DNA from: a virus
IMG/VR virus record: IMGVR_UViG_3300019487_000034
Span: 1 to 61,068 of that record
DNA length: 61,068 bases
Strand: one strand, 5' to 3'
Positions 1 to 61,068 of this stretch are shown piece after piece (position 1 is the stretch's first letter; each line of letters opens with the position of its first letter). The notes beneath the pieces were generated by a model. The model had not been told where the DNA came from. It did not search any database and saw nothing but the letters and a program-made list of their open reading frames with translations. A program made the position numbers and the translations under genes.

Positions 1-90
1 CCCCGTTGGGGTTACCCCGAACGCCCCCCCCCCCCCCAAGCGGGGTCTGCGGGACCCCCCGGGGCCCCCGCCCCCCCCCCCCCCCGCCCG
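1..90. other. Low-complexity left end (C/G runs)
   Basis: Long runs of C with short G tracts, unlike the balanced sequence that begins near base 90. A matching poly-C tract closes the right end of the window. No gene or clear structure is visible. A sequencing or assembly artefact at the molecule ends is more likely than a biological terminus. Confidence 0.6.
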
Positions 91-191
91 GTTTATTCTG
101 CAGCTCGTTGGTCCAGCTATACTGGACCCACAGGCGATAACGTAAACCGTACTAAACTTGTTATAACTGGTGTCACCTATTCTGTGTACAA

Positions 192-218
192 GTGTCTCCT
201 CGAAGACACAACTCGAGG
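192..218 (+). other. Candidate H-type pseudoknot
   Basis: GTGTCT (192-197) pairs with AGACAC (204-209), closing a six-base loop CCTCGA. That whole loop is complementary to TCGAGG at 213-218, three bases downstream. The two helices are mutually exclusive as simple hairpins but compatible as a compact pseudoknot. Loop 1 would be zero bases unless one pair is lost, so the geometry is tight. Confidence 0.35.
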
Positions 219-252
219 GATCATAATCATTAATAGCTAGCTGCATTGCGTA

Positions 253-270
253 GAAATCATTCGTGATTTC
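253..270 (+). other. Hairpin with TTCG loop
   Basis: GAAATCA (253-259), loop TTCG, TGATTTC (264-270), a perfect 7-bp stem. The loop is closed by A-T rather than the usual C-G. No T run follows, so it is not a classical terminator. Confidence 0.4.
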
Positions 271-558
271 GAAGCTGGCACGGTGTCTGCAATAGCTATT
301 CTCGTTCGGCGAGGCAAACTGAGTGCAAGCCTCACGGGATACCAGGATACGGCCAGGGGCGCCGCAGGGACTAAGCCCAAGCCTATAAGATCCGGAGACC
401 GACGACCGAACTAACTGAAGCTGGGATCATGGGAATGTTCGCTTGCAGTCAAAGGATGCTGGTGCTCGGGACTACCGCCTGACAAGCGGCCGACGCTGGT
501 GCTGACTAGTTGCAATACAATGTAACGGCGATCTTCCGACCCATGATCCAAACCCGTA

Positions 559-572
559 TCTGCAATTGCAGA
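559..572. promoter_or_regulatory. 14-bp palindrome before first gene
   Basis: TCTGCAATTGCAGA is a perfect 14-bp palindrome, 37 bases upstream of the first likely start codon. Its position suits a repressor operator or a leader hairpin; no cognate regulator was identified. Confidence 0.35.
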
Positions 573-608
573 CTGACGAGCCGGAGTAACGGCGAAACGG
601 GGAATAAC

Positions 609-794
609 ATGAATATTGAGCAATACGTGGATGCGATTGGGCAATTCGTTGACCTATCGACACTGGACATGTCATCCGATGAGATCGACAATTATGCGGT
701 CGAAATGCTGGAAGCCGGATATTCCGCCGAGGAAGCGGCTGCAGGCTTATGCCTGGAAAATATTCCGGATCAATTTCATTTGCAGGGGGAATAA
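609..794 (+). CDS. Small acidic phage protein, unknown
   Basis: A 61-residue acidic protein beginning MNIEQYVDAIGQF. An ATG at 609 is preferred over an in-frame ATG about 100 bases upstream, because the extra N-terminus reads like untranslated sequence and a purine-rich stretch (ACGGGGAA) precedes 609. It contains a region ending in EAAAGLCLE that looks helical. It is the first gene of the rightward operon, and its stop lies one base before the next start. No family recognised. Confidence 0.6.
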   Translation: MNIEQYVDAIGQFVDLSTLDMSSDEIDNYAVEMLEAGYSAEEAAAGLCLENIPDQFHLQGE

Positions 795-795
795 T

Positions 796-951
796 ATGAT
801 TAAGTTTGGAAGTCACGTCTGGTTTATTCGGGAGCGGGCCGGACAGTACTGGTTGGTAGACGATAGTAATCCCGAACTGGCCCTGAAGTTGCAAGGTGTT
901 CACTGCCAGGCCGAGGCGGAACGCATGGCCTGGGTGTTGATAAACGGATAA
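796..951 (+). CDS. Small unknown protein
   Basis: A 51-residue protein, MIKFGSHVWFIRERAG onward, with many aromatic and charged residues. A GGGGGA ribosome-binding site sits seven bases before the ATG at 796, and the gene follows the previous stop by one base, suggesting translational coupling. No family recognised. Confidence 0.6.
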   Translation: MIKFGSHVWFIRERAGQYWLVDDSNPELALKLQGVHCQAEAERMAWVLING

Positions 952-968
952 TAAACTAGGAGCATCAA

Positions 969-1211
969 ATGCGAGTCTTCAATCAAGCGGGCGATACGGT
1001 TAACATTACGGTCGGCGGGCGTTACTCCGATGATATACAGATCAATTCGGCCGAATTCGAGATGCATCCGGAGCTGGATGTCCCGGACACCGATATTGAG
1101 TGGATTCTCGAGAATCACGCTGATGAGATCTACCAGGAATGGCTCGAGAATCGGATTGATGAGGCAGAATTGGCTTGCGAGTTGCGTCGAGATGCGGAGA
1201 TGGGACTATGA
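969..1211 (+). CDS. Small acidic unknown protein
   Basis: An 80-residue, strongly acidic protein rich in Asp, Glu and Ile. AGGAG precedes the ATG at 969 with good spacing. The C-terminal half (EWLENRIDEAELACELRRD) is probably helical. The stop overlaps the next start as ATGA. A DNA-mimic or inhibitor role is possible for such an acidic early protein, but nothing specific supports it. Confidence 0.65.
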   Translation: MRVFNQAGDTVNITVGGRYSDDIQINSAEFEMHPELDVPDTDIEWILENHADEIYQEWLENRIDEAELACELRRDAEMGL

Positions 1212-1492
1212 GTCACAAGTTAACACCGACCCGACCGGGTCCAGAATTCAGTCACAAGCTGACACTTCACCAGGTCATGAAATTGGGTCTCGAGGTGTGG
1301 GTAATACGATATAACAATCGGGACGTATACCAGTATCTATCGGAGCGTATTGCCCGGACTAGGTTCGAACGTCTCCGCATGGAATTGGAAAGGGGACTGC
1401 ATGCGTCCACGGACCCAGAACGGAGCCAACATGCGGCCCATCCGGTGGGCCCCGAAGGGAGACATCATGTATCTGCTCGCCGATCAGTCTAG
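1208..1492 (+). CDS. Unknown basic protein
   Basis: A 94-residue basic protein starting MSHKLTPTRPGPEF at an ATG that overlaps the previous stop (ATGA). Residues 1-65 read like a normal protein (VMKLGLEVWVIRYNNRDVYQ). The last 30 (HASTDPERSQHAAHPVGPEG) are low complexity and lie across the start region of the following gene, so the reading frame may be extended by chance or by an indel. Confidence 0.5.
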   Translation: MSHKLTPTRPGPEFSHKLTLHQVMKLGLEVWVIRYNNRDVYQYLSERIARTRFERLRMELERGLHASTDPERSQHAAHPVGPEGRHHVSARRSV

Positions 1493-2243
1493 TAATGCGA
1501 AACTGTCGAAGAATCTCGGTATCACGGCCAAATGGCAGACCTCGATTCTATACCTGTCCCCCGCCGATAGCAGCGATCTGACAGATAGCTCCGGCGGTCC
1601 GGTTAACCTCTGTCCGGCGGCGAGTCCCGGTTGCCGTGCGGCATGCCTCAATACGGCCGGACGTGGTGCCATGAGTAGCGTGCAGCTCGGGCGTCTCCGC
1701 AAGACGAAACTTCTGGTCCAAGACCCGATCGAATTTAACCGGCAACTATCTGCGGACCTCGAGACGCTTGTCAATCGTCAGCGTAGAACGGGAGTGAGGC
1801 AGGCAGTCCGTCTAAACGGAACGTCCGATATCGCATGGGAATTCCATTCCATTGTCCGGAACGGAACGGAGTTCGACGGAGTCCCCCAGGCATTCCCCGA
1901 ACTTCTCTTCTACGATTACACCAAGTTGCCGAATAGGATAATCGACTTCGCTACTCCCGAGGATTCCTGGTTTCCGAGTAACTACCATCTAACATTCAGT
2001 CGGTCCGAAGTTAACGACGTGATAGTCCGGCGATTGCTCAAGTATAGCACAGTCACGGTCGCAGTTGTATTCTCCGGAACACAGTTGCCTACTGAATGGA
2101 ACGGCCGGCCGGTGATCGACGGGACACAGCATGATATGAGATTCCTGGACCCGGCCGGTGTAATTGTGGGCCTGTTGGCTAAGGGCAAGGCGAAACGTGA
2201 TGACTCAGGATTTACTATCCAATTAACGGAGGGAGCGGCATGA
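1467..2243 (+). CDS. Gp88-family protein
   Basis: A 258-residue protein resembling the phage gene product 88 family first named in mycobacteriophages (family knowledge). The hallmark is a Cys-containing signature near residues 47-66: NLCPAASPGCRAACLNTAGR, with Cys49, Cys56 and Cys60. It probably binds a metal or iron-sulfur cluster, and its activity is unknown. The ATG at 1467 is chosen because AAGGGAG lies five to six bases upstream; in-frame ATGs at 1401 and 1431 would lengthen it and deepen the overlap with the preceding gene. The stop overlaps the next start. Confidence 0.75.
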   Translation: MYLLADQSSNAKLSKNLGITAKWQTSILYLSPADSSDLTDSSGGPVNLCPAASPGCRAACLNTAGRGAMSSVQLGRLRKTKLLVQDPIEFNRQLSADLETLVNRQRRTGVRQAVRLNGTSDIAWEFHSIVRNGTEFDGVPQAFPELLFYDYTKLPNRIIDFATPEDSWFPSNYHLTFSRSEVNDVIVRRLLKYSTVTVAVVFSGTQLPTEWNGRPVIDGTQHDMRFLDPAGVIVGLLAKGKAKRDDSGFTIQLTEGAA

Positions 2244-2482
2244 GTAAGTGCCAGCGTTGCGGAGGCAAGGCCAAGTTATATTCAATCTCGGCGAAATGTT
2301 CGGACCTATACTCACATGAGCATATCGGAGGCAAGAGCTACGATGGCTACGTGCCCGATTGGATCGGCGAATACGGTGATTATGTGCGATTCACTATCTG
2401 TCGACACTGTGGCCAGGTCCAGGGGGAATGGCCTGAACTGGACAGTTCAATTAACAAGTTCAAATCAGGAAAGGCGAGTTAA
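2240..2482 (+). CDS. Zinc-ribbon protein
   Basis: An 80-residue protein with two CxxC pairs, CQRC at residues 4-7 and CRHC at about 54-57, the arrangement of a zinc ribbon or rubredoxin-like knuckle. The start overlaps the previous stop (ATGA). Small proteins of this type are common in phage early regions and often bind nucleic acid or host proteins. No precise role can be assigned. Confidence 0.65.
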   Translation: MSKCQRCGGKAKLYSISAKCSDLYSHEHIGGKSYDGYVPDWIGEYGDYVRFTICRHCGQVQGEWPELDSSINKFKSGKAS

Positions 2483-2484
2483 CC

Positions 2485-2577
2485 ATGGACGAATACCTAC
2501 TATTCTATATTCCAGTCCTAATAGGACTAGGACTGGCAATCCTAGTACTACTAACCGTAGACGATGGGAGGGATTGA
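2485..2577 (+). CDS. 30-residue single-pass membrane peptide
   Basis: MDEYLLFYIPVLIGLGLAI and onward to DDGRD encodes one hydrophobic helix of about 20 residues with acidic ends. It fills the gap between two clear genes, two bases after the upstream stop and one base before the next start. AGGAAAGG lies some 12 bases upstream. Its gap-filling position and clean membrane profile support it. Confidence 0.5.
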   Translation: MDEYLLFYIPVLIGLGLAILVLLTVDDGRD

Positions 2578-2578
2578 T

Positions 2579-2851
2579 ATGTCTGTGATAATGTCAGTCA
2601 CGTTCGGGCATCGCCCGGTGACACAGATCGAGTTGGTATTAACACGGGACACTGAGCGGTATACCGTATCCGTGAATGATTCGGAGGGACTCCTGCACCT
2701 GACGGAATTCCCGTTCGATGACACGATTGAGTTACTGGATGCAAACGAACAGGCACTGGAATGGTTCGACACTGTGCATGAGGCTATCACACAGTACGTA
2801 GATCAATCTGGTAGCCAAGCGATTCGCAATCTGGTGAATACACTGCAGTAA
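2579..2851 (+). CDS. Unknown protein
   Basis: A 90-residue acidic protein, starting MSVIMSVTFGHRPVTQ at 2579 behind GGGAGG. It alternates beta-like segments with a C-terminal helix (IRNLVNTLQ). No recognised domain. It lies 12 bases before the methyltransferase-like gene. Confidence 0.65.
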   Translation: MSVIMSVTFGHRPVTQIELVLTRDTERYTVSVNDSEGLLHLTEFPFDDTIELLDANEQALEWFDTVHEAITQYVDQSGSQAIRNLVNTLQ

Positions 2852-2863
2852 CGGAGGTACGCC

Positions 2864-3535
2864 ATGGCCATCTATAACGACGGACTTCCCAAGGAACATT
2901 GCCGCAAGATCATACTGGATCGAATGAGTGAACGTCTGTCATCCGCATTTACACTGCCCTCCGAGTCACTGACGTTCGAGCAGAGACTGACTGAGTTGAA
3001 CCCGAATATCCGGCTAGTTGGTGCTGAATGGGACACAGGCGTGTGGTCTAGGGCACAGGAGAAGGCCAACCGCTGGCGACTGCCAATCTCCATAATGCGG
3101 GGTGAGGATCTCAACGTACTCAAGTCAGCGGAACAGCAGCAATTCCAATTGATGTGGCTAGACTGGTGTGGATCATTGACTTCTAATCGTATTGATTACA
3201 TGAGACGCATAGCGAGGGGATTACATTCCTGTCAATACCTAGCCGTTACTATTCTGGCAGCTCGAGAGCCTGCGGGTAATCTTCCCGAAGCGTATGCCAG
3301 GGACCGAGCTTCCTGGATCACGACGCAGCTGCGGAGTGCAGCGACCCGTAGGGATCGGCACTGTCACCCATTGCACATAGTGCGTTATCATTCTCATGTC
3401 GGAGACTATGTCTCATCACCAATGTTATTCATGCTATTCCAATTTCATGAATCGAAGTATCCGGTCCTCGATATTTCTGATTTTACTCGGGTTGAACATT
3501 TAGTGTCCACAGGTAGACGTTTGGTTGCAGCGTAA
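2864..3535 (+). CDS. Rossmann-like, methyltransferase-resembling protein
   Basis: A 223-residue protein with a strong site (GGAGG) before the ATG. Its pattern resembles a class I SAM-dependent methyltransferase core: LVGAEWD at 51-57 matches the acidic end of strand 2, GEDLN at 80-84 a motif III-like turn, MWLDWCG at 97-103 the catalytic strand-4 loop, and YLAVTILAARE strand 5. No clear glycine-rich motif I is visible, so SAM binding is uncertain. Similar proteins without assigned activity occur in many phages. Confidence 0.55.
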   Translation: MAIYNDGLPKEHCRKIILDRMSERLSSAFTLPSESLTFEQRLTELNPNIRLVGAEWDTGVWSRAQEKANRWRLPISIMRGEDLNVLKSAEQQQFQLMWLDWCGSLTSNRIDYMRRIARGLHSCQYLAVTILAAREPAGNLPEAYARDRASWITTQLRSAATRRDRHCHPLHIVRYHSHVGDYVSSPMLFMLFQFHESKYPVLDISDFTRVEHLVSTGRRLVAA

Positions 3536-3585
3536 TATTCGAACAGTACCGACGTGTATGCAAATAACAAGAAGGAGAACACATC

Positions 3586-4323
3586 GTGAGTCAGAATCTC
3601 AGCTCAGTCAGCATCAGTGAGTACGCCGATCGTGCATTGGCATCAGTCTCGGGACGCTATCGCCCAGTGGACACCGAGTCACTAGTGCAGAAGATCATTA
3701 AGGACATTGGCCTGGGTGCGACGGTCGAAGCTGTATCCGGGAGGGGCTCGAAGAGTACCAAGCATGCAGTAGTACTGACACTGCCGAACCCCGTGAGTCT
3801 TGCCGGAACCCAGTGCTACCCCCGGATCTATGTCCGGAACTCATACGATGGGGAGTCGGCACTGACCGTACGTGTCGGCTTCTATAGGCTCATCTGCACC
3901 AATGGCATGATGATTGGCACGGATCACTTCAATGGCCGCATCGTACACTTGCAGTCTGGTGTCCAGCAGTTGGCACAGTTGCGGAGTAGCATTGTCGCTG
4001 CTGTCCAGTGGTGCACGGTCGAGCTGCCCAAGCTTGCGGACAGATTGAATTCGGTGCTCCTCACACCGGTACAAATTAGCACCGTACTGGCGAGGATCGG
4101 AGCATCGAAGCGGTTAGCCGAGCGGGTCAGCACTCGAGTGCAGTTCCCGTGGGTTGCGGTTCGCACCGAGGATCGCCAGGTCGATGGTCAATTGACAGCG
4201 TGGAACGTGTGGAATATTATCAATGAGCAGCAGCGAATCCTCTCACGGTCGCAGCTCCGTCAATTGGAAGTCAATGCCCGGCTACTGGATGCAGTCGAGG
4301 CAGTAGTTCAGCAAGCCGCATAG
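3586..4323 (+). CDS. DUF932-family protein
   Basis: A 245-residue protein started by GTG at 3586 behind AAGGAG (3572-3577). Residues 78-111, including RIYVRNSYDG and GFYRLICTNGMMIG, match the conserved core of DUF932 phage and plasmid proteins (family knowledge). Their function is unknown and they are usually found near replication genes. A candidate promoter (4192-4220) lies inside its 3' part. Confidence 0.7.
   Translation: MSQNLSSVSISEYADRALASVSGRYRPVDTESLVQKIIKDIGLGATVEAVSGRGSKSTKHAVVLTLPNPVSLAGTQCYPRIYVRNSYDGESALTVRVGFYRLICTNGMMIGTDHFNGRIVHLQSGVQQLAQLRSSIVAAVQWCTVELPKLADRLNSVLLTPVQISTVLARIGASKRLAERVSTRVQFPWVAVRTEDRQVDGQLTAWNVWNIINEQQRILSRSQLRQLEVNARLLDAVEAVVQQAA
4192..4220 (+). promoter_or_regulatory. 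Candidate rightward promoter
   Basis: TTGACA (4192-4197), 17-base spacer, TATTAT (4215-4220), inside the DUF932 gene. It matches the sigma70 consensus in 11 of 12 positions and could boost the genes from 4405 onward. Confidence 0.45.
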
Positions 4324-4362
4324 CCCTCTGCAATTGCTGCTGCAATCATGCCTCGGTCAACC

Positions 4363-4380
4363 GATCCCATGGAAGGGATC
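4363..4380 (+). other. Hairpin between genes
   Basis: GATCCC, loop ATGGAA, GGGATC forms a 6-bp stem in the 81-base gap between the DUF932 gene and the next start. No T run follows. It may trim or stabilise the transcript. Confidence 0.35.
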
Positions 4381-4404
4381 CCGCCTACAACGAGGAAGAG
4401 TAAC

Positions 4405-4578
4405 ATGACCAGTCCCGAACTGGCACTCGCCATAATTGCCGCACGCAAGTGGCGGAATGGACACCTAATCGAGCTGGACCTCAAGGGTCTGCGGGATCAA
4501 CCGATAGATCGAGAGTTGGATTCGGATTGTACACCCGAACAATGGGAGAGACTGAATAATGATTCAACAATTCGTTGA
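4405..4578 (+). CDS. Small unknown protein
   Basis: A 57-residue protein, MTSPELALAIIAARKWRNG onward. The ATG at 4405 follows GAGGAAGAG; an in-frame ATG at 4348 would add a Pro/Thr-rich tail that crosses a hairpin. The stop overlaps the next gene by 20 bases. Confidence 0.55.
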   Translation: MTSPELALAIIAARKWRNGHLIELDLKGLRDQPIDRELDSDCTPEQWERLNNDSTIR

Positions 4579-4960
4579 TCGCTTCATGGGCTCACGGGAT
4601 ATGCTGCGATCTAAGTGGGCATTGAAACATGTAGATTCCTACAAAGAGCTAGTAACAGACGTCGTCCAGATCCTCCATGATCCGGAGGAGTATGAGTCCA
4701 TTGATCCGAATAGAGTGCATCTCATCGACGATGGTGACTATCAGGGAACGCTGTTGTTTGTGATTGCTGCTGGAGGATACCAGCCGAGTACCTACTGGTA
4801 CGTGAAGGTCAGTTACGGTAGTTGCAGCGGATGTGATACACTGGAAGGAATCCGTGGGTACTATGAGCTTCCTCCCACCGAGGAACAATTAGATCAATAC
4901 CTAACCCTAGCCCTGCATGTGGTGCAGGGATTGAAAGGAATGAACAATGAGGAAGAATAA
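4559..4960 (+). CDS. Conserved phage hypothetical protein
   Basis: A 133-residue acidic protein. The segment YWYVKVSYGSCSGCDTLEGI, about residues 79-98, recalls a recurring uncharacterised phage family with a CSGCD motif. A helical C-terminus follows. It overlaps both neighbours, as expected in this compact operon. Function unknown. Confidence 0.6.
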   Translation: MIQQFVDRFMGSRDMLRSKWALKHVDSYKELVTDVVQILHDPEEYESIDPNRVHLIDDGDYQGTLLFVIAAGGYQPSTYWYVKVSYGSCSGCDTLEGIRGYYELPPTEEQLDQYLTLALHVVQGLKGMNNEEE

Positions 4961-5168
4961 TATTCGAGTGACACGTCCGGATCAGGCACGTGCCGAAGCG
5001 GCAGCCAAACGCCGGGCCAAGCGAAAGCAAGTGCGCACGGCCCTCCTCGCCCCGTATCGCAAGCTCCTGGTAGCTCGAGATGAGCAGATCTCCAAGCTCA
5101 TCACTGAGGTACAGGAGTTGTCGTCGGAGAATCAGAAGCTTCGACTTCCGGTGACGGAGGGCAAGTGA
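4947..5168 (+). CDS. Small basic coiled-coil protein
   Basis: A 73-residue protein. The first 35 residues are very rich in Arg, Lys and Ala, and residues 40-68 form a heptad-like helix (ISKLITEVQELSSENQKLRL). Such proteins often bind nucleic acid as dimers. It overlaps the upstream gene by 14 bases and the next start as GTGA. Confidence 0.6.
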   Translation: MRKNNIRVTRPDQARAEAAAKRRAKRKQVRTALLAPYRKLLVARDEQISKLITEVQELSSENQKLRLPVTEGK

Positions 5169-5476
5169 GTCACACACCACCACCTCCGAAACCCCCGGTT
5201 TACAAGACGTATGCCGAACGTGCCGCAGCGGAGAAGAAGATACGGGATGAGAGTAACCGGAAGACTCATCAGGAGTACCGGCTACCTCCAGTACCGGCGC
5301 TCGGTAAGACACGACGACATGACCCGAAGGATCCGGTCCCGAGTGCGGGTGGTATTCCAACGAGGGACATGGAGCCAATCAAGCTTCCACTGCGGAAGCG
5401 TGAGGATCGGGGTAAGTTTGCGGATATCATATCCATTAATCGGAAGGAGGGAAGAGGAGATGGACAACAGGATTGA
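5165..5476 (+). CDS. Proline-rich basic protein, unknown
   Basis: A 103-residue protein starting with GTG at 5165, overlapping the previous stop, behind GGAGGGCAA. The N-terminus is Pro-rich (HTPPPPKPPVY), the rest is charged and probably largely disordered. No domain recognised. Confidence 0.55.
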   Translation: MSHTPPPPKPPVYKTYAERAAAEKKIRDESNRKTHQEYRLPPVPALGKTRRHDPKDPVPSAGGIPTRDMEPIKLPLRKREDRGKFADIISINRKEGRGDGQQD

Positions 5477-5726
5477 GACTGAATCACTTGCCGATTGGAT
5501 TGGCGGTCGCAGTAACCGCCCCCGCTGGTCTGAGCCCGAGGGTATGACAGCCTGGGAATTACTGAAATGGTACCGTCAATGCTCGCAACGCCAGAGGATT
5601 CGACATGCTACCAGGATCCGTGAATTGTCCGAGCAGGTAATTCGTGAGTATCACGAAGTGGGATACGAGAAGGGTCGGATGGATCCCCTGTCCCTTATAC
5701 TCGGTCCAATGAGGGAGGCCAAATGA
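5460..5726 (+). CDS. Small unknown protein
   Basis: An 88-residue protein starting MDNRIETESLADWIGG. The ATG at 5460 lies behind GGAAGAGGAG, inside the end of the previous gene. It is Arg-rich and predicted helical in the centre. The stop overlaps the next start (ATGA). Confidence 0.6.
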   Translation: MDNRIETESLADWIGGRSNRPRWSEPEGMTAWELLKWYRQCSQRQRIRHATRIRELSEQVIREYHEVGYEKGRMDPLSLILGPMREAK

Positions 5727-6313
5727 TACCGTATTCGCCACATGTTTTGCTAGCGCTGGGATTATTGAATCCCCAATACGGGTTACTGGCCGAACCCACC
5801 CCACCCCTCTCAACTCACAAGTGTGGCATCTCACTGGCAGAGCATGCTGGACTATCTCCGCACGATGCGGAGATAGTCGTCGGGCAGATCGAGCTGCATT
5901 CGGTCTCCCAGGACGAGGAGTTTCTCCGAGTACTGTACGCATTAGCCTATGTTGAGAGTAGATTTCGGACGGACCGGAGGTCAAGTGCTGGGGCGGTGGG
6001 CATTCTCCAGGTAACCCTCGATGCAGCGAAGCACATCCATGTACTGCGCCGTACCGTTGGGTTGCGGGAGGTAGCTCCCACACTCAAGAGACTATCACAA
6101 GTTCCGATCAATGTCAACTACGGTTCTGCCTACCTGTGGCTGGCTCTGGAAGAGGCCGATGGGGACTACCTGGGTGCCCTCACTATGTACAATGGCGGCT
6201 ATCGGCAGTTGACTAATCTGCGACGAGGTGCTATTGTCACTCATGAGACTGCGCAGTACGTACTGCGAGTCATGACTCTGGCATTTACATGTGGTGTGAA
6301 GAGTCCAGGGTAA
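5723..6313 (+). CDS. Lytic transglycosylase (SLT/GH23-like)
   Basis: A 196-residue peptidoglycan-cleaving enzyme. LAYVESRF at 74-81 carries the catalytic Glu78, SAGAVGILQV at 88-97 is the GLMQ-type substrate motif, and NYGSAYLWLAL (132-142) with MYNGGY (155-160) are the usual downstream motifs. A hydrophobic N-terminal stretch (HVLLALGLL) may be a weak export signal. It sits in the early arm rather than with structural genes and directly precedes an exported ClpP-like protein, which suggests a periplasmic pair. Confidence 0.85.
   Translation: MIPYSPHVLLALGLLNPQYGLLAEPTPPLSTHKCGISLAEHAGLSPHDAEIVVGQIELHSVSQDEEFLRVLYALAYVESRFRTDRRSSAGAVGILQVTLDAAKHIHVLRRTVGLREVAPTLKRLSQVPINVNYGSAYLWLALEEADGDYLGALTMYNGGYRQLTNLRRGAIVTHETAQYVLRVMTLAFTCGVKSPG
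6209..6237 (+). promoter_or_regulatory. Candidate rightward promoter
   Basis: TTGACT (6209-6214), 17-base spacer, TATTGT (6232-6237), with TGC directly before the -10 (extended -10). It lies in the 3' end of the transglycosylase gene, about 100 bases before the ClpP-like start. Confidence 0.45.
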
Positions 6314-6335
6314 TAGCAATTCCACGGAGGTTTGG

Positions 6336-7112
6336 ATGATTAAGTTTCTTCTGGCATTGTTCACTTCGTTCTATGCGTGTACGGGACTGTCCGATTCCCT
6401 ATTCATCGGGGGAGGTACACCTGCGAAGGTGGTAAATGTTGATAATCATTTCCTCTATCTCGATGGGGTGATCACGGGTCAGACTATTGCTCCACTCCAA
6501 GAGGCACTCGAGAAGATCATCACCGCCGGTGGCAGTAAACGAGCAGTAACAATCCTCATCAATTCCCCGGGCGGTGGTGTCGTTGCCGGTATGTCCTTCA
6601 TTAATCGAATGCAGACTCTCCGTGCCCTGGGTACCGAGATTAACTGCTATGTGCTAGATGTTGCTGCCTCGATGGCATTTCAGATTCTCACTCAGTGTAC
6701 TACCCGGTATACTATGCCGACCTCCTTCCTCCTCTGGCACGGGGTTCGAATGGGAACGTATCAGCCCATTACGGCCGAACTGGCCCGGCAGATGGCAGCT
6801 GATCTCGAGCGCATGGACTTCATGGTAATGCGGCAGTTGGCTAGTACCCTCAGTATGAAGGATGATGATATCCGTAGTCACTTCCGCAATGAGACCCTGT
6901 GGTCCGGTGCCGGTCTACATTTCATAGACCCCTACTTCATTAGTATCGAGGATGCCTATCCAGAGTTGATGTCGAAGTTGGATACTGCTGTTCGCACCGA
7001 GGAGCCTATGTTCTTCCTACAATTGGATGGCATGATCTACATCTGGGAGAGTTGGGCTCGGAAGGCTGGTTTGATTCCAGCTATTCAACCTGGCATGGAG
7101 GGGGCACAGTGA
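6336..7112 (+). CDS. Exported ClpP/SppA-like serine protease
   Basis: A 258-residue protein of the ClpP/crotonase fold. ILINSPGGGVVAGM (73-86) is the oxyanion Gly-rich turn, DVAASMAF (108-115) supplies nucleophile Ser112, and MPTSFLLWHG (127-136) supplies His135. A canonical third residue is not obvious in the alignable C-terminal segment, where ERDT of ClpP corresponds roughly to RSHF. The N-terminus (MIKFLLALFTSFYAC) looks like a signal peptide, unusual for ClpP. GGAGG precedes the ATG. It may act in the periplasm with the neighbouring transglycosylase; a head maturation protease is unlikely this far from the capsid genes. Confidence 0.7.
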   Translation: MIKFLLALFTSFYACTGLSDSLFIGGGTPAKVVNVDNHFLYLDGVITGQTIAPLQEALEKIITAGGSKRAVTILINSPGGGVVAGMSFINRMQTLRALGTEINCYVLDVAASMAFQILTQCTTRYTMPTSFLLWHGVRMGTYQPITAELARQMAADLERMDFMVMRQLASTLSMKDDDIRSHFRNETLWSGAGLHFIDPYFISIEDAYPELMSKLDTAVRTEEPMFFLQLDGMIYIWESWARKAGLIPAIQPGMEGAQ

Positions 7113-7459
7113 GTCGTAGAATCTCGTTTAAACTCTATGATAAGGATGCTGCCGGTAATCCACTGAACGAGTTGGGCCTGAGTCTCGCATTCCAGCGGCA
7201 CTACGCTGTCAATCTCGGGGTGCCAGATGATCTGAATATACTGGTGAAGAAAGTCTGGTTGAAGTTTCTGATGGATTCAGTGGACCCTGTTGCCTCTGAC
7301 AAAGCAAACTTGAGTAAGGCTGGAGTAACTGATGCGGTTCCACAAGGAGACACTGCGGGACATGGCGAGCCGGCTCTCGGGGAACCCGAGGGGAATACTG
7401 GTGATGCAGTGGCCCAGCCGCAAGTTGTGGATGATCAGGACACCACTACCACTGGGTGA
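7109..7459 (+). CDS. Unknown protein with acidic tail
   Basis: A 116-residue protein begun by GTG at 7109 (GTGA overlap) behind GGAGGGGG. Residues 1-60 look folded (RRISFKLYDKDAAGN, VKKVWLKFLMD); the last 50 are Gly/Pro/Asp-rich and probably disordered. No family recognised. Confidence 0.55.
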   Translation: MSRRISFKLYDKDAAGNPLNELGLSLAFQRHYAVNLGVPDDLNILVKKVWLKFLMDSVDPVASDKANLSKAGVTDAVPQGDTAGHGEPALGEPEGNTGDAVAQPQVVDDQDTTTTG

Positions 7460-7478
7460 CCTGTGCCCTGCGGTATTA

Positions 7479-7553
7479 ATGAGGGACCGTGACCAGGCTC
7501 CGGTGTGGGTGAGCGTGGATGACCCAGTGTGGATCTACCGTGGAGTACTCTGA
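7479..7553 (+). CDS. Possible 24-residue peptide
   Basis: MRDRDQAPVWVSVDDPVWIY, ending four residues later, would fill the gap before the nuclease gene; its TGA overlaps that gene's ATG (TGATG). No good ribosome-binding site precedes the ATG. It may serve only as a coupling peptide. Confidence 0.3.
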   Translation: MRDRDQAPVWVSVDDPVWIYRGVL

Positions 7554-8635
7554 TGTCAATTATCCGGTTGGATATTGGGCAGCGATTACGAGAGGGCCGG
7601 CAGCTTGCTCGCCGTGAGTACCAGGCCCAGGATGTCCTGAAGCTCGGTGTACTCCGTGCGGGTAACTCCGGCATTGTCTCGGTTGACGGTGAGGTAGCTG
7701 CCTCGTGTCACAGGGTGGCACATCTCCGGCAACTCGGCATCGAGGTGGATCCACCGGATGACTCCTCCCTGTTGATGTTCCAGTTGGGCACCGCCAATGA
7801 ACAAGTGGTATACGAGGACCTGGTGCACACGGCCGGATCCGACGAGGTTATCCTCAGAGAGGAAGAGATCCCGATCGAGTGGTTCACGTCGAATGGTACG
7901 AAGGTTACGGGCCGCCCGGACATGGTGATCTGTCACCAGACCCAGGGTCCGGACTGCGAGCCCAAACCGGTGTTATGCGTGGAGATTAAGAGTATCGCCT
8001 CAGTGTGGACCAGTAGTGCCGTGATGTTCGATGGTGAGCCCAAGCTGGGGCACCTGGCCCAGGTGGGCCACTATATGTGGAAGCTGGGAACCCCGGGACG
8101 TATAGTCTACAAGCAGTATGCTATCCAGGAGATCCCGAACTGGACCGAGGTGGTCAACGGTGAGAAGCGCAAGGGCTGGGGTCAGAAGCTATTCCCCCGT
8201 GCTGGTGCTCCGGGTTCCGAGCTAATAGACTACGAGAAGGGTCGCATCCGTCCGTTCGAAGTAGTGTATGAGTTGGAGTTTACGGACGACGGCGTGCTCA
8301 AGTATAAGCGGGAGGGAGCCGAGACCGATTGGACCTTGACGATCGTGAGTACTACTGACATTGCTCGATTCTATGAGCTGGTCTCCAACATGGCTAGCAC
8401 AGGTAACCTGGGTCCCCGGCCGCTCACACTCTCCCCGGATGGGTCGACCAAGCGGTTCACGAACTGCGCATACTGTCCGTTGAATGCGGTGTGTGATTCG
8501 GTTGAGGGTGCCGATCCTGGTACGCAGTACCTGCAGTGGCTGGATGCAGTGCGAGAACATGTGGCGAACCGAGGGGCTAGTAGTGAAGTGAGCCCAACAC
8601 CGAAACGGGTTGACAAGCGTAGCAAACTGAAGTAA
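7553..8635 (+). CDS. Cas4/RecB-like Fe-S nuclease
   Basis: A 360-residue PD-(D/E)XK nuclease. GRPD (120-123) supplies Asp123, EIK (144-146) supplies Glu144 and Lys146, and QVGHY (170-174) is the QxxxY motif typical of RecB/Cas4. A lone Cys52 near the N-terminus plus Cys305, Cys308 and Cys314 near the C-terminus match the split four-Cys iron-sulfur cluster of Cas4 and AddB-type enzymes. No CRISPR array or cas1/cas2 is present. A role in phage DNA end processing or recombination is inferred from the nearby polymerase and resolvase genes. Confidence 0.8.
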   Translation: MSIIRLDIGQRLREGRQLARREYQAQDVLKLGVLRAGNSGIVSVDGEVAASCHRVAHLRQLGIEVDPPDDSSLLMFQLGTANEQVVYEDLVHTAGSDEVILREEEIPIEWFTSNGTKVTGRPDMVICHQTQGPDCEPKPVLCVEIKSIASVWTSSAVMFDGEPKLGHLAQVGHYMWKLGTPGRIVYKQYAIQEIPNWTEVVNGEKRKGWGQKLFPRAGAPGSELIDYEKGRIRPFEVVYELEFTDDGVLKYKREGAETDWTLTIVSTTDIARFYELVSNMASTGNLGPRPLTLSPDGSTKRFTNCAYCPLNAVCDSVEGADPGTQYLQWLDAVREHVANRGASSEVSPTPKRVDKRSKLK

Positions 8636-8638
8636 TGT
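8610..8638 (+). promoter_or_regulatory. Weak candidate rightward promoter
   Basis: TTGACA (8610-8615), 17-base spacer, TAATGT (8633-8638). The -35 is perfect but the -10 matches only 3 of 6. It ends at the stop of the nuclease gene and would drive the gene at 8695. Confidence 0.3.
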
Positions 8639-8694
8639 GAGTGAACCTCCGGAGCATATCGCCCCGGGGTAACGCCAACAATAAGGAATTACAC

Positions 8695-8991
8695 ATGGCG
8701 TACAACAGTGGAACGAAGTATTCTGGTACGAAGAATGCAACTGGAACCGGGGCAGCCCGTGCCGGTGCAACACGTGCGAAGGTGGCACCTCTCTTCTCCA
8801 CGGGTCTCTTCGTGAAGAAGGATGACGAGGGCAATCCGGTCTCGGGTGCAACTCTCGCCTCGGTCCAGGTCAAGGAGACGGTTACTCTTCCCGCTGGTAG
8901 TTGGATTAACCTCTATGCCAATGAGCCGAAGACTCCCAATCATCCGGAGTTCAGCATCAAGGTGAACCCGGGTCAGTTGCGGCAAGCTTAA
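8695..8991 (+). CDS. Unknown small protein next to nuclease
   Basis: A 98-residue protein starting MAYNSGTKYSGTKNATG behind AAGGAA. The N-terminal 30 residues are Gly/Thr/Ala/Lys-rich and flexible. The rest shows beta strands (ASVQVKETVTLPAGSWINLY). Its size and placement beside a Cas4-like nuclease would suit a single-strand DNA binding or pairing partner, but no motif proves it. Confidence 0.55.
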   Translation: MAYNSGTKYSGTKNATGTGAARAGATRAKVAPLFSTGLFVKKDDEGNPVSGATLASVQVKETVTLPAGSWINLYANEPKTPNHPEFSIKVNPGQLRQA

Positions 8992-8998
8992 GTTTGAG

Positions 8999-9015
8999 CC
9001 CGGGCAGTACCCGGG
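8999..9015 (+). other. GC-rich hairpin
   Basis: CCCGGG (8999-9004), loop CAGTA, CCCGGG (9010-9015), extended by a G-T pair. It sits between the stop at 8991 and a GGAGG at 9020-9024, so it could modulate translation of the broken gene that follows. No T run follows. Confidence 0.4.
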
Positions 9016-9033
9016 TAGAGGGAGGTGGTAACC

Positions 9034-9238
9034 GTGTATTACCCCGTACAACGAGGCGTTACTGGACGCCTACCCACAAACGCATCAGCTTCGTTACAGC
9101 TGGATCGGATCTGATCACGATCCCAAAACTGATACTGCCTGGACATGCAGCAAAACTGTCCATCCAACCAAGATGTGGCGGCGTGGGAAGCTGGACCTGA
9201 CAGGGCAACTCTGTTGGAGACCTGGAGACACGCAGTGA
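9034..9238 (+). pseudogene. Frameshifted small gene (one extra C)
   Basis: GTG at 9034 follows GGAGG with good spacing but its frame stops after 26 codons. The next frame is open from 9032 to the TGA at 9236-9238 and reads like a real protein (NEALLDAYPQTHQLRYSWIG, then TWCSK-like and WRRGKLDL segments rich in Trp, His and Asp). Removing one base from the CCCC run at 9042-9045 joins the two into a 67-residue protein starting MYYPYNEALL. A sequencing indel is the likeliest cause; a true mutation, an ATT start at 9038, or a programmed shift are alternatives. The final residues overlap a GTGA junction, as at other genes here. Confidence 0.5.
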
Positions 9239-9392
9239 GCAAACGGACCTGACCGGATCTGTACTGAAAGCGTACCGCACAACGGCATTGAGTTGCCAGG
9301 GCGCACGAGTGGTGAAACCAGATCCTCGCTGGAGTAGCGCCCGGCCCACATCTAATCAACCCATCGGAGATTATCATGGCAGTAGCAACTAA
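9235..9392 (+). pseudogene. Possible second frameshifted gene
   Basis: GTG at 9235 overlaps the previous TGA (GTGA), as is common in this operon, yet stops after five codons. The frame open until 9390-9392 reads TDLTGSVLKAYRTTALSCQG and onward. Adding one A to the AAA run at 9241-9243 would join them into a protein of about 52 residues. The evidence is weaker than for the neighbour because another frame is also open for 30 codons. Confidence 0.3.
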
Positions 9393-9543
9393 TCCAAAGC
9401 GTTACCAGAATCAAGCGATGAGCAAGCCGATCCCGATGCGATCCGAGAATCATGCAAAGGTGAAGTGGATTGCACGAGATCCAGCTAAGCGTAACCGCAA
9501 GCAGCGACGTGCCTGGGCTGCCATCACGGGAGAATCTCTATGA
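9376..9543 (+). CDS. 55-residue basic protein
   Basis: MAVATNPKRYQNQAMSKPIP onward, highly basic in the C-terminal half (ARDPAKRNRKQRRAW). The stop overlaps the next start (ATGA). Upstream GGAGATT can serve as ribosome-binding site. Nucleic-acid binding is plausible from charge alone. Confidence 0.55.
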   Translation: MAVATNPKRYQNQAMSKPIPMRSENHAKVKWIARDPAKRNRKQRRAWAAITGESL

Positions 9544-9638
9544 CAGGAGAACACGTTCTCATCGGTGTTGTCATACTACTGAACATCCTGATATTTGCAG
9601 GCATGTTCTATAGCCAGGAACTGGAGAAATCCAAATGA
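9540..9638 (+). CDS. 32-residue membrane peptide
   Basis: MTGEHVLIGVVILLNILIFA followed by a short charged tail: one clear transmembrane helix. Starts by overlap (ATGA) with the upstream stop and ends by overlap (ATGA) with the next gene, strong evidence for translation despite its size. Confidence 0.55.
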   Translation: MTGEHVLIGVVILLNILIFAGMFYSQELEKSK

Positions 9639-9955
9639 ATGACATTCTCTCCCATGCAGAGATCCAACAGTTGCTCCTCCGCAATAATGCTCAGCCCGAG
9701 CTGGGTCGTCCCCAATACATTGGCTGGTCCGACAATCGTATCCGCCCGATATCCCAGTCGGATCTGGACGAGGCGAATCGTCGGGCCAACCTCGGTCCTG
9801 CGCTCAACTACCAGCGGTGGCTAGCCAAGCTCAACTCCAAACGGTGGCGCTTCAATGCTGGCAAGGGGCATCGCTATTGTATGCGCCCGACTAGGGTCCG
9901 TGCCGGTGATAGCTGGCAGTGGTCCGAGGTTGAACTCAATGCGAGAGTGAGGTGA
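9635..9955 (+). CDS. Unknown basic protein
   Basis: A 106-residue protein. It has a helical N-terminus (ILSHAEIQQLLLRNN), a middle rich in Arg and Trp (RWLAKLNSKRWRF) and a basic end. No recognised family. Coupled to the membrane peptide upstream. Confidence 0.6.
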   Translation: MNDILSHAEIQQLLLRNNAQPELGRPQYIGWSDNRIRPISQSDLDEANRRANLGPALNYQRWLAKLNSKRWRFNAGKGHRYCMRPTRVRAGDSWQWSEVELNARVR

Positions 9956-9958
9956 GTA

Positions 9959-10546
9959 ATGAACATGACACCCCGATTCAAGTTCGAACAGTTGAATGAG
10001 GGCGACTCAGTGGAGTTCGGATTCTCCACCTCCTCCTGGACTGATGTTGCAGATCGCCTATACGACTTCCTGCTGGGCTGTGGCTTCAGTCTCGGTCGTC
10101 AGGACCTGGCCGATCACTTCGATCAGTCGGTATTCTCATCGGTGGTAGACGGGGTCATCGAGGAGCATAGTGATGCTCTAGATAAACTGGATGATCGTCC
10201 GGATCAGTTCGCTCCGGAACGGTACACGGAGCTGGATAATCATGCGGAGCGATATGGCATGCAGGGTCCAGGGGAGGAGGCCAGCCCGGCCCCGCCGGGT
10301 ACTCTTGCCGCTACACCCAGTAGCCCCCGGTTACTGTACGAGTTTACAGCATCCGATACCTATGGGAAAACATTGCCAGAGATCTGGGCCGTTGCTCGTC
10401 GCAGCGTCGAGGCCCAACAGGACTACGAGATGCAGGTGGACGGAACCATGTGGCCTAGTTATCGAGTGGTCATGACTGGATGCACGGTGAATGATTCCTC
10501 CGATGGATTACAGTACCTATTCGAGGTGTGGAGTAATTATGTCTAG
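9959..10546 (+). CDS. Unknown acidic protein
   Basis: A 195-residue acidic protein in two parts: residues 1-100 (FEQLNEGDSVEFGF, then helices with HFDQSVF and HSDALDKL), a Pro/Ala-rich linker near 100-125, and a beta-rich C-terminal part (YRVVMTGCTVND). The start is three bases after the upstream stop. No family recognised. Confidence 0.6.
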   Translation: MNMTPRFKFEQLNEGDSVEFGFSTSSWTDVADRLYDFLLGCGFSLGRQDLADHFDQSVFSSVVDGVIEEHSDALDKLDDRPDQFAPERYTELDNHAERYGMQGPGEEASPAPPGTLAATPSSPRLLYEFTASDTYGKTLPEIWAVARRSVEAQQDYEMQVDGTMWPSYRVVMTGCTVNDSSDGLQYLFEVWSNYV

Positions 10547-10745
10547 AACAGTTTCCACTCGCTGTCGTGTCTACGAGGAGGGAACCCAGGACTATCACGG
10601 GGATAACACGCTGGATGTACTGAGTCATTGGAACATTCACCGCTGGGTGGTACTGAGGCTACCGGATGGTCAGCGCTTCACGGTTACTGCGGCAGATCTG
10701 CAGGCTGCAATTACAAATGCAACTAACTTCAGCATGGGTGAGTAA
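10539..10745 (+). CDS. Small unknown protein
   Basis: A 68-residue protein starting MSRTVSTRCRVYEEGTQDY at 10539, eight bases inside the previous gene. The C-terminal half (WVVLRLPDGQRFTVTAADLQ) looks like a small beta fold with a helix. The stop overlaps the next start (TAATG). Confidence 0.55.
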   Translation: MSRTVSTRCRVYEEGTQDYHGDNTLDVLSHWNIHRWVVLRLPDGQRFTVTAADLQAAITNATNFSMGE

Positions 10746-11395
10746 TGCCGTATCACAATTGGTCCGATGATTCCGTCGATTGGGAGGGTATCAACGATGC
10801 CGCTCGTTACATTGCCGTATGGCTCCGTCGCTGGGCCCGACTTCCCGTCCGAGATTACAAGGAGAAGTTCGGGACAGTTCGCATCTATTGCGGTTTCGGC
10901 TGGCACCAACTCCACGATATCACTCACCCCGGATATTGTTTCTCACAGTATCCCGAGTGGCTGTGGCATCTAGACTGCCGCTACATCCGTCGGCTCATGC
11001 CTCTCGTGAACTGGGCAGTAGTACCCGTGCACCGAGCATTGTATCGCTGGCGTTACGGTCGAGCTATTCGCAAGTGGCCCCATTTGGCAGGCGAGATCCT
11101 CATGGGTGCCGACTGGCACGAGGATCTTCTCGGCCTAGATCCCAATCTGCATCTGGTGCAGACTGGAGATCACAGTTGGAGTTACTGGTGGACCGGCTAT
11201 GACGGGGGCCGGAAGGATTGGAAGACGAAGTTCATGCTGGAGCAGGAGGCATACGATGAGGGAACTGAAGCTCTCCCCGGAGGACGAGCATCTACGGAAG
11301 TTCTGCCAGGTGATACCTCGGAACAATCATCGTCGAGCGGGAATCCAGATGTACCATGCGGTGATGACCCGGACGTTAACGGGTCGGAAACGTAG
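10745..11395 (+). CDS. Conserved phage hypothetical, replaced C-terminus
   Basis: A 216-residue protein. Residues 1-165 are Trp/Tyr/Arg-rich and contain KEKFGTVRIYC, recalling a recurrent uncharacterised phage motif. The last 45 residues (LPGGRASTEVLPGDTSEQSS and onward) are low complexity and coincide with the first 140 bases of the HNH gene read in another frame. The natural C-terminus may therefore have been lost when that gene arrived. Confidence 0.55.
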   Translation: MPYHNWSDDSVDWEGINDAARYIAVWLRRWARLPVRDYKEKFGTVRIYCGFGWHQLHDITHPGYCFSQYPEWLWHLDCRYIRRLMPLVNWAVVPVHRALYRWRYGRAIRKWPHLAGEILMGADWHEDLLGLDPNLHLVQTGDHSWSYWWTGYDGGRKDWKTKFMLEQEAYDEGTEALPGGRASTEVLPGDTSEQSSSSGNPDVPCGDDPDVNGSET

Positions 11396-11801
11396 GCGAA
11401 GGGCACCGCCCGTTTACCGGTTGATCATGCAGCGAGTCCTAGGTGTGAGGCGCCTGCCTCGGCGCATGCATGTGGATCACATCAATGGCGATCCCCTGGA
11501 CAATCGCCGTGAGAATCTGCGCATGGCAACACCGATGCAGAACGCAGCCAATGCACATAAGCGTAGTGGTTGCAGCAGCATCTACAAAGGTGTGAGCTGG
11601 TGCAGAGTGAAGCGGAAGTGGAAGGTCGAACTGAATCTAACCGTGATCCCGGGGCTAAGAGGTCGCCGATCCCGGGCGGTCCGTCTCAACCTGGGTTACT
11701 TCGAAGTTGAAGAGGATGCAGCTGCATGCTATAACTCCATCGCTACCGAATGGTACGGTGACTTTGCGAGATTGAATGATGTTAACTCAGCGGATGATTG
11801 A
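11256..11801 (+). CDS. HNH-AP2 homing endonuclease
   Basis: A 181-residue free-standing endonuclease. HVDHINGD (72-79) with NRRENLR (83-89) is the HNH metal finger; residues 106-173 (SSIYKGVSW, then LGYFEVEEDAAACYN) match the AP2/ERF DNA-binding domain common in phage homing enzymes. The N-terminus is Arg-rich. ATG at 11256 is chosen for GGAGG upstream. It overlaps the preceding gene by 140 bases and the next by 26 and directly precedes the DNA polymerase region, a favoured homing site. Confidence 0.85.
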   Translation: MRELKLSPEDEHLRKFCQVIPRNNHRRAGIQMYHAVMTRTLTGRKRRRRAPPVYRLIMQRVLGVRRLPRRMHVDHINGDPLDNRRENLRMATPMQNAANAHKRSGCSSIYKGVSWCRVKRKWKVELNLTVIPGLRGRRSRAVRLNLGYFEVEEDAAACYNSIATEWYGDFARLNDVNSADD

Positions 11802-11967
11802 CCAGCAATGTAGAGATGCATACGGTATGATACAGATGGACTGGCTCCTTGCCTTGATGGATTTACTGAAGATACCACCCGAGGAACGGTGGCCCTGGTA
11901 CGGTCAGCTGATATATAATCGACAGTATGATATCCGCAGAAAGTTCCCCGACATAACGGAGGATTAA
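11776..11967 (+). CDS. Small protein before DNA polymerase
   Basis: A 63-residue protein, MMLTQRMIDQQCRDAYGMIQ onward, helical with several Met and Trp. It overlaps the end of the HNH gene and ends one base before the polymerase start. It may be a polymerase accessory factor or the displaced end of a gene disrupted by the HNH insertion; neither can be shown. Confidence 0.5.
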   Translation: MMLTQRMIDQQCRDAYGMIQMDWLLALMDLLKIPPEERWPWYGQLIYNRQYDIRRKFPDITED

Positions 11968-11968
11968 C

Positions 11969-14221
11969 ATGTCGAACGTGCTGTCCTCAACTGATCAGCT
12001 TACTGTATATACCCAGCCAAAACCATTCACCATATTACAGCCCACCTCCTGCCCCCCACGGGGCATTGGTATTATCGTGGATCCCAGCTGCTGGGTCGAG
12101 GCTATTGATCGAGTACTGACAACTCGGGATGTGGTCGCAATCGACTTCGAGACACGGGGTACTGACCCCACTCTACCAGATAACTACATTGTGGGTATGG
12201 GTCTAGCTGGTTCCGACTTCAATTACTATCTCCACCGAATTGGTAATGAGGAACTGTTCGACCATATGTTGGAACACCTGATAGGGTCGGACGTGCGGTT
12301 CATTGCACATAACGTTTACTTCGATGGTCAATGGATATATGCTCGAAAGGGACCAGCTCCTGCCTTCCTGCAGTGGCATCTCAACTGGGAGTCCTGCACG
12401 TATGCCCTGTATCGTAAGCTTGCCACCGAGGGCTGGGTCGGACAGCGTTGGTCACTCAAGGATGCTATGACTGACTTGCTACTGTGGGAGTCAGCCAATG
12501 ATGATGGCATCAGTCAGTGGCTTGTGGCCAACGGTTATACGAATGGCTCGGGCAATGCATTGAAGGGCGAGATGTGGCGGTGTCCGCCGGAGATACTCGG
12601 TGAGTACTGCCTCCTAGATGCCGAGGCTACCTACCTCCTCTACACTCGGATCCTGCGGCCAGCGATGGAGCGATTCCCCGAGCTTCAACGATTCCACCAG
12701 CAGGATTTCCTCCATCTGATCCGGCGCCTGATAGAGCAGAAACTCCACGGTATCCTCGTGGATAGGGAGGGACTGATCGCTGCACGTGATGAGATCCTCA
12801 GTGAGTTGGGACCCATGGAGTGTTGGATCCGAGAGGAGTCTGATATCGCCGAGCCCATTCACCAGTGGGAAGAGAACAAACTTGCCGAGTATGACGAGCG
12901 GGAACCACCTCAATATCGTAAGCGGCCGAAGATGGGGGCCGAACCGGCCCAATTCAAGAAGGATGGGAATACCTCCAAGGTGTGGATCAAGTGGTGTGAG
13001 AAGCGTGATCGTCCTCCGGTGCGGTCTAAGGCATGGGAGAAGTGGGAGAATCGCCGACAGGAGATTCTGGGTGGTCTAGACGAAGCGTATAGGTTCAATC
13101 TCCGCTCCGGCGATCACCTCCGGTGGCTCTTCTTCGACGCACTGGGATTCGAGCCTACTGAGTTTACGAAGGGTGGGCAGCCCAAGTGCGACACCGACAC
13201 GATGCGACGATATGGTCCAGGAGGTGCGGCACTCGAGAAGTTCCACCTGCTCCATAAGGAGCTGGGATTCGTTACCGCTTACATTGAACTGACTGAGCAT
13301 CGAGATACGGTGCACCCCGGGTTCCGATCGCCCGGCACACTGACGGGTAGACTGTCCGGGACGGAACCGAATGTTCAGCAGGTCCCGAAGAGTCGGCGCT
13401 TCCTCCAATGTCTGCGTGCACGTCCGGGTCACGTCTGGATCGATGCCGACTTCACTGCACTCGAGCCTGTGGTAGCTACCGAGCTGAGCGGAGACCCGGA
13501 ACTCATGAAGGTATTCGGCCCGAACGCTCCGGCCGGGAGTGACATCTATCTGCACACGGGCGCAGGTCTCCCCCAATTCCGGGATCAGATTGTGGCTGCC
13601 GGGTACGATTCCGAGAACCTGACTGCTGAAGGGGCGGCCCATGCGAAGAAGGCAGTGAAGCCGCTGCGGGCTATCTGCAAGGTCCTGTACCTGTCATCAC
13701 AATATGGTGCCGGGCCCAACAAGATCTGGCGCACACTCACAGCGGACGGCGTGGACATCAGTCTCGAGCAGGTTCGTGAACTGCACGAGCAATACTGGGA
13801 GTACTATCAGGGGATCAAGAGCTGGGAGAAGCAGCTGAGAAAGGAACACCGGGAGAATCGTGGCTTCGTGATAAATGGTATCGGCCGTCCCATCGGTGTT
13901 CACGAGGATTCGGACCGCAAGTTCGACAAGCGGAAAGATATTGTCAATCGTGTGGTGCAATCTACTGGCCACGACATCCTGGTACAATATCTGTATGGCC
14001 TATGCCAGCTCTTGGATATCGAGGGGATACACTGGAAGCCGATTATTGTGGACTTCCATGATGAAGTTCTGGTAGAAGTACCAGAGGAGGAAGCGGAGGC
14101 AGCCATTGCCTGCTTCCGTAGGGCCCAGGATCAACTGAACGCCCAGCTGGGTGGGACAATCCCACTGAGGATTAACCCGGTGATAGTGAAGACATTGGCC
14201 GACGCAAAACTGGAAGATTAA
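11969..14221 (+). CDS. polA: Family A DNA polymerase
   Basis: A 750-residue replicative polymerase. N-terminal 3'-5' exonuclease: DFE at 59-61 and a later IAHNVYFDGQW block. Polymerase core: TGRLSGTEPNVQQVP, motif A DADFTALEP with Asp494 as the likely catalytic residue, motif B RAICKVLYLSSQYG (Arg567, Lys571), and motif C HDE at 697-699. The position equal to E. coli Phe762 is Leu575. No 5'-3' exonuclease domain is present. A charged insertion of about 90 residues near 280-370 separates exonuclease and palm. Family studies link Leu at this site with slower, higher-fidelity polymerases and temperate phages; no integrase is seen here. Confidence 0.93.
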   Translation: MSNVLSSTDQLTVYTQPKPFTILQPTSCPPRGIGIIVDPSCWVEAIDRVLTTRDVVAIDFETRGTDPTLPDNYIVGMGLAGSDFNYYLHRIGNEELFDHMLEHLIGSDVRFIAHNVYFDGQWIYARKGPAPAFLQWHLNWESCTYALYRKLATEGWVGQRWSLKDAMTDLLLWESANDDGISQWLVANGYTNGSGNALKGEMWRCPPEILGEYCLLDAEATYLLYTRILRPAMERFPELQRFHQQDFLHLIRRLIEQKLHGILVDREGLIAARDEILSELGPMECWIREESDIAEPIHQWEENKLAEYDEREPPQYRKRPKMGAEPAQFKKDGNTSKVWIKWCEKRDRPPVRSKAWEKWENRRQEILGGLDEAYRFNLRSGDHLRWLFFDALGFEPTEFTKGGQPKCDTDTMRRYGPGGAALEKFHLLHKELGFVTAYIELTEHRDTVHPGFRSPGTLTGRLSGTEPNVQQVPKSRRFLQCLRARPGHVWIDADFTALEPVVATELSGDPELMKVFGPNAPAGSDIYLHTGAGLPQFRDQIVAAGYDSENLTAEGAAHAKKAVKPLRAICKVLYLSSQYGAGPNKIWRTLTADGVDISLEQVRELHEQYWEYYQGIKSWEKQLRKEHRENRGFVINGIGRPIGVHEDSDRKFDKRKDIVNRVVQSTGHDILVQYLYGLCQLLDIEGIHWKPIIVDFHDEVLVEVPEEEAEAAIACFRRAQDQLNAQLGGTIPLRINPVIVKTLADAKLED

Positions 14222-14231
14222 TAGGCCCAAT

Positions 14232-14498
14232 ATGCGGATGCAAAGCTCGTGGAAATACCCTGGACTGTGGAGACACGTGGATAACACCACGGTGGCCATG
14301 GAGGTGACCAACTGTACCTGGGTCCCGGAGAAGGATTCCTGGAGTATGAGAGTGAGCTGGTATAACATTGGGCACTGTCATCTCCCGTGGCCTCTCGGCA
14401 TATCACAGCGAATCTGGATCCGCCGGGAACATGCAGGTAATTGGCAGCGTATGGGTGAGCAGGACTTCGGACCTGCCCCAATCCACAGGAGTCTCTGA
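14232..14498 (+). CDS. Unknown Trp-rich protein
   Basis: An 88-residue protein with an unusual number of Trp residues (about ten) and a basic C-terminus. No strong ribosome-binding site. Its stop overlaps the next ATG (TGATG), and the gap between polymerase and nuclease would otherwise be empty. Confidence 0.5.
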   Translation: MRMQSSWKYPGLWRHVDNTTVAMEVTNCTWVPEKDSWSMRVSWYNIGHCHLPWPLGISQRIWIRREHAGNWQRMGEQDFGPAPIHRSL

Positions 14499-14926
14499 TG
14501 CACAAGAGGTTCGATCAGCAACTGTTCGACGATAATGACTCGGTCGCCAAGCGAACCGTGACGGAGTACCTCCTGTGTACCGAGGATGCAATAGTGGAGA
14601 ACTACCCGGATCCGTACCACGTGGACCTGTTGGTAACGGGTGGTCTCGGTAACAAGCGGGCCATTGAGTGCGAAGTGAAGAGAGTCTGGTCGGGTGCGGA
14701 CTTCCCATGGGACTCGGTCCAACTTCCCGAGAGGAAGCGGAAGTATCTGGACTGCGGTTATCCCGTGGAATACTGGCTGTTGAACAACGAGCTGAGCTAT
14801 GCTATTGTCATCCCCGGCGATGCACTGTTGAGGCATGAGCCGGTCGAGGTCAGTAATCGATACGTGCGGAAGGGCGAACGCTTCTACCAGATACCTCTGG
14901 TAGAATGCTCCATGAGGATATTATGA
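14498..14926 (+). CDS. PD-(D/E)XK nuclease-fold protein
   Basis: A 142-residue protein. YHVDLLVTG (40-48) supplies Asp43, and AIECEVKR (55-62) supplies Glu57 or Glu59 and Lys61, the D...ExK core of restriction-endonuclease-like nucleases. Flanked by DNA polymerase and a RuvC-like resolvase, so a role in branch or end processing is plausible. It is short and has no other domain. Confidence 0.6.
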   Translation: MHKRFDQQLFDDNDSVAKRTVTEYLLCTEDAIVENYPDPYHVDLLVTGGLGNKRAIECEVKRVWSGADFPWDSVQLPERKRKYLDCGYPVEYWLLNNELSYAIVIPGDALLRHEPVEVSNRYVRKGERFYQIPLVECSMRIL

Positions 14927-14957
14927 GTAGCACACTGCGTTTCAGTAGGAGAACCCC

Positions 14958-15518
14958 GTGAGCACAACACTACCGTCCAAGTCCTCCGCTGCCTACGCTG
15001 CGATCAGAGAGAACGTACTCCCCCTTACGAGGGGCATCGTATTGGTCGTGGATCCCAGCATCGGCAGCCAGTCCTCGCTACCCGGCTGGGCCGTCTACGG
15101 TGGCGGGGATTCACTTCTGGACTCTGGCGTGATCCCGATGGATGTCACTGAGTCACGGCCGTACAGGCTCCGTGCCGTGTACGATAAGCTCGAGAATCTG
15201 ACCACTGCCTGGCAGCCTCACGTCATAGTGTACGAGGAGGTCCCGGTCATGGCGCATGCAGGCCGTAGCCAGGTGTCCCACGCCTCACTGCTGAATGCGG
15301 TGGGTGTAACCCTAGCTGCCACTCATCTGCCCGGCGTGGGCTACGTGGGGATCCAGCCGATCGTGTGGAAGAAGAGGGTCTCTGCGGACTACGTGAAGGG
15401 TGACGAAGCGGATGCGATTGAGATGGGTCAGATTGTGATTGCCATGGCCCACGAGATATTACTGAAGGATCCTCCGAGGAAGTATCGTACGGCTAGGGAG
15501 GGGGGAGATGAAGCGTAA
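14958..15518 (+). CDS. RuvC-like Holliday junction resolvase
   Basis: A 186-residue protein of the RNase H/RuvC fold, begun by GTG at 14958 behind AGTAGGAGA. VLVVDPSIGS (28-37) gives Asp32, IVYEEVP (90-96) gives Glu93 or Glu94, and KGDEADAIEMG (147-157) gives the C-terminal acidic cluster Asp149/Asp152. GWAVYGGG and LLDSGVI form the expected first strands. It probably resolves replication and recombination intermediates before packaging. Confidence 0.78.
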   Translation: MSTTLPSKSSAAYAAIRENVLPLTRGIVLVVDPSIGSQSSLPGWAVYGGGDSLLDSGVIPMDVTESRPYRLRAVYDKLENLTTAWQPHVIVYEEVPVMAHAGRSQVSHASLLNAVGVTLAATHLPGVGYVGIQPIVWKKRVSADYVKGDEADAIEMGQIVIAMAHEILLKDPPRKYRTAREGGDEA

Positions 15519-15855
15519 CCCACTGCCGGAAACAGTGAGTGTACTGGGCGTCCCCTTCCGGGTACTGATAGTGGATGAGGTGGATGACCAGGACTCCTCC
15601 GGGGAAACATGTGGGGAGCATCGGCACATCAAGATCGCCTCCTCCCAGGATACACGCAGACGCTGGACCACGTTTGCCCTGCATGAGTACCTACATGCGG
15701 CTCTTGTAATCAATGGGGTCCATTCGGTCCTCGGCGAGGAACTCGAGGAGGTGATAGTGCAATCCCTAGAGCATGCACTCGAGCAACTATTACTGACCCA
15801 CGGCAAGCAACTCCTGGCAGCATTGGCTGTACAGAAGGAGGATATAAATGATTGA
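15508..15855 (+). CDS. Small HExxH metallopeptidase-like protein
   Basis: A 115-residue protein. FALHEYLHAAL holds the zinc motif His59-Glu60-x-x-His63, followed by a Glu-rich helix (GEELEEVIVQSLE) that could give the third ligand. The N-terminal strand (GVPFRVLIVDEV) fits compact peptidases like those beside phage replication genes. Substrate unknown; a host regulator or repressor is the usual guess for ImmA-like enzymes. Confidence 0.65.
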   Translation: MKRNPLPETVSVLGVPFRVLIVDEVDDQDSSGETCGEHRHIKIASSQDTRRRWTTFALHEYLHAALVINGVHSVLGEELEEVIVQSLEHALEQLLLTHGKQLLAALAVQKEDIND

Positions 15856-16267
15856 ACTAGTGACTAGGATTCATCTATTCGACAGAACATATCAACAGCG
15901 AATCAATACCATCGAGGTGAATCAGCAGATGGAACTCCCGGATTGGATGGTTGACGACCGTATGCCACAAGTATACGCTCCCTATTTTGAACTCAAGGGG
16001 AGAACGGTCAGTCCTGGTGGAACCGAGGCGCAGTATGCGCACAACTCAGCTCCACCTATTGTTGTTGCTACAAGGTTAACATACCTACTGAAGCTGTCCG
16101 TTCCAGGATCTGGTTTAGAGCTAGTTCATGTCGGGATTCCGTGGGGAGATTTGCCCGGGTTATCAATGAGTACCGAGGAGCCCGAGTGCGCCTGCGATAT
16201 CCGGGCACTGATGTCATCAGGCCATAACAGTGGCTGTCAGTACCTACAGTGGAAGAGGAGCAAGTGA
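15848..16267 (+). CDS. Unknown protein
   Basis: A 139-residue protein starting MIELVTRIHLFDRTYQQ, overlapping the previous gene by 8 bases. Beta-like at the N-terminus, with a late ECACDIRALMSSGHNSGC segment that may bind metal. No family recognised. Confidence 0.55.
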   Translation: MIELVTRIHLFDRTYQQRINTIEVNQQMELPDWMVDDRMPQVYAPYFELKGRTVSPGGTEAQYAHNSAPPIVVATRLTYLLKLSVPGSGLELVHVGIPWGDLPGLSMSTEEPECACDIRALMSSGHNSGCQYLQWKRSK

Positions 16268-16515
16268 GTTACCGATATGTATCCAGCATCATCTGTCCCC
16301 ACTGTGCCGATAGGGTCTGGTCCCGGTATGGTCACGACATGAGGTACTGCTTCTGTCAATACTGCTTCATCGATGGGGGACGGGCCTATACTCGGGTGGG
16401 TTATGGGGGTACCGATTGGCCCGAACCCTGGACCCCTCCAGTATTATCGAAGATGCGTGTACCAACGGCCGAACTGGCTCCGTATCAGAGGGTGACGAGC
16501 AGATGGCCCTACTAG
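16264..16515 (+). CDS. Zinc-finger-like small protein
   Basis: An 83-residue protein begun by GTG (GTGA overlap). SIICPHC and CFCQYCF contain two Cys pairs about 17 residues apart, consistent with a zinc ribbon. The C-terminal half is Pro/Trp-rich. Role unknown. Confidence 0.55.
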   Translation: MSYRYVSSIICPHCADRVWSRYGHDMRYCFCQYCFIDGGRAYTRVGYGGTDWPEPWTPPVLSKMRVPTAELAPYQRVTSRWPY

Positions 16516-16787
16516 CTTATCTTGGAAGGTCCAACGCTGTCATAATTATCCTGTTACTATCGGCATGTGCAACCCCATACCGCTACTCGGATACTCGGTA
16601 CCCCGGGTGTGAGTTGGTTCAACCGCTAATGGTGGATATGACCGGGTTGGGCTGGGATGATACCATATCCCGTACCACTATTGACCGGGCACGACACGTG
16701 TGCTACTATCGGTATCGAGGTTGCCTGTCGAAGATAACCCGCACAATGGAGTACTCCTTCCGGGTACTCTGCAGACGAACGAAGTGA
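16503..16787 (+). CDS. Small lipoprotein
   Basis: A 94-residue protein with an N-terminal membrane segment ending in a lipobox: VIIILLLSAC, with Cys22 as the lipidation site. The mature part has five further Cys, suggesting disulfides in the periplasm. Followed 20 bases later by a second lipoprotein. It could be an outer spanin subunit or a superinfection-exclusion lipoprotein. Its 3' end forms half of a hairpin described at 16749-16793. Confidence 0.65.
   Translation: MALLAYLGRSNAVIIILLLSACATPYRYSDTRYPGCELVQPLMVDMTGLGWDDTISRTTIDRARHVCYYRYRGCLSKITRTMEYSFRVLCRRTK
16681..16709 (+). promoter_or_regulatory. Candidate rightward promoter
   Basis: TTGACC (16681-16686), 17-base spacer, TACTAT (16704-16709) preceded by TGC (extended -10). 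Lies within the first lipoprotein gene, about 100 bases before the second. Confidence 0.35.
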
Positions 16788-16793
16788 GTCTGC
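16749..16793 (+). ncRNA. Double hairpin, GAACGAAGTGA loop (copy A)
   Basis: First hairpin GAGTAC/GTACTC (16749-16769). Second hairpin GCAGAC (16771-16776), 11-base loop GAACGAAGTGA, GTCTGC (16788-16793), a perfect 6-bp stem. The stop codon of the upstream lipoprotein lies in the loop, and AGGAGG for the next gene follows. Related elements are at 17068, 20646 and 21280. Confidence 0.5.
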
Positions 16794-16807
16794 TAGGAGG
16801 AGCCAGT

Positions 16808-17029
16808 ATGTTTCGCATAGGCAACATAGTGATCAGTGTACTACTGTGGACCGGAATCGTGATCCTGACCAGTTGCATGATGACTGACCCCAGTCAATGG
16901 CGCCCCGAGCAGCACATGATGATGAGTCGCAACTGCCGGATCGTGTGTAAGCCCGGGCAGGTTCTCCGATATGACTCAACTGATGGTTCATGTGATTGCC
17001 AGCCGAGTCAACCTAGACCACGCAAGTAA
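16808..17029 (+). CDS. Small lipoprotein
   Basis: A 73-residue protein. MFRIGNIVISVLLWTGIVIL precedes a TSC lipobox with Cys23. The mature part is about 50 residues with three more Cys and a Pro-rich end. AGGAGG precedes the ATG. Together with the preceding lipoprotein it forms a pair, perhaps for lysis or exclusion. Confidence 0.65.
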   Translation: MFRIGNIVISVLLWTGIVILTSCMMTDPSQWRPEQHMMMSRNCRIVCKPGQVLRYDSTDGSCDCQPSQPRPRK

Positions 17030-17067
17030 TAGCTGGGGTCACGGCTCGTGCGATTGTCAACCAACCG

Positions 17068-17101
17068 GTCGTCGTCGAGACGACTAGCGAACGGAGTGAG
17101 C
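17068..17101 (+). ncRNA. Double hairpin, GAACGGAGTGA loop (copy B)
   Basis: First hairpin GTCGTC, loop GTCGA, GACGAC (17068-17084). Second element GC-GAACGGAGTGA-GC (17087-17101). It ends one base before the CYTH start codon, so GGAG in the loop would also be the ribosome-binding site. Confidence 0.5.
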
Positions 17102-17102
17102 A

Positions 17103-17663
17103 ATGGGTCACAGAAACAGAGAGATTGAACTGAAGATGCTCGTGCCGGGAACCTACACTCACATCTGCGAGGAACTGGACAGGATACTCTCAGACGAGAA
17201 ACCGCAGATACGGACTGGTAGTTCCCTTGACACCTACTGGACCATTCATGATGGGCGTGCAGAAGCACAGTTCCTCCGGGTCCGTGAGCGTGACGGGATC
17301 CGGCAGATCACCGCCAAGGGCAAGGACCGGGGTACCAACGTCAACCGCATTGAGGTTGACATTGATTCCACCAGTGAGACCCATCGGATTCACCGCCTAC
17401 TCCGGTGTGTCCTGGGGAAGCCCGCCGGTGTAGTGCAGAAGGTGTACAAGGTGTGGGAGCTAGAGTCCGAATATGACACCGTATGCGCCTACGAGGTATT
17501 GGAACCAGAGAATAAGCTGGGCATGGTTATCGAAGTTGAGGCACGTACCGAGGAGCGCATGCGGGAACTTGAAATGCTAGTACGGGGGGCCATCCCCGGA
17601 GTGCAGACTGCACCGGGTAGTCTATATGAGTTGTTGATCGCCAAGAGTGTACCAATCAAATGA
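17103..17663 (+). CDS. CYTH-domain protein (triphosphate tunnel fold)
   Basis: A 186-residue protein with the signature EIELK (Glu7, Glu9, Lys11), the ExExK motif of CYTH enzymes, which include CyaB adenylate cyclases, thiamine triphosphatases and inorganic triphosphatases. Alternating charged strands follow, such as AQFLRVRERDG, RQITAKGKD and NRIEVDID, as expected for the tunnel. YEVLEPENKLGMVIEVE supplies the late acidic pair. It probably hydrolyses a triphosphate compound; substrate cannot be told from sequence. Its start is controlled by the hairpin copy B region. Confidence 0.78.
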   Translation: MGHRNREIELKMLVPGTYTHICEELDRILSDEKPQIRTGSSLDTYWTIHDGRAEAQFLRVRERDGIRQITAKGKDRGTNVNRIEVDIDSTSETHRIHRLLRCVLGKPAGVVQKVYKVWELESEYDTVCAYEVLEPENKLGMVIEVEARTEERMRELEMLVRGAIPGVQTAPGSLYELLIAKSVPIK

Positions 17664-17675
17664 AGGAGTGAGGAG

Positions 17676-17930
17676 ATGCCCACTGTAACAATCAAGTTCA
17701 CCCTACCCGAGGAACGGGACGAGTACGAGATGGCTAACCGAGCCATGGCCATGGCCATTGCTATTGAGCAGATTGGCAATGAGGTGTTCCGACCCGCCCG
17801 GAAGCACGGTTACCCGGAGCAGGAACTGGCTTCTCTCCTCGAGAAGTGTGGGGATGCAGGCCCGGAATTGGTATCTGCTCTGGAACAGAAGTACTATGAG
17901 ATTCTACGTGAGAATAATGCCGTGGGCTAA
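17676..17930 (+). CDS. Conserved small phage protein
   Basis: An 84-residue helical protein, VTIKFTLPEERDEYEMANRA onward. The opening strand and the LPEERDE(Y/F)E motif recall a widespread uncharacterised phage family. Good site (GGAGTGAGGAG) before the ATG. Confidence 0.6.
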   Translation: MPTVTIKFTLPEERDEYEMANRAMAMAIAIEQIGNEVFRPARKHGYPEQELASLLEKCGDAGPELVSALEQKYYEILRENNAVG

Positions 17931-17946
17931 CAGGCGAGGAATAGCT

Positions 17947-18153
17947 ATGCCGATGTATACCTGGAAGGATACACGAACTGGAGTCGAAACCGAGGTGGTT
18001 CGCAGTTTCGACGAGTGGGAGCGGCCACCCGAGCGGGACGAGGTTCTGACCCTGAGTGATTCGCAATTCGAGAAGGCCGAATGGGAACGTGTCATCGGTG
18101 CACCAGGTGTTGTCAAGGGTGCGAGATGGGGCGGCGGGAAGGGCCACTGGTAG
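17947..18153 (+). CDS. FmdB-like protein lacking the zinc cysteines
   Basis: A 68-residue protein, MPMYTWKDTRTGVETEVVRS onward. The pattern M-P-x-Y-x-W/Y then EVVRSFDEWERPP follows the FmdB/zinc-ribbon family common in phages, but the metal-binding Cys are absent (KDTRTG where CxxC would be). Basic Gly-rich tail. Weak ribosome-binding site. Confidence 0.5.
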   Translation: MPMYTWKDTRTGVETEVVRSFDEWERPPERDEVLTLSDSQFEKAEWERVIGAPGVVKGARWGGGKGHW

Positions 18154-18207
18154 CAGTGGGTAACTAATCGTGGCCTGCGCCCGTATAACGGACGAGGGGT
18201 ATTGGTA

Positions 18208-18408
18208 ATGTCAGACTTCAAATGTCCACAGTGTCAACATCCGCAGACTTGTCCATGTCCCTCCTGTCAATTGACGAACCCCACGGAGAAGCCCTGGATA
18301 TGTGACGGGGATTTCATATCCTGCGGGAACTGTGGCCTCAAGAGACATTGTGACTGGTGGTTAGATAGAGAATGGGAGTATTATGAATCTGTTGGGAAAC
18401 AAACGTAA
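18208..18408 (+). CDS. Cys-rich zinc-binding protein
   Basis: A 66-residue protein with eight Cys arranged in pairs (CPQC, CPCPSC, then CGNC), a probable double zinc ribbon. The ATG at 18208 is chosen behind GAGGGG; an in-frame TTG two codons upstream is less likely. Overlaps the next gene by 26 bases. Confidence 0.6.
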   Translation: MSDFKCPQCQHPQTCPCPSCQLTNPTEKPWICDGDFISCGNCGLKRHCDWWLDREWEYYESVGKQT

Positions 18409-18652
18409 GCGCACTAACACGTTCACGATCCGAGCATCGGATGGTGCGATCGGTGGTCGACTCAAACGTAATGGCGATCTAGATCTCAGCATCGACGGTC
18501 ACCTCTTCGCCACTATCCCAGGTAACCTCATCCCCGCATTGGCACACTGGCTGTCCTCTGTTAATGGGAGATTTGCTGATGTCCTCGATTCGAAACTACA
18601 AGCCAATGCTGCGATCATTCCCCTATCCTCAGGCAAGAGCCGGACAGAGTGA
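18383..18652 (+). CDS. Small unknown protein
   Basis: An 89-residue protein: basic N-terminus (LLGNKRKRTNTF), then a beta-like centre and hydrophobic helix (LIPALAHWLSSV). Overlaps the helicase gene by 74 bases, so the last 25 residues may be non-essential. No family recognised. Confidence 0.5.
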   Translation: MNLLGNKRKRTNTFTIRASDGAIGGRLKRNGDLDLSIDGHLFATIPGNLIPALAHWLSSVNGRFADVLDSKLQANAAIIPLSSGKSRTE

Positions 18653-20036
18653 ACTCCTCAGAACCCTGGAGCGACTCTGGAATCAGTTCGACGTATTCAT
18701 AATTTGTGCGCCCACGGCCTTCGGGAAGAGTGCCGTATCCCGGACAATTCAGGAGTGGGCCTACTCGGCCTCACTCATTACTCCGACTAATCTACTGGTC
18801 AATCAGTTTCTCACGGAGTTCCCCGAATGTCCCACACTCCACAGACTGGACTCCTACTCTTGCGAGGAGTGGCAAACCAACTGTGCTGAACATCGTGGAA
18901 AGGCTGGAGGATTCTGTCGTGGATGTCCCGCTGCGGCTGACCTAGCCAGAGCCAAGTATCGTCGGGGTCCCGGAATGTACAATTATCACATATATCTAGC
19001 CCATAAGCTCCAACGTCCCACTCTCATTGTGGATGAGGCGCACAATCTAGTTCCCACGCTACAAGACCTGCTCTCCGGTCGTATCTGGATTCACGACTAC
19101 CCGGAGTTGAGTGCGCCACCAGGTACCTCCCATTCAGAGATTCTCCATAGATTGGATAAACTTCCTCCCCATAAGAGGAAACATGTTAAGATTCAGTTAT
19201 TACATGAAGCACTGACCTCGAAGATTCCACACTATGTGATTCAGTACACGACGGATTCATTCAACGGGAAGGGCACGAAGCGTGGAGAACCGGAGGATCG
19301 ACCCTGCATTAAGCTCTACCCAGTAGATATTGGGGATTCATTCGATCTATTCACCAGGGGTGAAACGCAGAAGGTAATACTGATGTCTGCTACCATCGGT
19401 CCCGTCGATGTTACTGAGTTGGGGTTGCAGCGCAAGCGTGTGTGCTACCTCCAGGCGGCTCACCCGATCGCCCCCGATCGCCGTCCCGTACAGTTACTGT
19501 CAATTGAGGACTTGAACCATGAGAATCTTGAGGCTAGTGGCCCTCGATTAGCAGAAGAGATAATCAATATTGCTAACTACCATGCAGGGGAGAAGGGTGT
19601 AATTCACTGCACATATCAACTATCTACCATGTTATCGGAGCATCTAACAGATGTACGATACATCTTCCACGATCGTGAAAACAAGCGAGAACAATACCAG
19701 AAATTCAGAGACCTGGCACCAGAGAGTGGCGCAGTATTGGTTGCCAGTGGTATGTATGAGGGTATTGACCTACCTGACGATCTCGGTAGATGGCAGGTAA
19801 TCGCCAAGGTTCCCTGGCTTAGTCTGGCTGATCCTGCCATTAGATACAAGGCGGATCGGGAACCTGATTATTACAGATGGAGCACCCTGAAGCACCTGAT
19901 CCAGGCCTGTGGACGCATCTGCAGACACGAGGAAGATTATGGAGTTACGTACGTTTTAGATGGAAGCGTGAACCGCCTGTTAGCAGGAAGTGCTCACCTC
20001 TTACCTTCATGGTTCAGTGATGCAATTGTCGAATAG
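18579..20036 (+). CDS. DinG/XPD-like Fe-S helicase
   Basis: A 485-residue superfamily 2 helicase. Walker A APTAFGKS (44-51), DEAH (152-155), and four Cys (95, 102, 113, 116) placed between them as in the XPD/DinG iron-sulfur domain. The C-terminal half has VILMSATIG, GVIHCTYQLS, VASGMYEGIDLPDD and QACGRICRHEEDYG, motifs IV-VI. Start at 18579 follows GGGAG; an in-frame ATG at 18564 adds five residues. Probably the phage's own 5'-3' DNA or R-loop helicase. Its C-terminal end is partly duplicated just downstream. Confidence 0.85.
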   Translation: MSSIRNYKPMLRSFPYPQARAGQSELLRTLERLWNQFDVFIICAPTAFGKSAVSRTIQEWAYSASLITPTNLLVNQFLTEFPECPTLHRLDSYSCEEWQTNCAEHRGKAGGFCRGCPAAADLARAKYRRGPGMYNYHIYLAHKLQRPTLIVDEAHNLVPTLQDLLSGRIWIHDYPELSAPPGTSHSEILHRLDKLPPHKRKHVKIQLLHEALTSKIPHYVIQYTTDSFNGKGTKRGEPEDRPCIKLYPVDIGDSFDLFTRGETQKVILMSATIGPVDVTELGLQRKRVCYLQAAHPIAPDRRPVQLLSIEDLNHENLEASGPRLAEEIINIANYHAGEKGVIHCTYQLSTMLSEHLTDVRYIFHDRENKREQYQKFRDLAPESGAVLVASGMYEGIDLPDDLGRWQVIAKVPWLSLADPAIRYKADREPDYYRWSTLKHLIQACGRICRHEEDYGVTYVLDGSVNRLLAGSAHLLPSWFSDAIVE

Positions 20037-20151
20037 ATCGGGAGGGTTCGCCAGCATCCAAAACGATCTTGACGGATCTGTCGAACGTCTGATAGATTCA
20101 TCTCACCATCTCATTCCGGGATGGTTTGCCGAGGCAATCAATGCGGGATGA
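20020..20151 (+). pseudogene. Duplicated fragment of helicase C-terminus
   Basis: A frame open from ATG 20020 to TGA 20149-20151 reads LDGSVERLIDSSHHLIPGWF and AEAINAG. The helicase itself ends LDGSVNRLLAGSAHLLPSWF, then SDAIVE. The two align over about 25 residues with the same spacing, so a second, diverged 3' end of the gene sits immediately behind the complete one. It may be a relic of recombination that swapped helicase ends; translation is possible but unproven. Confidence 0.6.
20069..20098 (+). promoter_or_regulatory. Weak candidate rightward promoter
   Basis: TTGACG (20069-20074), 18-base spacer, TAGATT (20093-20098) preceded by TGA (extended -10). Lies in the duplicated helicase fragment, 84 bases before the next gene. 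Confidence 0.25.
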
Positions 20152-20181
20152 TGAGCCGCTACTGACAAGGGGAACTCTTCT

Positions 20182-20688
20182 ATGCCTTCTTGGAATATCA
20201 TTACTGCTGGTACCGGGTGGGGTACTGGTGACGCTGATTGCCCTGTTATGTCAGAAACTCCACTATTGGTGGACCACCCGATTGTGAATACTGGTACCCA
20301 GGTGAATGCCACTACGGCAACTATTCAGCAGGCACTGACCGCAGGTCCAGCACTTAAGTTTGATACTGCTAAGGTGAGGCTCGAGCTTCTCTCTGTACCC
20401 GCTATGGAGGCTATTGCCGAAGTGATGACCTTCGGTGCCCGCAAGTATGCAGCTCACAACTGGCGCAAGGGATTCGAGTGGTCTCGCCTATTCGGTGCAC
20501 TACTCCGGCACACGTTCGCCGCAATGAGGGGCGAGGACCGAGACCCGGAGTCCGGTCTCCTCCATCTGGCTCATGCCGGTTGCTGTGTCATGTTCCTATT
20601 GGAGCATGTCCTCTGCAAGCTGGGTACGGATGACCGGTATAAGTCGATTGTCGTCGAGACAATCCCGAACGAAGTGAGGGGGAAGTGA
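20182..20688 (+). CDS. dATP/dGTP pyrophosphohydrolase-like (MazZ/DUF5664)
   Basis: A 168-residue protein. Residues 59-141 match the DUF5664/MazG-related family: KFDTAKVRLELLSVPAMEAI, FGARKYAAHNW, LLRHTFAAMRGEDRDPESG and HLAHAGCC. The acidic residues Glu118, Asp119, Asp121 and Glu123 and His128 would bind magnesium. In Z-genome phages such enzymes supply dGMP for diaminopurine synthesis, but no PurZ is visible, so simple nucleotide-pool control is likelier. The first 55 residues are unrelated and Thr-rich. Its 3' end forms hairpin copy C. Confidence 0.7.
   Translation: MPSWNIITAGTGWGTGDADCPVMSETPLLVDHPIVNTGTQVNATTATIQQALTAGPALKFDTAKVRLELLSVPAMEAIAEVMTFGARKYAAHNWRKGFEWSRLFGALLRHTFAAMRGEDRDPESGLLHLAHAGCCVMFLLEHVLCKLGTDDRYKSIVVETIPNEVRGK
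20646..20679 (+). ncRNA. Double hairpin, GAACGAAGTGA loop (copy C)
   Basis: First hairpin GATTGTC, loop GTCGA, GACAATC (20646-20664), 7 bp. Second element CC-GAACGAAGTGA-GG (20665-20679). Lies at the end of the MazZ-like coding region, five bases before the next GTG start. Confidence 0.5.
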
Positions 20689-21032
20689 ACCTCATCAGTA
20701 TTGACATTCAATGCGGAGTCTGCGAACATGTTTTCGACGATCTGGTCCAACGTCCTCCGGCGGATTTCGGGATTCCTGCGTATGTCTGCACCGCCTGCGG
20801 CTCCGAGGCGTATCGTATTCCTTCTGCGCCGAGGGTACTCCGAGCCTCTCATCCCGATGGATACTCCCGAGGACCCGGATACCAGTCAATGAAGGAAGCT
20901 GCAAAGCTCAGGGCCGCACGTGCCAACCTACCGAACACGGATGCTGCTCGGGCAGATATTAATTCTGAGATTCGGAAGGTGGAGAAGGCAGCCGGTCGTG
21001 GCTATGTGAAGAAAGAGAAGGGACAGAAATGA
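20685..21032 (+). CDS. Zinc-ribbon protein
   Basis: A 115-residue protein begun by GTG (GTGA overlap). CGVC (10-13) and CTAC (35-38) form an FmdB-like zinc ribbon; the C-terminal half is a basic helix (RADINSEIRKVEKAAGRG). GGGGGAA precedes the start, next to hairpin copy C. Confidence 0.6.
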   Translation: MNLISIDIQCGVCEHVFDDLVQRPPADFGIPAYVCTACGSEAYRIPSAPRVLRASHPDGYSRGPGYQSMKEAAKLRAARANLPNTDAARADINSEIRKVEKAAGRGYVKKEKGQK

Positions 21033-21274
21033 ATAATGTCAAGCAGGCACTACTCGAGTTAGTCAATTTACAGAAGCAGCGAATCGTTCAGCTGGAGAGC
21101 CAGGTACGCCACATGGCCCGGGATCTATGTCACACTCAAGACCCCACCTACTATTCTGCATTTGCTTCTGAGATCGGAGATGTGATACGTATTAGGGGAG
21201 AGGACTGGAAACTCCTCAGTAAGAATCGCAATGAGTGTACTATCACATTGAAACTGATCGAGTCTAAACAGTAA
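21029..21274 (+). CDS. Small helical protein, unknown
   Basis: An 81-residue protein with an N-terminal coiled-coil-like helix (LVNLQKQRIVQLESQVRHM) and a beta-like C-terminus. Overlaps the previous stop (ATGA). Confidence 0.55.
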   Translation: MNNVKQALLELVNLQKQRIVQLESQVRHMARDLCHTQDPTYYSAFASEIGDVIRIRGEDWKLLSKNRNECTITLKLIESKQ

Positions 21275-21279
21275 CAGTG

Positions 21280-21316
21280 CTCGCCGTCGAGGCGAGTCCC
21301 AGCGAACGGAGTGAGC
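21280..21316 (+). ncRNA. Double hairpin, GAACGGAGTGA loop (copy D)
   Basis: First hairpin CTCGCC, loop GTCGA, GGCGAG (21280-21296). Second element GC-GAACGGAGTGA-GC (21302-21316). It occupies the 45-base gap between two genes and ends three bases before the ATG at 21320. Stem 1 differs in sequence from copies B and C but pairs perfectly. Confidence 0.5.
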
Positions 21317-21319
21317 GGT

Positions 21320-21595
21320 ATGAATGATGGATACCTTGCTAGACTGAAGCTTGTGGAACAACAGATCACTGTGATGCGCTCCGATATGAACAAGGCGCTC
21401 AATGAGGTCATGGACACAATAACCAAGATGATGACCGCCCATCGCATGTTCCAGATCTACATCGATGAGAACCTGAGGGAACTTCGGGATAAGGCAGGAC
21501 TCTCAGGTTCGCTTCTCACAGATGGTCTCGCCTCGACCGAGGATACGTCATCGATGGCGCCCTCGACGGGCGATGTCGGAGGCAAGGAGTTATGA
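21320..21595 (+). CDS. Coiled-coil protein, unknown
   Basis: A 91-residue protein: long helix to about residue 60 (LKLVEQQITVMRSDMNKALN), then a Ser/Thr/Gly-rich tail. Start 21320 fits GGAG at 21308-21311. Four bases of overlap with the collagen-like gene (ATGA) suggest joint expression. Confidence 0.55.
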   Translation: MNDGYLARLKLVEQQITVMRSDMNKALNEVMDTITKMMTAHRMFQIYIDENLRELRDKAGLSGSLLTDGLASTEDTSSMAPSTGDVGGKEL

Positions 21596-22128
21596 TCCCC
21601 GAATTTGGTCGGGTCATGATTGGCTGGTATATCCTGTTCCTCCTCCTACTTGTCACCACTGGCTGTGGCTATGATGAGTGGAGAGAGACCGACTGTTACG
21701 ATGGCTGTGAACCCCCGGAGGAATATCCAGATGACCAAGATAGCGAAACCCGCAGTGTTACTGTGGTCGGACCTGCAGGGCCTACGGGTCCGACTGGACC
21801 GAGTGGTAAAAGGGGGCGGACCGGGGATCCAGGAGTTGCTGGCAAACCTGGACGAGATGGAACTGATGGTGCTCCGGGGACAGCTGGTGCAGATGGTCAG
21901 CCAGGTCCAGTGGGTACTCCAGGCGCACAGGGCGAGGAAGGGCCCGTAGGGCCGACTGGTGAGGAAGGGCCGGTGGGGGATACGGGGCCACAGGGCGAGG
22001 AGGGTGGTAGCTGCACTACGTATTACATCAATGGAAATCAGGACTGCGGTGTGGTGATCGAGTGCGAGGATGGAACACTGACAGAGATTCCCGGTAAGAA
22101 GTATAATAGGCCAATCTGTGCACACTGA
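21592..22128 (+). CDS. Collagen-like lipoprotein
   Basis: A 178-residue exported protein. A membrane segment (WYILFLLLLVTTGC) ends in a lipobox with Cys25. After an acidic Cys-containing spacer, residues 60-137 are 26 uninterrupted Gly-X-Y triplets, many of the GPT, GDP, GEE and GPV kind, enough for a collagen-like triple helix. A small C-terminal knob with Cys follows (GGSCTTYYINGNQDCGV). Phage collagens are usually tail-fibre parts; lipid anchoring in the host envelope would be different and suggests a surface modification or exclusion role. Confidence 0.75.
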   Translation: MIPEFGRVMIGWYILFLLLLVTTGCGYDEWRETDCYDGCEPPEEYPDDQDSETRSVTVVGPAGPTGPTGPSGKRGRTGDPGVAGKPGRDGTDGAPGTAGADGQPGPVGTPGAQGEEGPVGPTGEEGPVGDTGPQGEEGGSCTTYYINGNQDCGVVIECEDGTLTEIPGKKYNRPICAH

Positions 22129-22144
22129 CCAACGAGGAGATAAC

Positions 22145-22354
22145 ATGTTCATTCAACTAACAGATACCGATGGTACTCAGCTTTGGGTCAATGTAGAACA
22201 TGTCACCGCTTTCTTTCGACACGACAGTAATAAGGGAACGGAGCTGAAATGTCTCTCAGATAGAATGGTAATCGCAACAGAAGATCCATATACAGTACTG
22301 GCTCGCATTCGAGAACAAGAGAATCAGCGGGCCCGGGACTATACCAGAGGCTAG
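22145..22354 (+). CDS. FlbD-like small protein
   Basis: A 69-residue protein starting MFIQLTDTDGTQLWVNVEHV behind GAGGAG. The strand pattern (start of hydrophobic strand, DGxxLWVN, then a conserved V/I pair) resembles the small FlbD-type fold seen in flagellar and phage proteins. Function here unknown. Confidence 0.5.
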   Translation: MFIQLTDTDGTQLWVNVEHVTAFFRHDSNKGTELKCLSDRMVIATEDPYTVLARIREQENQRARDYTRG

Positions 22355-22364
22355 TGAGGTCAGT

Positions 22365-23051
22365 ATGAACTGGAATGAACTTCTAGGCGAGGATTGGTGG
22401 TGGCATGCTGCTATTCTGGCAAATAAACTTGCTGGACAACCAAGTAAACCACGAACGGATGTATACCCCGAACGACTCAACGTGTTCGCCGCATTCGATG
22501 AGGTTGAACCCAATGATGTCCGAGTAATTATTCTCGGCCAAGATCCCTATCACAGCGTGGGAAAAGCCCGGGGCGTAGCATTCGGATATCACCCGGGCTA
22601 CACGGGATCTGTTAACAGTTCATTGGCTAACATCATTCTAGAAGCGGGAGGGGACCCTACTCACTTCGACAAGACACTCCGTAACTGGACCCAACAGGGA
22701 GTCCTGCTACTCAACACCCGGTTAACTGTTCCCCATGAGCAGCCCATGGGCCACGCAGGACTGGGCTGGGAAGAGATGGTATCAGAGGCTCTCGAGGTAG
22801 TCGTCAAGCGGGGCCAACCCCCAATACTGGCCTGGGGTGCCGAAGCCCGTAAGATGGCAGCACGAACGTCCGCATGGACAGTTATTGACACGAGCCACCC
22901 TTGCAGGTATAGTGCTTCCAGGGGGAACAAGCCGTTCCTCGGTAGCAATTGCTTCGAACGAGTGAATGAGGCCCTAGTGGCACAGGGTGACGAACCGATT
23001 AACTGGGCCTGTTCTGGACCCTCGGGGGTCGGAGGTATTAATAACACATGA
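22365..23051 (+). CDS. ung: Uracil-DNA glycosylase (family 1)
   Basis: A 228-residue base-excision enzyme. GQDPYH (58-63) with catalytic Asp60, GVLLLNTRLTV (112-122), and SHPCRYSA (177-184), with His178 in place of the usual HPSPLS block, define family 1 UDG. The region after residue 205 is an extension of about 20 residues. It removes uracil from DNA. Phage copies may protect a genome from deaminated cytosine or attack host uracil-DNA. A strong promoter-like sequence lies inside it at 22885-22913. Confidence 0.88.
   Translation: MNWNELLGEDWWWHAAILANKLAGQPSKPRTDVYPERLNVFAAFDEVEPNDVRVIILGQDPYHSVGKARGVAFGYHPGYTGSVNSSLANIILEAGGDPTHFDKTLRNWTQQGVLLLNTRLTVPHEQPMGHAGLGWEEMVSEALEVVVKRGQPPILAWGAEARKMAARTSAWTVIDTSHPCRYSASRGNKPFLGSNCFERVNEALVAQGDEPINWACSGPSGVGGINNT
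22885..22913 (+). promoter_or_regulatory. Candidate rightward promoter
   Basis: TTGACA (22885-22890), 17-base spacer, TATAGT (22908-22913): 11 of 12 consensus positions. It lies in the 3' part of the UDG gene and would drive the last four or five rightward genes. Confidence 0.45.
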
Positions 23052-23119
23052 GTGACTTCCAGGTGTACATGGTCTGCATTACAGTTATGCTGGGAATATT
23101 CTTCTGGGGGATTAAATAA
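23048..23119 (+). CDS. 23-residue membrane peptide
   Basis: MSDFQVYMVCITVMLGIFFW ends with GIK: a single hydrophobic helix. The ATG overlaps the UDG stop (ATGA). Similar tiny membrane peptides occur at 2485 and 9540. Confidence 0.45.
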   Translation: MSDFQVYMVCITVMLGIFFWGIK

Positions 23120-23153
23120 TGGCAAACCCAACTACGGAATGTGGAGAAGTAAC

Positions 23154-23567
23154 ATGGCAGACGTAACATTCCTGAACCTGCTGCGGGGCAATCGCATCTC
23201 CGGGTTCCTCCGGCTGAAGATGTCCCCCGGTGTCGCATACCGCATGGCCACCGACTACACGTATGCCGAAGTGGCCCTGAACAATGTTCAGAACATGGAG
23301 GGCGAGAACCTGGCCATGTCAGCGGAGTTGAAGATCCAACGAAACCAGCAGGTGGAACTGGTAGCCCCGTGCAGCCTGCAGCCTATTGCGGGCCACAAGG
23401 CACTCATAGTCGCCAATCCCGCACTGTTCCGGTACGCCTCGGTACCGCCGATGCTTCTCGTGGATTCACTACAGCAACCGGCTGAGGTAGTGATCCCGGC
23501 GAAGTTCCACCGTGACATGGCAATATCGGAATTAGACTGGCTCTGCAGGATATACTTGATTAACTGA
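23154..23567 (+). CDS. Unknown beta-rich protein
   Basis: A 137-residue protein, MADVTFLNLLRGNRISGFL onward, behind GGAGA. Alternating hydrophobic strands (VELVAPCSLQPI, PPMLLVDSLQQ, AEVVIPAKFHRD) suggest a compact beta fold, vaguely like dUTPase, but none of the dUTPase motifs is clear. It follows UDG, where a dUTPase would make sense, so a structure prediction would be informative. Confidence 0.55.
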   Translation: MADVTFLNLLRGNRISGFLRLKMSPGVAYRMATDYTYAEVALNNVQNMEGENLAMSAELKIQRNQQVELVAPCSLQPIAGHKALIVANPALFRYASVPPMLLVDSLQQPAEVVIPAKFHRDMAISELDWLCRIYLIN

Positions 23568-23580
23568 ATTGGAGTTGAGT

Positions 23581-23790
23581 ATGGAACTAGACATTCAGAA
23601 GCTTGCTGAGGATCTGATTGCCCGGACCCAGCGGCAATCCCGAGTCTATGGGGAACAGTCGGATAGGCTGAAGTGGGTAGCCGAGGGTATGCGGGAACTG
23701 CATGAGGCTATTCGCCGAGCAGCAGCCCAGTTGGCCACCGAGGAGTTTGCAGATAAACTAGTACCCAGTGGAGATGGCGATGCCGACTGA
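23581..23790 (+). CDS. Small helical protein
   Basis: A 69-residue protein starting MELDIQKLAEDLIARTQRQS at 23581; entirely helical with an acidic C-terminus. Overlaps the next gene by 11 bases. Confidence 0.55.
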   Translation: MELDIQKLAEDLIARTQRQSRVYGEQSDRLKWVAEGMRELHEAIRRAAAQLATEEFADKLVPSGDGDAD

Positions 23791-24031
23791 GGACAGGCCC
23801 AATGTCTTCGCAATCCAGGCGAAGAGGACTCAGTCCAATCTGCGGGTGCGGAGGGGAATGTTATCCCCCGAGGAAAGGATAGCGGAACTGGAAGCGGACG
23901 TGGATAAGCTTATAACTACACTCCTCCAGCAGCAGAAGCAACTGGAGGAGATGGAGGATCGTCAGTGGAAGTTACTGAGGCTCATCGGGAAGAGGCTGGG
24001 GATTTCCGCTTCGAAGAGGCGGGCCGAGTAA
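23780..24031 (+). CDS. Coiled-coil protein, last rightward gene
   Basis: An 83-residue protein; residues 30-75 form a clear coiled coil (ERIAELEADVDKLITTLLQQ). ATG 23780 follows GGAG at 23770-23773; ATG 23774 is an alternative. Its last 50 bases overlap the 3' end of the first leftward-arm gene. Confidence 0.55.
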   Translation: MPTEDRPNVFAIQAKRTQSNLRVRRGMLSPEERIAELEADVDKLITTLLQQQKQLEEMEDRQWKLLRLIGKRLGISASKRRAE

Positions 24032-24350
24032 ACTTCCGTCTACGTTCGAACTCTTCCGGCGACAGCGGCACCATGCCCTCCGAGGACATACCCGTAGGTC
24101 CCGGGCGCATCCCGCCACTCGATGCCCCATAGGCAGCCGCAGACACAGGATTCATATTTGCTCGATTCAGCAAACGTTGCTCCTCACGAGACTGAGTCTG
24201 CTCCTCGAAATTCTCCTGCCGCTCCTGTTCCTCGGGAGGTAGCTCCTCTCCTGTCCACTTATCTGAATACCGAGTGTTCGGCATCCCCTCCGCCCTGAGG
24301 CGGTCGAGAACGGATAAAGTCTGTTTGCGTTTCTGTGTTTCCGTGGGCAT
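23982..24350 (-). CDS. Unknown charged protein, last leftward gene
   Basis: A 122-residue hydrophilic protein, MPTETQKRKQTLSVLDRL onward, rich in Glu, Arg and Gln, with a Met/Gly/Pro-rich central part. Probably disordered or structural. GGGGAAG precedes the ATG at 24350. It ends inside the convergent gene. Confidence 0.55.
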   Translation of the reverse strand: MPTETQKRKQTLSVLDRLRAEGMPNTRYSDKWTGEELPPEEQERQENFEEQTQSREEQRLLNRANMNPVSAAAYGASSGGMRPGPTGMSSEGMVPLSPEEFERRRKFTRPASSKRKSPASSR

Positions 24351-24351
24351 G

Positions 24352-24480
24352 TTATTTCTTCCCCTTACCTGCCTCATTATAGGCTATAGCAGCCGCCTGC
24401 TTCTTCGGATATCCCTTGGCAATCAGGTGACCAATGTTGGACCCGATAGCCTCATCCGATTTCCCTTTACGTAATGGCAT
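24352..24480 (-). CDS. 42-residue basic phage protein
   Basis: MPLRKGKSDEAIGSNIGHLI onward to AYNEAGKGKK. This short Lys/Gly-rich protein with KGYPKKQAAAIA matches a recurrent family in podovirus structural regions (family knowledge), whose role is unknown. Stop lies one base before the next start on this strand. Confidence 0.6.
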   Translation of the reverse strand: MPLRKGKSDEAIGSNIGHLIAKGYPKKQAAAIAYNEAGKGKK

Positions 24481-24481
24481 A

Positions 24482-24655
24482 TCAATATCCCTCACGTTTC
24501 GGCGGTGGCGCCGAACGCTTGCGAAGCTTATCTATTCCCGAAGAGATCTTCGAAGCGAAACTGGACTCCTCTCCATCCTCCTCTTCCCTCTCCTCGGGTT
24601 TCTTCCTGAATGCCTTGCGCATCGCATCGGCTTGCTTACTATACTGATCTGCCAT
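24482..24655 (-). CDS. 57-residue charged protein
   Basis: MADQYSKQADAMRKAFRKKP onward, with a Glu-rich middle and basic Pro-rich end. Upstream GGAGATT serves as ribosome-binding site. It ends one base before the 42-residue basic gene. Confidence 0.5.
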   Translation of the reverse strand: MADQYSKQADAMRKAFRKKPEEREEEDGEESSFASKISSGIDKLRKRSAPPPKREGY

Positions 24656-24707
24656 TTCAGAAATCTCCTATTATATTTCTACCGATATTCTAGATCCCGA
24701 AGCGGGA

Positions 24708-25157
24708 TTAGAAGTCTACACGCACAGCTAACAGTGCAGCTCTATTGCCGAAATCGTACCCACCGCCTGCCCACAGGTTCGTGTCACCAACCCGGTGGTA
24801 CAATACTCCAGACCAATTGATTCTGGGTCGTATTGATTGATCAGACCAACTCTCCGGTTTGACGGCTGCTATTGCCTCGGCCGACCACTTCGGTCTCACT
24901 ACTGGCGTGGGCTTACTCGTGTTGGTATTGGTATCGGCAGTAGTCTCCGTGGTGACTTCCTCAACCGTACCATCCGGACGCTTGATCACCGTGACCGTAC
25001 GGGTTACTACCCGTTCCACGGTTATCGTATTGGTCACGGGAGGAGGAGGAGCCGGAGGCATTGGGCGGAATAGTGTATTTGCTTGCCAGCCGCCCCATCC
25101 TCCCAGACTGAGGATGAGTAGCACCACATAGGTTCTCCAATTAGCCAGCAGAGTCAT
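24708..25157 (-). CDS. Membrane-anchored protein, possible spanin-like
   Basis: A 149-residue protein: one N-terminal transmembrane helix (TYVVLLILSLGGWGGW), a Pro-rich stretch, Thr/Val repeats with RPDGTVEEV, then a C-terminal part ending GGYDFGNRAALLAVRVDF, which resembles the final strand of an outer-membrane barrel. Similar layouts in marine phages are thought to span the envelope. AAGGAGG precedes the ATG. The start overlaps the holin-like stop (TAATG), suggesting a lysis pair. Confidence 0.5.
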   Translation of the reverse strand: MTLLANWRTYVVLLILSLGGWGGWQANTLFRPMPPAPPPPVTNTITVERVVTRTVTVIKRPDGTVEEVTTETTADTNTNTSKPTPVVRPKWSAEAIAAVKPESWSDQSIRPRINWSGVLYHRVGDTNLWAGGGYDFGNRAALLAVRVDF

Positions 25158-25366
25158 TACGCTTCCTCCTTGGGGGGTCGAGCTGACAATACCGCTTGTG
25201 CCGCATTTGCCCCGGCAACTGAAGTGACAATGAGGCTGATTGCCCCTGCCGTCTCCACGCCAGTCATTGCCGTTATTGCCACACAGCAACCCATGCCGAC
25301 CAGTGCAATCACCGAACGACGACACGTTACCACCTTATTGAACCCTGACCTAATTGAATTAGTCAC
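25157..25366 (-). CDS. Holin-like small membrane protein
   Basis: A 69-residue protein started by GTG at 25366. Two hydrophobic segments (VIALVGMGCCVAITAM and AISLIVTSVAGANAA) separated by a short turn, a basic N-terminus and a charged C-terminus match class II holins. Coupled to a possible envelope-spanning protein. Confidence 0.5.
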   Translation of the reverse strand: MTNSIRSGFNKVVTCRRSVIALVGMGCCVAITAMTGVETAGAISLIVTSVAGANAAQAVLSARPPKEEA

Positions 25367-28300
25367 CCGTAATCCCCGCTCTCTCCAATGTGGTGGATCC
25401 CTCCGGACGCTCACCCGTGGCCAACGTTACTAGGTCGTCCGTGACGAATCGTATCCAACCGCCGAGACCTCCCGGGGCAAACATGTACACACCATTCTCT
25501 GCGGCCTTCTGCATCCGGCTAATTGCCTGTTCCGAATCTGCTGCCCGGCTAGGTTCGGCAAATAACTTCAATGCGGTATCAATGACAGGCGGAGTGAAGA
25601 AGTCTCCGGTGACTACCCCCTTCAACGTACCGATGGGAGCCGCTTGGGATATGCCCTGGGAACTGAAGAGCTTCTTCTGTCGATCCGTGAGGCCCTCATC
25701 TGAGTATTGTCCCATGAGTGCATCTGCTGTCTCGAGTAATACCCAGGGAGCTACCAGTTGTTCCGCAAGCCGAGCGCTCCCGCCGAGGGCTCCCTTCGAA
25801 CGATATCCCTCGACCACCTGACCCAGGGTTGCCGTGGGCCACTTACTGAAGGCGCTGAAGAGAGGTCCCATCGTCCGACCATATTCCGACATCGAAGCTC
25901 TATTATATTGATACTGCGTAGAATTCACAATGTGGGTTGCAATCTCCCGGACCATGCCCCCCACGTCCCCGGCATCACGGGCCCGTTCCACTGCACTCCG
26001 AACACTCGAGGGAAAACGCATCAGGGCAGTTTCGGCTAGCTTGGATCCCTTGTTGAGATCATTCGCCATCATCTCCGAAGCACCGAAGGCGACACTGCGG
26101 TTAACTGACTCGGCCCACTCGTAGGGCTTCATGCCCACTTCAGCCATAGCTCTGGTGCCCCGCTTCAGTAGCTGTGCTGCATCAGTACGGGCCAGACCCT
26201 CATCGAGGTAATCCAGGGAACCCCCCATGAAACGACGAGGAGCAAGACCCATGGCTTCCATTCGCCGCATATAGGCAGGAAGTTTCCGAACACCTCCGAC
26301 ACGGGCAGCACCACGCATGAACAGGAGAGACCCGTATGGCCCGCCAAATTCAGGTAGGGTCTTAGTAAATGTCTGCGTCAAGTTCATGATGAGGGTACGA
26401 GGATTCAGGGCACCAAGGAGGTTCGGGTATATCTGCTTACTCAGGTCCTGAAGGAACGTCGGCATCATCTTGACTGTGCGCAGGGCAGTACGCTGCCAGT
26501 CACTGCCGGCATCCCGAATCCGACGATCTAGTGCGGTGTGAAAGGCATCTTGGGAACGAGTGAAGTATTCAGCTGCGGTACCCTTGCGAGTCCCCATTAG
26601 ATCGGAGATTAAACGATCAACATACTGGGCCTGAGAATCGGCTCCGAGATTGTGCAACATCGAAGAGACATTACGCATCCGGTCAATTCCCTTGCGCAGA
26701 TATAGATGCCGTAACGTGTTGGTAGTCCACTTGTCTGCTAGTTTGTATAAGTTAGTTTCCCGGGCCCAGAGAGGAATAAGATCTTCACGCTCGAGAGCCG
26801 CACGGGCCACTGTCTCCAGTTTCTGTCGACCCTCTGGATTCAGGAAGGTGGACTTCCACATGCGAGAAATCTCCGACGGAGTATTCCCCGTTTCGCCGCT
26901 CAGCGTATGCATGAATTTCAGAGTCGAGGAATGTTCGGCATTAGAGTTGATTAATGAGTTGAATACGTCGGGGGGGACTTCGGCAATGTCCCTGTAACGA
27001 CGCCCAGTTATCACCTCAGCATCTCGCTGGATAGAGTTGATTCGTGTGGAGATTAGTTCCCGGAGTTCCGAGGTATCTCGCAATTGAGCCGGGACGTAGT
27101 TCGGGCGACTCTTGATAGCGAGGGGCGGGATACCCTCTTCCTCCGCCAACTTGCGGACCCGATCTATACCTTCCTCGAAGAAGTCCCGAAACCCAGCAAA
27201 TGCTCTCTGCTCAGGTCCGGTGAGAGCCTCTCCAGCCTCTACCTTACGTATAATATCCCCCGCCTGCAGGGCCTCGGCATCCACTCCCGACCGCTTGTTA
27301 TCACGGAAGATACGACTGATCTGCTGTCGCATGTCCTCACGAGGAAATGACATGCGGTTCACGCCCCGATTGATTTCCTTGTGAGCGGCCTCGGCGCCAA
27401 GTCCACGCCACTTCTCGTCCATCCCACGTAGCACGTACTGGGAATCGGAAAGCCAATCGAATGAGCGCTGGAGGAAGGACGGGGCCTCGCCCTGTGCAAT
27501 TCCCCTACTGCGCACATATTCCTCAGCAGTACGAGCATTGAGAAGTTCTCGGAGACGACCTTCCGCATACTGCTGGCCCTGCCCCGACGCCTCGCCCATG
27601 CCAGCCCACTGCCGTAACATTGCCCGAGGATCGTCGGACTGTGCAATACTGCGCTTGAATACGTCCCGGGCAAAATCATCAGTAGCATTGCGGATAGTAG
27701 TCTCTGCTACCTCTCTGTTGGCCGCCTCGACAATACCCGGGCGCTCAATCTCTGGAACGGCCCGACGCAATCTCTCAATGAACTCGGCCCCGACCTCAGT
27801 CCTCGGATCTGCTAGATCCGCCACGGTTCGGGGGGAATAGGCTCTGGCTATCACACGAGACTGCTCCGGAGTTAACTCGGGAGTATCTCCGAATATATGT
27901 TGAATGATAAGATCATCCGCAGGGGTCCGCTGTTCCACAGCATCTCGGACGCCCTCCTCTAAGGCAGCTCCACCCCGAGCGGAGACTCTGTCAACAGCCT
28001 CTTCCGAGGCTCCGGGGGTCGCAACTCTTCCGACTCTAGCAGCACGCCCAGACAGTACCCGCTGTACTCCTGCGATTACACCGCCCGCCCCGGCACCCAG
28101 GCCCGCACCGAATGCGGCAGTGGAGAGTTCCTCGCCCTGCCTCGACGCCCCGAATCCACCAGCAGCACCGAGCCCAGCCCCGGCAGCTAGCTTAGTACCC
28201 AGGCCGGCTGTCTTGGCCACGCCACCGATAGGCGTAGCAACCTCGCCAGCCAGTTGGAGGTAGCTCGAACGTCCTGCGGCTAATTGTTGGAGATCATCCA

Positions 28301-28760
28301 GGGCACGCTCCATTGCGGGCTCCTGGGAAAGCTTGTAGAGTTTCTGTGGGATCCCGAGGCCGAAGACCTGACCAACTCCACCTACGGCTCGCTTCACTTC
28401 GGGTTCGGAGATGGGAGCACTTCCAGCCATACGAGCACCGAAGTAGGGGGCTATTTCCTCCAGCTGCTGCGGATTCACTCCATGTTTACGAGCTATATCA
28501 GCGATTTCATTGGAGGTCATTTCCTCGGCACCGAGAACGGGCTTATCGAAGAAGGAACGATCTTCCAGTTCCTTTTCGAAACCCGCCGGAGGAGGAGCGA
28601 ACAGATCCGGCCCCTCGGCTGGAGGAGGCGGAGCGAATAATGACTCGTCACTAGTCGCCCCACCGCCACCAGGTTGGGGGGTTTCACCCAGCTGAGGCTG
28701 GGCCCGATTCATCTCATCCTGGGTAGGAGGAGCGAATAGATCTACGGAATTATCTACCAT
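25359..28760 (-). CDS. Large ejection-type internal virion protein
   Basis: An 1133-residue protein, placed with three or four other Gln/Ala-rich proteins like the DNA-ejection proteins of podoviruses. The N-terminus carries three LFAPP motifs in a Pro-rich region (within residues 8-58). Residues about 185-250 are a Gly/Ala-rich hydrophobic stretch. The rest is helical. No transglycosylase motif was seen, so it is not a clear gp16 counterpart. A function in injecting DNA or forming a periplasmic channel is inferred. Confidence 0.6.
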   Translation of the reverse strand: MVDNSVDLFAPPTQDEMNRAQPQLGETPQPGGGGATSDESLFAPPPPAEGPDLFAPPPAGFEKELEDRSFFDKPVLGAEEMTSNEIADIARKHGVNPQQLEEIAPYFGARMAGSAPISEPEVKRAVGGVGQVFGLGIPQKLYKLSQEPAMERALDDLQQLAAGRSSYLQLAGEVATPIGGVAKTAGLGTKLAAGAGLGAAGGFGASRQGEELSTAAFGAGLGAGAGGVIAGVQRVLSGRAARVGRVATPGASEEAVDRVSARGGAALEEGVRDAVEQRTPADDLIIQHIFGDTPELTPEQSRVIARAYSPRTVADLADPRTEVGAEFIERLRRAVPEIERPGIVEAANREVAETTIRNATDDFARDVFKRSIAQSDDPRAMLRQWAGMGEASGQGQQYAEGRLRELLNARTAEEYVRSRGIAQGEAPSFLQRSFDWLSDSQYVLRGMDEKWRGLGAEAAHKEINRGVNRMSFPREDMRQQISRIFRDNKRSGVDAEALQAGDIIRKVEAGEALTGPEQRAFAGFRDFFEEGIDRVRKLAEEEGIPPLAIKSRPNYVPAQLRDTSELRELISTRINSIQRDAEVITGRRYRDIAEVPPDVFNSLINSNAEHSSTLKFMHTLSGETGNTPSEISRMWKSTFLNPEGRQKLETVARAALEREDLIPLWARETNLYKLADKWTTNTLRHLYLRKGIDRMRNVSSMLHNLGADSQAQYVDRLISDLMGTRKGTAAEYFTRSQDAFHTALDRRIRDAGSDWQRTALRTVKMMPTFLQDLSKQIYPNLLGALNPRTLIMNLTQTFTKTLPEFGGPYGSLLFMRGAARVGGVRKLPAYMRRMEAMGLAPRRFMGGSLDYLDEGLARTDAAQLLKRGTRAMAEVGMKPYEWAESVNRSVAFGASEMMANDLNKGSKLAETALMRFPSSVRSAVERARDAGDVGGMVREIATHIVNSTQYQYNRASMSEYGRTMGPLFSAFSKWPTATLGQVVEGYRSKGALGGSARLAEQLVAPWVLLETADALMGQYSDEGLTDRQKKLFSSQGISQAAPIGTLKGVVTGDFFTPPVIDTALKLFAEPSRAADSEQAISRMQKAAENGVYMFAPGGLGGWIRFVTDDLVTLATGERPEGSTTLERAGITGD

Positions 28761-30060
28761 TTAACCGATCTGTCAATATCTGAGTTGCCTGGGCTTCTGT
28801 TACCTGGGGGTATTGCTGGACATACCTAGCAATCTGTTCCGGGGTTGGACGTTTCTCAGTGGAAGCGGGGGTTACCTCCCCAGTGGCAGGCTGAGAACGC
28901 ACCTCATCGAATGACTTGCCCGTTCGCATCATCTCATTAGCAACTCGTTGCTTCTCTCGAACAACCGTGAGCTTATTGCGAATCTCACCGAGCAATGCCT
29001 GTTGTGTCTTCTCCCGGACGAGGCGATCCTCATCTGTCCAGATAGTATCCTCGGCAGCTGCATCCTTTTCCGCCTGGGCCCGAATTTCTGCCAAACGAGG
29101 TTCATCAATACCAGCCTGAGTAGCAAGTTGATCCAAGTTCACGGTGCGTGCACGCTTCTCATCACGAAGTGCAGTAGTCGACTTGGTTAGTAATGACTCT
29201 TCCTGCTGTGCATTGTCGAACGCCTTTGCACCGTATTGACGATTGAATCGTTCCTCAGCAGATACCTCACGAGCCGTTGCTCGTTCATCTGACTTCGCCG
29301 CTGCATCAGCCGCACGTTGAGCTGCAAGCTCTGCAGAGTATAGTGATGTCTCACGGCCGAGGGCAGCCTCTTCCGAACCAATACGTTCACGGAGCGATTG
29401 GACCTTATCTTTTTCGATCTGATAACGTTTCTCAGCTCGATCCATTTCCATGCGACGCTGGTCTCGGGCCTCTCCCGACGCCATCTTGTATTCCTCGAGA
29501 GCCCTACCAGTACGTCCCTCATAGTCTACCGAGGGCACCTGAACCTGATCCCCGATATACCGGCCCCGTTTAGCTCCGTAATTATACGCTGCCAACTTAG
29601 CGAAGGATTGACCTATCATCTGCACCAGACTGAGTAATTCATTCCGATTCTTCGATTCCCGATAGGCAGCCCGAGCATCGGCCAGGGATTGATCAATGGC
29701 AGTAGTATCAACAGCTTGTTCCTTTAGTTGATCAGCAGCCTTCTCATAGGCCGAGACCGCCTCTCGTAACTTAGCAGGAGAGGGCTTAGGTCCCAGTATG
29801 GACTTGACTTCCTGCTGTGTCTGTGTTACAGTGGAGCTAACCCCCCCACTCGGCTCGGTTGAGTCGGTTGGCCGGAGACCCGATGTTTGCTCTGCAGCAT
29901 CGGGTTTCTTGTCGGTAACCTGATCGGCAAGAGATCTTGGTACTCCCATCTCCGGAGTAGTGCCATATAGTGCAGCCGCTCCTCCGGGGATTGCTGTCCG
30001 CTGGCGCAACTCTTCCTTGCGCTTGCGTTCCTCATCTGACATGAATAATGGTTCTGCCAT
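28750..30060 (-). CDS. Structural coiled-coil protein
   Basis: A 436-residue, highly charged helical protein rich in Ala, Glu, Gln and Arg. Start MAEPLFMSDEERKRKEEL at 30060 follows CGGAGC; a longer open frame upstream looks like spurious sequence. It overlaps the next gene by 11 bases. Probably an ejection or virion-internal protein. Confidence 0.6.
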   Translation of the reverse strand: MAEPLFMSDEERKRKEELRQRTAIPGGAAALYGTTPEMGVPRSLADQVTDKKPDAAEQTSGLRPTDSTEPSGGVSSTVTQTQQEVKSILGPKPSPAKLREAVSAYEKAADQLKEQAVDTTAIDQSLADARAAYRESKNRNELLSLVQMIGQSFAKLAAYNYGAKRGRYIGDQVQVPSVDYEGRTGRALEEYKMASGEARDQRRMEMDRAEKRYQIEKDKVQSLRERIGSEEAALGRETSLYSAELAAQRAADAAAKSDERATAREVSAEERFNRQYGAKAFDNAQQEESLLTKSTTALRDEKRARTVNLDQLATQAGIDEPRLAEIRAQAEKDAAAEDTIWTDEDRLVREKTQQALLGEIRNKLTVVREKQRVANEMMRTGKSFDEVRSQPATGEVTPASTEKRPTPEQIARYVQQYPQVTEAQATQILTDRLNGR

Positions 30061-30073
30061 AATAGTGCTCCGA

Positions 30074-30877
30074 TTACTGTGCGGCCATGGTGCCGACTGC
30101 TGAAACCGCTGAGTATCCGGCGGCAGCTCCGGCGGGACCACCGATTATACCACCAGCGACAGCGCCTCCGATGCCACCGATAGTGGAGAATGTGCCCGTA
30201 CGATTTGCCTGGTCAGCTTTCTGCTTCGCAATACGCTCTTCCAGCGAACGCTTGGACTCGGCCAACTGTCGCATCAGGTTCTGGTCCTGCTTCTGATTAC
30301 TCAGAGAGTTCTGGAACTGTAGCTCCTGATTGATTCGCTGCTGAGCAGCTTCCATCATCTGGAGTTTCCGTTGGTGTAGTTGCTCAGCTGACTGAGCATA
30401 ATTCCGCAGTTGCTCTACGTCCCTAGCATGGGTAACTGCATAGTCAGCCAGCTGTCTCTCATTCATGTACTCTCGGCCCATCTCATCTCTGGCAAATTGC
30501 ATACGACTATCGAACATTTCCCGCTTCGCTTGCTCACTGAGATTGGCTAGTGCCTGCTCATCTGACAGCTGCTGTGTATCCTGGCCCCTGCGGAGATCGG
30601 AGAGACCCTGCTGCAATTGTGCCTGCTTCTGCTGCAACTCCATTCCTGCCGCCTGCTGGGTCGTGGCTAGGTTCTGCTTTGCCGTCTCAATCATTTGGGC
30701 CCCGACGTTCTGCTGAGCCGCAGCTCCGAGTTGCTGAGCAACCTGGGGAGTAGCCGCTGCTGTGGGCACGGCCTTCACGGCCTGCTGCAACTGGAGGTCA
30801 GTTGCTGCCTGGGCCTGTTGTTGGCGGCGCTGATTGGCAACCGGCATCTGATTAATTATCTGATCTAGTGCGGCCAT
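30074..30877 (-). CDS. Gln-rich internal virion protein
   Basis: A 267-residue protein, very rich in Gln and Ala, with long coiled-coil stretches and a Gly-rich membrane-like C-terminus (IGGIGGAVAGGIIGGPAGAA). The same layout is found in the next gene, suggesting an ancient duplication. Ejection protein by context. Confidence 0.65.
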   Translation of the reverse strand: MAALDQIINQMPVANQRRQQQAQAATDLQLQQAVKAVPTAAATPQVAQQLGAAAQQNVGAQMIETAKQNLATTQQAAGMELQQKQAQLQQGLSDLRRGQDTQQLSDEQALANLSEQAKREMFDSRMQFARDEMGREYMNERQLADYAVTHARDVEQLRNYAQSAEQLHQRKLQMMEAAQQRINQELQFQNSLSNQKQDQNLMRQLAESKRSLEERIAKQKADQANRTGTFSTIGGIGGAVAGGIIGGPAGAAAGYSAVSAVGTMAAQ

Positions 30878-30880
30878 ATG

Positions 30881-31735
30881 TTACTTCGTTCCCCCGGGTG
30901 GAGCCGAGGGAGACCCGGCGTCCTGCCAGCCCGTGTAACTCTTCTGCCCCCCGGCATCTTTATACTGTCCATACTCATCTGAGAAGGCACCTGACTTATA
31001 TGAGCCATATGCACTGACGCCGGCAGCTCCCATGGCCCCAACGGCGCCAATAGTTGCTGCCTGCTTCGCATCGGCCATCTCATTTTGCGCCATCTGGAGT
31101 GCTGCGTTGAGGTCGATGGAAGCCATGGCCTTCTGGAAGTCCCGATCCGAAGAGGCCAGGACATTCTGATTCCCGAGGCTCTTCACCAATAGATCCTTAT
31201 TAGATCCGAGGACTGCCTTCTGCAGGGCCTCCTTGAAGGCGAGATCATTATCCAGACGATTCCGCTGACCTTCGAGTTCCAACTTGTCGAGGTACTTCTG
31301 GTCACCCATGCGCATCGTGTGGGACAGTTGCTCCAACTTCGCCTTATCTTTCTCGAAGTCGAGAGTTCCACGCTGCCTTCCGAGATCTGACAGTAACTCC
31401 TGCTTCCGTATAGAGTTCTGCTGTTGCATTTGCTGGCGACGGAGATCGAGATCCGCACGAGCCGATTGCTCCTGCATCCCGAGTTGTTGCACCTTCTGCC
31501 CAACCTCGGCAGCGGCTAGTTGCCCCTGGGGTTGCAGTTGTTCCAACTGTTGCCGGGTCTGGTCCACCGCAGCCGATTCTGCAATAGCAGATTGTGGCGC
31601 AAGCTGACCGGCACCCACTGCCTTCCCGCTCTTCGCTGCCAGGAGTTGCCGGGCCCGACCAGTCTGATCGGTTGTACCGACAGCTTCGGTCCCCGTGGCT
31701 GCTAGGTTGCGTTGAATCTTATCGATGAGGGCCAT
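30881..31735 (-). CDS. Gln-rich internal virion protein, paralogue
   Basis: A 284-residue protein. Gln-rich coiled coil (QQLEQLQPQGQL, LDLRRQQMQQQN), then a Gly/Ala-rich segment (AATIGAVGAMGAAGVSAYGS) and a Gly/Ser/Pro tail. Architecture resembles the neighbouring 30074 gene. It precedes that gene with three bases between. Confidence 0.65.
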   Translation of the reverse strand: MALIDKIQRNLAATGTEAVGTTDQTGRARQLLAAKSGKAVGAGQLAPQSAIAESAAVDQTRQQLEQLQPQGQLAAAEVGQKVQQLGMQEQSARADLDLRRQQMQQQNSIRKQELLSDLGRQRGTLDFEKDKAKLEQLSHTMRMGDQKYLDKLELEGQRNRLDNDLAFKEALQKAVLGSNKDLLVKSLGNQNVLASSDRDFQKAMASIDLNAALQMAQNEMADAKQAATIGAVGAMGAAGVSAYGSYKSGAFSDEYGQYKDAGGQKSYTGWQDAGSPSAPPGGTK

Positions 31736-31738
31736 ATG

Positions 31739-34027
31739 TTATCCCATGTCCAATCCGTACGGATTAGCTGCAGAGCCCTGGAAGGTTGGTTCCTTGCTCT
31801 TAGTCTGCTCATGCTTCTCTCGTAAATCCTTCTGCATAGCCGGAGTACTGCCGAGTTGTCGAGCATAGACTCGATCCTGGAGATCCCCCGGGACCTTCTT
31901 GCCTTCCGTGCGAAGTTTACGGAAGGTCTGATCGTCGATGGCATTATCAATCTTCGTTCTCAATGACTTACTACTCTGGTAGATGGGCAGTTCCTTGAGG
32001 GAGTGCAGGTAATCCAGATCCGGACCAGATAGTCCCCCGGCCACATAATCGGTGGCCTTGCCAGATGCATCAGACCACTTAATACCCCCAAGTGTCTCCC
32101 AGATGGCAGTCTTCAATCCCTTACTCTCGAGGGTCCGGGCATCTAGTGTACTATACACGGTGCGCATGGAGTCTGTCAATCCCGCTGGAGCATCATGTTC
32201 CCCGAAGCTGGAGGCTCCCTTGAGTACCTCCTTCACCGTATCTGCTTTCATCATTCCCTTGGAAATAGCGGAGTACAGACGGGTAGCTGCCTCGGCATCT
32301 ATCTTCCCGTCCTTATTGGAGTCTAATAGTGTGAGATCCTTGGGAACTTTCAGGCCGAGCTTACGCATGGCAACGGCATCATCGAGGAGGGTCTGAGCCC
32401 CGCCCGTGCCGGCAACCTTGCCTCCGAAGTATAGGTTCACTAGGGCGTCAGCATCTCCTCTAGCCTGTTCGAGTCCCGCCATGGCACGCTTATTGCGATC
32501 GAGGATCTCCAACTTAGTAAAGCCATTGGCATCCCGCTTATTAATGAGATTATCTAGGTCCCAGGCATTAGTCATTCCCATGAGTTCTGTGGTCAACTCG
32601 GGAAACTGGGTGGCCAGGGCGAACATCTGATTGATACCAGCAGCAGATTTCTTCAGGAACTCGGGAGTTCTGGTCTTGAGTAGTTTGAGTACACCCGTGG
32701 GTTCCAGCTTCTTCGCTTGGGGAGTGCCCCACTTGTCCCCATAGAGGGACTTCATCAGTTCGTCTGGAACAGCAACACCCTCAGCAATATTGGACAGTTC
32801 CTTGTTCGCCTTCTGAATGGCAGTATTCTCGGCCGTCGCCTTGCCGATACCAGTAGCAACTTGGGTAAGTGCATCCCTATACTTATTGACGAATGCTAAT
32901 AAGCCCTTAGCCGTTGGGTCCGCTTCGAGGGCCTTCGAAGATTCCGAGGTGGGATTAGTTAGATAGTCAGTAACTATCTTGCTGATGCTCTCATCACTGA
33001 GGAGTTGCTCCACTGTATACGTCTGACCGGCGAACTGAACCTGATCAGCACTCTCCAGGGAATGGCCCAAATCGAGAAGCTGACGCTCGCTGGCCGCTAG
33101 GCCTGTGGTGGACTGCTCCTGACTCGCTTCACGCAAGGAAGCCCGCTCTGCGGCCCCCAAGAGGCCACTCTGTGCTGCGGCCTCAGTCTCTGCAACACTT
33201 AGGTCCGCCCCGGCAGCAGCAGCCGTATTGACTGCCTCATTGAGGGAATCAATAGTCATCGTGTCAATCTGCTCCGGTGGGACGCCCAGGAGCAGGGCCA
33301 GTTCATCCCTATTGGTTCCGAGCGAAGGCAATAAGGCGCTTACATTCACGGCAGCTGCATCTGTTACTCGCTGTGCAGCGGCAGTTCCGGCAGTAGATTG
33401 AAGTTGTTGAGTAGCCGCTTCCTGTGCCTTGGCTGCCACCTCATCGGCAGATAGCCCAGTTAACTCGAAGAGCTTATTGAGATTCTGCTGTACACTCAAT
33501 GAGTCCAGCGCCATGCCCTGATTCAGGAAGGTGACGACCGAGTTGAAACGTCTGTCCACTTCCGACTGTATATCTGCAGCACCGCCAGTAGCGGTGAGGA
33601 CGCCCTTAGTCGTATACGTGGGAGTACCGGTGGCTAGAGTTTGCTTATTCATCTCATTGCCGATGAGTTCCTGTACCTTCGCTTGGGTATTACCGAAGAC
33701 CTCACCGAGACGTTTCTGCTGTTCCAGTCGTTGCTGTTCCTGGGCCGTGACTGCCGAACGATAGCGTCTATCGGCCTCGGCCTCCTGGAGGGTAGTAGTT
33801 GTATCCAGGACCTGTCGCAGGGCCGAGGGCTTCTGGGCCGCACTACCCGCCATTGCCTGTTGCTGCGGTGTACCCCCGAGAGCCGCAACGCCAGCGGGCG
33901 TAGTAGGAGGAGCCAGCATACCCGCCTGACCAGCCAGCTGGGACGTGGGAGTGGGAACAGCTTCCTCGACGAGCTGCCCGCCACGGCGCACCAGTGTGGT
34001 ATTCACTTTATCGGTTAGTGATGCCAT
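31739..34027 (-). CDS. Large internal virion protein with EF-hand-like loop
   Basis: A 762-residue protein starting MASLTDKVNTTLVRRGGQL at 34027 behind CGAGGA. Mostly helical and Ala/Thr/Gln-rich. LDSNKDGKIDAEA (near position 32310) matches the calcium-binding EF-hand/dockerin loop pattern D-x-N-x-D-G-x-I-D. First of five ejection-type genes, preceded by promoter 34116-34144. Confidence 0.6.
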   Translation of the reverse strand: MASLTDKVNTTLVRRGGQLVEEAVPTPTSQLAGQAGMLAPPTTPAGVAALGGTPQQQAMAGSAAQKPSALRQVLDTTTTLQEAEADRRYRSAVTAQEQQRLEQQKRLGEVFGNTQAKVQELIGNEMNKQTLATGTPTYTTKGVLTATGGAADIQSEVDRRFNSVVTFLNQGMALDSLSVQQNLNKLFELTGLSADEVAAKAQEAATQQLQSTAGTAAAQRVTDAAAVNVSALLPSLGTNRDELALLLGVPPEQIDTMTIDSLNEAVNTAAAAGADLSVAETEAAAQSGLLGAAERASLREASQEQSTTGLAASERQLLDLGHSLESADQVQFAGQTYTVEQLLSDESISKIVTDYLTNPTSESSKALEADPTAKGLLAFVNKYRDALTQVATGIGKATAENTAIQKANKELSNIAEGVAVPDELMKSLYGDKWGTPQAKKLEPTGVLKLLKTRTPEFLKKSAAGINQMFALATQFPELTTELMGMTNAWDLDNLINKRDANGFTKLEILDRNKRAMAGLEQARGDADALVNLYFGGKVAGTGGAQTLLDDAVAMRKLGLKVPKDLTLLDSNKDGKIDAEAATRLYSAISKGMMKADTVKEVLKGASSFGEHDAPAGLTDSMRTVYSTLDARTLESKGLKTAIWETLGGIKWSDASGKATDYVAGGLSGPDLDYLHSLKELPIYQSSKSLRTKIDNAIDDQTFRKLRTEGKKVPGDLQDRVYARQLGSTPAMQKDLREKHEQTKSKEPTFQGSAANPYGLDMG

Positions 34028-34115
34028 ACGCATCCTCGCATCTGCATGCTACTCCATGCTACTACATGCAATAGCATGTAAGTATCTACTATGTATTCGA
34101 CCGGCGGACCGCCTC

Positions 34116-34144
34116 AGTATCACATGTATTTCGGAAGCTGTCAA
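34116..34144 (-). promoter_or_regulatory. Leftward promoter for ejection proteins
   Basis: On the minus strand TTGACA (34139-34144), 17-base spacer, GATACT (34116-34121) preceded by TGT (extended -10). It lies in the 127-base gap before the 762-residue gene. An 11-base palindrome GGCGG-A-CCGCC sits at the expected start. Confidence 0.5.
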
Positions 34145-34154
34145 CCACATATGA

Positions 34155-37100
34155 CTAGGCGTCTGTACCTGTCTGTATTGCCTCGAGAATTCCCTTCGAG
34201 CCCACCGAGGCTACACGGAATTCTACGCTGGCGATCTCTACGGTCTCCAGCCTGGTCGATGTCTCCACCTGGACCGACATGCTGACACCTTTACGCCGGC
34301 TGGTATTATGTCGGACTGTCAGTACGTCCCGGCCGACCGCATCACTGGCACCATCCAAGTTAGTTCCGGGTACTACTATCCGGGCCCCGGTGACATTCAC
34401 GTATTCCTGTTCGGTGTCTACTGCAGTACCCACCTGTGCATTAGAGGGCACAGCTGTGCGGTATCCAATGTAGATTGAATCATAGATCTTCCGGGATCCA
34501 GACTGTCCGAAGTCATTGGCCCGTAGTTGCAACCGGAATGTATAGGCGGCATGGTCATCCTGGTAGTCTACCTCATCTCCCATGCGACGTATGACCATCA
34601 TGCGGCCCGTGGAGGTGCAGAAGAATGCGTCCTGGTTGAGGTTACACCAGCCCGTAGTCGGGTGATTATCATAGCGAGTCCAGGCACCGACGCCCTTCTC
34701 CACTTCATTAGTGTGGTCGTACACGAATACTTCGGAGGTCCTAGTCTCGCTTAGCAGGGGAACCGATAGCTTATACTTCCGGCCCACCGTGTAGTGATGT
34801 CCCTGGGCCAATTCGAGCTGGGTGCGGTCTACCCGATCCCAGTTCCGTTCCATGAGTTTCCCGACGTACTCCACGACTAGATTGCGACGGAGAGCATAGA
34901 TACCGGATTCATTGGCGAACATGATGCCATTCTTAGTGACGCTGACGGAGTTGGGCGCCGTACACCCGATACCCTCAGTCTCGATACGCTGCACGGGGTT
35001 GCGGCCTGCTCGCTTCTCATTTACGTCCACGAGGTAGATCGAGTTCTCCTTGAACACCACTATGACACTGGACTGCTGGGCAGCACCGAATGCCGCTTCT
35101 CCGAAGAAGGGGACTATCACAGTCACCTCCTGACCATCGGCGGGATTAATGTCAACCGCCGAATCTGAGTCGGTATCGAGTATGGCCGTGGGATTATCGA
35201 AGATCTCGGGGAAGTTCTCGTATCCAATGAGGATCCTCGATGGGAATAGCGCTGTTTGCGAACTGACCGTAGTTCCCGAGGCACGCTCAACATCATTAAC
35301 GAATACCCGGAAGTTCGTTCCGAGGGCGACTAGCCGCATCCCGAGTGCCTCCTCGTCCACTCTGGGTTGACGAATGAGTACTCGCCCGGAAACGCCGGTA
35401 TCATTGCCACCGATGGCGATGACCCAGGGTACGAAGGTGGTATATCCGGTGAGCGTAGTATCTACGTTCCGCATTGAGGCATTGATTGCGAGTGCTAACC
35501 GCCGTCCAGCCTGGAATAGTTGCAGGGTTGTATTGGCACTGGCAGCGGAGGAGTTGCCATCGTTCCCCAGCAATATAGGAATGTCTGCTCCAGCCGCTGC
35601 TCTCACCAATCTCTCGGGGTGAAAAGGTACTATGCCACCTGAACCACCGGCGCCCGTGTAGTTGACACGGAATACTGTGACCGACTGCACGTCCACCTGC
35701 CACCACCCGGAATAGGTGATTGGCCGATTCGCTGTACTCGGAGTGGATAGGGCACTATAGTAGATGTACACCCAGTTACCGTCGACGAGGCCGTGTGGTA
35801 AGCCGGTGTTCACTTCGAAGTAGGTTCCCGGAGTTGCAGGCTCTGAGATGACTATGCTGAAGGCGGTAGAGTCGGTCCGGAATTCATAGCGAGCCCGGTT
35901 CAACATGTCCGTTGTTCCGGTGGTATCATTTACATCTCTACGGAATTCGAAGATTGATCCACTCAGTTGCGTAGCGGTTACTGTGGAATCTCCGAAGAGT
36001 TGCATATCTAACTGCGGGTAATCCCGGACATTACCGAGGATGGCAGTACCAGCTGCCGAGGTGATGCATTCAGCTCGCAGTGGTTCCTGCCAACCCACAC
36101 CTAGCTCGGTACCCTTGAGGGCCGTGTTAATCGGGTCCAGATCGAGAAGGTTGGAATCCCGGAAGGAATCCGAGAATTCAACGTATCCATCGGCACCATT
36201 GAAGGGTAGGCGTTGCTGGAATACTCTGTAGAAGGGAGCAGAGGTGTTGGCCTTGGTCCGGTATACCTGGACGTAGATAGCATCATAGTCGTAATTGTCC
36301 CAGGCGGGGAAGCCCACTAACTTGTGGTGAATGGCGGCGTCCTGGGTAAGTTCAACAGAGTAATCTTCGGATTGCGCCACAGCTGAGGCAATAACATTCT
36401 GATTCTGATCAACAGCATTCAATCGATAGTAATACTTGAAGACTGCGGACTCGGATAGTGTACCCGTCGCAGCGACGCCGGTGTCGAGTGACCGGTCGAG
36501 AAATATGAAGTATGCGGGGGTACTGGTAGCTGTCGTACTGATAATCGTGTACAGCTCAGTACTTCCTGTTAATCTCACCTTAGTACCAATTGGAAGGACG
36601 TCGAGATCCTCTTCTGCAGCGACAGTGAGGCGGCCCCGTGTGGCGTCTCTAGCAGTATATGCTACGGATCTCAGCGAGGTGACTATCCTGGCCGTCGGAG
36701 CGGTATCAGTCTGAATGAATACTCCCGGCTGCCACTTGAATAGCCCAGCTCGGAAGAGTGAGCTACCGTCAAACTTCATCGCCTCATCATCACCATTCTC
36801 GAGGAATAGAGTATCCGAGACCATACAACTGCGGAGGAAGGGTTGATCCCCAAATGTATTGGCGTCGAAGTATCTAATGTGTGTAGAGGGTGTCAGCGTA
36901 TAGGAGTCATCGGGCGCCTCTACCGGAATTAACCGGCGATCCACTTGCAGGGTATTGGTGTCCGAGGTGGTATCTTCCCATTCAATAGGTTCCCCGAGAT
37001 GAACCGTGTGGCCGACAACCACTGCGGTACCCGAGACCGTGTCCGTTTCCGTCGATACAAATGTAAACGTCGTCTGAGATGGAACATCTTCGATGAGCAC

Positions 37101-39362
37101 CTCGCCTGTATATACGCCCGCCCGACGTAGTAATACTCGCATTCCACTGGAGAGGTGGTCGGTATTTCCCGAACCGAGGGTGACCGTGGCCATATCCCCG
37201 TCGCCAGAGATTGATCCACCGGTGATATCGGACAGGGGGTTGACGTATTCAATACGGAGAGGCCGAGTTGCCTCTTCCGAGTAGAAGGCGATATCCCCAC
37301 GTACGAAGTTAACAGCAGTTGCTGCATCGGCAACGTTGCGGAGGGGCATGACCTGCCCGGTGCGCCGGCCGACCAACTGAACACCTGCCTGAATAGTAAT
37401 GACATCGACCACCCCCGAGACGAGGATGTCCGTGGGGGTGGAGTCTGAGCTGGAGAGGACCTCGAGTTCCTGGGAGGCCGACAGGGCATCGGAGAGGATT
37501 GTATCCCCGGGGAGGAAAGGGGAATCAGACTGTAGGGTTAACTTGTCAGTGAAGAGTCCCACGGATCCCGTGACACCGGCATCATCCCAGTCACTTGTGG
37601 TAATCGACTCGTTGGAGACCCAGATGTTAATGGTGGTACCCGAGGCGCCGACCTGGATTATATTGAAGGAACCATTGTGACGGGAGTAACTCATGTCCTC
37701 TGCGGTAATCTGATCCCCGACCGAGATTATCGTGTTGACGTTGGCATCATTTACAGTTAGTGCCGTTCCCGCACTATTCCGTAGGGAAAGTGCCGGGACG
37801 GTAAGAGTGTATCGAGTGGAGCCCCCACCTACCAGCGGATCAAAAGCGACAGCCGTGCAGGTGGCCCAGTTATCACCGAGACCAGTTCCCGTAATGTATC
37901 CCCGGGACCGGCCAGGAGTCTGACCAGTCTCCCACAGTGCCGGTGCTATGACCGTCGTGGAGGCTAGTCGTTGGAATAGCGAGGGCAATGCGGAACCGAA
38001 TAGATAGCTGGTACCTGATTCCGAATATTCCCGAACAGAATACAGATTACCTCCGAGGGCTCCAACTACCCTCGATTCGCCCGCAATCCTGTAGGTGTCG
38101 ATGTGGGTTGCCCAGCCCTCTCGGCCCGTGGGCGCATCCCCGTAGATCTCCGTGTGGTCGAGGCCCCAGATTGTCAACTGCGGACGAGTGTCCGTGCCGC
38201 TTGCGGTTAGCGTCGTATCCGTGACACAGATCTCTGTACTGCGTATAGTGGCATATTCCCAGTAGATCGTGAATGAATTGGCTCCGGGGTTCTGGAACGT
38301 TACCGATATGGTATTGGAGGCGGAGTCATATTCGATCTCATCCGGGATGACCATTTCCAGATCGGTACCATTGGAAACGTAAACGCCGGGGAAGATGAAT
38401 GCTCGTTCGGCATTGGGAATAGTGATCGTATAGGTACTGCCAGAGAGGGAGCCCGTCTTGAAGTTAGCCGAGGGGGCAGCAGAGAGAATCACGAAATAGT
38501 CTGCTGCAACTCCAGTACTATTCGTGACTATTACTGTCACACTTCCCGTGACTGTATCGATCGTCAGTGATTCCGGATCTACGAGATCCCGGTTGGTACC
38601 ATTATCACGGTACACCTGGGCGATGATATTGAAGTTGGAGAGCTGGTGCGTCGCTGCGGTGATCGGCCCACCCGTTAACGTGGTGGGTGTCCCGGTCCCG
38701 GGAACAGAGGTATTGCCTGAGACGTAGGTACTGCCGGTGACTGCATCCTTATCCGCATAATAGGTGAACACCGAGATCGGAGATCCCGTGCCATTTGTAT
38801 AATCAATGTCAATGTCAAATGAGGTCTCATCCACATTGATATTATCCCAGAGGACATACCGATTGGAGAGATTGGAAGCCGAGAGAGACTCCGCAACACC
38901 AACGAATAGGTTGATGGTACCCAGGCCATGAGTAGTTCCCGGCACGGTGAGGGTATTGGTACCCGTCTGGAAGGTCTGCCGGATCTGCTGGAAGAAGCCT
39001 GGATAATACTTAACTGAGTCAGTGGTGGTAAACGGTCCAGCCCCAATATTGGCACTGAGTCGGCCGTAGACAACCATCGGGCTGGAGCGAACCGTTAGGA
39101 GGTCGATGGTGGCCAGTTCAATGGCACTGTCGAGGGTGAAGCAAATCTGATTATTCGGATCATCATACTCGACTGAGACTACTCGGACTGGGAAGTTCCC
39201 GGCATAGCCTGCATAGCCGGGGCGGCCCCGGGCAATTCCCTGGACCACGTCGGCATTGAGCGCATCACGGACATATCCGGGGGGAATCTGATTCTCGGGA
39301 CTCCGAGCGTCAATCCCCTGGAATGGGTCCTCTTTGATAAGGGAGAACGTCGTAGCTGCCAT
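34155..39362 (-). CDS. Tail nozzle-like protein, very large
   Basis: A 1735-residue beta-rich protein. The N-terminal opening (FSLIKEDPFQGIDARSPENQ) and the C-terminal block with VIVVFKENSIYLVDV, NESGIYALRRN and AYTFRLQLRANDFGQ fit the tail tubular B / stabilisation-protein family. It is about twice the usual size (800 residues for T7 gp12), so the middle holds extra Ig-like domains. It should close the tail below the adaptor. Confidence 0.65.
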   Translation of the reverse strand: MAATTFSLIKEDPFQGIDARSPENQIPPGYVRDALNADVVQGIARGRPGYAGYAGNFPVRVVSVEYDDPNNQICFTLDSAIELATIDLLTVRSSPMVVYGRLSANIGAGPFTTTDSVKYYPGFFQQIRQTFQTGTNTLTVPGTTHGLGTINLFVGVAESLSASNLSNRYVLWDNINVDETSFDIDIDYTNGTGSPISVFTYYADKDAVTGSTYVSGNTSVPGTGTPTTLTGGPITAATHQLSNFNIIAQVYRDNGTNRDLVDPESLTIDTVTGSVTVIVTNSTGVAADYFVILSAAPSANFKTGSLSGSTYTITIPNAERAFIFPGVYVSNGTDLEMVIPDEIEYDSASNTISVTFQNPGANSFTIYWEYATIRSTEICVTDTTLTASGTDTRPQLTIWGLDHTEIYGDAPTGREGWATHIDTYRIAGESRVVGALGGNLYSVREYSESGTSYLFGSALPSLFQRLASTTVIAPALWETGQTPGRSRGYITGTGLGDNWATCTAVAFDPLVGGGSTRYTLTVPALSLRNSAGTALTVNDANVNTIISVGDQITAEDMSYSRHNGSFNIIQVGASGTTINIWVSNESITTSDWDDAGVTGSVGLFTDKLTLQSDSPFLPGDTILSDALSASQELEVLSSSDSTPTDILVSGVVDVITIQAGVQLVGRRTGQVMPLRNVADAATAVNFVRGDIAFYSEEATRPLRIEYVNPLSDITGGSISGDGDMATVTLGSGNTDHLSSGMRVLLRRAGVYTGEVLIEDVPSQTTFTFVSTETDTVSGTAVVVGHTVHLGEPIEWEDTTSDTNTLQVDRRLIPVEAPDDSYTLTPSTHIRYFDANTFGDQPFLRSCMVSDTLFLENGDDEAMKFDGSSLFRAGLFKWQPGVFIQTDTAPTARIVTSLRSVAYTARDATRGRLTVAAEEDLDVLPIGTKVRLTGSTELYTIISTTATSTPAYFIFLDRSLDTGVAATGTLSESAVFKYYYRLNAVDQNQNVIASAVAQSEDYSVELTQDAAIHHKLVGFPAWDNYDYDAIYVQVYRTKANTSAPFYRVFQQRLPFNGADGYVEFSDSFRDSNLLDLDPINTALKGTELGVGWQEPLRAECITSAAGTAILGNVRDYPQLDMQLFGDSTVTATQLSGSIFEFRRDVNDTTGTTDMLNRARYEFRTDSTAFSIVISEPATPGTYFEVNTGLPHGLVDGNWVYIYYSALSTPSTANRPITYSGWWQVDVQSVTVFRVNYTGAGGSGGIVPFHPERLVRAAAGADIPILLGNDGNSSAASANTTLQLFQAGRRLALAINASMRNVDTTLTGYTTFVPWVIAIGGNDTGVSGRVLIRQPRVDEEALGMRLVALGTNFRVFVNDVERASGTTVSSQTALFPSRILIGYENFPEIFDNPTAILDTDSDSAVDINPADGQEVTVIVPFFGEAAFGAAQQSSVIVVFKENSIYLVDVNEKRAGRNPVQRIETEGIGCTAPNSVSVTKNGIMFANESGIYALRRNLVVEYVGKLMERNWDRVDRTQLELAQGHHYTVGRKYKLSVPLLSETRTSEVFVYDHTNEVEKGVGAWTRYDNHPTTGWCNLNQDAFFCTSTGRMMVIRRMGDEVDYQDDHAAYTFRLQLRANDFGQSGSRKIYDSIYIGYRTAVPSNAQVGTAVDTEQEYVNVTGARIVVPGTNLDGASDAVGRDVLTVRHNTSRRKGVSMSVQVETSTRLETVEIASVEFRVASVGSKGILEAIQTGTDA

Positions 39363-39411
39363 TACTGGAGATCTCCGTTATCTAAGATTATCAATGAGAA
39401 GGTCGCTGCCA

Positions 39412-40410
39412 TCAGCTCCCCGACTGTGTAGGGAACCACCGGCGGTGTGTGCGTCCCCAGGCGGAACTCCGCCGCTGGATGCGCATGGTCGTTTCACGGG
39501 CAGTTCCGTATTTCTCGATCTGTTTCTCGAACTTATCCAGTACCTGTTCTTCGGTGGCAGCCTCGCCCCCCAGGGAACGCACGATCTCGGCCACTGTGAA
39601 CTCCACGAGGAAGTTCCGTAGAGCACCAGACGGAGGGATACAGGTCCCCCGGATACTGCACACGTAGTCATCTAGTCCGACCGTCGGGGTCTCGGAACTG
39701 GTGGGAAGTGTTCCGTCGACAGTACGATTCAGCACTGAGGTGCGAATGGGACTGGACCGGAATGTGATCTGCTGAGCATCGATTACGGAGATCTGACCGG
39801 TCCACTTCACGGTGCCGGTCTGACCGTCGACGAGATTGACGTATGATTCGAGGGTATCGGCTTCTGTCGAGAGGTCATCTCCCAACGTGTCGACGATGAT
39901 ATAATTACCGGGCTGATTATATGCGGTGATCCGGCCCTGCGGCAGGACGGCCTGCTCGGGTTCCAGGACGTACCAGATGCGGGCCGGGTAGGTTCCGGTG
40001 GGGGCCGTGGGGAATCGAAGCTTCCGGCCCACAACAGTGTACACAGGGGGAGTTGCGCTGGGGTTCCTGGACTCGAATTTCCAGGCATCGTAATAGCCAA
40101 CACGACGAACTTCGACCGTTGTGATCTGCCCGTTGGACCCCTCAGACGTGACGATCTCGACCCGGCTGATCCGGTCCTCGAAGCAATCCTCGGGGAGATC
40201 ATACTCCTGGGCAGTTGTGAGCACCAGGGGGGCGTGAGTGAGGTACGGCTCTGGGTATCTGCGAGCGAGCGTATCGAATGCATAATCTTGGGCCCGATTA
40301 ATGGTGGGCAGGATGCGATTCGGTATACTAACTGAGTCGATATTCAACTCGTCGAGCTGCTCTTGGATCTCCGATACGAGATCGTCGATTGTACTGAGTC
40401 GTCTGGGCAT
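39412..40410 (-). CDS. Head-tail adaptor (tail tubular A-like)
   Basis: A 332-residue protein. The opening (TIDDLVSEIQEQLDELNI, RAQDYAFDTLARRYPEPYL) and the helical C-terminus (EEQVLDKFEKQIEKYGTARE) match adaptors that join the portal to the nozzle in podoviruses. It precedes the nozzle gene by 49 bases. Confidence 0.65.
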   Translation of the reverse strand: MPRRLSTIDDLVSEIQEQLDELNIDSVSIPNRILPTINRAQDYAFDTLARRYPEPYLTHAPLVLTTAQEYDLPEDCFEDRISRVEIVTSEGSNGQITTVEVRRVGYYDAWKFESRNPSATPPVYTVVGRKLRFPTAPTGTYPARIWYVLEPEQAVLPQGRITAYNQPGNYIIVDTLGDDLSTEADTLESYVNLVDGQTGTVKWTGQISVIDAQQITFRSSPIRTSVLNRTVDGTLPTSSETPTVGLDDYVCSIRGTCIPPSGALRNFLVEFTVAEIVRSLGGEAATEEQVLDKFEKQIEKYGTARETTMRIQRRSSAWGRTHRRWFPTQSGS

Positions 40411-40458
40411 GTATCACCCGATTAATATTGGTCACACGATGGAAGCCGAACAAGCTTC

Positions 40459-40746
40459 TCAGTATTGCTCGTCGCTCATCGGCTCGTCGCCACTGGCCTT
40501 CTCAGCCTTAGCGGTCAGTCCCCGCTTGCGGACCTCAGCCAACAGATCCTCATCGGAAGCGTCGGCCAGGGCACCATCGGTTTCGCCCTCGGCCTCACCT
40601 GCCAACTCATTGGACAGGTCGGCGTCCATCTCGGCCGGGGTCTCTTCTCCCTCGTCTGCCGGTTCCATTTCGAGTTCCATGACTGTAACATCGTCCAGCG
40701 GTTTCTTCTTCGCTGGCATGTTCATCTTGCTGAGCTTACCTGCCAT
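40459..40746 (-). CDS. Small acidic protein
   Basis: A 95-residue protein; after a basic start (MAGKLSKMNMPAKKK) it is strongly Glu/Asp/Ala-rich. It may be a virion cement or assembly factor. No family recognised. Confidence 0.5.
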   Translation of the reverse strand: MAGKLSKMNMPAKKKPLDDVTVMELEMEPADEGEETPAEMDADLSNELAGEAEGETDGALADASDEDLLAEVRKRGLTAKAEKASGDEPMSDEQY

Positions 40747-40771
40747 TGTTCTCTCCCGGACCCTGAGTGGG

Positions 40772-40975
40772 TCATCCGAATAACTGATTAATGAGGACAG
40801 TACCCAGGGCCCCTATGACCGCCAGGAATACAGTAGTTGAAATGCGAGCATGCCCACGAAGCCACTCGATAGCTGACTCGGCCTTGGTAACCCTCTCTAG
40901 ATGATTGTCCAATTTGGATTCAATCCTGTCGAGACGAGTACCAATGCCGTCCAGCCTGTCATTGAGGTCAGACAT
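40772..40975 (-). CDS. XhlA-like holin
   Basis: A 67-residue protein: coiled coil with heptads (NDRLDGIGTRLDRIESKLDN) then one transmembrane helix (TTVFLAVIGALGTVLI) and a short tail, the layout of hemolysin XhlA-type holins. Probably part of lysis or of tail anchoring. Confidence 0.6.
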   Translation of the reverse strand: MSDLNDRLDGIGTRLDRIESKLDNHLERVTKAESAIEWLRGHARISTTVFLAVIGALGTVLINQLFG

Positions 40976-41015
40976 GATGCTACCAGATACCTAGTGAAAA
41001 GTCAATGATCATCTG

Positions 41016-41933
41016 CTAACTCCCCAGAATTACACGAGCTACGAACAATAGGTCACCACCTGAATGAGGCTCATCTGAGTCTCCCGGCTGGAATCCGGAA
41101 TCTCCATCGGAACGCTGGGTACGCCATTCCTCCGACCAATCCCGGCCCGTGGCTAGACGATCAGCGGGCCACGTGCCGAGGAGAAGCTCAGTCGCACGGG
41201 ACTGCTCCCCGTCCGTATACCGGTGGTACAGGGCGTGTGCCAGGGGATTCTGGGACATGTGCTGTAGAATGTCGGTGAGAGTTCCCAGCTCGCTAGCAGT
41301 TAAGCCGCCATGCATTTCTCCGAGGAGATGCAGATTGAGGAGAGTCAGATGTGACTGGAATCCGGGGGCGGAGCTGAGCGGGTTGACTGTCAGAAGCGAT
41401 CGCTCCCAATGGTTCTCTCCGCCCAACTTGTAGATCAGTTCGGCCAGGAGGCCGACAGTGCCGGGCCTGAGGTATACCCGATCGAAGTGCTCAGCCGCAT
41501 TACGTTCCTCACCCATCTTCCAATTATTCTCCGAGCCGTAGGCCCACAGATTCTCAGCTACGTCTAGCCTCTTGAATTCCCAGATCCACACGAAGAGACC
41601 CATCAGCATATCACGACTGATGTCGGAGCTGCATTTGACAGCATACTCGGGCCCCGGGAGTCGGTGCCAGTGACCCAGCTCAGATTCAGCCGCCTCGAGA
41701 TCCCCCGGCTCGCCGAGGCCGACCTGAGTCAGTGCAGTGAATAACAGAGCGTCACAGGCATCGCTGACATCCCATGCTCTCGGTGCCAATGACCGGATCA
41801 GGGCACGACGCTCTCGTAGAGCATCAAGATCACCCGAGGATTCTCGTGCAGGTTCCCGACGCCGTTCGCAGGAAGTCAGCGGGAATAGGAGGATTGCAAT
41901 AGCTAGTACTAACCAACGATATCCTGGGAGCAT
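41016..41933 (-). CDS. Lipoprotein within virion gene cluster
   Basis: A 305-residue exported protein. MLPGYRWLVLAIAILLFPLT followed by Ser and Cys22 is a good lipobox. The mature part is helical and repeated in feel (LLAELIYKLGGENHW, LLNLHLLGEMHGG), ending in a Gly/Asp/Ser-rich tail. Placed among tail genes, it may act in the envelope during lysis or exclusion, or be a virion component released at entry. Confidence 0.6.
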   Translation of the reverse strand: MLPGYRWLVLAIAILLFPLTSCERRREPARESSGDLDALRERRALIRSLAPRAWDVSDACDALLFTALTQVGLGEPGDLEAAESELGHWHRLPGPEYAVKCSSDISRDMLMGLFVWIWEFKRLDVAENLWAYGSENNWKMGEERNAAEHFDRVYLRPGTVGLLAELIYKLGGENHWERSLLTVNPLSSAPGFQSHLTLLNLHLLGEMHGGLTASELGTLTDILQHMSQNPLAHALYHRYTDGEQSRATELLLGTWPADRLATGRDWSEEWRTQRSDGDSGFQPGDSDEPHSGGDLLFVARVILGS

Positions 41934-42355
41934 TAGAATCGCCTCCGACGAACTGCTCGTTTAACTGCAGCGGCTGGAGTTGCAATAGGAGTAGCAAGAG
42001 GTGCAGATGCGGGAGTGGCAGATGCGGGGGCTGCCGGTGCCGGTTGCTGCAGTTGTTCAATTCGAGAAGTAGGAGCTGGCGCCGGAGCTGGGGTGTTCGG
42101 GAATGGGTTCCCAACACCCGCTACTAGGATTTGCTCTGGTGGCTTGAATGATCCGGGCTTCCCTACCTGGATTCCCTGTCCACTTCCCAACACTATGCCA
42201 CCCTGTGGAGGACCCTCGGGAAGTTTACGGATATCATCAATTTTGATATTGGCGTTGATGGGTTTAGCCGCCGGAGCTGGTACAGGTTTCTTCTGCAGTT
42301 CCTGTACCGCTTTCGTCGCCTCTCTCATTGCTGACTTAATCGCCTTGAATGCCAT
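41933..42355 (-). CDS. Ala/Pro-rich protein, unknown
   Basis: A 140-residue protein: short helical N-terminus with basic residues, then a Pro/Ala-rich linker (PAPAPTSRIEQLQQ, ATPASAPLATPI) and an Arg-rich end. The stop overlaps the lipoprotein start (TAATG). Confidence 0.5.
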   Translation of the reverse strand: MAFKAIKSAMREATKAVQELQKKPVPAPAAKPINANIKIDDIRKLPEGPPQGGIVLGSGQGIQVGKPGSFKPPEQILVAGVGNPFPNTPAPAPAPTSRIEQLQQPAPAAPASATPASAPLATPIATPAAAVKRAVRRRRF

Positions 42356-42358
42356 AGA

Positions 42359-45148
42359 TTAGAACCTGTAGAGTTCCTCAATATGTAGTTCGCCGTATAA
42401 GGCGATGCCGGTGCCGGCGGCGTTCTGAATACTCTCGTGACCTATACGCACCGTCGCTCCCGATGCCAATGATAATACATGATCAATGTTGGAGAAGCTG
42501 AATGCACCGAAGGCTGCGTTCCGATTGGCTGCTCCATAGCCGAAGGCCAGCTGTAAAGTGTCGCCAGTTCCGTATGCACTGCCACCAGTACGCAATTCGA
42601 AGTTCACTTGAGATTGATTGTCTACTGCTGTGCCCGAACGCATTCCCAGCCGACCGGTTGTTATCCGGTACACCGCTGCATAGGGAGGTACAAGTGTTTG
42701 GTATTCAGTGCGTGTAGTAGTGGAAGTCGATGCCACGCCAGATCCAGTAGACACAGATGCACGGTACTTCAGCGGATAGGCGATCACTTGCCACGTATTG
42801 GTCGATTGATCAGCTCGGAGTGTTACAGACTGTGCCTCCATGGCAAGTGGGAAAGTCGTAAGCGCACCCTCAATGGTTTCAGAAGCGTTACCATCGACGA
42901 TGACTAAATTTGTTCCGCTACTGACCTTCTTCACGGTAATCGTACGACCGTAGTTGTTCGCCAGAGCAGGTAGCAGGATCGTTCGGTCCGCACCACTGGG
43001 GACTACTAGTATGGTGTCATAGCCATCAGTGTCCGTGATCGTGTAATTGGCACCACTCACATAGTTTGTGCGAGACTTCTCTCTTGGCGCCGAGGTGGTG
43101 ACAAGGCCAGCTGAGCCGGAGGTTGCGATACCGAATCCGGCCGCTTGACCCGCTTTAGTCTTTACGATGCGCCACGTAAAATTAGGATCGGCATCAATTG
43201 ATGACCAGTTAGTTCCGGCTGCGCCAAAAGTAGCACCACTAGAGTGGCGGTATTGGCCGAAATTGGCATCTATATCTGTAGAGTTAACGATGGTTAACCC
43301 GGCTCCGTACGTGACACCATTTTGCGTATGGAAATTCTGGACATAACTTTGAATCTCTCCGACCTCGGCCCAGGTCACACCGGCGTTTAATGACACTTGG
43401 AGTTCAACTCTGTCGCTCGACTGGAACGGGGTTTGAAGCCTTACACGCTTCTGTCTTTCGGCCGTAAAGTTGCCGAACTGACCACCACCGGGTCCATACG
43501 CAAACGCCGTCGTGTCATTTGCATCGGTAGTACTAGTGTTGTACGCATATTCCACATCATTCTGGGCGACATTAAGCGTGCCACTACCCTGGAGTTGGCT
43601 AATGAGAACTGTTGCATGAACTGCAACATCGAATGGGCCTGCGCCGATGTTGTTCGGGGCTAACTCACTGTAAATATCTGAAGCGGTATAGGCACGGGAC
43701 ATAGCGACATAGGCATTACCTGATGTAGCAATGATCGTTCGTGTATTATCGCTTGCGACCTCGGTCCACATGTCCCCGATTACCTGAGTTGATGCATAGC
43801 TTCCGACAGTATAGGAACTGGGCAGTCCGATGGAACTACTACCACCTGTCGTAGTTCCGGAGGTAAACTTACCCTGTAATTCAATCGAATCTCCGACACG
43901 TCGCCAGTAAAAGGAACTATTAGTAGTAGTTCCCCAGCCCGCACCGTAGGTAGGCGTGTATGCGGCCCACTCGCCAACAACTGCACCCTGGGGCTGAATT
44001 CCCGGGCCTACTACGATTCCCGCTACATTGAGGGTAGCTGAACCTGAGCCACTCGTGCGGGCGAAGCGCAGAGTATAGCCGGTAGAGCTATCGGCGTCGA
44101 AGGTAGTCGTGAACTTGCCGGTCTGATTCGGAAGTGTAGTAGCTCCACTGGAGTCAGTGGACAGTGCCATCCTGGTGGGACCTGCCGTGTTGTAGACACT
44201 GACGGTCCACTCCCCGGAGACGAAGCCCGAGCCGGGACGCATCCAGATGTCCACCTTGAGTTTGCGATTCTTGAGAGCCTCACCCGGTGTCATCGTATAG
44301 GAGTTGTAGTTAGTCGTCTCGGTACCATTGCCCGTGGCGACGAACTGAATAGCTGTGTCAATTGTTCCGCCCAGAGGGAGATCGCCTGCCGTAGTCGTCG
44401 TGACTGGCGTAGCGAATACTGTACCCGTCTCGGTCCATCCCACAGCATCCGAGGGACTCTCCACGAGGTTCAGCTCGCCGGAACTACCGGAGCCCACCTC
44501 GAATAGGCTGGAGCCATTGTCCGCATAGAGTTTGTCGAGGTCCGAGGCATACCAGAGGGTGGCCTCCTTACGGGTCAGTCCATCCAGTGTTGCCTTGGCT
44601 GCCTTCGGCAGAGTGATACGGCTAGTATTAGATGCAGTACCGCCGTCAATGTCCTTATTAGTGAATACTTCGGTGCCGGCCAGCGTGGCCAGTGTTCCCG
44701 TGTTCGGTGTGGTGACGTTGGTAACACCGGTAGTAGTTAACGTGAGGCTATTCCCGCCCACATTCCGGAGATCCCCGGAGAGTTCCAGAGTACGGTTGCC
44801 ATCGTCCGCATCTAGAGTCAGTGTTCGGTTAGCCGTGAGAGTGGACGTAGACTGGACGGCCAGGTTAAATGCAGAGTCAGTATCATCGAGACTGAAGGTA
44901 TCCACCGACGTGAATGATCCATCGGTAGAGGAGGGAGCTGTCAGAGTCGGCGAGGTGAGCGTCTTATTAGTGAGGGTCTGAGTAGCGTCGATCTCGACCA
45001 GCACCTGAGTGGTGTCGGTTGTCGGCGCCAGCTGGACATCCGTGGATGCCGTGTAGGTCACTGCCTGGTTGGGGCGCAGGGTGATGGCCCTGGTATCCTT
45101 GCGGAACACAGTTGCTACTAGTTCAGATAGAGTACCGAATAATTTCAC
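42359..45148 (-). CDS. Tail fibre/receptor-binding protein 1
   Basis: A 929-residue Thr/Ser/Gly-rich fibre. Residues 1-45 (MKLFGTLSELVATVFRKD, then TLRPNQAVTYTASTD) are shared with the next fibre gene upstream and probably attach to the virion. The middle and C-terminus are beta-structured, ending in an ARIG- and GELHIEELYRF-like tip. Host range factor by architecture. A strongly structured leader precedes it. Confidence 0.7.
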   Translation of the reverse strand: MKLFGTLSELVATVFRKDTRAITLRPNQAVTYTASTDVQLAPTTDTTQVLVEIDATQTLTNKTLTSPTLTAPSSTDGSFTSVDTFSLDDTDSAFNLAVQSTSTLTANRTLTLDADDGNRTLELSGDLRNVGGNSLTLTTTGVTNVTTPNTGTLATLAGTEVFTNKDIDGGTASNTSRITLPKAAKATLDGLTRKEATLWYASDLDKLYADNGSSLFEVGSGSSGELNLVESPSDAVGWTETGTVFATPVTTTTAGDLPLGGTIDTAIQFVATGNGTETTNYNSYTMTPGEALKNRKLKVDIWMRPGSGFVSGEWTVSVYNTAGPTRMALSTDSSGATTLPNQTGKFTTTFDADSSTGYTLRFARTSGSGSATLNVAGIVVGPGIQPQGAVVGEWAAYTPTYGAGWGTTTNSSFYWRRVGDSIELQGKFTSGTTTGGSSSIGLPSSYTVGSYASTQVIGDMWTEVASDNTRTIIATSGNAYVAMSRAYTASDIYSELAPNNIGAGPFDVAVHATVLISQLQGSGTLNVAQNDVEYAYNTSTTDANDTTAFAYGPGGGQFGNFTAERQKRVRLQTPFQSSDRVELQVSLNAGVTWAEVGEIQSYVQNFHTQNGVTYGAGLTIVNSTDIDANFGQYRHSSGATFGAAGTNWSSIDADPNFTWRIVKTKAGQAAGFGIATSGSAGLVTTSAPREKSRTNYVSGANYTITDTDGYDTILVVPSGADRTILLPALANNYGRTITVKKVSSGTNLVIVDGNASETIEGALTTFPLAMEAQSVTLRADQSTNTWQVIAYPLKYRASVSTGSGVASTSTTTRTEYQTLVPPYAAVYRITTGRLGMRSGTAVDNQSQVNFELRTGGSAYGTGDTLQLAFGYGAANRNAAFGAFSFSNIDHVLSLASGATVRIGHESIQNAAGTGIALYGELHIEELYRF

Positions 45149-45163
45149 GGGTCATCTCCTATT

Positions 45164-45234
45164 GTCCCCACCGGGGACGGATATACTAGTCGGCTTTCCG
45201 ACTCGTGGGAACTACTCGGGTGTGCGGCCCGAGT
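45164..45234 (-). other. Three successive hairpins before fibre 1
   Basis: In the 121-base gap: GTCCCC/GGGGAC (45164-45178, loop ACC), AGTCGG/CCGACT (45188-45203, loop CTTT) and ACTCGGG/CCCGAGT (45214-45234, loop TGTGCGG). All are perfect. No T run makes a classical terminator on the leftward transcript. Confidence 0.6.
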
Positions 45235-45269
45235 CGTTACAATTGAAGTCAGCCGCACCTGACAATTAA

Positions 45270-46373
45270 TTATTGCGCCGTGATGAGTACACGCCAGCTG
45301 GACCCACCGGGGGCCTCGCTCGAGGTGAGCGTCACAACACTGGTGCTGGTCCGGATGATCGTATCAACGAAGATGGTCTCATCGTTGGTCATATCATAGA
45401 CCTCGACCTGGACATCCTTCGTGCCGAGCGAATGAGTGACCGCCTTGGTTGTGCCGTCGCCCGTGGTCCACGTGGCCTCGAAGGTATCATCGACCCAGGT
45501 GGCCGTCGTGCCGTTGCTCTTAAGTTTGGTACCCGAGGCGCCAATGGCCAAATTGGAGACCTGAGTAGTCGATGTGCCGATGAGCAGGGAGCCCGTAGCT
45601 AGGCCGGAGACTGTAAGGTTATCCAGGTTACGGGTGGCAGCATTGCTGGAGCCCGAGAATTGCGTAAAGGAGACAGGATCTGTGCCAACTGTCGTGACTT
45701 CGAGGGTCTCGACATATGCCTTATCGGCATTCGCAGTACCTTCACGGACGAAGACTGCCGAACCGGAGAACTCCGCAGCAGCATTCATGTCTTGTGAACG
45801 GGACGGTGCACCAGAGGCAGCAACGATGTAGATGCCGTTCTCTTCAGAAGCGGTCTGATCCTTCAAGAGGATCCGGTCGCCGGTGGCCAGCGTGACACCG
45901 TCGAGGGTATCACCATTCTCGTATGCGGTAGCGAGAGCACCGTTGGCCGTGGTGGCTGCCCGGACAGCATGCTTCCAGCTGAGACCGTTGACCAGGTTAT
46001 CAACGTAGGTGGTGCTAGCCTTCGAATCGATCTGGGTCTGGATGGCCGAGGTGACGCCGTCGAGGTACCCGAACTCGGTGTTACTAACAGATCCGTTGTG
46101 GATCTTAGCAGCATCAATAGCGGCGCCGCTCTTAATGTCGGCATTCTCGATGTTGGTGATCGAGTTACCCGTGCCATCGGCATCGAAAGTCTTGTTGGTG
46201 AACGTGGCCGTGGAGTTGGCCGAGACTAGCACATGATCGGCATCGCCCGGAGGGAACTGGAAGTCCCGTGACGCCGTGTACGTAGTCGCCTGGTTGGGAC
46301 GCAATGTCAGGTCCTGGCTATTCTTGCGGAACAGGAGGCTGACAAGTCGGGAGATAGAACCGAATACTTTCAT
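45270..46373 (-). CDS. Tail fibre protein 2
   Basis: A 367-residue fibre. The first 40 residues match fibre 1 (MKVFGSISRLVSLLFRKN, TLRPNQATTYTASRD). The middle carries the classic fibre segment GVTLATGDRILLKDQTASEENG with YLDGVTSAIQTQIDSK. The last 60 residues (THSLGTKDVQVEVYDMTNDE onward) match fibre 3. A modular assembly. Confidence 0.75.
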   Translation of the reverse strand: MKVFGSISRLVSLLFRKNSQDLTLRPNQATTYTASRDFQFPPGDADHVLVSANSTATFTNKTFDADGTGNSITNIENADIKSGAAIDAAKIHNGSVSNTEFGYLDGVTSAIQTQIDSKASTTYVDNLVNGLSWKHAVRAATTANGALATAYENGDTLDGVTLATGDRILLKDQTASEENGIYIVAASGAPSRSQDMNAAAEFSGSAVFVREGTANADKAYVETLEVTTVGTDPVSFTQFSGSSNAATRNLDNLTVSGLATGSLLIGTSTTQVSNLAIGASGTKLKSNGTTATWVDDTFEATWTTGDGTTKAVTHSLGTKDVQVEVYDMTNDETIFVDTIIRTSTSVVTLTSSEAPGGSSWRVLITAQ

Positions 46374-46397
46374 TTAATTACTCCGGACCCCGAGGGG

Positions 46398-46976
46398 TCA
46401 GTCTGCGTGCACGACGACTCGCCAGGACGTCCCCGGCGACTCTGATGCATTTAGGGTTATTGCATTTGGACTAGTGACTGTTACTGAGTTTACACCAATT
46501 AGCTCATCGGTGTCAAGATCAATTACAGACACCACTACGTCTGGATTATCTAGGTTGTGGGTGAACGTGAAGGTAGGTCCATCGGCCGTGAGCCAGTCAG
46601 TCTCGGCGGATTGAACTCCCGTGGCCCCGGCCACCGACTGCCAACTGGCAGCAGTACCATTTGTCTGCAGGACCTTACCAGCCTGCCCCGACTGATCCGG
46701 TAATACTCCGGTAACAGTTGTGGCGAAGATGTTGAGTTCGGCTATCTCGTGACCAGAGGTACCGATATTAACAACACCACCGACGCCGGAACCGCCTGCA
46801 ATCTGGGACTGCGGCTCGAAAGTCATATCAGTGCGGGATCGGAAGTTAACCGAACTTGTGGAATCTATAGAGAGCGTGGATCCGAGAAGATCAATACGCT
46901 CCAGATTATAGCGGGCATTGGCCGTTAAATTGGAGTCTAATCTAAGACGTAGGTATCGAGATAGAGTGAATGCCAT
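46398..46976 (-). CDS. Tail fibre protein 3
   Basis: A 192-residue protein with an N-terminal beta section and a C-terminal module (THNLDNPDVVVSVIDLDTDE, then ESPGTSWRVVVHAD) that matches the end of fibre 2. Its N-terminus (MAFTLSRYLRLRLDSNL) differs from the other two. Located next to promoter 47051-47079. Confidence 0.65.
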   Translation of the reverse strand: MAFTLSRYLRLRLDSNLTANARYNLERIDLLGSTLSIDSTSSVNFRSRTDMTFEPQSQIAGGSGVGGVVNIGTSGHEIAELNIFATTVTGVLPDQSGQAGKVLQTNGTAASWQSVAGATGVQSAETDWLTADGPTFTFTHNLDNPDVVVSVIDLDTDELIGVNSVTVTSPNAITLNASESPGTSWRVVVHAD

Positions 46977-47050
46977 ATGAGTTTAGTCCCCGGATACATA
47001 GACCCTATTAATTGGGTACTGACCGAAGGCCCTGTACTGGATTGAGGTTT

Positions 47051-47079
47051 ATAATCTAGTGTAAACTATAAACCGTCAA
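47051..47079 (-). promoter_or_regulatory. Leftward promoter for fibre genes
   Basis: On the minus strand TTGACG (47074-47079), 17-base spacer, GATTAT (47051-47056). It lies in the 123-base gap before fibre 3. Confidence 0.4.
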
Positions 47080-47099
47080 CCAGCCATCGGGTAATTAGC

Positions 47100-47549
47100 T
47101 TATGGATTGCTGGAGCGTGACAAGTAATACTCTACACACCAGCGAACCCGACCAGCGGTTGCAGGCGTGGTAGCAATGGCCATGCTCAACTCGCTATAGG
47201 CGGTTGCACTGGGCTTGATCGCCGTGGCTCCCCCGGCCAGTGCCTGGGAGTTAGTGCCCGAGCTGGCAGTGAAGTCGGTAGATCCCGTCAGTGCAGTTGC
47301 ACCGGCCGATAGGGTCATATCCGTGGCCCCGGCGACCGCAGTTTGTTCATCCGTGTAGACGTTGGTGACAACGGCACCCGGGGGCAACTTCGCATTGAAG
47401 AGATAGGTGCCAACAGCTCCGCCATCGGCAGTGAAGTCCCACACGACCGTGGCAACTTGCTTGCAGAACAGGTCCATGACCGCTGCTTCACGAGCATTGG
47501 ATTGATTCTGATTGAGACGACCGGCGGGGGTACGCTTAGGAGAACGCAT
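47100..47549 (-). CDS. Minor structural protein, unknown
   Basis: A 149-residue Ala/Thr/Gly-rich protein, MRSPKRTPAGRLNQNQSN onward, with beta strands near 40-70 (TVVWDFTADGGAVGTYLF). Lies between the capsid block and the fibres. Probably a small virion protein; exact role unknown. Confidence 0.55.
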   Translation of the reverse strand: MRSPKRTPAGRLNQNQSNAREAAVMDLFCKQVATVVWDFTADGGAVGTYLFNAKLPPGAVVTNVYTDEQTAVAGATDMTLSAGATALTGSTDFTASSGTNSQALAGGATAIKPSATAYSELSMAIATTPATAGRVRWCVEYYLSRSSNP

Positions 47550-47647
47550 GATATTATTCCTCAGGGTTATTCGGGGAGCTTATGCTCCGAGAGTTGGTAT
47601 ACACTACCGAGGCCCGCTCCCGCCGAGCGCAATGTAGGACGAGAGGG

Positions 47648-47822
47648 GCACGGAGTGCTGGGGGTTGAAACCCCAGGGGGTGGGTAGTTTCACCACATAC
47701 CCAGGTGGTCAATCCCAGCAGGATAAGCTCACCACTGACGGAGGTGACCCGTTGGGTGGGGTAAGCTCCCCCGGTCTCACCACTCAGCACTTGCTCACAA
47801 GGAGCCTGGCAGGTGACGCCAG
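47648..47822. ncRNA. Densely structured non-coding stretch
   Basis: Five perfect or near-perfect hairpins in 175 bases: GCAC/GTGC (47648-47658), CTGGGG/CCCCAG (47658-47676), TGGGTA/TACCCA (47681-47703) whose loop ACCAC (47692-47696) pairs with GTGGT at 47705-47709 as a pseudoknot, ACGG/CCGT (47738-47752), GGGG/CCCC (47758-47771) and CTGGC/GCCAG (47806-47822), plus a direct repeat CTCACCACT. The strand of the RNA is not fixed because paired regions look alike on both. It lies in the 281-base gap between the minor structural gene and the GIY-YIG gene. No group I intron core was recognised. Confidence 0.45.
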
Positions 47823-47830
47823 CTTTCAAA

Positions 47831-48418
47831 TTAACGGGGGACGTATCGGAACGTCCAACCCTTGTTGTGCGGACATCTCCAACTAGGACGTAGGCAGTTG
47901 GCAATAGCCGATCGAGACCCTAGTCCATCTTTAGAGGCGTGACAAGCGCTTAGATACCATCGCTCCTCTCCTGTTTCCAGATTAATTGCGACAATAGGTT
48001 TACGCAGTTTCAGATTATTACGGGCCGAGACACCTGACAAGAATGCAGCTCTACCTGCCCGTCTGCCCCGCTCTTTACGTATCGCTAATGGCACACTACG
48101 AGCTAATTTACTGGCCATTGCAGAATCAAAGCCATCACCACCAATAGTAAGATTGGTTAGACGGGCCCCAATAGATCTGAAATAAGCAATGTGAAATTGT
48201 TCAGACTCATTCAGTTGATCCGCATCAGTTTCTTCTAATACCACAACCTTAGGTAAACCGGGTAATGTTCGTAACCATCTGGACTTATAATTATCCTCAG
48301 TCAACTTATGATTCATGTGATCCCGAATACGAGCTTTGAGATTTACCGTTTTACCGATATACCTCAATTCTCCCGTAACCGGGTCACACAATCCATAAAT
48401 TGTTGGAATAGTACTCAC
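47831..48418 (-). CDS. GIY-YIG homing endonuclease
   Basis: A 195-residue free-standing endonuclease. IYGLCDPVTGELRYIGKT (7-24) holds the GIY and YIG motifs, followed by ARIRDH; Glu71 or Glu73 (NESEQFH) is the likely catalytic acid. The C-terminal part (KPIVAINLETGEERWYLSAC) matches a NUMOD1 DNA-binding repeat. Base composition looks more AT-rich than neighbours, in line with recent arrival. It lies 27 bases from the complete major capsid gene. Confidence 0.85.
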   Translation of the reverse strand: MSTIPTIYGLCDPVTGELRYIGKTVNLKARIRDHMNHKLTEDNYKSRWLRTLPGLPKVVVLEETDADQLNESEQFHIAYFRSIGARLTNLTIGGDGFDSAMASKLARSVPLAIRKERGRRAGRAAFLSGVSARNNLKLRKPIVAINLETGEERWYLSACHASKDGLGSRSAIANCLRPSWRCPHNKGWTFRYVPR

Positions 48419-48445
48419 GCTACCCAGTATACCACAGATTCGAGA

Positions 48446-49831
48446 TTAGGCGAAATTGCGAATTCTTGCTATTGATTTCGGGTGCTTACAGATCAACACG
48501 CAGCAAGCTTGTAGGTAGCTCACGACGTTATTGACGTATTCACCACCGGTAACCTTCATGTGGAAGTCATCTCCATTCGGGGCCTTTACAGTCGTGAAGT
48601 CCGTGCCGTGGTACTCGAGGACCTTCTCACCGGCCTTCGTTTCCGGAAGGATGTAGAGACGCTTCTTATGGCAGTACTCACTGTCGTACAGTTCGATCTG
48701 GTCGTTCCGGTGAACGATACCGAAGACCTTCGTTCCACGCTTATTGTCATCCCACGAGATGAACCGGCGGTCCGTCTCACGGCTCTCAATAAGGGCAGAT
48801 TGTGTCTCAGGGGCCGAGCAAGCCATGCGCCACTTATAGCGATCCTGGCCAACTTCGATCTTGACCTTATCCATTACCTGGTTGAAGTGGCTGAGATCCA
48901 GCGCAGCCGCAGCAGCGTCAACTTCGCTAGAGCCGGTAACGCCGGTCATCGAGATGCCGTGGACGGTGCGGTTGTCATTGGCTGCCAGGGATTCCAAGCC
49001 AACCAGTGTCTCAGTGAGGGTACCGTAGTCGGTAGCCGAGGTGATGGCCGTTAGATCCGGGATCGTCGGCTGATCATACTTGTAGAACACGGAACCCGCT
49101 TGGGCACCCGTGGTAACAGTCGTGATCGTGCCAGCCGAGGCGAACGCTGCGGTGAGGCCCTGGAGGCGGACCTTACCAGTTGCCCGGTCCTTCGTGATAA
49201 CCCGCCAGTAGACCGGCTCAGTCGCCAGGTTGGTGTCGAGAGCGGTGACTGCACCGGCACTCGTGCGGAGGATGAGGATGTCCTGGTATTCGAAATAACC
49301 GGTGTGACCCCGGCTCGTGTCGCTCTCGTCGAGAGTCCACTCGAGTTGGTCGCTGTTCGGCGTAGTGACAGCGGCAGCGCCAGCGGCGACCTGACCAATG
49401 ACACCAGTACCGTCCTGCCACAGGGCTCGAGCCATCTCACGCTTCGTTGAGGACATGGAGGCCGAGAGGATCATCTGCAGAGGCTCTGCATACTTCTCGG
49501 GGCTGACTCGTGCACGCTCGTACAAGTTGTATTCCAACTCTACGGTTGCGTTCGCTTCCTTCAGCTTCGCCGTGTACTCATCAGCGGCCGGCTGGAAACC
49601 ACGGGGGAACGGGCGATTGCTCGTACCCGGGTTACGCCACTGGGTGTTCATCGGGAGGAGACCGTTCTGGAAGTAGAACCGGATTTCCCGAGGAGCATGA
49701 CCCGAGACCTTCGCCCGCTTAACCATCTCGTAGTCCCGGAAATCGGTACTGATCTGGGTGCGGACACCTTTGGAGAATGCAATCTGGAGAATTTCCCCGA
49801 GTTGCAGTGTATCAACGTTTGTAAAAGCCAT
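48446..49831 (-). CDS. Major capsid protein
   Basis: A 461-residue protein with an N-terminal arm, an ANATVELEYNLYERARVSPE segment and a C-terminal region of the HK97 type (FGIVHRNDQIELYD, VVSYLQACCVLICKHP). It follows the scaffold gene by 47 bases. Identified by context and composition as much as by fold. Confidence 0.7.
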   Translation of the reverse strand: MAFTNVDTLQLGEILQIAFSKGVRTQISTDFRDYEMVKRAKVSGHAPREIRFYFQNGLLPMNTQWRNPGTSNRPFPRGFQPAADEYTAKLKEANATVELEYNLYERARVSPEKYAEPLQMILSASMSSTKREMARALWQDGTGVIGQVAAGAAAVTTPNSDQLEWTLDESDTSRGHTGYFEYQDILILRTSAGAVTALDTNLATEPVYWRVITKDRATGKVRLQGLTAAFASAGTITTVTTGAQAGSVFYKYDQPTIPDLTAITSATDYGTLTETLVGLESLAANDNRTVHGISMTGVTGSSEVDAAAAALDLSHFNQVMDKVKIEVGQDRYKWRMACSAPETQSALIESRETDRRFISWDDNKRGTKVFGIVHRNDQIELYDSEYCHKKRLYILPETKAGEKVLEYHGTDFTTVKAPNGDDFHMKVTGGEYVNNVVSYLQACCVLICKHPKSIARIRNFA

Positions 49832-49878
49832 TACTATTACTACCTAGTTAGTTCAGGCAACTAGCCACTGCGGTACCA

Positions 49879-51021
49879 TTACCGCTTGATAGCCTTCCCG
49901 TACTTCCCCCAGTTGGAGAAGAGGGACTTGAAGTCACCCTTGTTCAATAATGCGTGGGCTTCGGCTGTTGCTCCGCCCTTCTTATACGCTGCCACCGTAG
50001 ATGCCTGAGCATTCTCAGTAGCTTCTTGCTTCTTCTGGTCTACTACTGCCGCCGCTTTCTTCTCGGCCTGTACGCCGATACGCTTGCGGAGTGCTGCAGC
50101 TACCATGCGGAATTCCCTGTCCACGAGTTCCCGGGTCATGGGAGTACCCTGGTCCTCGAATGGCTTCAGACGCTTCAGTGCAGTATTCCAGAGCATCTCA
50201 TCGAACATCGCCTCGTCATCTGAGCTTCCGAGCTTCCCGTCGAATCGGTGCTTCTCGAACACCGGGTGGACAGTAGACTCCAGAGAGCGTAGTTCTGCGG
50301 TTTCCCGCTCTTCGACGATTCGCTTCTCTCGTGCCTCTGATTCGGTACGCTGCTTAGACAGCTCCCTCTCCAGTTGCTCCAGCCGCTCCTTCTGCTCCAA
50401 CTGAGCTACCTCGGCGGGACTGGCCTTCTCGAGAAACTTCGCTCGATCAATCTGCCTCTGAATGAAATCCTGCGATGCGCCTGGCTTACCTGCAATCAGG
50501 TCGATCACACCAGCTTCGCCTCGTTCGGCATATGCTGCCTCGAGTGCGTCCAGGACCCTGCGATCCTTCTGGTGAACCTCGGAGTCCCGGGTACGGGCCG
50601 CCTTCTCCTGGTCACGCTCAGCCTGCCACTTGCGAGCCCCGGCCGCTAATTCGAATTGCTTGCGAATAGCTGCTCGGTCTGAATAGTCGATCTCCAACTT
50701 CCGACGATTACCCTTGTCATCAGAGACTGTGATGGTTTCCTTGTCAGCACTGGGTGTCTTACTGGTCGTCCGTGCATTAGCATCGGTCGATGCAGCAGAG
50801 CCCTTGGAATCCTCTGTCTCTTCGGGGGTCTCCGTCTCCTGGGTCTCATTTGACTCATCAATTGAGTCATTTGCACTGACCGAGGAATCGGAATCACTAA
50901 TCACCTCGACTTCGGCAAACGCACTTTCCTGTGGTTCTGCCTCGGTCCCTCCGGCCTTTCCATCAACTACCGATCCGCCGGATTTCCCTGTTGCCATTGC
51001 ATCCAATATCAGATTTGCCAT
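49879..51021 (-). CDS. Scaffolding protein
   Basis: A 380-residue, highly charged helical protein: acidic N-terminal 100 residues (EVISDSDSSVSANDSIDESN), then a long coiled coil. Located directly upstream of the major capsid gene and downstream of promoter 51127-51155, the typical scaffold slot. Confidence 0.7.
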   Translation of the reverse strand: MANLILDAMATGKSGGSVVDGKAGGTEAEPQESAFAEVEVISDSDSSVSANDSIDESNETQETETPEETEDSKGSAASTDANARTTSKTPSADKETITVSDDKGNRRKLEIDYSDRAAIRKQFELAAGARKWQAERDQEKAARTRDSEVHQKDRRVLDALEAAYAERGEAGVIDLIAGKPGASQDFIQRQIDRAKFLEKASPAEVAQLEQKERLEQLERELSKQRTESEAREKRIVEERETAELRSLESTVHPVFEKHRFDGKLGSSDDEAMFDEMLWNTALKRLKPFEDQGTPMTRELVDREFRMVAAALRKRIGVQAEKKAAAVVDQKKQEATENAQASTVAAYKKGGATAEAHALLNKGDFKSLFSNWGKYGKAIKR

Positions 51022-51126
51022 GTCTCACACCTCGCCATCTGGGATTACCAGATAGGCATAACCACCGGCACAGTGACCCAGTCACCTCGTCATGAGGAGA
51101 TATGGGGTGCAGGTGGGATTGTGTAC

Positions 51127-51155
51127 AATATAATACAGGTGTTCTCAAAAGTCAA
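51127..51155 (-). promoter_or_regulatory. Leftward promoter for scaffold and capsid
   Basis: On the minus strand TTGACT (51150-51155), 17-base spacer, TATATT (51127-51132), ten of twelve consensus positions. It lies in the 169-base gap before the scaffold gene. Confidence 0.55.
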
Positions 51156-51190
51156 TAGGTATTTTCAGATACAGTGCTAACCGTTGGACA

Positions 51191-51592
51191 CTATGCGAGA
51201 AATACTCGCTTACCACTCTTGGGTGCCCGGACCTGCAGATGCACCCAGGTGGGGGTGTTAATCGGGGATTCCATGTAGAGTCCCGCTTTTGCTAGGATAT
51301 CTAGATTCCGGAGACACCATTGGATCAGCTTGCGATCCGGGTCAGCAAAGTCACAGGCCTCGCAGGTGAGGTGACAGCTAGTCTTAGATGCCCCGGGTGT
51401 CGTGCTGTTAACGGCCGCAGGCCTGTAGCCACTAGACACCCTCATCGGCTTCCCATAGAGGTCCCGTAGTAGGTTCACGGCAATGAGCAGCTTCTCCATG
51501 TTCTGCTGCATATCGGGGGTCAGGGGAGCCGCTGCGTCCCGGCCCATCAGGTACTCTTTCTCCGTAATTTTCCACTTCGACTTATCCAGCAT
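51191..51592 (-). CDS. M15-type endolysin peptidase
   Basis: A 133-residue D,D-peptidase. SGYRPAAVN (54-62), TSCHLTCEACDFAD with His74 and Asp81, and WVHLQVRAP with His118 match the zinc site of the peptidase M15/VanY group; the usual Gly between His and Asp is Cys-Glu. ATG at 51592 is chosen; an in-frame TTG at 51625 is less likely. Cleaves peptide bridges of the wall at lysis or entry. Confidence 0.75.
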   Translation of the reverse strand: MLDKSKWKITEKEYLMGRDAAAPLTPDMQQNMEKLLIAVNLLRDLYGKPMRVSSGYRPAAVNSTTPGASKTSCHLTCEACDFADPDRKLIQWCLRNLDILAKAGLYMESPINTPTWVHLQVRAPKSGKRVFLA

Positions 51593-51655
51593 AGGAATCC
51601 TAATAGTGGATAATATATTGCTCAATAACTCAGTTATGGACCAATATATTGATCA

Positions 51656-53683
51656 TTATCCGTTGACGATGGGTGCGGGGGCCATTGGGGCTACTGGTAA
51701 TTCCCCGGGAGCGGGAGCAGGACCTGGGGGCTGCGGCTGAGCCGACATACCGCCACTCTTCTCCTGGGCTGCCTGAGTAATGCGCTGCCGGATATGCTCC
51801 TTACACAACTCTCTAGAGGTACCATCCAGATACTTAAATTCCGCAGTCATGAAGTACTCCATGGCCCAGGCGATCATATTCTCGTGGTCCTCGAACTCTT
51901 CGGGAGCAACTAGTAACTGAGAGGCGATCATCTCATCAAAGATTTCTCGCTGGCGATCCTCGGCCATTTGCAACTTATCGTACATCCCTTCCAACTCATT
52001 GAGCTTCAACATCTTGAGGGACAGCCGGGTGGGGATACCTGCCTTCTCGAACATGGGCTGCAATGCCATGATCTCCTCTCGCCGAGTCATGGGATCCAGG
52101 CTGAGGGTCACACCGTATTCGCCCACCACATCGTAGCCACCGTCGATATCCGCACCCTTGAGTGCGAGTGACTCGAACGCCTTCTCCTTGCCGAGAACCC
52201 GGATCGTCCGCTCGATAGTCCAATGCTTACGCTCGAGATCGAGAAGACCCTTGTGGAGGGATTCGACTCCGAGAACATACTTATTGAACAGGCGGCGGCG
52301 AATCATGTTACCCTGGTTTGTCGCATATTGCATCGACGCCCCGGATTGTTCTCGAGACTGCTGGCCCAGCATCGCCTCGTTCATGCCCATTACATCATTG
52401 ATGCCCTGGATCATATTGACTCGGGAGGAAGTCATCTCCGGCATTAGTTGTGGGACCTCCATGAAGAATGGGGCCTGGTTACTGTCAACCTTAGTCACAT
52501 CCCATGGGGTATTGCTGAGATCCAAATTGACCTCTGCCTGATTACTCACAACCATGCGAGCCACGCCGTGGGCACGGATGTTATCAATGTAGGCGGTATC
52601 GATCTGACCTAGAACTTCCTGGAGGGGGGCAGAATACTCGAGGGTTGACTTCCCCCAGACCGAGTTCGGAACATCGACATCGGTGAGGAGATGATAGGGG
52701 AGACGAGCCATCTGCGGAAGTTTGCGAATACGAGCTTCCTTGATCTCATCCGGATCATCGGAGTTGATTATGGCAGCGAGAGTTCCTGCCCGGGGGAACC
52801 GGAATGGCGAGGGTCTGCAGGGTTCGAGAACATCTCCCTCTGCAGTAGTAACACAGTAGCGACCGAGATAGCCGTTGGTGGGGAGACCTGTTTCCCAGTA
52901 CTCGAGAATCTCGACACAATTATAGTGTTCCTCACGATCCTTCGACGTGGACGAGTATCCCTCGTTCTCAATACGTGCCTGCTTCAATAGATCATGCTTA
53001 TCCGGCCACTTCGCACAGGCCAGCTCGTAATCCATGAAGAGACGCTCGATAATCCACTTCACACCATTGGGAGTTTCGGGAGCAATCCCAGAGGAGCGAG
53101 CATCGGGGTCGATGAATATATTCCGGGTATGCGGAATGGAGATGGATATGTCACCCTCGAGGCGCATGGTACCATCGGCCTCATTGAATTCGAGGATGTC
53201 CCCAAGAGTGGAGTCCCAGACCGTCTTCATGGCACCGAGCCCATAGGTCAGCGTGTTGAGGGTCCACTTATCTGTATTTTCCTGCAATTGATACTTGCGA
53301 ATATTGTAACGACTGACCCGGTCTGCAGCATCGGCCTTCCGAGTATCCTCTTGATCGGAGCTAGTGGGGCGCATCGCTACGGTGGGAGGATTTGCAGAGA
53401 GTTGGGAGTGGAGGAATCGAAGATTCTTGAACGTATAGGCGACATTTGTACGAGAAACGTCACCGGAGATGTCATCTCCATCGGAATATCCGGAGAGGGG
53501 ATTACCCATTGAGTCCACGAGAAGCGAGGAACCAGTAACGGAGTCGAAGCCATAGGCTGCTGCCTCGTTGCGGTCCCACTGATCAGCCAATCGACGTTGT
53601 GCCTGAGAGGCTTGACGAAATCTCTTCAGGACCTCTCGCTTAGTCTGCTCTTCCCCCCAGGGGGTTAGCTTAATACCACTCAT
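51656..53683 (-). CDS. Portal protein
   Basis: A 675-residue portal. Opening MSGIKLTPWGEEQTKREVLK, an N-terminal helical part, a central stretch (HSQLSANPPTVAMRP, then LGAMKTVWDSTLGDILEFN) and a Pro/Ala-rich tail. Placed between the large terminase and the endolysin/scaffold genes. Forms the packaging channel. Confidence 0.75.
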   Translation of the reverse strand: MSGIKLTPWGEEQTKREVLKRFRQASQAQRRLADQWDRNEAAAYGFDSVTGSSLLVDSMGNPLSGYSDGDDISGDVSRTNVAYTFKNLRFLHSQLSANPPTVAMRPTSSDQEDTRKADAADRVSRYNIRKYQLQENTDKWTLNTLTYGLGAMKTVWDSTLGDILEFNEADGTMRLEGDISISIPHTRNIFIDPDARSSGIAPETPNGVKWIIERLFMDYELACAKWPDKHDLLKQARIENEGYSSTSKDREEHYNCVEILEYWETGLPTNGYLGRYCVTTAEGDVLEPCRPSPFRFPRAGTLAAIINSDDPDEIKEARIRKLPQMARLPYHLLTDVDVPNSVWGKSTLEYSAPLQEVLGQIDTAYIDNIRAHGVARMVVSNQAEVNLDLSNTPWDVTKVDSNQAPFFMEVPQLMPEMTSSRVNMIQGINDVMGMNEAMLGQQSREQSGASMQYATNQGNMIRRRLFNKYVLGVESLHKGLLDLERKHWTIERTIRVLGKEKAFESLALKGADIDGGYDVVGEYGVTLSLDPMTRREEIMALQPMFEKAGIPTRLSLKMLKLNELEGMYDKLQMAEDRQREIFDEMIASQLLVAPEEFEDHENMIAWAMEYFMTAEFKYLDGTSRELCKEHIRQRITQAAQEKSGGMSAQPQPPGPAPAPGELPVAPMAPAPIVNG

Positions 53684-53686
53684 TTG

Positions 53687-53950
53687 TTACTCCATGTGAA
53701 ACCCATACTTAGACAGTACAGGCTTAATCATGTTACGGAGGTTCTGAACTCTCTCAGTTTGCTTCAATTTACACAGCTCTGCATATAGGCCCTTGATTGC
53801 ACGCCATTCTATGTTGGAGGAATGCCCGGAATCAATCAATTCCAGGGATTCCCGAACCTCATCTTCGATTGGACGCCTGGGACAATGCTCTTCCTCCGGA
53901 GTACGCAGTTCTCGAGGAGTTCCCATGTCAATCATTACTTGTAATTTCAT
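53687..53950 (-). CDS. Small unknown protein
   Basis: An 87-residue protein with a helical C-terminus (LKQTERVQNLRNMIKPVLSK) that recalls a small phage family between terminase and portal. Ends three bases before the portal start. Confidence 0.55.
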   Translation of the reverse strand: MKLQVMIDMGTPRELRTPEEEHCPRRPIEDEVRESLELIDSGHSSNIEWRAIKGLYAELCKLKQTERVQNLRNMIKPVLSKYGFHME

Positions 53951-53951
53951 A

Positions 53952-54044
53952 TTAGCGTCTCGATTGATGCAATTTAATCAGAGCAAACCTGAGCATAGAC
54001 TGCATTCTACGCCGTTCGGAGTAGAGACCATACCACAGAATCAT
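53952..54044 (-). CDS. Possible 30-residue peptide
   Basis: MILWYGLYSERRRMQSMLRF onward, strongly basic. The stop overlaps the next start (TAATATG spacing). No ribosome-binding site was found. It occupies part of the 135-base gap behind the terminase. Confidence 0.25.
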   Translation of the reverse strand: MILWYGLYSERRRMQSMLRFALIKLHQSRR

Positions 54045-54085
54045 CTGGATGGGGAGAAATGAGACCTGGAATGCGAGGAATGTGG

Positions 54086-55567
54086 TCAGATCCACCCTTT
54101 TCTCCTAATTCTACTGGCCCGAAGGGGTTGCCTGGGGGTTCTCCGACGTTTAGCAACTTCTGCCTTCCGGTGCTCGAACTCTTTTCTCTTCTCATTGGCC
54201 TGGTAGAGCTGCTGCTGCCAGCCTCCGAGCTTCTGCAGAGGTTCCCAGCGGGGAATATTGTCGCAGAAGTAATGCCACTGGTCACACATGTGCTTACTGG
54301 ACGCATTTACGATGCGATCCTGCTCAGAATCGGCCCACTTGCAGCCAATAATCTGGTCGATAAACTCAGTATTGTGGGGCGGGATGAACACCCGAGTACC
54401 CAGGAGGTGCTGGGACTGCTTAATAAGCTCGCCCTTACGCTCATTCTTACGGACAACTCCCACATATCGAATTCCGAGACGAGCCGCTGTCGAGATATAC
54501 CATACCTCATGGGGGTCCGAGACTCTCCGGATGATATTATACTGTGCAGTTCTGGCCGCAACTGCCCGGACTAGCGCCTCGGGCTCGTGGATTCCGGAGA
54601 TTTCCTCCGAGTGCACGCAATACCAATGCCCTGTGGCAGGATCCTCGGCCCAGACGCCCAGACCCAGGGCACTCTTGAGGGCTGGATCTACTGATTCCAC
54701 GTGTCGCCAGGAGGTCTGATAGTTCTCTGGAACTGTACGGCAGGCAATTGAATAGTCGAAATGATATACGGCATAGGAACTGGGGGACCAGTCGCCTTCG
54801 AGACGAGTCCTGCGGACTGTCTCCGGCAGATGGCTCAGTTCAGACAGTATCTTCTCCCGCTTCTCTGGATCTGAGTAGATGGGATTATCCAACATAGAGA
54901 AGCGATACTTCCGGCCGTGTGGGGCTGCCGAAGCGTCGATGCGACGCTGGATGCGGAGATTCTCTACAAGCGGAGTGAGACTTCCGAGGAGCAACCCGGA
55001 ACGAGCCTGGAGACGACGGAGGATCTCATCGATGATCTCGTCCGTCGGAGGCATCTCATCAATCCAGGCGAGATGTGCAACGTAACTCTGCAGCCGCTCA
55101 CGAGCCACGTGGGGATTCTCTAGCGATTGGAAGACGATCCGATTCCCATTAGCCATTTCCAGACGCTGGATAATGTTTCCGATCCGGACTTCCTTGTAGG
55201 TTCCGGGGTCGAGGTAAGATCTAATCTTAGGCAGTAGAGATTCCTCAATCTGCTTCCCCGTTCGAGCAGCCACAAGTACGAGGCGAGGTTCCATTCCCCA
55301 TTCGGAGGGGTGTCGCCACGTAGGGTGAGAGTCGGTGAGGAACCAGGCCACAAGTCGGGCACAGGTTTGTGACTTTCCGGATTGGTTCCCGGCGACGATC
55401 CACTGGACGGGGATTCTACCGAACTCATCGATAACCTCTTGCTGCTTCGGGGTGGGACGAGATTCCGGGTGAATAGGATCAAAGCATTCCGCACGGGTAA
55501 TACTCTCCATGCGCCGCATTGCTGCGGCGAGGAGACGAGCATCCTGGTCCGGCGAACTCTGCAACAT
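54086..55567 (-). CDS. Terminase large subunit
   Basis: A 493-residue packaging motor. GNQSGKS (60-66) is the Walker A loop, LAWIDEMP with Asp170-Glu171 the Walker B, and VESVDPALKSALG starts the nuclease domain with further acids downstream (VSDPHEVW, WADSEQDR). A basic tail (RRRTPRQPLRASRIRRKGWI) binds DNA or the portal. Ribosome-binding site weak. Confidence 0.9.
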   Translation of the reverse strand: MLQSSPDQDARLLAAAMRRMESITRAECFDPIHPESRPTPKQQEVIDEFGRIPVQWIVAGNQSGKSQTCARLVAWFLTDSHPTWRHPSEWGMEPRLVLVAARTGKQIEESLLPKIRSYLDPGTYKEVRIGNIIQRLEMANGNRIVFQSLENPHVARERLQSYVAHLAWIDEMPPTDEIIDEILRRLQARSGLLLGSLTPLVENLRIQRRIDASAAPHGRKYRFSMLDNPIYSDPEKREKILSELSHLPETVRRTRLEGDWSPSSYAVYHFDYSIACRTVPENYQTSWRHVESVDPALKSALGLGVWAEDPATGHWYCVHSEEISGIHEPEALVRAVAARTAQYNIIRRVSDPHEVWYISTAARLGIRYVGVVRKNERKGELIKQSQHLLGTRVFIPPHNTEFIDQIIGCKWADSEQDRIVNASSKHMCDQWHYFCDNIPRWEPLQKLGGWQQQLYQANEKRKEFEHRKAEVAKRRRTPRQPLRASRIRRKGWI

Positions 55568-55578
55568 CGATTATGATC

Positions 55579-55953
55579 TCATCGTTCCTGGAGGTCCTTG
55601 ATGGAGATCAGCTCCACCGTCGAAGCTGCTGCTGTGGTAACTACCACCCGAGCCTTGCTGTACAGTGGAAGATATATCCAATCTGCAGAGTCGATATCGA
55701 GGAAGCGAAGATAGAAGTATCCACCGGCTCCGGCCGTGAGAGTAACACTCTTAGTGTCCACCCAGTTGGGACCGAAAGCCTTTTGCATCTTGGCAGATAC
55801 TGTACCAACGGTAGTACCGGTACGAATCTCGAGAGCCAACATCCTGGCTCCTCCGGCACTCACCGGAAACTCCTTAGTAACTGGCAGGTCCGCCTGAGAT
55901 GCCGGAACTGTCGTGACGATTAACTCGTCTACTGGTGCCCAACCCTGAGCCAT
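55579..55953 (-). CDS. Small beta-rich virion protein
   Basis: A 124-residue protein, MAQGWAPVDELIVTTVPASQ onward, with many Val/Thr strands. Start 55953 follows AGGAG and is coupled to a tiny upstream frame. Probably a head decoration or fibre-like part. Confidence 0.55.
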   Translation of the reverse strand: MAQGWAPVDELIVTTVPASQADLPVTKEFPVSAGGARMLALEIRTGTTVGTVSAKMQKAFGPNWVDTKSVTLTAGAGGYFYLRFLDIDSADWIYLPLYSKARVVVTTAAASTVELISIKDLQER

Positions 55954-55994
55954 TACACGTTACTCCTATAGAACTGTGGGTCCAAAATAGCCAT
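55953..55994 (-). CDS. 13-residue leader peptide
   Basis: MAILDPQFYRSNV, then TAA overlapping the next ATG (TAATG). Its own ribosome-binding site and start region repeat those of the following gene almost exactly. Likely a coupling peptide or a by-product of a short duplication. Confidence 0.35.
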   Translation of the reverse strand: MAILDPQFYRSNV

Positions 55995-56000
55995 TACACA

Positions 56001-56198
56001 TTACTCCTCTAAAAGGCCGTTCAACCAATCTCTAAGAGCGGTTATCTTGCCAATCTTTGCACTATTGAACTGGATGATAACATTTCCCGTATCATCTACA
56101 ACTGCAATACCATCTGCATTGAGGTCAGCGTTCGGAACTGGACGGGTATTGAGATGTTCGACAAAACTCGTTTGAAATGATTCAATTACATTAGCCAT
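56001..56198 (-). CDS. Small unknown protein
   Basis: A 65-residue protein starting MANVIESFQTSFVEHLNTRP at 56198 behind AGGGGAC; a longer upstream extension has no ribosome-binding site. Residues near 30-50 (NADLNADGIAVVDDTGNVII) look beta-structured. Role unknown. Confidence 0.5.
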   Translation of the reverse strand: MANVIESFQTSFVEHLNTRPVPNADLNADGIAVVDDTGNVIIQFNSAKIGKITALRDWLNGLLEE

Positions 56199-56205
56199 AA
56201 GTCCC

Positions 56206-56541
56206 CTATTCACCGTTCCGAATAACAGCAGAAAGATGTACAAAAATCCTCTGGACATTTATTACATCCAGATTAGCCCTCAAGAGCCTGAAGCGATTCA
56301 CTCCATCACCTGTGAAGGTCATATTACGAAAATCAAAATAAAAAACGCCATGTGATCCACGCACCGTGGTCCAGCTAGACCCATTGCCCCACTGCAAGCC
56401 ACACCAATTACCATTTGTGCATGACCCAGAAAACTCCCTCAGAATTACTTGTGATCCGTTCGGAACTATAGAAGATAATTGCATATCTGTGGTATTCGCT
56501 GCCACAGTTGAGTCGAAGGCCAATTCAATAGGTGTCGCCAT
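56206..56541 (-). CDS. Small beta-sandwich virion protein
   Basis: A 111-residue protein: MATPIELAFDSTVAANTTDM, GSQVILREFSG, WGNGSSWTTVRG, VFYFDFRNMTF. Alternating strands and Gly/Asn turns resemble phage decoration or spike proteins. No specific family. Confidence 0.55.
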   Translation of the reverse strand: MATPIELAFDSTVAANTTDMQLSSIVPNGSQVILREFSGSCTNGNWCGLQWGNGSSWTTVRGSHGVFYFDFRNMTFTGDGVNRFRLLRANLDVINVQRIFVHLSAVIRNGE

Positions 56542-56543
56542 AT

Positions 56544-56879
56544 CTACCTGTATATTACCGTCACGTCATTACTGGTGGATCCCGAAGTAACCACAGTGAG
56601 ACCTGTGTTGAACCCCAGACTCAGCGGTCCGGTACTAAACGGTCCCGGCTGTCCCGACGAACTGAGCAACCCACCAGAAGGTGTGCCACAATCAAGTTGT
56701 ATAAGAATCGTTCCCGATCCAGCAGTATTATCATAGATTGTAATTATTCCCTCAGTAGTATTATCCCCGATGATGACTGAATGCAGAATTCCAGCACCGC
56801 TCTTCACAGTACTCGTGGTATTGCCAGTAATCCTAGCAGAGGAATTATGACTAGTTTCTAAGGATAGACTGGCACCCAT
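56544..56879 (-). CDS. Small Ser/Thr/Gly-rich virion protein
   Basis: A 111-residue protein, MGASLSLETSHNSSARIT onward, very Thr/Ser/Gly-rich with short strands, resembling a fragment of a fibre. Stop two bases before the neighbour's start. Confidence 0.5.
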   Translation of the reverse strand: MGASLSLETSHNSSARITGNTTSTVKSGAGILHSVIIGDNTTEGIITIYDNTAGSGTILIQLDCGTPSGGLLSSSGQPGPFSTGPLSLGFNTGLTVVTSGSTSNDVTVIYR

Positions 56880-57130
56880 TACTTCTTCTTCCGACCCTTA
56901 GTAGCGGGTAGAGGTCCTGCACTCTTCACACGGAAACCCCCAGACGAAGCAGGGGCAGCGGCTGGAGCCAACTTCCGGGCCATAGTCTGTGCTAGGTCGT
57001 GAACCCAGCGCTTCACCAATACCAACTCCTCAGCATCCTTCCCAGTCAGGTCCCATCGGCCCTTAGTGAGGAATGCAATCAGATTGGCACAGCGACGTCC
57101 ATCATCATTAGAAACATTTGATATATCCAC
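56879..57130 (-). CDS. Small unknown protein
   Basis: An 83-residue protein: MDISNVSNDDGRRCANLIAF, a helix with VKRWVHDLAQTMARKLA and a basic Lys/Arg end (KGRKKK). Start coincides with the preceding stop region. Driven by promoter 57150-57178. Confidence 0.5.
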   Translation of the reverse strand: MDISNVSNDDGRRCANLIAFLTKGRWDLTGKDAEELVLVKRWVHDLAQTMARKLAPAAAPASSGGFRVKSAGPLPATKGRKKK

Positions 57131-57149
57131 TGGAGTCCTCCCTATTGAG

Positions 57150-57178
57150 ACTGTAACATGGGGTCAACTACCTGTCAA
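57150..57178 (-). promoter_or_regulatory. Leftward promoter
   Basis: On the minus strand TTGACA (57173-57178), 17-base spacer, TACAGT (57150-57155) preceded by TGT (extended -10). ATGGGGT and ACCCCAT, an inverted repeat, flank the spacer/-35. It lies in the 65-base gap before the 83-residue gene. Confidence 0.5.
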
Positions 57179-57195
57179 CCCCATATCCGGCAGTA

Positions 57196-58152
57196 TTATG
57201 AGAGTTCCAGTACATTCAAATTGAGCGTGCCAATACCACTCTTAACGGCATAGACATTGACCGCAGGTCCAACTTCCAACTCCATAAATGCATTCGACGG
57301 CAATTCGATACCTGCCGTTGCTCCGGAGGTCGTCACAGTAGCAGAACCAATCCAGATACGAGCAGCACTGGTATTCTGCAACATCAATACCTTACGGTTA
57401 GCGAGGTTAGCCGCAGGAACCTGCGCCGCTGTCGAGCTTACCGAAACCTGCTGCTGTAGAATAGTGGAGTTTGCGATATCCACCGTCTTCAACGAGCCCT
57501 CGGACCAGGTGAGCAGGGAGGCGTAGTCACCATCAGCCGAGGTGTTGGTGCCCTGGGCATCCTTCCGGACCGCCAGAGATTGAATGCCCATGTCACCGCT
57601 GACATGAGCTACATCTTCCGCATGAGAGAGATTCTGGATCTCGGTCAGGAGAGATGTTAGGGTAGTATTGGCATCATCATCACGGACCCTCATATCTCCG
57701 TTGGCGGTAGCCTGCCAACCTGTATAATCACCATCGGTATCAACCATCGAACTGCGAGTATCCCTGCGGACGCCAAGCTGGAAGAGACCAACGTCCCCGG
57801 AGACGTGGGGAGAATCTTCAGCATAGTCACCGGCAAAGTTTACAGTAGCATCGACTCTGAGTGCACCTGCTGCAGTAAGGCTGAGGGGGATGTAATCCCC
57901 GTCGGCGCCGAAGGAGGTACCGGCGTCATTGCGAACACCGGCGATACCAGTGAGGAAGTCGCCACTGACATGAGCAGTATCCTCGGCATACTCCGAGGCA
58001 CCCTTGGCATCGAGGTACTGCTTACCACCAATAGTAGTATTGGTGAGCAACGTACCTGAGGCGGACGTCAGATAAGCGGCAATTGTGGAACCATCAGCAA
58101 GCGTCGTAGTATTGACGGCAATCTGATGCATGCCCATTAGTGATCCGGACAT
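57196..58152 (-). CDS. Repeat-containing virion protein
   Basis: A 318-residue protein with three repeats of 45-50 residues, starting near 55, 110 and 177. Each has AEDxxHVSGDxG, then GVR or AVR, then DGDY (AEDTAHVSGD, AEDSPHVSGD, AEDVAHVSGD). This repeat family is common in phage structural proteins, of unknown role. The C-terminal third is beta-rich. Confidence 0.65.
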   Translation of the reverse strand: MSGSLMGMHQIAVNTTTLADGSTIAAYLTSASGTLLTNTTIGGKQYLDAKGASEYAEDTAHVSGDFLTGIAGVRNDAGTSFGADGDYIPLSLTAAGALRVDATVNFAGDYAEDSPHVSGDVGLFQLGVRRDTRSSMVDTDGDYTGWQATANGDMRVRDDDANTTLTSLLTEIQNLSHAEDVAHVSGDMGIQSLAVRKDAQGTNTSADGDYASLLTWSEGSLKTVDIANSTILQQQVSVSSTAAQVPAANLANRKVLMLQNTSAARIWIGSATVTTSGATAGIELPSNAFMELEVGPAVNVYAVKSGIGTLNLNVLELS

Positions 58153-58187
58153 TAATCAACTCCTCTGATCGTCGATGATTCGACAGA

Positions 58188-58532
58188 TCATACCCAGGTT
58201 AGTATCTCGGCCACCTGACCGGCGACACTGCACTGGAAGTATATGGTTAGTGTTGGCGAATCTAGGTCGCCCTCAGAATAGAATCCATTTGGCCCGAAGG
58301 TACCGTAATCGACGGCAGCGGGGGACCAGGCCCACTGCACATGTCCCGGGGGCAACGTGGAACGCAGCTTCAACAGTACACGTTTGGTACCAACGGGAAG
58401 CGCATAGGAGTATTCAGTTGCCGCTGCCACGATCGCTACATTCGCTACGGTTGGCGTAGTAACTGTGACGCCATCGACTGTTATCGGGGTAGCGGGTTGG
58501 CCTCCACTTCCTGCGGGGGTAAATGCTGACAT
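58188..58532 (-). CDS. Small beta-rich virion protein
   Basis: A 114-residue protein, MSAFTPAGSGGQPATPITVD onward. Gly/Pro-rich start, then strands (SYALPVGTKRVLLKLRST) as in phage decoration folds. Confidence 0.5.
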   Translation of the reverse strand: MSAFTPAGSGGQPATPITVDGVTVTTPTVANVAIVAAATEYSYALPVGTKRVLLKLRSTLPPGHVQWAWSPAAVDYGTFGPNGFYSEGDLDSPTLTIYFQCSVAGQVAEILTWV

Positions 58533-58540
58533 TTATTAGA

Positions 58541-59173
58541 TTATCCCCCTGCCTCACCTATGCGAACATCAGCCCCAGCAGCATCTGAGACTGCCCATAC
58601 TTCAGCACCAGCAGTTACATCCACAGCAAGTGCGTCCTTTGGGGCCAGCGGGTAACCAATGGCAGTAGTAGCCTTGAGGGCGGACTCTGCTATGTATACG
58701 GTCTGGGTAGCAGACCAATTCTTCAACACCAGGCCACTCCGATCAACCAGAGCAGACGGAATTAGTAGGAATGGAACAGTGCCCACTGTCTGCTGGGAGA
58801 CGCTGAATCCAGCCGCTCCGAGGATCTTGACATCACTGGAGCCACTGTTGATCGCACGGCACTGCACCTTGTACGTACAAATGCCGGTATAGGTGGCTCG
58901 GACCCTCAGGTTACTGACCGTGGGCCCGGATCGCTTCAACACGAGATCTACTGGTGCAGAGATCGTGGGGAAGGAGAATACCTCTAGCTCCTCGTCATCG
59001 ACAACGGCCAGTACAGTAACGTCGAGGGTGCCCACAATTGCATCCACCGATAGCGTCGCCAGGACAGCATCCGATTGGATGATGAAGTCACGCTGGGATG
59101 TGCCCGCCCCGACCGTAGTCTCGGTGAGCATATCCAGCTGAACCCCGAGATTCATGACTGGTAGTACGGCCAT
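58541..59173 (-). CDS. Virion protein, unknown
   Basis: A 210-residue beta-rich protein, MAVLPVMNLGVQLDMLTETT onward, with repeated Val/Thr strands. First gene after promoter 59200-59228. Confidence 0.5.
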   Translation of the reverse strand: MAVLPVMNLGVQLDMLTETTVGAGTSQRDFIIQSDAVLATLSVDAIVGTLDVTVLAVVDDEELEVFSFPTISAPVDLVLKRSGPTVSNLRVRATYTGICTYKVQCRAINSGSSDVKILGAAGFSVSQQTVGTVPFLLIPSALVDRSGLVLKNWSATQTVYIAESALKATTAIGYPLAPKDALAVDVTAGAEVWAVSDAAGADVRIGEAGG

Positions 59174-59199
59174 TAATTACACCCTGCGCAGGTGTTAGT

Positions 59200-59228
59200 A
59201 CTATACCATTGGGTGACCGCTATGTCAA
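59200..59228 (-). promoter_or_regulatory. Leftward promoter
   Basis: On the minus strand TTGACA (59223-59228), 17-base spacer, TATAGT (59200-59205) preceded by TGG (extended -10): 11 of 12 consensus positions. An imperfect palindrome ACACC...GGTGT around CCTGCGCAGG lies just downstream of the start point. Confidence 0.6.
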
Positions 59229-59692
59229 GCTTTACTGACAGCAGCGGTCTTTCTTCTAATGTATTCTTCTAATTGAGACCGATCCATCTGGCCGATCTCC
59301 TCGTCCGCAAACTTGGGGGCCGTGGAACTGTGGAGTTTGGTGTATATCTCCCTCGCCTCACGGGCAGCGGAGATCACGAGGCTCGGGTTCTCCTCGTCCC
59401 GGAGGATCTCCGAGACTCGGGCCATGCTCTGCATGAGGAGGCGGTGAGATTCCTCCTGTTCCCACTGGGGACTGGTCCACCAGTCGGAGAAGCCGGGGGT
59501 AGCCCACCACTTGCGAATGGCCTCTGGAGCGCCGTAGCTCAATGAGGTTGCGGCGTCCAGCTCGGAGAGGGTCCCGGGAGGGTTCCGCCGGTGGAACTCA
59601 TTGCGAGCCCTGATCTGCCGGTTGGAGGGGGTGAATGATGCTGCAGCTACTACCTGCTCTAAGATGGTACTGGATGGAGGAATGCTAGTCAC
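59225..59692 (-). CDS. Possible small terminase subunit
   Basis: A 155-residue protein, helical, with basic C-terminus and a central Trp-rich segment (KWWATPGFSDWWTSPQWEQE). It is the first gene of the leftward structural operon and lies upstream of the large terminase, where small subunits commonly sit. No helix-turn-helix is obvious. Confidence 0.4.
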   Translation of the reverse strand: MTSIPPSSTILEQVVAAASFTPSNRQIRARNEFHRRNPPGTLSELDAATSLSYGAPEAIRKWWATPGFSDWWTSPQWEQEESHRLLMQSMARVSEILRDEENPSLVISAAREAREIYTKLHSSTAPKFADEEIGQMDRSQLEEYIRRKTAAVSKA

Positions 59693-60170
59693 TTCCTGTT
59701 ACTCCCTGTTACTACTAGTAGCACTTTCTTCCCTACCTGAAGCTGTATAGGCTTGTGGTAGCTTGTCTGCTGGTAGATATACTCGCTTTGCGGCCTGTGC
59801 CTGCTTCCGCTCGTACGGCCCGAATTGCATACCTCACTGAATCAGTGGCGTATGGGCATTTCGTGATGATTGCTGCCGTTGCGTTAGTTACCGCTGGTCC
59901 CATTGTAGTCTCGGTTGTTAACCCGAGCTTCAGTATAGGGTGGGACGGAGAACGGACCTACAACAACTCCTGACTGGTATCTATCACTCTGGCAGCTATG
60001 TCCCGAATCGTATGGGGTCCCGCCCTGCACGTGTGCTCTTCGGAAGGTTCCCGTGGTAGGCAACCGCATACGACCCGTAGATGGTACTATGCCCATCACT
60101 TGACAATATAGCACTTCTTTCGATTCCTGTCAAGTGCGAAGTGCACACCTCGGAGCCCTCGGTGAACACC
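59693..60170 (-). other. 478-base non-coding leader of structural operon
   Basis: No convincing gene on either strand. It holds promoter 60105-60133 with a surrounding inverted repeat, a hairpin GTGC/GCAC (60134-60146), and a leader of about 400 bases between that promoter and the first gene. Otherwise no clear signal. Confidence 0.5.
60097..60136 (-). promoter_or_regulatory. Main leftward promoter with inverted repeat
   Basis: On the minus strand TTGACA (60128-60133), 17-base spacer, TATATT (60105-60110) preceded by TGC (extended -10). The perfect 9-bp inverted repeat CACTTGACA (60097-60105) / TGTCAAGTG (60128-60136) overlaps the -35 and the start region, so it may be an operator or cruciform. 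Confidence 0.55.
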
Positions 60171-60716
60171 TCAGTCCAAGTCTCGGCCACCATTAGACCA
60201 TCTACGTTGGATACTATTCGCTACCCGCATGATGAACCCCAGCCATTCCGTGACGTTCTGGCCTCTACGTTGAGTTGAGCAGGGGGTACAAATCGGAACG
60301 AGGTTAGTGGATCGTCCGGGTCCCCGGGGATCTCCCAATTCTGCCACCACTCCCCGGGTATTGCAGGCAACGCAGCGATTACTCACGGTTCTCAGGTAGT
60401 CCTGGACCGTGAATTGTACTCCCCCGTCCAGTTTCCGAGCTGCTCTCACGAGGGCCCTGAAGGGGCGCCTGTGGCCGATGGGTACCCGGGCCGCTATTAC
60501 TGACTCCGGGCCGGGAATGCCTAGGCCCGAATGGCACCTACCGCACGTCCGCTTGTGCCCAGCCTGGCAGCTCTTGGCGATCACTTCCACTATTGATCCG
60601 CAGCTGCAGGCGGCTAGCCAGATCGCACCGACCCCCCCACCCCCACTCCTGGAATAGTGTAACATTGTGAGTTCGCCATACTGGCGATCTGTATGATCTT
60701 TTGGCTTCCTGGGCAC
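60171..60716 (-). CDS. Zinc-finger HNH-like protein
   Basis: A 181-residue protein started by GTG at 60716 behind AAGGAG. An N-terminal zinc domain (YGELTMLHY, then ACSCG and CGRC) resembles those fused to HNH enzymes; a second one (RCVACNTRG, NLVPICTPC) fits the HNH zinc pair, but the catalytic DH is missing. Possibly a degenerate homing enzyme or DNA-binding regulator. It has its own consensus promoter. Confidence 0.55.
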   Translation of the reverse strand: MPRKPKDHTDRQYGELTMLHYSRSGGGGVGAIWLAACSCGSIVEVIAKSCQAGHKRTCGRCHSGLGIPGPESVIAARVPIGHRRPFRALVRAARKLDGGVQFTVQDYLRTVSNRCVACNTRGVVAELGDPRGPGRSTNLVPICTPCSTQRRGQNVTEWLGFIMRVANSIQRRWSNGGRDLD

Positions 60717-60730
60717 ACAATACTCCTTGT

Positions 60731-60749
60731 GTATTGGCCTCACCAATAC
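60731..60749 (-). other. Hairpin at transcript start
   Basis: GTATTGG, loop CCTCA, CCAATAC, a perfect 7-bp stem just downstream of the promoter at 60754-60782. It would lie at the very 5' end of the RNA or serve as an operator. Confidence 0.5.
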
Positions 60750-60753
60750 TCCT

Positions 60754-60782
60754 ATTATATCACAATGATATTGCGGGGTCAA
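60754..60782 (-). promoter_or_regulatory. Strong consensus leftward promoter
   Basis: On the minus strand TTGACC (60777-60782), 17-base spacer, TATAAT (60754-60759) preceded by TGA. It is the best sigma70-like match in the window and drives the zinc-finger gene at 60716. Confidence 0.7.
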
Positions 60783-60792
60783 ATGGTGCGTC

Positions 60793-61068
60793 CGGCCCGT
60801 GTGTAAGTGCCGGAGTGTAGTGGTAGAAGTTGTGGCCCGGGCGTCGAGAGCAAACCCACTTCCACGTCGGTGGTTCTTAACACCTACCCCACGGTGGGCT
60901 TGGGATAGGAGAGGGGGGAAGTAACCAGCTAACACTGCTGGGGTATGCCCAGTACGACCCATCGCACCCAATACGGGTACCAGCGTACCCACAGGGTCCC
61001 AGTCCCCCCCCCCCCCCCCCCCCCCTTTCTTTCTCTCTTTTGTCCCCCCCCACTCCCACCACCCGCGA
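60793..61068. other. Right end, hairpins then poly-C
   Basis: Non-coding. GGGTAC/GTACCC (60975-60990, loop CAGC), TCCGGC/GCCGGA (starting near 60792) and CCAGC/GCTGG near 60926-60943 are visible before long C runs from about 61003. The C runs are probably artefacts. No genes supported. Confidence 0.5.

What the first reader, a model, noticed from the sequence alone, without database searches (positions are those of the whole stretch)
16749..21316. Four-copy RNA element with a shared GAACGRAGTGA loop and covarying stems
Four places (16749-16793, 17068-17101, 20646-20679, 21280-21316) carry a first hairpin then an 11-base loop GAACGAAGTGA or GAACGGAGTGA closed by complementary bases. In copies B, C and D the first hairpin keeps the loop GTCGA while the stems differ (GTCGTC, GATTGTC, CTCGCC) and each pairs perfectly, which is covariation. 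The second stem also varies (GCAGAC, GC, CC, GC). Within the loop, GA...GA could form tandem sheared G-A pairs around AC/GU. Each element ends just before a start codon, and in B and D the GGAG may be the ribosome-binding site. This suggests a repeated translational or RNA-processing switch across a five-gene stretch.
Basis: seen in the sequence. Interest (0 to 1): 0.82.

Follow-up and report, generated by a model that had tools for sequence, protein, structure and literature searches.

The report
Repeated hairpin ribosome-binding cassette in phage
An uncultivated 61 kb phage carries four copies of a short structured sequence, each placed just before a gene's start, and related phages carry similar hairpin leaders in front of unrelated genes, which suggests small plug-in ribosome-binding cassettes that move between genes.

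Summary
GAACGRAGTGA occurs at the four stated places and nowhere else with a closing stem; 300 dinucleotide shuffles never gave a copy with a closing stem or an upstream hairpin. In copies B, C and D the first hairpin keeps loop GTCGA, and 3 of 6 stem pairs change on both sides. Copy A shares only the second hairpin. All four sit in the sense strand just before starts of four unrelated genes, with the Shine-Dalgarno (SD) sequence inside or beside the second hairpin. The second hairpin is a general fold, stem-GA-NN-GNA-N'N'-GA-stem, also found in many unrelated bacteria, archaea and viruses. In related 57-61 kb phages the composite is absent, but analogous leaders exist: GACTGAAAGGA hairpins carrying the SD, and a GGGCAC/GWTACA class. 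Near-identical leaders precede non-homologous genes, one pair differing by a single compensatory base-pair change. Copy C is an in-frame insertion of about 35 bp compared with relatives. Best reading: lineage-specific, transferable hairpin leader cassettes that supply or shape the ribosome-binding site. Switching is not shown. It is not an N4-type promoter, REP or T4 PeSL by the features tested.

The parts
16749..16769 (+). copy A, first hairpin GAGTAC-9 nt-GTACTC (different loop; probably not homologous to B-D)
16771..16793 (+). copy A, second hairpin GCAGAC-GAACGAAGTGA-GTCTGC; its TGA is the stop codon of the upstream lipoprotein gene 16503-16787; SD AGGAGGAG follows at once
17068..17084 (+). 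copy B, first hairpin GTCGTC-GTCGA-GACGAC
17087..17101 (+). copy B, second hairpin GC-GAACGGAGTGA-GC holding the SD (AACGGAG), 1 nt before ATG 17103
20646..20664 (+). copy C, first hairpin GATTGTC-GTCGA-GACAATC, inside an in-frame insertion in the dATP/dGTP diphosphohydrolase gene
20664..20680 (+). copy C, second hairpin CC(C)-GAACGAAGTGA-GG(G); SD-like GAGG in its 3' arm; start GTG 20685
21280..21296 (+). copy D, first hairpin CTCGCC-GTCGA-GGCGAG
21302..21316 (+). copy D, second hairpin GC-GAACGGAGTGA-GC holding the SD, 3 nt before ATG 21320
16808..17029 (+). gene after A: small lipoprotein, orthologues in three relatives
17103..17663 (+). gene after B: 186 aa, no Pfam or PHROG match (looks CYTH-like by eye)
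20182..20688 (+). gene into which C is inserted: dATP/dGTP diphosphohydrolase
20685..21032 (+). gene after C: small protein with Cys pairs (zinc-ribbon-like by eye), conserved in relatives
21320..21595 (+). gene after D: 91 aa, orthologue in G003

Best explanation
The four elements are copies of a lineage-specific leader cassette of about 34-37 bp that occupies the junction immediately before a start codon and contains or abuts the ribosome-binding site. The core is the second mini-hairpin, stem-GA-NN-GNA-N'N'-GA-stem. In B and D its inner pair and triloop contain the SD, in C its 3' arm does, and in A the SD begins just after it. The upstream GTCGA hairpin in B, C and D shields or positions the SD in the polycistronic mRNA. 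The phage group uses several such cassette types, which have been gained, lost or re-paired with unrelated genes. Shown: repetition, sense placement before unrelated genes, compensatory changes, insertion relative to relatives, analogous cassettes before non-homologous genes. Inferred: action in the mRNA, and that it sets or insulates translation of the downstream gene (weak hairpin 2 must open for the 30S subunit). Not shown: a ligand, a binding protein, or how copies spread.
For: Not chance. Helix 1 both-side changes in 3 of 6 pairs with three constant pairs, so homologous copies with compensation. All 4 in the 8.3% of the early region within 40 nt upstream of a + start. SD overlap. RNA folding places hairpin 2 in the optimum for all four. 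The four downstream proteins are not homologous to one another. Copy C: relatives read GATAACCGGTACAAA|GGGGGAAAATAA and GATAACCGG|AGGGGGAAGTGA where the window has about 35-39 extra bp in frame. Relatives: GACTGAAAGGA (GA-CT-GAA-AG-GA) with different 4-bp stems right before ATG in G012, G015 and G017 (two); GA/GA is the top mismatch class among such hairpins before starts, 5 against at most 2. G015 and G017 leaders are 32/34 identical, the only two differences being the two sides of one pair (T-A to C-G), before non-homologous genes. An all-against-all leader comparison finds the near-identical leaders before unrelated genes mostly in these hairpin classes. Hairpins just upstream of the SD: 65 of 1207 starts against 20-32 at six control offsets.
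Against: The composite GTCGA + GAACGRAGTGA element is known from this one genome, so covariation rests on three copies. Energies are ordinary. GAACGGAGTGA before ATG in other viruses is flanked by 3 or more pairs in only 11 of 110 cases (expected 2.3), so sequence alone often suffices there. SD-like sequence biases the search near starts. No expression data.
Confidence: 0.5

Rival explanations
1. Selfish or neutral palindromic repeat (REP/dRS3-like) that lands in gene junctions because they tolerate it; the SD overlap is incidental.
For: The hairpin-2 fold is a very widespread dispersed repeat cap in bacteria and archaea (GTCATTCC-GAACGAAGTGA-GGAATC) and caps a long intergenic hairpin in microviruses. 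Copy C is an insertion that lengthens a protein.
Against: All copies are in one orientation and 4-8 nt from starts for B-D; GGA versus GAA follows whether the loop acts as SD (GGA in B and D, GAA in A and C). REP's 5' GTAG (PMC8266576) is absent beside the hairpins and no transposase gene was recognised among the proteins scanned.
Confidence: 0.22
2. Processing or stability site: paired hairpins mark where a host or phage nuclease separates cistrons, leaving a 5'-protected mRNA that starts just before the SD.
For: Intercistronic position; hairpin directly 5' of the SD as in many starts of this group.
Against: Stems of 6-7 bp plus 2-6 bp are short for RNase III (established knowledge); no conserved cleavage sequence can be tested here.
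Confidence: 0.13
3. Hairpin promoters read by a virion-carried RNA polymerase as in phage N4: extruded DNA hairpins with C(GNA)G-type loops.
For: N4 promoter hairpins have a 3-base loop with a sheared G:A pair, and stem identity is free where not contacted (PMC4496689). The GWTACA class of relatives has a 7-bp stem, 3-nt loop and a conserved tail just before the SD.
Against: No N4 vRNAP-like protein in the window or 11 relatives (phmmer), no PF00940 match (the control genomes were silent too). The window's first hairpins have 5-nt loops. A start at the element's end would remove the SD in B and D.
Confidence: 0.07
4. Translational operator bound by a phage or host RNA-binding protein that recognises the GTCGA loop and co-represses or co-activates the downstream genes.
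For: Loop constant while stems vary in three copies, as expected for loop-recognising proteins.
Against: Copy A lacks this loop; no candidate regulator was identified; relatives have no such operator.
Confidence: 0.08

Closest known systems
PeSLs, promoter early stem-loops of T4-type phages (Arbiol 2010; Comeau 2014, cited in PMC3950731, PMC4503421, PMC5931544; the original papers were not held)
   Same: Repeated stem-loop cassettes in intergenic regions before phage genes, linked to gene shuffling.
   Different: PeSLs join a sigma70-type early promoter to a stem-loop/terminator; here promoter-like sites are at chance (6 against 8.1 expected), none near B, C or D, and the SD lies in the cassette.
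REP elements / TnpA-REP
   Same: Short repeated palindromes, mostly outside genes.
   Different: No GTAG guide beside the hairpin, no TnpA-REP recognised, one orientation, SD-linked.
N4 vRNAP hairpin promoters
   Same: Small hairpins with GNA-like triloops, some variable stem positions.
   Different: No vRNAP found; position would delete the SD; first hairpin has a 5-nt loop.
Widespread bacterial repeat GTCATTCC-GAACGAAGTGA-GGAATC (dRS3-like, from memory)
   Same: Identical 11-nt cap closed by a stem.
   Different: Different stems; not shown to be tied to starts in this work; no GTCGA hairpin.
SD-sequestering or SD-presenting RNA hairpins in phage mRNAs (for example MS2, T4; from memory)
   Same: SD within a local hairpin beside the start codon.
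   Different: Here the hairpin is a repeated cassette before unrelated genes with a tandem-GA/GNA core.

Membership tests
PeSL (T4-type) | stem-loop repeated in intergenic regions before genes | tested here: met
PeSL (T4-type) | joined to an early sigma70-type promoter | tested here: not met
   only one weak promoter-like site (16681-16709) near A, none near B, C, D; total at chance
PeSL (T4-type) | linked to shuffling of the downstream gene | tested here: inconclusive
   met for relatives' cassettes, which precede non-homologous genes; for the window's own type only four mutually unrelated downstream genes
REP | 5' GTAG-type tetranucleotide beside the palindrome | tested here: not met
   sequence; definition from PMC8266576
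REP | cognate TnpA-REP (Y1) transposase | tested here: inconclusive
   none recognised among the proteins scanned; a host enzyme cannot be excluded
N4 vRNAP promoter | hairpin with 3-nt loop and free stem positions | tested here: inconclusive
   hairpin 2 can form a GNA triloop, hairpin 1 has 5 nt
N4 vRNAP promoter | phage encodes vRNAP | tested here: not met
   (the PF00940 search lacked a ringing control)
Rfam families | match above gathering score | tested here: not met
Tandem-GA/GNA mini-hairpin | stem-GA-NN-GNA-N'N'-GA-stem | tested here: met
Translational operator/switch | ligand or protein changes translation | not testable with these tools
   needs experiment

The most novel reading that the evidence does not exclude
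A phage lineage uses interchangeable, self-contained hairpin ribosome-binding cassettes built on the tandem-GA/GNA mini-hairpin. They move between unrelated genes as mobile translation-initiation parts, and stem base pairs are kept by selection while sequences change.
Probability: 0.35. Interest if true: 0.75.

Novelty: new variant of a known kind. Interest (0 to 1): 0.57.

Why it matters
Mobile regulatory hairpins in phages have been described with promoters and terminators; here the moving unit appears to carry the ribosome-binding site itself. That would explain how newly acquired phage genes become expressed at once. The shared mini-hairpin core is also common in unrelated genomes and lacks an explanation in the papers I could search.

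Tried and rejected
Exact composite pattern in IMG/VR: 21 hits, none with the GTCGA hairpin. Covariance model of B-D over 12 phages: no copy beyond B-D. Rfam: none. tRNA: none. Nucleotide match to GenBank phages: none; short query only chance or cap-level matches. Literature searches for the literal sequences: none relevant. N4-type promoter: no polymerase. The DNA energy model does not show hairpin 2 for the 2-3 bp copies B, C and D, but it has no special term for sheared GA or GNA loops. Helicase and polymerase single-sequence scans failed before the aligned query worked. The raw count of GCGAACGRAGTGAGC in viral contigs is close to a rough chance estimate and was not used as evidence.

Full report
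What is there. The window is a 61,068-base virus record. It has a family A DNA polymerase, a helicase, a dATP/dGTP diphosphohydrolase, a uracil-DNA glycosylase-like protein, a P22-like portal and a large terminase. Genes run + up to about 24 kb and mostly - after that. GAACGRAGTGA is found exactly at the four stated places and once more without a stem at 6361 (-). In 300 dinucleotide shuffles the motif occurred 0.05 times on average, and never with a closing stem or an upstream hairpin; here four have both.

Anatomy. Copies B, C and D consist of a 6-7 bp hairpin with loop GTCGA, then 0-6 nt, then a short stem around GAACGRAGTGA. An alignment of the three shows three constant and three doubly changed pairs in helix 1 and one doubly changed pair in helix 2. 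All cells pair, while sliding the partner drops pairing to 18-47%. Constant positions between changed ones indicate common descent with compensation. Copy A shares hairpin 2 (6-bp stem) but its first hairpin has a different loop and scores at noise level against a model of B-D.

Placement. The motif ends 21, 4, 8 and 6 nt before the start codons at 16808, 17103, 20685 and 21320. In B and D the loop contains AACGGAG, a common ribosome-binding site in this genome. In C the 3' arm GAGG serves, and in A the SD AGGAGGAG follows directly. The triloop is GGA where the loop is the SD (B, D) and GAA where it is not (A, C). With four cases this is suggestive only. The four downstream proteins are unrelated to one another.

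The second hairpin is a general fold. GAACGRAGTGA can be read as GA-AC-GRA-GT-GA: tandem GA/AG mismatches, two pairs and a GNA triloop. A 17-base version with a 3-bp stem is found in more than 116 stretches across many bacterial and archaeal phyla, mostly as GTCATTCC-GAACGAAGTGA-GGAATC but also with other stems. In those loci, outside the bait, I looked at hairpins with an outer stem, two mismatches per side, two inner pairs and a triloop. GA/GA is the only enriched mismatch class (40 cases, plus the same sites read on the other strand; other classes at most 3). Its triloops are mostly GNA and its inner pairs vary (AC/GT, GC/GC, CC/GG). In viral contigs, GAACGGAGTGA found 2-9 nt before ATG is flanked by at least 3 complementary bases in 11 of 110 cases, against 2.3 expected and at most 8 in 500 flank shuffles. 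In two microviruses the same cap closes a long intergenic hairpin.

Relatives. Terminase and helicase profiles brought in about a dozen related phages, mostly 57-61 kb contigs. They share the early gene set but not the composite element. At the C junction two relatives have an uninterrupted site: GATAACCGGTACAAA|GGGGGAAAATAA (L169) and GATAACCGG|AGGGGGAAGTGA (L176). The window has 35-39 extra bases there that hold the element and extend the protein in frame (...DDRYK-SIVVETIPNEV-RGK*). So this copy is an insertion, or the relatives lost it.

Analogous cassettes. First, GACTGAAAGGA (GA-CT-GAA-AG-GA, SD in its 3' half) lies directly before ATG with stems AAAC/GTTT (G012), TAAT/ATTA (G015), CAAT/ATTG and TGAC/GTCA (G017). 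The G015 and G017 leaders CAGAAAAGAYAATGACTGAAAGGAATTRGCTATG match at 32 of 34 positions. The two differences are the two sides of one base pair, and the genes behind them are not homologous. The G017 gene after TGAC/GTCA has an orthologue in G015 without the hairpin. Second, G015 (8 copies), G011 (3), G017 (2) and G013 (1) have a hairpin, mostly of the form GGRCNC..GNGYCC, followed at once by GWTACA and often GGAG and a start; control tails give 0-1 per genome. An all-against-all comparison of leaders, leaving out homologous genes, returned mainly these classes and the window's B/D pair. More generally, hairpins ending 0-12 nt before the SD occur at 65 of 1207 starts against 20-32 at control offsets.

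Interpretation. Position, orientation, SD overlap and re-use before unrelated genes point to leader cassettes that act at translation initiation. How copies spread, and whether a protein or condition regulates them, is unknown. Alternatives (neutral palindromic repeat, processing site, N4-like promoter, protein operator) are weighed in the rivals. Promoter-like sites are at chance in the region, and no N4-type polymerase was detected.

Limits. Only three full copies in one genome; near-identical records are hidden from the searches; no expression data. RNA folding energies are ordinary. The DNA energy model shows hairpin 2 only for copy A, but it lacks terms for this kind of loop.

Noticed in passing
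G015 (L320), G011 (L311), G017 (L324), G013 (L315): Second hairpin class: mostly GGRCNC(N)-3/4 nt-(N)GNGYCC then GWTACA, up to 8 copies per genome with compensatory stem changes, usually just before an SD; one copy inverted (G015:46323 +).
   Followed up: partly
L171 4500-5500, L172 3200-4300, L174 2180-3260, L176 4250-5330: Family A DNA polymerase genes of four relatives carry intein-like insertions at two sites; in L171 and L176 a further ORF lies inside in another frame. The window's polymerase has none.
   Followed up: partly
L052-L167 (public genomes): GTCATTCC-GAACGAAGTGA-GGAATC is a dispersed repeat in a very wide range of bacterial and archaeal phyla; no paper found with its sequence.
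   Followed up: partly
window 20020-20151: Small ORF resembling the C-terminus of the preceding helicase (partial duplication); G003 also has two such stretches (L168 2616-2699 and 3136-3228).
   Followed up: no
window 24-85 and 61004-61025: Long C runs at both ends of the record, possibly assembly or library artefacts.
   Followed up: no
L573 341-440, L574 341-440: In two microviruses GAACGAAGTGA lies in the loop of a long (about 17 bp) intergenic hairpin.
   Followed up: no
window 30878-30892 (-): GAACGAAGTAAC lies directly before the start of gene 30074-30877, one base off the motif, without a stem.
   Followed up: no
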